This document shows, one piece after another, positions 1 to 22,383 of a DNA stretch of 22,383 nucleotides. Under the pieces are notes generated by a model. It saw nothing but the letters and a program-made list of their open reading frames with translations, was not told the origin of the DNA and searched no databases. Every line of letters begins with the position of its first letter. Position 1 is the first letter of the stretch. The position numbers were made by a program, and so were the translations under genes. This stretch comes from a virus, in IMG/VR virus record IMGVR_UViG_3300010153_003477, positions 1-22,383 of that record. The stretch is one strand, 5' to 3'.

Positions 1-179
1 ATAGGCATCGAGGCTGCGAAGCGGGGGACGGTGTGTGGGGCTGGAGCATGTGATACCGTCCCCGTCGTGCGCGAGCGCATGGTGCGGCAAGCGATAGCGT
101 ATAGCACCTTGCTCGTGAGCACCTGATCGTCCTCTACTGTCGTAGTAGAGGTAGGAGATCGGAACTAGGTCGCTATCTT

Positions 180-304
180 GCTCCTCAGTACCAGATGCTG
201 GTCCTGTGGATTCGTCGCAATTCAACAGCTAACACCGCTGACGCTCGACTACGAGTCCTTTGTTAGTTGTAGCTACGGCTACTGAAGCTTCGAGCTGAAG
301 GAGC
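180..304 (+). other. Multi-branch RNA domain closed by a 9-bp helix
   Basis: Bases 180-184 pair with 300-304 and 185-188 with 295-298, leaving one bulged A at 299. This long-range helix encloses hairpins 190-202, 225-270 (with an inner hairpin 244-247/252-255) and 269-282 with a UACG-type loop. Helices 225-270 and 269-282 share two bases, so their ends must compete or stack. A closing helix around several internal hairpins is the mark of a folded RNA rather than of scattered palindromes. Confidence 0.5.
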
Positions 305-453
305 CAGCGGGCGTAGCACGCCTTGCACACCATGATGTGTGCAATGTCTTAGCTACTAGTAGTAGTAGTTAGTACTACGCACGCACGCACGTAAGAGAGA
401 GCCAGATGTCTCTGTCTCCCTGTATCGTTGACACTCAACTACGTGCGTCCTAC

Positions 454-491
454 TGCTCTACACATCACTCACCACCAGTGAGTGTAGAGCA
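454..491 (+). other. Long hairpin of the structured RNA
   Basis: An outer stem of 9 bp (454-462 with 483-491) is followed by a five-base bulge on the 5' side (463-467). An inner 5-bp stem (468-472 with 478-482) has a CACCA loop. It starts five bases after the helix 385-393/440-448 ends, so the two could stack. Confidence 0.55.
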
Positions 492-494
492 CAT

Positions 495-544
495 ACTTAG
501 GCTGCTTTGTTCACAACACGTTGTGGTTACAAAGCTACCTAAGT
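495..544 (+). other. Three-tier hairpin of the structured RNA
   Basis: Three stems are stacked in one arm: 495-501 with 538-544 (7 bp), 505-510 with 529-534 (6 bp), and 512-516 with 521-525 (5 bp) closing a CACG loop. They are separated by small internal loops. It begins three bases after the previous hairpin ends. Confidence 0.55.
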
Positions 545-546
545 AG

Positions 547-582
547 AGGAGTCCCTCGGTCTTGTTAGACCGGGGTACTCCT
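547..582 (+). other. 16-pair hairpin of the structured RNA
   Basis: Bases 547-562 pair with 567-582 around a TGTT loop. There is one mismatch (553/576) and one G-U pair (556/573). It begins two bases after the preceding hairpin. No T-tract follows directly, so it is not a standard intrinsic terminator. Confidence 0.55.
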
Positions 583-591
583 TACCGGAAT

Positions 592-631
592 AGGATCTAG
601 GATAAGAATACCATCCTCGCCAGTATTTTTT
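592..631 (+). terminator. Weak candidate terminator of the RNA region
   Basis: A weak stem (592-596 with 613-617) is followed after eight bases by six Ts at 626-631. The stem is short and the loop long, so this is only a possible 3' end for the structured RNA. I see no better terminator between the RNA and the terminase gene. Confidence 0.25.
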
Positions 632-645
632 AAAACCATAAGTAC

Positions 646-696
646 TTGACATGTGTATATACTGTGGAGTCACACCCCTGTAGGGGAACAGTATAT
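646..696 (+). promoter_or_regulatory. Inverted repeat with promoter-like words
   Basis: A TTGACA word (646-651) lies near a TATACT word (658-663), but the gap of six bases does not suit a standard sigma-70 promoter. Bases 657-665 are the exact reverse complement of 688-696, and inside them 675-679 pairs with 682-686, giving a two-tier hairpin or cruciform. This could be an operator over a promoter or an RNA hairpin in the leader of the 30-codon gene that follows. Confidence 0.35.
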
Positions 697-708
697 TAGG
701 AGTATAGG

Positions 709-801
709 GTGTCGGATCAGATCAAGAGCGTTACGTTGCCTCCGGCGTTGATACAGGCGATCAATGCAAGTCTTCGGGGCAAGCCTGTTCCAAAGAGCTA
801 A
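709..801 (+). CDS. Hypothetical 30-residue leader protein
   Basis: A short frame starts at GTG 709 and stops at TAA 799-801. An AGGAG ribosome binding site at 698-702, six bases before the start, is better than the site of the terminase gene that follows. The product would be small and basic at its end, beginning MSDQIKSVTLPP and ending GKPVPKS, with no recognisable domain. It is too short to be a small terminase subunit. The terminase start lies 18 bases after its stop and lacks a clear ribosome binding site, so translation of this frame could couple to terminase translation. Support is the ribosome site and position only. Confidence 0.4.
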   Translation: MSDQIKSVTLPPALIQAINASLRGKPVPKS

Positions 802-819
802 TCGTGTACTATTGCTTTT

Positions 820-2331
820 ATGCAAGCAGAAAAAGCAAAGGTTCTCTGGAAATATTTAGAAGATAGTACTCCCGGTTCAGGGCTTGGCTACGAGTTACCG
901 GGACCTTCTCACGAGCAGTTTATGTTCGATCCTTCTCCTACGTTGCTTGCATCAGGGGGAGAGCGGGGTTCTAAGTCCCACACGTCGGCTATGAAGGCTG
1001 TACTGCTTACTCTCGACTTCATTGCTAAGCATCCTGAGGAAGCGTCAGGTGCTAAGGCATGGATTGTTGCGGAGAGTTACGAGCTTTGCAGACCTGAGTT
1101 CGAGTACATATCCGAGTGGTTGATGCAGCTTATCCCGGGAACTAAGCCAACTAACATGATTGACCCGGGGCAGATCAACGTCCCCGTTCCCGGCGGCGAC
1201 CCATTCGAGATCAAAACACGTTCCGCAGCAGATCCAAAGAACTTACGTGCAGAAGCCCCAGTGTGGACGCTGCTCTGCGAAGCAGCTTTGGTACGTCAGG
1301 ATGTTTACTTCAGGCTGTTGGGAAGGAGTGCACAGGCACGTGCACAGTTTCCCGGCTTTGGTCAACTGATAATGTCAGGAACTTTCGAGAATTCGCTCGG
1401 CTGGTATCCAACTCTGTGGACAAAATGGCAGAGTGATGCAGCTCAGAAGGAAGATCATGCTGCTTCCCACTCGTTTCCCTCCCATGAGAACCGCTTTATT
1501 TACCCGGGAGGGTTGGATAATGAAGAACTCAAGAGAGCCAAAGCCCAATTACCTGAAGATGTATGGAAAGAACGCCACCTTGCAATACCGGCTCCCCCAT
1601 CTGGGCGCGTGTTTGGCAGCTTTGATGTCACTAAACACGTTGGGAAGGTTCAATACGACCCTGACCTACCGGTATATTTCGGGGTTGACCCCGGATATTC
1701 AGGACGAAGCTCCACCTACGCCGTAGAAGTCTGCCAACCGCACCAAATTGAGGGCGAATCCGGCAATATGCACGAGCAATGGCACGTAATCGACGAGATT
1801 GCAGTCAACAAACTCTCTACCCCGGGGTTCACGGTACGAGATATCTGCGAAATGGTGAAGACTAAGTACTGGTGGGGCAACGACGAGGTCATCGGCGTCA
1901 TAGACGTAGCAGGAACCTACCATGCAGGAGCTCAAGAGAGCAATACAGAGGTGTGGCAGCGCGAATTACGCATAATGCTGTCCTCACAAAAGATTGACAT
2001 ACTTCCCGGCATTGATCGCTTCAAGAGTATGCTTACAATCAACCCCGATACCCACCAAGCAAACATGATTATCTCGCCTAGAGCAAAGCTTTTGATCTCA
2101 GAACTAGGTGGCGCGCCGAATCCGTTCGACGGGCAAACCCATGTGTATTCATACAAGACAGACACTACAGGACAGCTTGTTTCTGCTAAGCCGCACGACG
2201 ATTATTGCGACGGAATAAAAGCGTTAACCTACCTGTTTGTTAACAAATTGGGATATGCTACTGGTCGTGGGCTCCGACAGAACATTGGCGTAAAGCGTCG
2301 TAGCAGGCGACGAATAAAGGCGCATATCTAG
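820..2331 (+). CDS. terL: Terminase large subunit
   Basis: This is the DNA-packaging motor that pumps and cuts phage DNA at the portal. The N-terminal ATPase has a Walker-A-like loop GGERGSKSHTS at about residues 46-56, a Walker-B-like segment VWTLLCEAAL at 148-157 and a coupling motif SGTFE at 186-190. The C-terminal RNase-H-like nuclease shows the expected acidic residues: D290 in YFGVDPGYSG, D362 in GVIDVAG, and D461/D464 in HDDYCDG. At 503 residues the length is normal and both halves look intact. The tail is very basic (KRRSRRRIK), as in many DNA-handling proteins. ATG 820 is the only sensible in-frame start, though no strong ribosome site precedes it. The portal gene begins on the next base after the stop. 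No small terminase subunit is recognised in the window. Confidence 0.93.
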   Translation: MQAEKAKVLWKYLEDSTPGSGLGYELPGPSHEQFMFDPSPTLLASGGERGSKSHTSAMKAVLLTLDFIAKHPEEASGAKAWIVAESYELCRPEFEYISEWLMQLIPGTKPTNMIDPGQINVPVPGGDPFEIKTRSAADPKNLRAEAPVWTLLCEAALVRQDVYFRLLGRSAQARAQFPGFGQLIMSGTFENSLGWYPTLWTKWQSDAAQKEDHAASHSFPSHENRFIYPGGLDNEELKRAKAQLPEDVWKERHLAIPAPPSGRVFGSFDVTKHVGKVQYDPDLPVYFGVDPGYSGRSSTYAVEVCQPHQIEGESGNMHEQWHVIDEIAVNKLSTPGFTVRDICEMVKTKYWWGNDEVIGVIDVAGTYHAGAQESNTEVWQRELRIMLSSQKIDILPGIDRFKSMLTINPDTHQANMIISPRAKLLISELGGAPNPFDGQTHVYSYKTDTTGQLVSAKPHDDYCDGIKALTYLFVNKLGYATGRGLRQNIGVKRRSRRRIKAHI

Positions 2332-4359
2332 ATGCCATCGACGAATTCCGGCGAAGTAACAAAGACTATCAAGCGTTACTTCCGCAACGAAGAGCCCCTC
2401 TTCAGCCGTATGCACAAAGATTACGAGGATTACTGGACTCTTGAAGATTGGGAGCCAGACCTCGACGATCAGGTTATGCCTGAGGATGCGTATACAACCA
2501 ACCAGCCTCGCGTACTAGCCCAAAAGATTATTGCTTTCATTGCAGAAACTGAAATGGTTGTACGTGTCCCGAACGACGATGCGCCAAAAGACCAAGAAGA
2601 CCGTAACAAACTCACAGAAAGTATTTCAATCGGAATGCTTGCTAACGTCGACCGGCGTATGCGACGCAACGGAGACCCCCGCATCCAAAGGCAAATGGCG
2701 TGGCATTCAGTGGTTAGGGGTCGTTATGTTGTTGCTAGGGCGTTTCTTAGAAAGCGACCTAACGGAGAAACCTTCGAGGATATTCTTCCGATAGACCCGG
2801 CTCAGTTTGTATTTCAACCCGGAGAAGAAGAACCGGTATGGGCAGCGCACAGACGCCAGATGTCTAGAGGCGAGATCAGAGACACCTATCCTGAATTCAA
2901 GGGATGGGAGCACGAGGTCGATGACGATGACGAAGTGGAAGAGGTTTATGACTATTACGTTCGAGAGGATAACCCGAATGTAAACCCGCAGGCTCTTCAT
3001 GTGTTTGAGCGTCACCCATATATTTATAAAATGGGCACGCTTATCAACGATCAGTGGGCACGAAAGCTATTCGACCTGTACACGCTGTCGTTCCCTTGCG
3101 TCATTGCCCCGGTTGGCTCAGATCCACACCTAGCCCCTAGAGATACTGAGGTAGCAGAGAAACACAACAGGATGCTTTCCGATTTTGGGGAAAGTATTTT
3201 TGCCGAGAATCGTCACGTATGGGACAAGATCAATCGCAATGCGTCATACCTGATGGACCAAGTCTCGAAAGCATCTGATCCTCCAACAAAGGTAATATCT
3301 TCAGACGGGACTAAAGAACTAGAAGAAGGTTGGAACGAAAAGGGTTCTCAGATTGCCGTTGCTTCTGGAGACCAGCAAGACATAGAACTTATGAACACGC
3401 CTGAAATGACAAGGGCGGCAGGAGTTCTTCTTGAGGTTTTGCAAAGAGATGCTATAGCTGGTGGAATTCCGCCTCAAGGCTTTGGAATTTTAGATAAGCC
3501 ACTTAGTGCTGTAGCTCTCCGCCAACTCGGAAACAACCTTGAACACAGAGTACTTCCCCGGATGGAGGCTGTTCAGCTTTGTATAGAGGGCTGTCTGGAA
3601 GTTCTTGTGGCTCAGTATGAGACGGGTGCGTTTGAGCCCATAACGGTCTCGGGCAAAAGGTTTGACCGCCATAGGTTCAGCAACAAGGTCATTGAACCGG
3701 ATGAAATATTTGGGCATGACGCACTAACTGTATCACTTGAGCTTGTACTTCCAGAAGACGAGACCGTTCGATGGAACGTAGCGAACATGGCTATGACGCC
3801 TACAGTAACCGGAGAGCCGCTTACATCGCTTGAGTACGTACGAGAGCACATATTAAAAATACAAGACCCTAAACTTTTGTCTTCTCAGAACATGGAATTG
3901 CTTACAAGGCAAACAGCTCCTGTATTAGCACTGCTTGACCAATACCGCGCCGTCAAAGAAGATGGAGACCAGATGGCAGCAGCAGCAATACTTGACCAGA
4001 TCAGATTGCAGACACTACAAATGGAAGTTCAGGGTTCGATGCAGATGCTTCAGCTAACTCAAATGAAGCAGCAAGTAGATCAAGCAATGAGCGGTATGCC
4101 TTCTACTTTAGAGTTCAACAGTAAGACCGTCACTCCTGACTTTCAGGGACCAGATACAAGCACAACGTCTGAAGAATCTGTATCATTTGGGGGGCTGGGT
4201 GGCAATGGTCAGTCTTCAAACCCTGCGTTTGGAGCTCCTTCCCCTACGATATTTACAGGGCTTACAAACAATCCTTCACCAGAAGCTGGCGCAAATACGA
4301 CCGCCGACAGGCAAGGGCAAGGTTCAGGTCTTTTCGGACCTACAAACCTCCCACTATAA
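2332..4359 (+). CDS. Portal protein
   Basis: This is the probable dodecameric portal that forms the DNA entry vertex and docks the terminase. The call rests on its place directly after the large terminase, its length of 675 residues, and its make-up: a charged alpha/beta N-terminal part with aromatic-rich stretches (YEDYWTLEDWEPD), a mid segment with IDPAQFVFQPGEEEP, and a helical, methionine- and glutamine-rich stretch at about residues 535-590 that would form the C-terminal crown or coiled coil. The last 80 residues are rich in Gly, Ser, Pro and Thr and are probably disordered. ATG 2332 abuts the terminase stop, which suggests coupled translation. I rely on general resemblance to podovirus-type portals; no single catalytic motif exists to confirm it. 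Confidence 0.85.
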   Translation: MPSTNSGEVTKTIKRYFRNEEPLFSRMHKDYEDYWTLEDWEPDLDDQVMPEDAYTTNQPRVLAQKIIAFIAETEMVVRVPNDDAPKDQEDRNKLTESISIGMLANVDRRMRRNGDPRIQRQMAWHSVVRGRYVVARAFLRKRPNGETFEDILPIDPAQFVFQPGEEEPVWAAHRRQMSRGEIRDTYPEFKGWEHEVDDDDEVEEVYDYYVREDNPNVNPQALHVFERHPYIYKMGTLINDQWARKLFDLYTLSFPCVIAPVGSDPHLAPRDTEVAEKHNRMLSDFGESIFAENRHVWDKINRNASYLMDQVSKASDPPTKVISSDGTKELEEGWNEKGSQIAVASGDQQDIELMNTPEMTRAAGVLLEVLQRDAIAGGIPPQGFGILDKPLSAVALRQLGNNLEHRVLPRMEAVQLCIEGCLEVLVAQYETGAFEPITVSGKRFDRHRFSNKVIEPDEIFGHDALTVSLELVLPEDETVRWNVANMAMTPTVTGEPLTSLEYVREHILKIQDPKLLSSQNMELLTRQTAPVLALLDQYRAVKEDGDQMAAAAILDQIRLQTLQMEVQGSMQMLQLTQMKQQVDQAMSGMPSTLEFNSKTVTPDFQGPDTSTTSEESVSFGGLGGNGQSSNPAFGAPSPTIFTGLTNNPSPEAGANTTADRQGQGSGLFGPTNLPL

Positions 4360-4370
4360 GTAGGTAAGTT

Positions 4371-5174
4371 ATGGCAGATGCAAACGATTGGGTTCTATAT
4401 AGATACATTGATGCTAATGGTGTTGAAGCATTTGCTTATGCCAGACGCAGTCAAGCTCCCGCACTTCTCCTGAATATAAAACAGGCTGGCGGAACTGATA
4501 CTAGGCATCAGGCTACTTTTGACTCCGATGCTGGAGACGTTCATATTCAGAATTCTCAGAAATATGGTGGTGCTAAGTCATTTGATGAAGTTAGAGAAGT
4601 AGGAGAGGCAGCCGATACAGGTGACTTTGAAAAATTCTTTGCTGATTTTGCAGGCGGTGGCGCTACCCTTAGAAACTTTATAGCAAGCCGAGGTATAGAT
4701 CCTCAAGGCGGAATGTCTAATACAATCCAGAATCTTTTGCTTGCACCAGCAGAAGCTTCTTTAGGTTTTGGGCAGGGTTTAAATCCTGCTGTAGCAGGGG
4801 AAAACTTTACGCTTTCAAACCTTCTTAATGCCGGAGGTTTACGTGGTTTAGCGACTAACGCCCGCATGGTTTTTAATGACTTGGCTAATTCAGGAATGGG
4901 TGTGGCAGGGGAAGACTCCCTTCAGAACCCTGCGAGTGAAGGTAGCAACCTTGCATCTCAAACACGCAACCTTGCATTAGGAGCGCTTATGCAGCGATCT
5001 CCGTATTTCGCAGCGATGTTTGGTAACAATGCAATTAATAATGCATCTCAGCAATACTTTGAGCAGCAGCGTGCCGGTCAAGCGGGTGGTGGTGGTCCAT
5101 TAGGAAGCGGACCAAGGAATTTGTCAGATTCAATACGCGATACGCTAGGACGAAATTTGTTTTCAGGGGTCTGA
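4371..5174 (+). CDS. Unrecognised virion-type protein, 267 residues
   Basis: I do not recognise a family. The first 75 residues look folded (NDWVLYRYIDANGVEAFAYA), then come long Gly-, Ala-, Asn- and Ser-rich stretches with repeated NLL/LLNAGGL-type hydrophobic helices at about 120-170, and a Gln/Gly-rich C-terminus (QQRAGQAGGGGPLGSGP at 233-249). It has no cysteines in catalytic-looking sites and no clear signal peptide or membrane span. A GTAGGTAAG-type ribosome site precedes ATG 4371, twelve bases after the portal stop. Position between portal and a giant injected-type protein suggests a head-internal, ejected or connector protein. That is inference from place and composition. Confidence 0.6.
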   Translation: MADANDWVLYRYIDANGVEAFAYARRSQAPALLLNIKQAGGTDTRHQATFDSDAGDVHIQNSQKYGGAKSFDEVREVGEAADTGDFEKFFADFAGGGATLRNFIASRGIDPQGGMSNTIQNLLLAPAEASLGFGQGLNPAVAGENFTLSNLLNAGGLRGLATNARMVFNDLANSGMGVAGEDSLQNPASEGSNLASQTRNLALGALMQRSPYFAAMFGNNAINNASQQYFEQQRAGQAGGGGPLGSGPRNLSDSIRDTLGRNLFSGV

Positions 5175-5177
5175 TAA

Positions 5178-5537
5178 GTGACAATGTCTAATGACTTTCT
5201 GCTTGATCTTTTTGAGACCGATGAGCAGGGGTTACGTGGGATATTTCAGAACTTTGGGGTTGGGCAAAACCGATCTGCTAATGAAACGCGACTGTCCCAG
5301 TCAATGTTTCAACCATTGTTTAGTCAGTTTCTAGGTCAGCATGTAAACGAAATGTCTAACTTGCAGCCACAAGGAAACGTAACTAAGTTTCGTGATTTTG
5401 TAGGCAACCAGTCGAAGTTTAACTTTGATAGGGAATTGTTGAAATCTACAGACCGATCATTCTCAGACGCCGGTGTATTAGGCAGGTCTGGGACAACTTT
5501 TGATTTTGGGCAAAGTCAGCAACAACGAGGTTACTAA
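5178..5537 (+). CDS. Unrecognised small virion-type protein, 119 residues
   Basis: The family is not recognised. The product is rich in Phe, Gln, Asn and Ser (for example FETDEQGLRGIFQNFGVGQ near the N-terminus and FDFGQSQQQRGY at the end), with no Cys and no hydrophobic span. GTG 5178 lies nine bases after an AGGGG ribosome site and three bases after the preceding stop; an ATG two codons on (5184) is the alternative start. It is followed without a gap by the 1816-residue gene. Like its upstream neighbour it could be a head-internal or ejected protein; nothing in the sequence fixes a role. Confidence 0.55.
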   Translation: MTMSNDFLLDLFETDEQGLRGIFQNFGVGQNRSANETRLSQSMFQPLFSQFLGQHVNEMSNLQPQGNVTKFRDFVGNQSKFNFDRELLKSTDRSFSDAGVLGRSGTTFDFGQSQQQRGY

Positions 5538-8500
5538 ATGACGATGCCTCGTGATCTTTCTCTTAGAGAATTTGCCAGACGTAACCCTCAGCTATCCCCG
5601 CTGCAAGCCCAAAATGCCTTTGCAGAAAGAAGAATAGCTGACCCGTCAGAGCAACAGCCGCCTATGTCTAATAGGGAGTTCGGGGGGTTTGGTGTAGCTG
5701 AGGGTAGAGATAGAACAATCTTCGACCCTTTAATTGACCCCCGCCCAGTAGAAGCGTGGGGGCGTTCTGCCCCGGGGATTATCGGAGACGTAGCTGGTCC
5801 AACTCTTGGCGCAGCAGCGCATTTAACTTCACCATTCGATATATTTCTTACGCTAGCCAGTGCTGGAATTCTTCCCGGTGCATCAGGAGCTTTGAGATCA
5901 ATACCTTATGCAGGACGAGTTTTAGGTCCGGTTACTGAACGGCTTGCACCTACTTTCACTAAAGCATTAGGAGCTGAGACGGCAGCTGGTGTTGGGGGAG
6001 TCCTTGGTGCTCAAGAGGTAATAGAGCACACAGAAAATCTTCCGGGTCCGGCAAGAATTCCCTTGACTATTGGCGGAGGTTTACTTGGCGCAGCAGCAAC
6101 GCTGGCAACCCCTTCTCTTGCAAGAGGCACTTACAGGGGCGGTAAGATTCTTACCGATATCCAAAAGATGGAGAATGCTATTGACGATGTTATACAGGCT
6201 CGTCGATCAGCAGAAGACCCAAGCTTTAACGGAACAGTAGACCCGGGCGGAAGTTACGGCAAGACGGTAGAAACCGAAGGCAGAATTGTTCCTGACGTAG
6301 AGCCAGAGGCTCCTAAAGCTCCCTCAGCTTTACCTGCGACAGAGAAGATATATCACGGTACACGAGCTACAGATACTTCTACGTTCATAAACAAGAACGG
6401 AGACTTGGTTCTCAAGCAGTCTGAGAACTACGACGGTAGGCAGAAAGGCGTCTCCTTTACAGACGACCTAGAGTCTGCCCGTGAATATGCAACGCGCTCT
6501 ACTACTTATGACGACAAGTCCTTAGCTGCCATCAGACAGTACGACGGTACTGTATTCGAGATAGACAAGGACGCAGCAGGAGACCTTCTTCCTGAGGCGA
6601 TGAACGAACTGTTCGCTGACGGTCGAGATGTAGTCATTCCTAAGGGTAAGTTCAAAGCGTTAGATACAAAGGGTCTTGCTCCTACTCGGGACGATCTAAT
6701 AAAAGAGATGGAAAGCTCTTACCCGATTGGCGAGGGTCTACACAAGAAGTTCTCAGAGAGGTTCTTAAACGAGAAAGCCGACGAGCTTGACGCTATTCCT
6801 AACAAAACTCAGCAGGAAGAAGACCTTGCAGAAGAGATTTCTTCCACTCTGGGTCAGTATGAGGAAACAGGACTTGATGGATTCGACGAAGCTGATTTCG
6901 CTGAATATCCTCTGCGCTATGATGACACGTACAAGTACACCAGCCTAGCCCGTGAAGCTCCCGCTAGGGCGGCTGCTGCTAAGGAAACTGCAGTGCCTCC
7001 CGAGCAAATCCTTGCAGAGAACACTGAGAAGTTCCTCGACGAATCTCTTAACCGCAAGAAAGTTCTTCGTGACGAGAACATTGCAGATATAAAAGACCCG
7101 ATAGACCGTGCTATTAATAGGCAGGTAGAAGAAGCTCGTGTTCGAGAAGTTCTTAACTCTGGGGTAGTGGACGGTCCCGTTTCTAATATTGTCGGTCCTG
7201 CCGGGCATGAAGCGCGCAGATTGCGAGCTACTTTTGACTCTAGCGATGACCCACGCATACGCTCCCTTGCTCCTATCTTCGGTAAGTTCTTCCGAACAAT
7301 AAACGCATCAGATGCTAGGCGTCTTCGGGATGCTTTAGATAAGTACCCTCTTTCACACAGGCAAGAAGAGGTGGTTCAAAGGATACTGAAAGCTACTGGT
7401 TTCGACCAGAGTGTTCGGGTTGCCCGAGTAGACTCGGCAGCCAGCGCAGATTCCTTTAGCGATGCAGAGCTTATATCGTTTGTAAGGCACGAAGGTCGAG
7501 AGCTGACTATTCGAGAAGCAGCAGAGCTTACCCAAAAGGGAACTCATAACTTCCAAGTCTTTGCAGATGATGGCAGCCCTATGGCAAACGTCACAATGAC
7601 GAAAAGCAAAGGCGCTACTAGTACTGGTAAGCCTCTTTTTGAGATGAGCGGTCGTGGCTACCAGCTAAACCCTGACAAGTTAGGGAAAATTGGCAGGAAC
7701 GAATATGAAATTCTTATCGAGGCTTTGTCTCCTGCTGGGGAAGTTTTAAGTTTATCCGCAAAGGATAGAGTTAATAAGCAGTCTCGACGACAGATCATGG
7801 AAGTAGCAGACGAAATCTTCCGACAGACAGATGCTGACGTGCTAAGAGGAGAGCGTGTAACCGGCTCTAAAAAAGGTAGAGGGGCTTCTCAAAGTATCAA
7901 TCGGAAGCAAGTCGACCGATATTTCAACCGGTCTGTTATCACAGGCGATGAAGCAGAGCGTGTTCAGGATGCAATAAACAACTGGAACCGCCCGAGTTCA
8001 ACTGATGACGCTATCATCGCACAGATGGAAAACGACAAGCTCGCTCGTAGGATTATTGACGGAGAAAGTCTAGAAGATTTAATGGGAGGAGACCCCCCTC
8101 CCGGTACTTTTACAGGCTGGGACCCTAGCGACCCAACCCCTAGAGCTAGAGCCTCAGAGAACGCTATGTCAGACGCCACGGAAATTAACACGTGGGAACC
8201 GATAGGGCAGGATGCTCAAAGGTTATTTGCAGCTGCTCGTACTTACGAGTCTGCGGCTATTTCAGCAGGCGTAAGAGCAGGGGAGAAATTTGCTAAGGCT
8301 CGTGGGATAAAGACATGGAATGAAGAGAATGCCTTGCCACTGTTTCGTGCATTGCACGATCCTGACAAGCACTTAAACACTTTGTCTCCTGAGATGCAGG
8401 AAATCTACTACGACCTGAAGCGCAACTGGGTTTACAAAGAAGAGAACGATATGTTTACGTTCCTTTCATATGGTGCCGCAAAGAACGCTGCCCAGTTCAA

Positions 8501-10988
8501 GATAGACATGGAGCAGATGGCTTCACGGTTTATGGCGCACCCGCATTACTTCAACAGGATTTGGAGGTACTTTGACCAGCCTGAGGGCGAGACGCTTCAT
8601 AAGATGTGGAAGACTTCAGGCTCATCTAAAGACCCTCGCCCCGGCTTCGACACTACGATGGAGCACTCACGGAACGCTCGTACTTTTGACGAGATGGTAG
8701 ATAAGTTTAAGTTCCGTCCTGCTATGTGGGACCCATACAAAATGGCAGCACATCGTCGTATGGCTGGTGTTGAGTATCGTGAATCTATAAGGTTCCTGCT
8801 TCGCTTAGGCGAAAGAGGTCTGATGGATAATACTAGCGCTAAGGGTGGCGACCCTAGATGGGCAGTTCCTTCAGGCATACCGCTTATGAACGGCAGAAAA
8901 GGGTCAGTAGAACTCGGCACCCCAGACATGCCTGTAATACACGTTCCTACTAATATGGCTAACTGGATGGAACAGGTTTGGACTTCTCCTGACACGCTGT
9001 TCAGCGACCCTGTGCTATTCAATAAAAGCATCAGAGAGTGGAGTACGACATCTAAGCTTCTGAAGTTAGTAGCTTCTGGCTTCCAGCACGCAGACATGCT
9101 TACAAGGACAAGCGGTGCCCTTTTTACTCCAACAGCTTTGTACAGCCCTTTAAAGCGTGGTGGTAGCGACAGGTTTGGCTTACACGGGTTGAAGTTGCCT
9201 GACATGGTTGGGGGTCAGTCGCTAGACAGGCTTTCAATTCCAACAGGTAGGCTTCCCGGTCCGCTGAAGCTTCCGTCTGCGATGGTCGATTTGTTTAAGG
9301 TTCAGTTCTTCAACTCAGCTCGTGAGGGTAATAGTGACTTTATGATCTCGCCAACGAGAATCAATAAAGACTACCCGCTTACATGGGAGAACTTAGTTCA
9401 ACGAGACGGGCTCAATGTTCACGGTGACTACTCTGTTCTTGCTGAAGAGATGCGAGCAGATGTTATAAAGGTACTGCAGCCAAGGATGGAGAAACAGGCT
9501 GACGGAACAATGAAGAAGGTCTGGCTTTACCCGGGAGCTCCTATAGGCGCAGCCAAGACAATGATCCGTGCTGCGGAGAAGCTGCAAGATTTTTTTGTTA
9601 AGGGTCTATTCGATGGTGTGTATTCAGTACTTATGAAGTACGCTATCGAGAACTTTATATTGCCTGCAATGAGAAGAAACCACCCAAAATGGACAGAAGC
9701 ACAGGTAGGAGCTGCTGTAGCTGAGAACGCAAACATGATCTTCTCAGCCCTTAATAACTGGCAGACGTTCCTCAAGGATAGAGCCCCTGAGTTTCAGCAG
9801 CTAGTTCAGCTTGCAGCCTTTTCCTCTGGTGAGACCGAGTCCTTAATGCGGCAAGCTTTTAGAGGAGTTATCCCTCGTGTTAAGCATAGGGAAGCTCGAG
9901 AAATGCAGAACCCTATGAGGTCAACCCGGGCGGAGCATCAGGGTGGAATCCCTTTACCGGGAATAAAATCTTTGCACAAACCTCGATCAAGCAAAAGGAA
10001 GCTTGTTATGAGCCCTCACATGGGTATTCATGCTGAGCATATCCTTGGGATGTTCGTGACTCTTACCTTTGCAGCAAACGTCATAAATAAATACGCAACA
10101 GGGGAGGGTGATAATCCTGCGGAGAGATTCAAAAATGGCAGTTGGCTTGGCATGGATAAGCACTACCCTGTTACTAACCAAGACCCGTACGCTACCTTTG
10201 ATCAGATCGGATACAACAATGGATTCCTTTCCCCTAAAGTTCCCGCAGAATGGGGGCAAGGGCGTGGCGGTACTGACCTGTATCTTGATCTTGTAGGGCA
10301 GCAAGACACAGCGTTTAAGTGGTTGCTTAGCCCGGAGCAATCTTTAACCTCTCGTTTCCATACGCTCCCTAGAGCCGTCCTTAATCAAATAAAAGGTACA
10401 ACGTTTAGCGGTGTTCCGTTTGGCACTCCTTTACAGAGGGTTTCTCAGTTCGTTCAGGATATAGCTTTTCCTATTTCAGGCTTGCAAACTATTGCTGCAA
10501 CTCGCAAATTTGCACCCGGCGCATTCAATATGTCATCGTACACATTACCGGGAGAAGACAGGCTGAGTTCAGGAGCGCTTTTGGCACAGGCAGTAGGTCA
10601 GAACGTAAAGGCTATGAACACTAAACTGCTAGTAGAAAAATATGAAAGCCTGCCTGAAGGCAGCCCAGAGCGCAAGCGACTTGAAGCTGAGCACGAAATT
10701 CGTAAGGTTGAAGCTGCTATTAAAGGGCAGTACAACTGGGGCTTTGTTAGGTCTAGCACTATTGAAGCTGCTTATGAATTCTTCCGTGAAGATGACGCCA
10801 CACTAAGACAGCTAGACGAAGCATTCGACTATCTTGTAATGTCTGAAAAACTTGGAGGAGCAGGAAGATCAAATCTAAAACGCCCAAAATGGCGTCAAGT
10901 ACAGCTTGAGGGAAATAAGAATAAAGGCAAGACGCCAGTAGGTGCTTCAAGCGGAAATGCAGATCCGTTTGAGCACTTGCGTAGATAA
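5538..10988 (+). CDS. Giant polyvalent virion protein with ART-like domain
   Basis: This 1816-residue protein is probably packaged in the head and injected. Residues 75-195 are Gly/Ala-rich and hydrophobic, and could insert in a membrane. Residues about 269-380 resemble the ADP-ribosyltransferase domain of polyvalent phage proteins: IYHGT at 271-275 (H273 as the NAD-binding His), GVSFTDD with SAREYA at 304-318 (Tyr317), and a final VVIPKGKF strand at 365-372. The usual catalytic Glu before that strand seems to be Asp364, so activity is uncertain. The middle is highly charged and helical (about 380-620). The C-terminal half, with its hydrophobic LGMFVTLTFAANVINKYATG segment, recalls the large polyvalent-protein-associated regions (LPD38-like) of such proteins. 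A GAGG ribosome site precedes ATG 5538. The polyvalent class is known family biology; injection is inferred from place and size. Confidence 0.7.
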   Translation: MTMPRDLSLREFARRNPQLSPLQAQNAFAERRIADPSEQQPPMSNREFGGFGVAEGRDRTIFDPLIDPRPVEAWGRSAPGIIGDVAGPTLGAAAHLTSPFDIFLTLASAGILPGASGALRSIPYAGRVLGPVTERLAPTFTKALGAETAAGVGGVLGAQEVIEHTENLPGPARIPLTIGGGLLGAAATLATPSLARGTYRGGKILTDIQKMENAIDDVIQARRSAEDPSFNGTVDPGGSYGKTVETEGRIVPDVEPEAPKAPSALPATEKIYHGTRATDTSTFINKNGDLVLKQSENYDGRQKGVSFTDDLESAREYATRSTTYDDKSLAAIRQYDGTVFEIDKDAAGDLLPEAMNELFADGRDVVIPKGKFKALDTKGLAPTRDDLIKEMESSYPIGEGLHKKFSERFLNEKADELDAIPNKTQQEEDLAEEISSTLGQYEETGLDGFDEADFAEYPLRYDDTYKYTSLAREAPARAAAAKETAVPPEQILAENTEKFLDESLNRKKVLRDENIADIKDPIDRAINRQVEEARVREVLNSGVVDGPVSNIVGPAGHEARRLRATFDSSDDPRIRSLAPIFGKFFRTINASDARRLRDALDKYPLSHRQEEVVQRILKATGFDQSVRVARVDSAASADSFSDAELISFVRHEGRELTIREAAELTQKGTHNFQVFADDGSPMANVTMTKSKGATSTGKPLFEMSGRGYQLNPDKLGKIGRNEYEILIEALSPAGEVLSLSAKDRVNKQSRRQIMEVADEIFRQTDADVLRGERVTGSKKGRGASQSINRKQVDRYFNRSVITGDEAERVQDAINNWNRPSSTDDAIIAQMENDKLARRIIDGESLEDLMGGDPPPGTFTGWDPSDPTPRARASENAMSDATEINTWEPIGQDAQRLFAAARTYESAAISAGVRAGEKFAKARGIKTWNEENALPLFRALHDPDKHLNTLSPEMQEIYYDLKRNWVYKEENDMFTFLSYGAAKNAAQFKIDMEQMASRFMAHPHYFNRIWRYFDQPEGETLHKMWKTSGSSKDPRPGFDTTMEHSRNARTFDEMVDKFKFRPAMWDPYKMAAHRRMAGVEYRESIRFLLRLGERGLMDNTSAKGGDPRWAVPSGIPLMNGRKGSVELGTPDMPVIHVPTNMANWMEQVWTSPDTLFSDPVLFNKSIREWSTTSKLLKLVASGFQHADMLTRTSGALFTPTALYSPLKRGGSDRFGLHGLKLPDMVGGQSLDRLSIPTGRLPGPLKLPSAMVDLFKVQFFNSAREGNSDFMISPTRINKDYPLTWENLVQRDGLNVHGDYSVLAEEMRADVIKVLQPRMEKQADGTMKKVWLYPGAPIGAAKTMIRAAEKLQDFFVKGLFDGVYSVLMKYAIENFILPAMRRNHPKWTEAQVGAAVAENANMIFSALNNWQTFLKDRAPEFQQLVQLAAFSSGETESLMRQAFRGVIPRVKHREAREMQNPMRSTRAEHQGGIPLPGIKSLHKPRSSKRKLVMSPHMGIHAEHILGMFVTLTFAANVINKYATGEGDNPAERFKNGSWLGMDKHYPVTNQDPYATFDQIGYNNGFLSPKVPAEWGQGRGGTDLYLDLVGQQDTAFKWLLSPEQSLTSRFHTLPRAVLNQIKGTTFSGVPFGTPLQRVSQFVQDIAFPISGLQTIAATRKFAPGAFNMSSYTLPGEDRLSSGALLAQAVGQNVKAMNTKLLVEKYESLPEGSPERKRLEAEHEIRKVEAAIKGQYNWGFVRSSTIEAAYEFFREDDATLRQLDEAFDYLVMSEKLGGAGRSNLKRPKWRQVQLEGNKNKGKTPVGASSGNADPFEHLRR

Positions 10989-10999
10989 CAACATATAGG

Positions 11000-11022
11000 G
11001 GTATCTATGTATACTCTATACC
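11000..11022 (+). promoter_or_regulatory. Near-palindrome in the scaffold gene leader
   Basis: The 58-base gap before the scaffold gene holds outer arms GGTAT (11000-11004) and ATACC (11018-11022) around a GTATAC centre at 11009-11014. It includes a TATACT word (11010-11015) like the one before the terminase gene. It could be a promoter -10 region or an operator for the capsid genes, but no convincing -35 box is seen. Confidence 0.3.
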
Positions 11023-11046
11023 GCATAAGGTAGGGCTCAACATATT

Positions 11047-11964
11047 ATGGTTAACTCAAATACAGACATTTCGGCTGACCCATCCACCGATATTTCGGGT
11101 GATGACGGAATGCAGCCTTTAGTAATTGAAGACACAACGTCCCAAGATCAGCTTGATTTAGAAGCTGATGTCGTACTTGGGTCTGAAGTGAAGCCGACTA
11201 CTGAAGAGGCATCCGTCGACACAGGAATTCCTAGTGATGATGGCGGGGGAATTGAAGTTGAGAAAGCGACGACACTTGATACTGAACCGAGCGCTGATGA
11301 GAGCAGGATTAATGACCTCATTACTAAACGCATGGCTGGTATCCAGTCCGCAGCAGATAAACGAGTAGCTGAAGCAGAGAAGTCAAAACGACTAGCGGAA
11401 GAGCAAGCTCAAAAGCATACGCTTGAAGCTGAAATTGAAGCTAGCCTTCAACTGCAAGAGCGACAACTCGCAGAAGAAATGGGCGAAGACGGGGCTAAAC
11501 GCTACGTCCGAGACAAAGCTAATACAGACGCTGTTCGCGAACAACTCGCGCAGCGCGCTGAGATTCAACAGCTTCGTAATCAAACAGCTCAGCAAGGTTT
11601 TGAACAAAGGGGCGTTCTTATGACCCAATGGTTCGATGCCATGAAGAGTGAATTAAGCCTAGAAGATTCAGACATGGCTGTTCTTCACCGGATGGTCACG
11701 CGAGAAACTCTTTCTTCAGATGAGGCGTTTATGGCTGCTGGGGACACAATAGGTGCTGTTGCAGAAAGACTTGGCAAGCCTAAGACTTCTGCTAGCAATC
11801 AAGTGCCGTCATCAACCCCGGATACTAATCCGGGTACTGGTAGATCAACAACTAATACCCCGACATCAGATAGTTCTCTAACTGCATCTGCTCGTGAAAA
11901 ACCAGCTTGGAGCTGGTCTGAAGCAGAACATGCAGCTATGAGGCGTTCGTCTTTCGGGGGATAA
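11047..11964 (+). CDS. Capsid scaffolding protein
   Basis: This is the probable internal scaffold for procapsid assembly, removed before or during packaging. The first 85 residues are strongly acidic and low in structure. Residues about 85-185 are a Glu/Gln/Lys/Ala-rich helix with coiled-coil character (SAADKRVAEAEKSKRLAEEQ), and 190-245 is a short folded part. The C-terminus from about 245 is Ser/Thr/Pro-rich, ending in an aromatic and charged patch (WSWSEAEHAAMRR). Acidic head, long coil, position right before the major capsid gene and 305-residue length are the standard scaffold picture. A protease domain is not seen, so proteolysis of the scaffold would need another enzyme. The ribosome site is weak (AAGGTAGGG about twelve bases before ATG 11047). 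Confidence 0.8.
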   Translation: MVNSNTDISADPSTDISGDDGMQPLVIEDTTSQDQLDLEADVVLGSEVKPTTEEASVDTGIPSDDGGGIEVEKATTLDTEPSADESRINDLITKRMAGIQSAADKRVAEAEKSKRLAEEQAQKHTLEAEIEASLQLQERQLAEEMGEDGAKRYVRDKANTDAVREQLAQRAEIQQLRNQTAQQGFEQRGVLMTQWFDAMKSELSLEDSDMAVLHRMVTRETLSSDEAFMAAGDTIGAVAERLGKPKTSASNQVPSSTPDTNPGTGRSTTNTPTSDSSLTASAREKPAWSWSEAEHAAMRRSSFGG

Positions 11965-11976
11965 CGAGGTACTCCC

Positions 11977-12885
11977 GTGGCATCACAAAATGCAACAACT
12001 GGTAATCTCGCTAATGTGCAGAACACCATCATCAATGCAGCTCGTACTGTGCAGGAGTACAACACTCCTTCATGGCAGCTCATCGACAAGGTAACTCTGC
12101 CCAAAGGCGCTTCCACAGTCCGTGTTCCTAAAGTCGGTCAGTTCACTATTAGTGAGTTGGTAGATGGTCAGGACATGGTCGACGAGCAGGCAATCGGTCT
12201 GACGTCTATTGATCTTACGACCTCTGAAAAGGGTGCGAAGATTATTGTTACTGACAAGCTCGTTCGACAGAACGGCACTACTGACATCTTCGCGATTGTC
12301 GGTCGTCAGTTCGGTGAAGCTGGAGCACGTAAACAAGACCGTGACGTTCAAGCACTGTATTCAGGTTTGAATGGCGGTACCGCTTACGGTGCATCAGCTG
12401 CAACTCTTTCGCTTGCTAACTTTGCAGGAGCTATTGCAGCTTCTAGAGGTGGCGGACGAACAAGTTCAGGCGAGCTTCAGGGTGAACCTTTCAACCCTGA
12501 CTACGCAGTGGCTCACCCCCACTCCGCTTACAACGTGACTGCATCAGCAACCGCTATCGGTTCTGGTACAAGCATGAAAGTAAACGACCGCCGTGAAGAA
12601 GGACTCTTGAATAAATTCTTCAAGATCAGCTTCAACGGTGTAGATCTTTTCGAGTCCGGCAACATCGACATTGACTCCTCAGGAGACATGGTCGGTGTTA
12701 TCGCACAGCGAGACGCTCTCATCGGTATCACCAGCGTAGGCTGGACTACTGAACGAGAACGTGACGCTTCGGCTCGGGGTACTGAAATCAACTTCACGTC
12801 GGACTACGGCGTGTTTGAACAGGATGACAAGCACGGCGCTCCCCTTCTTTACGATGCGGGCGTTCCATCTACGTCAGCCTCCTAG
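11977..12885 (+). CDS. Major capsid protein
   Basis: This is the probable shell-forming coat protein. At 302 residues it fits an HK97-fold coat without a long N-terminal delta domain. Visible features are an N-terminal arm with TVQEYNTPSWQLIDKVTLPK, an RVPKVGQF strand, the segment GLTSIDLTTSEKGAKIIVTD typical of coat P-domain strands, a long helix with FGEAGARKQDRDVQALYSGL, and a later AQRDALIGIT strand. The place between scaffold and decoration genes fits. GTG 11977 has a GAGG ribosome site (11966-11969) seven bases ahead. Codon use looks well optimised, with many GAC/AAC/TTC codons, as expected for an abundant protein. It could belong to the N4-like, P22-like or HK97-like coat families; I cannot tell which. 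Confidence 0.85.
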   Translation: MASQNATTGNLANVQNTIINAARTVQEYNTPSWQLIDKVTLPKGASTVRVPKVGQFTISELVDGQDMVDEQAIGLTSIDLTTSEKGAKIIVTDKLVRQNGTTDIFAIVGRQFGEAGARKQDRDVQALYSGLNGGTAYGASAATLSLANFAGAIAASRGGGRTSSGELQGEPFNPDYAVAHPHSAYNVTASATAIGSGTSMKVNDRREEGLLNKFFKISFNGVDLFESGNIDIDSSGDMVGVIAQRDALIGITSVGWTTERERDASARGTEINFTSDYGVFEQDDKHGAPLLYDAGVPSTSAS

Positions 12886-12897
12886 TAAGGGCTCAGC

Positions 12898-13464
12898 ATG
12901 GTTAATCTCGATATTCAAAACAAACAGGCAATCGGCGGAGCAGGTTACGGCATTCAATTTGTGGGTCTTGATACTCACCAAATGAAGTTGTACTTGCACA
13001 AAGATCAACTGTCAGACAAGCATCTTGGGGATGTGTTTATGAAAGTAAACATAGCTAACCCAAATACAGGTCCTAACAACCCGGAGCTTCAATACCTTGC
13101 CCGTAAGGGCAACATTGGGCTTTTTGCTTGGTCTCCCGGTGAAGAATGTTTGGCAAAGAAATTCGAGAACATCGAGTACGTCGCCGATCTAGTCGGTGGT
13201 GGTACTCGTGTCGTGCGCCAAGAGCCTGACATGGGCTGTAAGTGGTGCCGACAACGCGCTGAATCCGATTCAATTCGGCTTGCGGCGGGTGTAGTTGATT
13301 CCTCTGAGACAGAGCCCGTCACGGAAGATGTCTCTACCCCGCCTCAAGCGTTACAATGTGAGCAGTGCGAGTACATACCTAAGCAAAAGAACAAGAGGGG
13401 TAAAGCCTTCTCTCCTAAGCAAAGGGCTGCTCAAATGAAAGCTCACGTAGGTAGCGCACACTAG
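12898..13464 (+). CDS. Zinc-finger-like head-region protein
   Basis: The product of 188 residues has two parts. Residues 1-105 look like a compact alpha/beta domain (IGGAGYGIQFVGLDTHQMKL; GLFAWSPGEECLAKKFENIE). The C-terminal part carries C114-x2-C117 and then C154-x2-C157 with H183-x4-H188, separated by a basic KQKNKRGKAFSPKQR stretch. The last four residues could bind zinc as an extended C2H2 site (spacing C-x2-C-x25-H-x4-H). An AAGGG ribosome site stands before ATG 12898, twelve bases after the coat gene stop. Its place between the coat and decoration genes points to a structural or assembly role, but zinc fingers also bind DNA or protein. The function is unknown. The zinc site is read from sequence only. 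Confidence 0.65.
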   Translation: MVNLDIQNKQAIGGAGYGIQFVGLDTHQMKLYLHKDQLSDKHLGDVFMKVNIANPNTGPNNPELQYLARKGNIGLFAWSPGEECLAKKFENIEYVADLVGGGTRVVRQEPDMGCKWCRQRAESDSIRLAAGVVDSSETEPVTEDVSTPPQALQCEQCEYIPKQKNKRGKAFSPKQRAAQMKAHVGSAH

Positions 13465-13472
13465 CTGTTGCC

Positions 13473-13524
13473 TTCAGACCGAGGCTATCTAAATTATCGG
13501 TCGAAGACGGGACGTAAGAGCCCG
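13473..13524 (+). promoter_or_regulatory. Structured leader of the decoration gene
   Basis: The 77-base gap before the decoration gene holds two hairpins. One is 13473-13482 with 13497-13505: a TTC plus GACCGA arm with one bulged A pairs with TCGGTC plus GAA. The other is CGGG (13508-13511) with CCCG (13521-13524). They sit just ahead of the AGGA ribosome site at about 13530. No T-run follows, so they are more likely to act on translation or mRNA processing than termination. Confidence 0.4.
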
Positions 13525-13541
13525 AGAATAGGAAAAATAAA

Positions 13542-14285
13542 ATGGCATTCTCTACGAGAATATACGCAGATTACGGAATGGAGAAGAAGACTGGTACTGA
13601 CAAGTACCATGCTCTCGGAACCATTCTCGAACTCCCAGACGGACGAGAGTTCAAGTACGCCAAAGCCGGAGGAGTTGCTTTAGCTCAAGGTAAAATTGTT
13701 GCAGCTGCAGCACCTACCGGACATCACGACATGGACCTTGTAACTGCTGCGGCTGCGGTAGGTTCATCGTCAATTACGGTAACGCTTGAAGGTACAGCAG
13801 CAGCTGAAGACCTTTATGCAGATGGATACATCTTTACCAATGATGACACTGGTGAGGGTCAGGTTTACCGAATTGCAGGACACGATGCTATTGACTCTTC
13901 TGGCTCAGGTGCTATCGACCTTGCCGAGAACGATAAGGTAGCTGTAGCCCTAACCAGTTCTACCCTTAGTGGTCTTGCTCCTAACCCTTATAACGGTGTT
14001 GTTGTTTCTCCAACAACAGTCGTAAACAGGACTGTAGGCGTTCCTGCAACTGCTATTGCAGCAAGTGCGTACGGATGGGTTCAGACTAAAGGTCTGGCAT
14101 CTGTTCTTGTTAGCGGTACAGTTGTATTAGGCGAACCAATTCGTGTTGCTGGTGCTACCACAGCCGGTGCTGTAATGGCGCTCGACCGTGATGGTTCTGG
14201 TGAAAACGAACAAGAAGTTGGCGTGGTTATGGGTGTTGTGTCAGTAACTACTGACTACGCACTTGTATTCCTAAACATCGACTAA
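13542..14285 (+). CDS. Probable head decoration protein
   Basis: The 247-residue product is almost all beta-strand-type sequence rich in Ala, Val, Gly and Thr, with short repeated-looking blocks (TAAAAVGSSSITVTLEGTAA; VVVSPTTVVNRTVGVPATAI) and no Cys. Such a profile next to the coat gene is typical of cement or decoration proteins that bind the capsid surface. The N-terminus RIYADYGMEKKTGTDKYHAL is more polar. The start at ATG 13542 follows an AGGA-type ribosome site; a 71-residue frame overlapping from 13468 is in another phase and is not favoured. It is the last gene before the strong terminator at 14293. It is also the nearest abundant surface protein to the sugar genes, and so a possible glycan target. 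Confidence 0.65.
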   Translation: MAFSTRIYADYGMEKKTGTDKYHALGTILELPDGREFKYAKAGGVALAQGKIVAAAAPTGHHDMDLVTAAAAVGSSSITVTLEGTAAAEDLYADGYIFTNDDTGEGQVYRIAGHDAIDSSGSGAIDLAENDKVAVALTSSTLSGLAPNPYNGVVVSPTTVVNRTVGVPATAIAASAYGWVQTKGLASVLVSGTVVLGEPIRVAGATTAGAVMALDRDGSGENEQEVGVVMGVVSVTTDYALVFLNID

Positions 14286-14292
14286 TAGGTAC

Positions 14293-14341
14293 GGGGCGTC
14301 CTTCGGGACGCCCCTATCTAAAAGAAGGGCTCTCTTTTTTT
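14293..14341 (+). terminator. Strong hairpin terminator after the head genes
   Basis: A perfect 9-bp GC-rich stem (14293-14301 with 14306-14314) closes a TTCG tetraloop. About 20 bases later seven Ts (14335-14341) follow a second, weaker stem of the AAAGA/TCTTT type. The C(UUCG)G loop fixes the + strand as the transcribed sense. The stem-to-T distance is long for the first hairpin, so the two hairpins may act as a tandem terminator or attenuator. Confidence 0.75.
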
Positions 14342-15047
14342 GACTTCAGATCCATCCCTCAGGATACTCGACGACCCTGAGAGATTACTTTACATACGTG
14401 CAAGTGGGGACTTCAGGGGCTATCGAGCTATACCTGTAGCTAAAGAACCGTGGACTTACGACTGGTTGAAAGACCTTTCTACAGGGGATGTCTTATACGA
14501 CATCGGGGCAAATGTCGGTAGCTATAGCCTGATGGCAGGAGCTAGAGGAGCGGCGGTGTATGCCTTCGAGCCTTTGCCTGTGAACTATGCCGAATTAATA
14601 GCGAACGTCCACCTCAACAGTCTTAGTGAAAAGATCTACTGCTACCCCATTGCAGCTACCAATAGCTATCTCACAAGCTGGATACCGTTCTCAGTGCATG
14701 ACATCAACCTGCCGGGATACGGGCTAGCGTCCGCAGAAAAGCAGTACAAGGGGTCAGAAGATGTCTACCTACCCTCTGCGGCTTTGGATGCCCTCCCTGC
14801 GACAGCGTTCAAGCCTCCAACCCATGTAAAGATCGACGTAGAAGGGGCTGAGTTCCATGTGCTCGATGGTATGCAAGGCATCCTTAGCGCAGGAAGTATC
14901 AAGTCCCTAGTAATAGAAATCGCTGACGACCGCACTGAAATACAAATCAAAAAGCTAATGGAAAGACATGGCTATTACGGAGAAGAAGCAGAAGATAGTC
15001 GCCGTTCAGGTGAGAACAGGACATTGATTTATGAACAGGAGTCTTAG
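14340..15047 (+). CDS. FkbM-family SAM methyltransferase
   Basis: The enzyme probably transfers a methyl group from S-adenosylmethionine, usually to a sugar hydroxyl in this family. Motif I DIGANVG is at residues 54-60, followed by FEPLPVNY at 76-83 and the family mark KIDVEGAE at 164-171, then EIADDR at 193-198. At 235 residues the length is normal. The only start that keeps the N-terminal region is TTG 14340, which overlaps the T-tract of the terminator; the next in-frame ATG would cut into the cofactor site. The ribosome site (AGAAGGG) is weak and about eleven bases away. The gene overlaps neuB by 17 bases, so methylation is likely linked to the nonulosonic acid product or its acceptor. 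The substrate is unknown. Confidence 0.85.
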   Translation: MTSDPSLRILDDPERLLYIRASGDFRGYRAIPVAKEPWTYDWLKDLSTGDVLYDIGANVGSYSLMAGARGAAVYAFEPLPVNYAELIANVHLNSLSEKIYCYPIAATNSYLTSWIPFSVHDINLPGYGLASAEKQYKGSEDVYLPSAALDALPATAFKPPTHVKIDVEGAEFHVLDGMQGILSAGSIKSLVIEIADDRTEIQIKKLMERHGYYGEEAEDSRRSGENRTLIYEQES

Positions 15048-16086
15048 CATTGACGGCACGCTTATTTCAGACGACCAGCCTGCGTACATCATCGCTGATA
15101 TCGGGCACAACCACGCTGGTGATATGACCCGCTTGGAAGCTATGGTCGATTCAGCAAAGGCTTCTGGGGTAAATGCAGTCAAGTTTCAAACACGTAACCC
15201 TAAGTCGCTGTATGCACCCGTTGAGTACTATCGTACTTCCGACAACATTCAGTGGATGGATGAGACCTATGGAATCCATCGAGAGAAACTAGAGTGGTCT
15301 CCCGAAGAGTGGAAGGATGTTTTCGATTACTGCCGGAACGCCGGGGTTACAGCTTTCTCTACTCCTTTTGACTTTCGCAGTTTAGATTTACTTATAGGGC
15401 TGGGAGTCCCGGCTATCAAGATTGCTAGCGGTGACGCAACAAACTTACCGCTTATTACAGCAGCAGCATCACATGGGCTTCCCCTAATAATCAGCACTGG
15501 CGGTGCTAACCAGAAAGAAGTAGATGAAATTGTTGAAACGATGGAGAAGACTACGGCTTCGTTCGCCCTTCTACAGTGCTCCTGTATCTACCCTGCCCCG
15601 CACGACGTGCTCAATCTCAGGGCAATTACAACGATTAGAGACAGATACCCCACCGCATGTATCGGGCTTTCCACTCACGACCCAGAAATACACCCAACCC
15701 TTGCCGCCTTCGCCCTCGGAGGAAGAATCTTTGAACACCACTACACCAACAATAGGAGGTGGAAGGGAACGGATAATGCCTTCAGTCTCACGCCGCCAAT
15801 GATGAAATTATTACGTAAGCAGGTAGATGACCTGTCTTCAGCTATGGGTACAGGCGAGAAGAAGCCTGACATTCGTGAGTTTAGTTACACTACCGAACGG
15901 CGTAAGTCTTTGTATTGGAGTAGAGATGTCGAAAGAGGAACCATTGTCACAGCTAAGGATATTTCGATTCAGTGCCCGGGAGGAGGCATTGCTCCCAAGC
16001 ACGCTGCGACCCTTGTGGGCAGAGTGGCAAGCCGCAACTGCAGAGCTGGTGAAGCCATTCAAATGGGGGAAATAGAGAATGGTTGA
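15031..16086 (+). CDS. neuB: N-acetylneuraminate synthase family protein
   Basis: It condenses phosphoenolpyruvate with N-acetylmannosamine or a related amino sugar to make a nonulosonic acid. The TIM-barrel domain shows IADIGHNHAGD (21-31), VKFQTRNP (50-57), STPFDFRSLDLL (110-121), KIASGDATNLPL (130-141), LLQCSCIYPAP (180-190), LSTHD with H216 and FEHHYT with H236/H237. The last two are the places of the metal-binding histidines in NeuB enzymes. Residues 290-350 form the C-terminal SAF (antifreeze-like) domain, including CPGGGIAPKH. The 351-residue length is standard. It starts inside the methyltransferase gene and overlaps neuA by eight bases. Legionaminic or pseudaminic acid synthases (LegI/PseI) belong to the same family, so the exact sugar is open. 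No 2-epimerase (neuC) is seen, so the host must supply the amino sugar. Confidence 0.92.
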   Translation: MNRSLSIDGTLISDDQPAYIIADIGHNHAGDMTRLEAMVDSAKASGVNAVKFQTRNPKSLYAPVEYYRTSDNIQWMDETYGIHREKLEWSPEEWKDVFDYCRNAGVTAFSTPFDFRSLDLLIGLGVPAIKIASGDATNLPLITAAASHGLPLIISTGGANQKEVDEIVETMEKTTASFALLQCSCIYPAPHDVLNLRAITTIRDRYPTACIGLSTHDPEIHPTLAAFALGGRIFEHHYTNNRRWKGTDNAFSLTPPMMKLLRKQVDDLSSAMGTGEKKPDIREFSYTTERRKSLYWSRDVERGTIVTAKDISIQCPGGGIAPKHAATLVGRVASRNCRAGEAIQMGEIENG

Positions 16087-16813
16087 TACCGTCGCATTCA
16101 TCCCTGCCAAGGGTAGTTCTCAGCGTATACCGGCTAAGAACACACGGTACTTAGGCAAGCATCCTTTAGTTGCTTACACAATTCAAACTGCTTTGCAGTC
16201 AGGCTCATTCACAGATGTGTATGTAGTTAGCGACAAAGAAGAAACACTGAAGATCGCTGAGCATTACGGTGCTAAGACTATAGGGGAGCCCGGGGTCTAT
16301 ACGACTGAACCGGACATTACATGGGTGAAGCACGCTCTTACAGATATCAAACGTCACGGGTTCAAACCTGAAGCATACTCAATCGTTAGATGCACATCAC
16401 CGTTCAAGACTGTGAAGGACATACGTGATGCTAAGAAGCTCTGGGATAAGGCTCACAAAGAAGGCTACAGCTCTCTCAGGGCTGTAGAGAAGTGCTCTCA
16501 GCATCCGACGAAGATGTGGAAGCGTCAGATTACAGGGGAGATTACGCCTGTTCTGTTGCAACCTGACGGGCAGAAGTGGCATGATTCTCCGTACCAAACC
16601 CTTCCAGAGGTTTACATACAGAACGCTTCAATAGAGATGGCGCGCTCCGACTTGGGGGACAGCATATCGGGGTCTCGTATATATGGGTATCTCAGTACAG
16701 GGTACTCAGGTTTCGATCTCAACTTCCAAGAAGATTGGGATATAGCAGAAGCTAAGATAGCTAGGAAAGAATTCAAGCTACCAAGGATGTCGGTTTCCCC
16801 ATGGCAGATTTAG
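16079..16813 (+). CDS. neuA: CMP-nonulosonic acid (sialic acid) synthetase
   Basis: It activates the nonulosonic acid with CTP to give a CMP-sugar and pyrophosphate. The nucleotide-binding loop FIPAKGSSQRIPAKNTRYLG lies at residues 7-26. VVSDKEE follows at 49-55, then RCTSPF at 104-109 in place of the more usual PTSP form, VYIQNASIEM at 178-187, and the metal-site segment FDLNFQEDWDIAEA at 212-225. The second metal position is Asn215 rather than Asp, a variation also common in related CMP-sugar synthetases. At 244 residues it matches the short cytidylyltransferase form without an added esterase domain. A GGGGGA ribosome site lies within the end of neuB. The eight-base overlap with neuB and thirteen-base overlap with the next gene mark one operon. 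Confidence 0.9.
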   Translation: MVDTVAFIPAKGSSQRIPAKNTRYLGKHPLVAYTIQTALQSGSFTDVYVVSDKEETLKIAEHYGAKTIGEPGVYTTEPDITWVKHALTDIKRHGFKPEAYSIVRCTSPFKTVKDIRDAKKLWDKAHKEGYSSLRAVEKCSQHPTKMWKRQITGEITPVLLQPDGQKWHDSPYQTLPEVYIQNASIEMARSDLGDSISGSRIYGYLSTGYSGFDLNFQEDWDIAEAKIARKEFKLPRMSVSPWQI

Positions 16814-17232
16814 TACTACCCGGACCTCAAGGCGCAGAAGATGCGACAACAAGTATTTGGACACCGACCGAAGTAAGGTATATCCAGTCTTGGGTTGTTG
16901 GTGAAGCTGAGGAAAGTAAAGTCCGCGCCATCAAGCACGAGTTCGTTTTGAACTATATGGGTGAGACGGAATACTTCGGTGTGCTTGCTGAAGAGGGTTG
17001 CTCTGAGGCACAGATTGAAGACATGGCTGCCGGTACTCTTGAGCGTGTGGCAGCAAATATTGTAGAAAAACGTCAGCGCACATCAGGGAAGAAAACCCCT
17101 GAGTACTACGCAAGCAAGGCAAATGTTTCTGAACGGCATGATCTTGCCGAAGCATTTAGAGATTTCAAGAAAGACTCAGCGAAGCGAAGGGCTTCCTCAA
17201 ACAATAGGATTTTTTATCCGGGGCTTAAGTAA
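16801..17232 (+). CDS. Unrecognised 143-residue protein
   Basis: I do not recognise a family. The protein is helical and charged: a loop-rich N-terminus, then IWTPTEVRYIQSWVVGEAEE at about 19-38, several amphipathic helices, and a very basic end (RDFKKDSAKRRASSNNR at about 119-135). It has one Cys and no membrane span or catalytic motif. It starts inside neuA (thirteen-base overlap) and its last base is the first base of the next gene, so it is expressed with the sugar cassette. Small basic helical proteins in late phage operons are often virion or DNA-binding proteins; a link with sugar chemistry is not shown. Confidence 0.55.
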   Translation: MADLVLPGPQGAEDATTSIWTPTEVRYIQSWVVGEAEESKVRAIKHEFVLNYMGETEYFGVLAEEGCSEAQIEDMAAGTLERVAANIVEKRQRTSGKKTPEYYASKANVSERHDLAEAFRDFKKDSAKRRASSNNRIFYPGLK

Positions 17233-18251
17233 TGGCAGTAAAGAAAAAGAAGGCTCGCAAAGAGGTTTGCATCCTTGGTTACGCAGAAGAAACACGAGAC
17301 CTAGTACACAATCTTCCTAGCAACGTGGAGATTTGGGGTATCAACATGGCTCATATGTTTACTAAGAAGGGGGCAAACCTTACACGATGGCTACAGATTC
17401 ACCCTCGGGACTGGGCATCTCAAGGTTCCCCTGCTACTGGGTACTGGGGTAGACCTAAGACGCATTTCGATTTTTTGAAATCTTTCAAGGGCGATGTTGT
17501 TATGTCCTACGAAGAGCCTGACATACCTAACTGCAAGGTCTTCCCTTTCGACAGGTTTGAAAAGGATTTTGGTTCTGACTACTACACAAGTTCGTTTGCC
17601 TATCTTGCTGCTATGGCTATCGACGAAGGCTACGACAAGATTTACTTCTACGGTGTGAACCTGACAGCTATGGACGAGTACATCCACCAGAAGGCAGGGC
17701 TTGAATACTTCATTGGCTATGCAAAAGCTAAGGGTATTGAAGTTGAAATCCCTGATGGCTCAGGTCTGCTTACCGCCCCTAACTATGGTGTTAGCACTAA
17801 GGAAGGGAAGCTTCAAGCTCACGTGTCTGAGCGCTTAGCTTCAGCGCGTGACAGCCTCGACGAGTCAGCGGTCAACATCAGTATCGCCCGTACCATGGGA
17901 CTCGACACGCAGCATTGGGATGAGTTCTTGGGGGAGATTATGCAGCTTACAGTCAACGAGATTCAGGAAATGCCCGGGGATTCTGTTAGCAAGGAAGTTC
18001 TTGGGAAGCTAGGTAAGAAGCTCAGAGATACAATCGCTGATCGAATTGAGCGGCGTAACCGTGTATTTACCAAAATGGAGTCTCAATCCCAACAGCATTA
18101 TCATGCCGCACAGGGCAGGGTAGGGGCTGAGCAGCATTACCTTTCGCTGCTGGGTGGTATAGACTATCGAGCAGGGGCTCCCTCAGAGGTATTCTTCCCG
18201 AACCCAATAATTGCCACGGACATTGACCCTCCAGAGCAACAGGCGGTGTAG
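17232..18251 (+). CDS. Rossmann-like protein, possible glycosyltransferase
   Basis: The 339-residue product begins with a basic KKKKARK stretch, then a Rossmann-type strand-loop VCILGYAEETRDLV at 12-25, VEIWGINMAH at 32-41 and LTRWLQIHPRDW at 50-61. The core YYTSSFAYLAAMAIDEGYDK at 117-136, followed by IYFYGVNL at 137-144, an EY pair at 149-150 and GLEYFIGYAKAKGIEVEIPD at 156-175, follows the same pattern as the DUF115/MptE-like fold and the GT42 sialyltransferases of Campylobacter (S-x-x-Y-x-x-A-x-A-x-x-x-G-Y-x-x-I-Y-x-x-G). Residues from about 195 on are helical and charged. Similar proteins occur in phages without sugar genes, so transfer of a CMP-sugar is only a hypothesis. A GGGG ribosome site precedes ATG 17232. 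Confidence 0.6.
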   Translation: MAVKKKKARKEVCILGYAEETRDLVHNLPSNVEIWGINMAHMFTKKGANLTRWLQIHPRDWASQGSPATGYWGRPKTHFDFLKSFKGDVVMSYEEPDIPNCKVFPFDRFEKDFGSDYYTSSFAYLAAMAIDEGYDKIYFYGVNLTAMDEYIHQKAGLEYFIGYAKAKGIEVEIPDGSGLLTAPNYGVSTKEGKLQAHVSERLASARDSLDESAVNISIARTMGLDTQHWDEFLGEIMQLTVNEIQEMPGDSVSKEVLGKLGKKLRDTIADRIERRNRVFTKMESQSQQHYHAAQGRVGAEQHYLSLLGGIDYRAGAPSEVFFPNPIIATDIDPPEQQAV

Positions 18252-18254
18252 GAA

Positions 18255-18632
18255 GTGCTCACATATAGAATTCGTTCGGACCAAGTTAGTCGGAAGTCTT
18301 GGGCTGTACCCTTTGGTGTAGCTGAAGGCAGTGACTTTAAATTAGCTGCGACCATGCTCAGTCATGGCGCGGTAGACAGTGTCAATTTCACTAGCAGTGG
18401 CACATGGACGGTTACGGTATCCGACTCCGTTCTAAACGGGGGCTCTGCCCTTCTCTCCGCCGAGACATCTGACTCATTTACCAAAAATACTGGGCTCGCT
18501 GAGTGGTCTATTACGGATACTCAGTCAGCTGGGTGGGCAGCTGGTACTTACAACGGTGACATCAAGGTTGTCGATTCTGGAGCGCTAGTTACTTACTTCC
18601 CAATATCACTCAAGGTTAGGGAGGCACAGTAA
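18255..18632 (+). CDS. Small beta-rich structural protein, 125 residues
   Basis: The sequence is beta-strand rich with Ser/Thr/Val patterns typical of an Ig-like fold (SGTWTVTVSDSVLN; AGTYNGDIKVVDSGALVTYF). The WAAGTYNGDIKVVDSGA stretch recalls small phage baseplate or appendage proteins whose last strands read like this, but no named family is claimed. GTG 18255 is chosen because it begins three bases after the previous stop and the frame has no better start. Its last base is the first base of the next gene. It is the first of a run of tail-type genes that continues to the window end. Confidence 0.6.
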   Translation: MLTYRIRSDQVSRKSWAVPFGVAEGSDFKLAATMLSHGAVDSVNFTSSGTWTVTVSDSVLNGGSALLSAETSDSFTKNTGLAEWSITDTQSAGWAAGTYNGDIKVVDSGALVTYFPISLKVREAQ

Positions 18633-19909
18633 TGGCTGCCAACCAAAGCAGAACACGGCGTAACATGCGCCAGTCCATCGGCACAGAGCTCAAGGCTATC
18701 GACATGGACGCTGGAACCATTCAGCGTTCTCCAACGGCTTCCTCGTCAACCGATAACCTTACTGTTCACGACGCTAGCATGGTCTTTGGTGGAATCAATG
18801 AGGCTCGTGGTAAGTGGGTAGTAGCTACCGATACTTCAAACCTCACAGAAATTAGAAGAATCTCAGGAAACCTACCAGATGCCGGGACTTTTACTGTAAG
18901 CACTCCGTTCTCCTCTGCCCCTAATACAGGCTGGGTTATGGAAATATGGAACTCAGAAGTCAACCCTGTTGCTATTCACCAGTACATAGACAACGCTGTG
19001 TCTGAGGCATCTCGTGTTGGGGCTGTGCGATTTGAGTCGGACTCCATGCACTACAGCGCTAAAGCTCAGAGCATTGGGCTTAGCGATTCTTTCGCTGGTG
19101 TTACAGGCGTAAGCTATCGTGCCAAAGTGACAGGCGAACAGCTTGTTTCTTTTGACGACGCCATGTCTACTCTCTCAGCAAACTCACACATTACAACTGA
19201 CTCAGAGAACTACATGGAGGGCATGGGTGCTGCAAAGATATCTATCTCGTCTTCCCAAGCAGCTGCTTCAGATATCGCTGGTTCTACTTTTTCAGCCGTT
19301 GACTTATCTTTTTACGACCAGCTAGAGATGTGGATAAGCACTAACGTAGCAACTGCGGACACTGCACAACTACGGCTGAAGCTGTACGAAGGTTCTTCAA
19401 TGAAGGAATCTATTGCACTTCCAGCTTTAGGAGCTGACAGCTATACGCACCTATCACTTTCCTTGGCTAACCCTGAAGTTGATACTGCTATCACAAGCGT
19501 AAGACTTAGCACAGGATCAAGCGGGGGCTCTAGTAAGTCTGTTCTTCTAGACGACCTTCGTGCAGTCAAGAAAAATACTGCTGTATGGGAGCGGCTTCAC
19601 CCGCGCCGATGGCGAGTATCTCAAACTGATAAGTCTTTGACCCTGTCTAATGCCCCGATGCCGTACGCAAAGCTACGAGTTCATGCAGTACGACTACCTA
19701 ACTTGCTGACAAGCGACACGCAGGAGTCAGACATCGACGCTGGGTACGTTATCAATTCTGCTATTGCCAAGCACCTACGCTCTACTGCTAGCAGGGCGGG
19801 CGATAACATTGACGCTGCCTTTGAGCAGTCCCTACGCTATGAAGCATTGGCACAGAGCCAGCGCGTTCGTATGCACGCTCCAAGCGCAGTGAAATGGATT
19901 GATGGATAA
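18632..19909 (+). CDS. Tail or appendage protein with beta-sandwich region
   Basis: The 425-residue product has an N-terminal part (30-110) with alternating strands and GWVMEIW, a linking region with HQYIDNAVSEASRVGAVRF, and at about 190-312 a stretch that reads like a carbohydrate-binding or jelly-roll beta-sandwich. That stretch contains DLSFYDQLEMWIST, then AQLRLKLYEGSS, TSVRLSTGSSGG and VLLDDLRAVKK. The C-terminal 100 residues are more charged and helical. A GGGAGG ribosome site lies eight bases before ATG 18632. The overlap of single bases on both sides ties it to its neighbours in one tail operon. A role in tail structure or surface binding is inferred from fold pattern and place. Confidence 0.6.
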   Translation: MAANQSRTRRNMRQSIGTELKAIDMDAGTIQRSPTASSSTDNLTVHDASMVFGGINEARGKWVVATDTSNLTEIRRISGNLPDAGTFTVSTPFSSAPNTGWVMEIWNSEVNPVAIHQYIDNAVSEASRVGAVRFESDSMHYSAKAQSIGLSDSFAGVTGVSYRAKVTGEQLVSFDDAMSTLSANSHITTDSENYMEGMGAAKISISSSQAAASDIAGSTFSAVDLSFYDQLEMWISTNVATADTAQLRLKLYEGSSMKESIALPALGADSYTHLSLSLANPEVDTAITSVRLSTGSSGGSSKSVLLDDLRAVKKNTAVWERLHPRRWRVSQTDKSLTLSNAPMPYAKLRVHAVRLPNLLTSDTQESDIDAGYVINSAIAKHLRSTASRAGDNIDAAFEQSLRYEALAQSQRVRMHAPSAVKWIDG

Positions 19910-20226
19910 TGCGCCCTCTAATAGGCACATCTCATTCTGCTACCTCATCTGCTGCAACGCTGTTGTATACCACTGACACGAACACTCGAATGTACTCAAT
20001 TAGCTTCAAGGCTCGTGCCGGAAATAGTGGCAACCTGTACGTTGGCGGGGATACATCAGTGCTAGTTGCATCAGGCTACGAACTTAGACCCGGAGACTCA
20101 TGGTCTTTCAACGCTGCTTTAGTTACGGACAATAATATTCCCGGTACTATCAAGGCTAACCTATGGCATATGAGTGCTCCAGACACTGGCGATAAGCTTG
20201 ACTGGGCAATGATTCTGGAGACGTAA
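19909..20226 (+). CDS. Small structural protein, 105 residues
   Basis: The product is beta-rich with many Ser, Thr and Gly residues and segments such as MYSISFKARAGNSGNLYVGG and GYELRPGDSWSFNA, which read like a small jelly-roll or beta-barrel protein of a virion. There is no Cys, no signal peptide and no catalytic motif. It overlaps by one base with both neighbours, so it is translated with them. Its place between two larger tail-type proteins makes a tail or adaptor role likely. The family is not recognised. Confidence 0.55.
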   Translation: MRPLIGTSHSATSSAATLLYTTDTNTRMYSISFKARAGNSGNLYVGGDTSVLVASGYELRPGDSWSFNAALVTDNNIPGTIKANLWHMSAPDTGDKLDWAMILET

Positions 20227-22181
20227 TGACCACCGCCAACAGAACTCAGAACATGGTTCAAATAGGGGAACGCAGGTTCCACACTATTGGCGCGCCGTCA
20301 CGCACTCTTGTATCTCGCTTCCCTGAGAAGAGAGTTGATGGTGACTACGACGAAACCTCTAACCCTATTACTTCAACGCTTGTCATTAGTGACCACCGTG
20401 ATGGTATTGGGGTGGAAACTATTAGCGGAGCTACCAACAACTCGTGGTACTCCACTCTTTCTCAAAGGCACAACAACCACCTAGTACTGCAACGTCAGAC
20501 AGTAGACACTGATGATAACGCTGCGCTTGGTGAATCCACTGTTGACTGGTTGGTTCAGCTTGGCGCTGACATCTACGAGGTTGCGGCAAATGTTATTTAT
20601 AAGTTCGACAACGATACCGGAGGCTGGGGCTCAGCCTTAAACACTTTCGATGATGATGTAACAGACATCATTTCCTGCCCGTTAGCAGGCACAGATACGC
20701 TAGTTGCTGCTGTTGCAAACGGTGGTGTTGAGTTCAGCACGAATGGAAGCACATGGGTTGATGAAACGGATACCACCGGGATTAAGCACTTAGCTTACGG
20801 ATTCCGTGAGAAGCTTTGGGGAATAAGCAGCGACGGTAAAACCTACTTTGCTAATAGCCTTGCAGCTTCTGGTACTGTTTCATGGACACAAGTAGCACAG
20901 CTTAACCTTCCCTTCGGAGAAGTTACAAAGCTTCTTGTTGGACCGGGACCTAATCCTGCCGACGACATCTTATACGCAGCAACTCAGACCGGACTATTTG
21001 TTTACAACAACGTGGGAGAGCGGTGGGTTGCTACTGATCTAACACTTCCCTTTCACGAGTCCAACGGTAGCGGGACTACTGTGTTCCGTAACGCTATCTA
21101 TGTGAACGCAGGCTTGTCTATCTACGAGTACACACCGGGTGAGATTGGCGGAAGACTACGGGTGATGGGACCTGACCTTAACGACGGTGTCCCTGCTGAC
21201 AATCAAGGCACTATCAAAGCTATGAACGGCACCCACCAAGAGTTAGTTGTCGTCATCGACGGTGCAGACACAGCTCAGACGGATGATGAATCCCTGTTGA
21301 TGGAGCTGACTGACGGTATTCATACAGGTATGACACTGAACACTGGGCTTGGCAGACCGACTGTGCTTGGGTGGAATACACGTGGCTGGGAGATTAAGCA
21401 TGAAGATGCTATAGCTGGTGTAGGTGTGTCTAAGTCGGTGCTAGTTACTAACGCCTATTCGTCTTACCGCCTATGGTGGGCAACAGGTAATACTGTCCAT
21501 TACGAATTTCTTCCTCTTGGTATAGAGAACCCTAGCCAAGTAGCAACTACTCGTCGTGAATCAACAGGCTACTGGCTTATGCCATGGTTCGATGCCAACG
21601 CTGTGCACACAGAGAAGAACGGTCTTCAGTGGCACATTGACGCTACCTGCCCATCAACAGCAGAGAAAGCCACGCTTAAGTACGCCATCAACTATGACGA
21701 CAACGACTCTGCTCTTACTACACTAGGCACGGTAAGCAGGAGCGGGGACTTCGAGTTTCCCATGCCTAACGCTGTGTCTCCAATGGGTGTGCCATTCAGA
21801 TCCATTCGCGCCAAACTAGAGCTTGAACGTGGGGCAAATATATTTAGTACGCCGGATGTGAAGAAGGTAGCTCTTGTATACAAGCCTACCCTTGAGACTA
21901 TGTGGGGCTGGAACGTCACGCTTGACCTCTCAAGGGATGCTGAAGGGTATACTTCTGCACAGCAGCGTGATTACTTGTTCGGCTCTGCTAGGAAGGCTCT
22001 CTCGAATGAGAGGGAGTTATTCCCCTTCACAATGAAGGATGATAACGACGGAACAAATGTTTACTGGGTGTTTATTGCGAACGCAGAAGCGCAAGAGACA
22101 GCGGGCTACAGTGACGATGCAATCTGGTCACTAACACTTGCGGAAGCAAGACCAGCGATTGACGAGAATCCTAATGCCTAG
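20226..22181 (+). CDS. Beta-propeller-like tail protein, 651 residues
   Basis: Residues about 110-300 hold repeating blocks of roughly 45 residues that each run strand-strand-turn and mostly end in Trp: IYKFDNDTGGW, then VEFSTNGSTW, then a block ending GTVSW, then LFVYNNVGERW, then LSIYEYTPGEIGG. This is the pattern of a beta-propeller, and FSTNGSTW is close to a BNR/Asp-box turn. The C-terminal third (about 440-640) is another beta-rich domain. Propellers in phage tails serve as structural hubs or receptor binders. The Asp-box likeness does not show sialidase activity: I see no arginine triad. A GGAG ribosome site precedes ATG 20226. The next gene starts inside its end. Confidence 0.65.
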   Translation: MTTANRTQNMVQIGERRFHTIGAPSRTLVSRFPEKRVDGDYDETSNPITSTLVISDHRDGIGVETISGATNNSWYSTLSQRHNNHLVLQRQTVDTDDNAALGESTVDWLVQLGADIYEVAANVIYKFDNDTGGWGSALNTFDDDVTDIISCPLAGTDTLVAAVANGGVEFSTNGSTWVDETDTTGIKHLAYGFREKLWGISSDGKTYFANSLAASGTVSWTQVAQLNLPFGEVTKLLVGPGPNPADDILYAATQTGLFVYNNVGERWVATDLTLPFHESNGSGTTVFRNAIYVNAGLSIYEYTPGEIGGRLRVMGPDLNDGVPADNQGTIKAMNGTHQELVVVIDGADTAQTDDESLLMELTDGIHTGMTLNTGLGRPTVLGWNTRGWEIKHEDAIAGVGVSKSVLVTNAYSSYRLWWATGNTVHYEFLPLGIENPSQVATTRRESTGYWLMPWFDANAVHTEKNGLQWHIDATCPSTAEKATLKYAINYDDNDSALTTLGTVSRSGDFEFPMPNAVSPMGVPFRSIRAKLELERGANIFSTPDVKKVALVYKPTLETMWGWNVTLDLSRDAEGYTSAQQRDYLFGSARKALSNERELFPFTMKDDNDGTNVYWVFIANAEAQETAGYSDDAIWSLTLAEARPAIDENPNA

Positions 22182-22383
22182 TACTTATAACTTATCAGGA
22201 CATCTATACAACAACGCTGGTGTTCCCATTGCAGGAGCTACGGTCAACCTGTTCAAAAAGAACACAACGACCACAGCGCTAAGCTCAGCAACAACTGACA
22301 CCGCTGGTTATTACACCATTAGCCCCGGCAGCACGCTGTCTGAGCAGGCTCAAGTGGATGTTCGAGTAACCAACGCAGCCACC
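22174..22383 (+). CDS. Carboxypeptidase-regulatory-like tail fibre protein, partial
   Basis: The frame opens at ATG 22174, overlapping the preceding gene by eight bases, and stays open for 70 codons to the window edge. The visible N-terminus has the pattern of a carboxypeptidase regulatory-like Ig-type repeat: YNLSGHLYNNAGVPIAGATV (residues 5-24), NLFKKNTTTT, then TDTAGYYTISPGS, in which GxPIxGAxVxL and TDxxGxYxI are the typical marks. Such domains are common in adhesins and phage tail fibres. The protein is cut off by the end of the window, so its full length and C-terminus are unknown. Confidence 0.7.
   Translation, partial: MPSTYNLSGHLYNNAGVPIAGATVNLFKKNTTTTALSSATTDTAGYYTISPGSTLSEQAQVDVRVTNAAT

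Follow-up and report, generated by a model that had tools for sequence, protein, structure and literature searches.

The window analysed here is the whole of a 22,383-base virus record, a phage operon with all of its genes on one strand. Its phage surroundings are marked by TerL, which matches phrog_2 (E 1.3e-20). The terminase gene is followed by genes for a protein in the portal position, an 1816-aa protein, a protein in the scaffold position, the capsid protein, p188 and the decoration-like p247; FkbM, NeuB, NeuA, u143, the 339-aa gene, p125, p425, p105 and p651 then follow in that order. The features that concern us are these:

11977..12885, + strand: major capsid protein (MCP), matching the phage capsid family PF25209 (E 2.9e-9) and used as the query for relatives
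13542..14285, + strand: decoration-like p247, upstream of the insertion, with a weak match to the virion structural protein phrog_29386 (E 0.0094)
14286..14341, + strand: terminator-like element of two hairpins and a T run, in the gap between p247 and FkbM
14340..15047, + strand: FkbM-family SAM-dependent methyltransferase, 235 aa, TTG start (PF05050, TIGR01444)
15031..16086, + strand: NeuB-family nonulosonic acid (NulO) synthase, 351 aa, with a SAF domain (PF03102, PF08666)
16079..16813, + strand: NeuA-family CMP-sugar synthetase, 244 aa (PF02348)
16801..17232, + strand: u143, a 143-aa core gene of the virion operon, assigned by synteny in relatives
17232..18251, + strand: 339-aa protein, candidate nonulosonic acid transferase, from its predicted fold, its family profile and its co-occurrence with neuB
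18255..19909, + strand: p125 and p425, conserved genes downstream of the cassette, syntenic in relatives

An earlier note on this DNA had described FkbM, neuB and neuA as overlapping genes of one operon among virion genes, and the five ORFs from FkbM to the 339-aa gene are indeed present at these coordinates. FkbM and NeuB overlap by 17 nt, NeuB and NeuA by 8 nt, NeuA and u143 by 13 nt, and u143 and the 339-aa gene by 1 base. The same note had suggested surveying the cassette in related genomes. Six independent contigs (L003-L008) have the identical overlapping order FkbM-NeuB-NeuA-143 aa-339 aa, with the same flanking head and tail genes, at 43-88% protein identity, and the dN/dS of the cassette genes is 0.05-0.15 where measurable, indicating purifying selection. 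The arrangement is therefore neither chance nor an assembly artefact, and the low dN/dS shows that the genes are maintained. We saw no foreign GC content or codon usage in the cassette, which resembles the remaining phage genes.

The 143-aa gene, which the earlier note had counted as a cassette member, does not belong with the sugar genes. It is present in 41 of the 41 loci that span MCP to p425, and relatives without neuB have it directly after p247, mostly within a few bases. We therefore rejected u143 as a sugar gene and consider it core to the virion operon. Since u143 adjoins p247 where neuB is absent, the sugar genes represent an insertion at the p247/u143 junction, with the 339-aa gene lying past u143. 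Searches of Pfam, PHROGs and NCBIfam gave no match for either the 143-aa or the 339-aa protein.

The claim that NeuB and NeuA keep their key residues was borne out by our residue checks, with the catalytic residues intact in both members of a pair that lies within a late virion operon. NeuB matches PF03102 with 221.4 bits (E 1.6e-65; cut-off 22.1) and the SAF domain PF08666 with 30.1 bits (cut-off 21), and it aligns end to end with Neisseria meningitidis (Nm) NeuB structures (E 3e-41). The Nm positions K53, Q55, T110, K129, S132, S154, Y186, H215, E234, H236 and D247, which bind PEP, metal and substrate in the NmNeuB structure, are kept in the window NeuB and its relatives. The position of Nm Glu25 is Asp in the window, and that of the ManNAc-binding Nm Arg314 is Cys, with Ser in 56 of 64 bacterial relatives. 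NeuA matches PF02348 (CTP_transf_3) with 54.4 bits (E 1.9e-14; cut-off 22.6); in PDB it is closest to CMP-sialic acid synthetases (E 4.4e-14), and its best NCBIfam match, PseF, falls under the cut-off of that family. NeuA keeps K20, N21, R104 and D213, which are CTP-loop and metal-site residues, while Lys takes the place of the loop Arg in the window protein. The first metal aspartate is kept, and the second (D211) is replaced by Asn, as it is in 35 of 37 bacterial relatives. We considered whether these are decayed enzymes, given the loss of Arg314 from NeuB and the D211 to N change in NeuA, and rejected this because the NeuA change also occurs in bacterial relatives, in most of which Ser occupies the NeuB position. 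FkbM matches PF05050 (E 1.7e-13) and scores above the TIGR01444 cut-off; it is present in 21 of 50 neuB-bearing viral loci, unrelated phages among them.

It is likely that the phage synthesises and activates a NulO. The earlier note's term "sialic acid" is too specific, since NeuB lacks the ManNAc-binding arginine. Our attempt to name the sugar from family cut-offs failed, because NeuB scores below the NCBIfam equivalog cut-offs of both NeuB_NnaB (256.6 against 399.65 bits) and PseI (231.8 against 340.25 bits). As that note also said, there is no neuC, so the precursor must be supplied by the host. Bacterial NulO operons (NeuB/NeuA, LegI/LegF, PseI/PseF) have the same pairing of a synthase with a CMP-transferase, with catalytic residues kept; by contrast, the phage has no precursor genes (NeuC, LegBCGH, PseBCGH), and its genes sit in a virion operon together with a phage-specific transferase-like gene.

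That gene encodes the 339-aa protein, which the earlier note had called "Rossmann-like", a description that overlooked a probable transferase role: its best match by both profile and fold is glycosyltransferase family GT42. An alignment of 26 family members was the basis of an AlphaFold model and a profile search. The model (mean pLDDT 81.8) consists of a compact alpha/beta domain and, C-terminal to it, two long helices, with the predicted GT42-like fold in the N-terminal part, at about residues 9-182. Foldseek matched it to CstII in all of the top five PDB entries (probability 1.00, E 2e-3 to 1e-2) and ranked a human sialyltransferase seventh, and the best nine matches of the sequence profile against PDB, although weak (E 0.011-0.16), are all GT42 sialyltransferases (CstII/CstI). 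A 205-aa homologue that overlaps the end of its NeuA gene (L022; AlphaFold pTM 0.81) gave GT42 entries in all of its top 15 Foldseek matches (from E 5.5e-5, probability 1.00), with thiamine pyrophosphokinases next (2.5e-3). TM-scores to GT42 are only about 0.5, a remote similarity, and the fold is common to thiamine pyrophosphokinases and SteA. Queried as a single sequence, the 339-aa protein had no match in PDB, Pfam or PHROGs, and matches emerged only from the family profile and from the comparison of folds; none of the 26 family members matched Pfam CST-I (PF06002) at E up to 1; and searching the window for the CST-I family gave nothing, its controls being silent too.

Comparison with CstI and CstII of Campylobacter jejuni, the best fold and profile matches, reveals both likenesses and differences. 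The family has a W-G-x-N motif whose conserved Asn aligns with the N-Q-F-Y motif of CstII, and the distant members L016 and L044 keep a G-x-A-P-S loop. Identity is about 12-17%, however, the window protein has an extra C-terminal helical domain, and no counterpart of the CstII lid segment or of the general base His188 was evident in a sequence comparison, as distinct from a structural alignment. Most of the family has the signature E-Y-x-x-Q-[RK]-P-x-x-E-Y-[WF]-x-G, and the role of His188 and the lid could be taken by the E-Y-x-x-Q-R-P-x-x-E-Y-W motif and by His57, which is nearly invariant. We consider it fairly likely that the 339-aa protein is a NulO transferase.

The distribution of the family is consistent with this assignment. 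A capsid-family scan found 449 relatives, of which 80 loci were kept. Among the 58 that span the slot, the 339-aa family is present in all nine with NeuB and absent from all 49 without it, and FkbM is present in seven and none, respectively; these loci are related rather than phylogenetically independent, such that a Fisher value overstates the significance. The pairing of NeuB with the 339-aa family recurs in a phage with an HK97-type portal, an S78 protease and a capsid (L046) and in another with a P22-type portal (L034). When eight whole records with the family were searched for NeuB, five had a match, including all four of at least 18 kb, although in one of these four (G080) the match is weak and partial; the three without are fragments of 4.0, 4.1 and 11.0 kb. 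We had considered that the family might occur without neuB, and rejected this because longer records had NeuB elsewhere and the remainder are short fragments. None of 80 cellular NeuB loci has the 339-aa family.

If the 339-aa protein is a GT42-fold transferase, the phage would not require a host transferase. Alternatively, the phage might make CMP-NulO only, for use by a host transferase, with the 339-aa protein a nucleotide-binding enzyme of the thiamine pyrophosphokinase or MptE type in some other role. The shared fold, the lack of an evident His188 counterpart, an MptE-like match of one family member (E 0.35) and the NulO loci of two Chloroflexota carriers (see below) would fit this idea, but we think it unlikely, because GT42 is the best match by profile and structure alike, the family is very tightly associated with NeuB, and its gene can overlap that of NeuA. 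Far less probable still is that the genes are non-adaptive cargo, a passing insertion at a permissive junction: 49 of the 58 slot-spanning loci do lack the insert, yet its order is conserved across lineages that have diverged to the identities given above, dN/dS is well below 1, and it recurs in unrelated phages.

In a NeuB tree of 101 rows, whose bootstrap had not fully settled, the window family and NeuBs from Chloroflexota genomes alone form a fully supported clade, and the closest cellular NeuBs are all from Chloroflexota; other phage NeuBs fall in several separate clades. One of these Chloroflexota genomes (G005) has a 161-kb contig on which terminase, capsid, portal and tail-type genes, FkbM, NeuB, NeuA, u143 and a 339-aa homologue are scattered among cellular genes. 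The capsid occurs in five of the 76 genomes of the family of G005, itself included, at 91-93% identity to the G005 protein. In these five, virion genes are interspersed with cellular ones and have a common gene order, and G042 has the same interleaving of virion and cellular genes on a 253-kb contig. The dN/dS of the scattered genes is 0.02-0.14 (0.04-0.14 for virion genes between G005 and G042), and the virion genes of these two have diverged about as much as neighbouring cellular genes, with dS near saturation. In G041, u143, the 339-aa homologue and the portal gene lie together; the transferase-like gene shares 80% identity with its G005 counterpart, and its pN/pS is low. FkbM adjoins the capsid gene in G005, G041 and G043. 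NeuB is near the capsid gene only in G005; it was not found in G041 or G043, whose genomes may be incomplete, and in G042 FkbM-NeuB-NeuA-u143-339 aa form an island of their own, which is more divergent. In the element, the transferase-like gene and the methyltransferase are thus better kept than the synthase. Two carriers, G005 and G042, have cellular NeuC-, NeuD/LegC- and PseBCGI-type loci, and the element may draw CMP-NulO from these pathways. The scattered virion genes are perhaps a domesticated particle system, and a gene transfer agent is possible.

We propose that the host supplies a six-carbon amino sugar, which NeuB would condense with PEP into a NulO late in infection; NeuA would activate the product to CMP-NulO, FkbM would probably O-methylate the sugar, and the 339-aa protein, with its GT42-like fold, would transfer the NulO onto an acceptor, for which a virion protein, or a glycan carried by one, is the likeliest candidate. 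We put the probability of this reading as a whole, a phage-encoded module that makes and attaches NulO with the virion as the most likely acceptor, at about 0.5. The genes and how they are conserved, the predicted fold, the co-occurrence and the selection are established by our data. We infer the enzyme activities, the identity of the sugar, the target of methylation and the acceptor, and the acceptor is the weakest step. Position in a virion operon is by itself no proof of a virion acceptor. From genomic context, we judge a virion acceptor moderately likely and a host-surface one considerably less so, and the possible domesticated particle system favours virion modification. If NulO instead remodelled the host envelope late in infection, it could mask receptors and block readsorption of progeny or superinfection. 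This would need the same genes, late expression would fit, and phage sugar genes have been proposed to alter cell-surface composition (PMC5332604). We nonetheless find it doubtful, given that the genes lie within virion operons in several phage groups, that the transferase-like gene adjoins the portal gene and u143 in the Chloroflexota element, and that we noticed no flippase, polymerase or lipid-carrier transferase among the window genes.

Few systems of virion glycosylation by phages are known. In mycobacteriophages, capsid and tail-tube proteins are modified by glycosyltransferases that the phage encodes (Freeman et al., 2023, cited in PMC10877033 and PMC11256854); by comparison, the window phage would in addition make an acidic nine-carbon sugar and activate it. 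The archaeal virus HRPV-1 displays NulO on a virion protein, but it encodes no NulO pathway and the host makes the sugar (PMC6137143). Phage sequences with neuB or neuA are on record, including 126 neuB reads in eight viromes (PMC3877843), and a marine phage genome carries sugar genes (PMC5332604) and the DLP4 lysis cassette NeuB (PMC6469090); unlike the window, none of these three is reported, in the available portions, to have a transferase partner or a placement in a virion operon. Our literature search, which took in few subscription journals, found no phage described as making, activating and attaching NulO, and no gene transfer agent reported from Chloroflexota. Virion glycosylation and neuB in viromes are thus known, and their combination with a candidate transferase in a virion operon appears to be new. 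With a candidate transferase, what was a set of sugar genes becomes a pathway that can be tested, and a new family of transferases is put forward; charged virion sugars could influence adsorption, host mimicry and stability. In Dehalococcoidia, virion genes that are scattered and under selection raise the possibility of a gene transfer agent in a phylum that is widespread and difficult to cultivate; SAR202 strains have been cultured (PMC10444878). Tentatively, and with much less confidence than in the module itself, we suggest that Chloroflexota phages encode a module for NulO synthesis, activation and transfer, including a new family of GT42-like transferases, with which they coat their virions, and that in some hosts such a phage has been domesticated into a particle resembling a gene transfer agent, with parts of the module kept; if so, these particles would likewise be NulO-decorated.

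A promoter scan gave one match against 5.1 expected, and hence no evidence of promoters, and an Rfam search gave no match. The hairpin element at 14286..14341 has a minimum free energy of -29.8 kcal/mol (z -4.5). A stable hairpin is found at the equivalent junction in L003, L004, L006, L007, L066 and L067, and hairpins between p247 and the insert may keep expression of the enzymes below that of the capsid genes.

Homologues of the window's virion genes lie dispersed between cellular genes in five Chloroflexota/Dehalococcoidia genomes:

Dispersed virion-gene homologues: loci L233-L241, L248-L254 and L271-L272, in genomes G004, G005, G041, G042 and G043

The gene order common to these loci places CinA next to the terminase, and dN/dS is low for the dispersed homologues. 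It is possible that these genes represent a domesticated, gene-transfer-agent-like element.

Within the 1816-aa protein encoded in the window's virion operon, a YHGT...GVSFTDDLESAREYA stretch (window 6351-6500) resembles phage ADP-ribosyltransferase domains by eye; a Pfam search matched nothing for this stretch. Upstream of the terminase gene, window 1-819 includes ~700 bases without a long ORF, in which neither tRNA nor Rfam searches found a match and short palindrome-like stretches are visible by eye.

The 339-aa transferase-like gene has an additional, divergent copy (30% identity; L006:8232-8972) upstream of FkbM in one compared locus, L006, and is likewise present twice in L014. In a separate group of phages (L052-L061), NeuA-like and NeuB genes adjoin the phages' structural genes; those of L058 are flanked by genes resembling glycosyltransferases and methyltransferases. 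A Moritella viscosa record from the phage collection (FPLJ01000048.1) carries annotations for sialic acid synthase and CMP-sialic acid synthetase.
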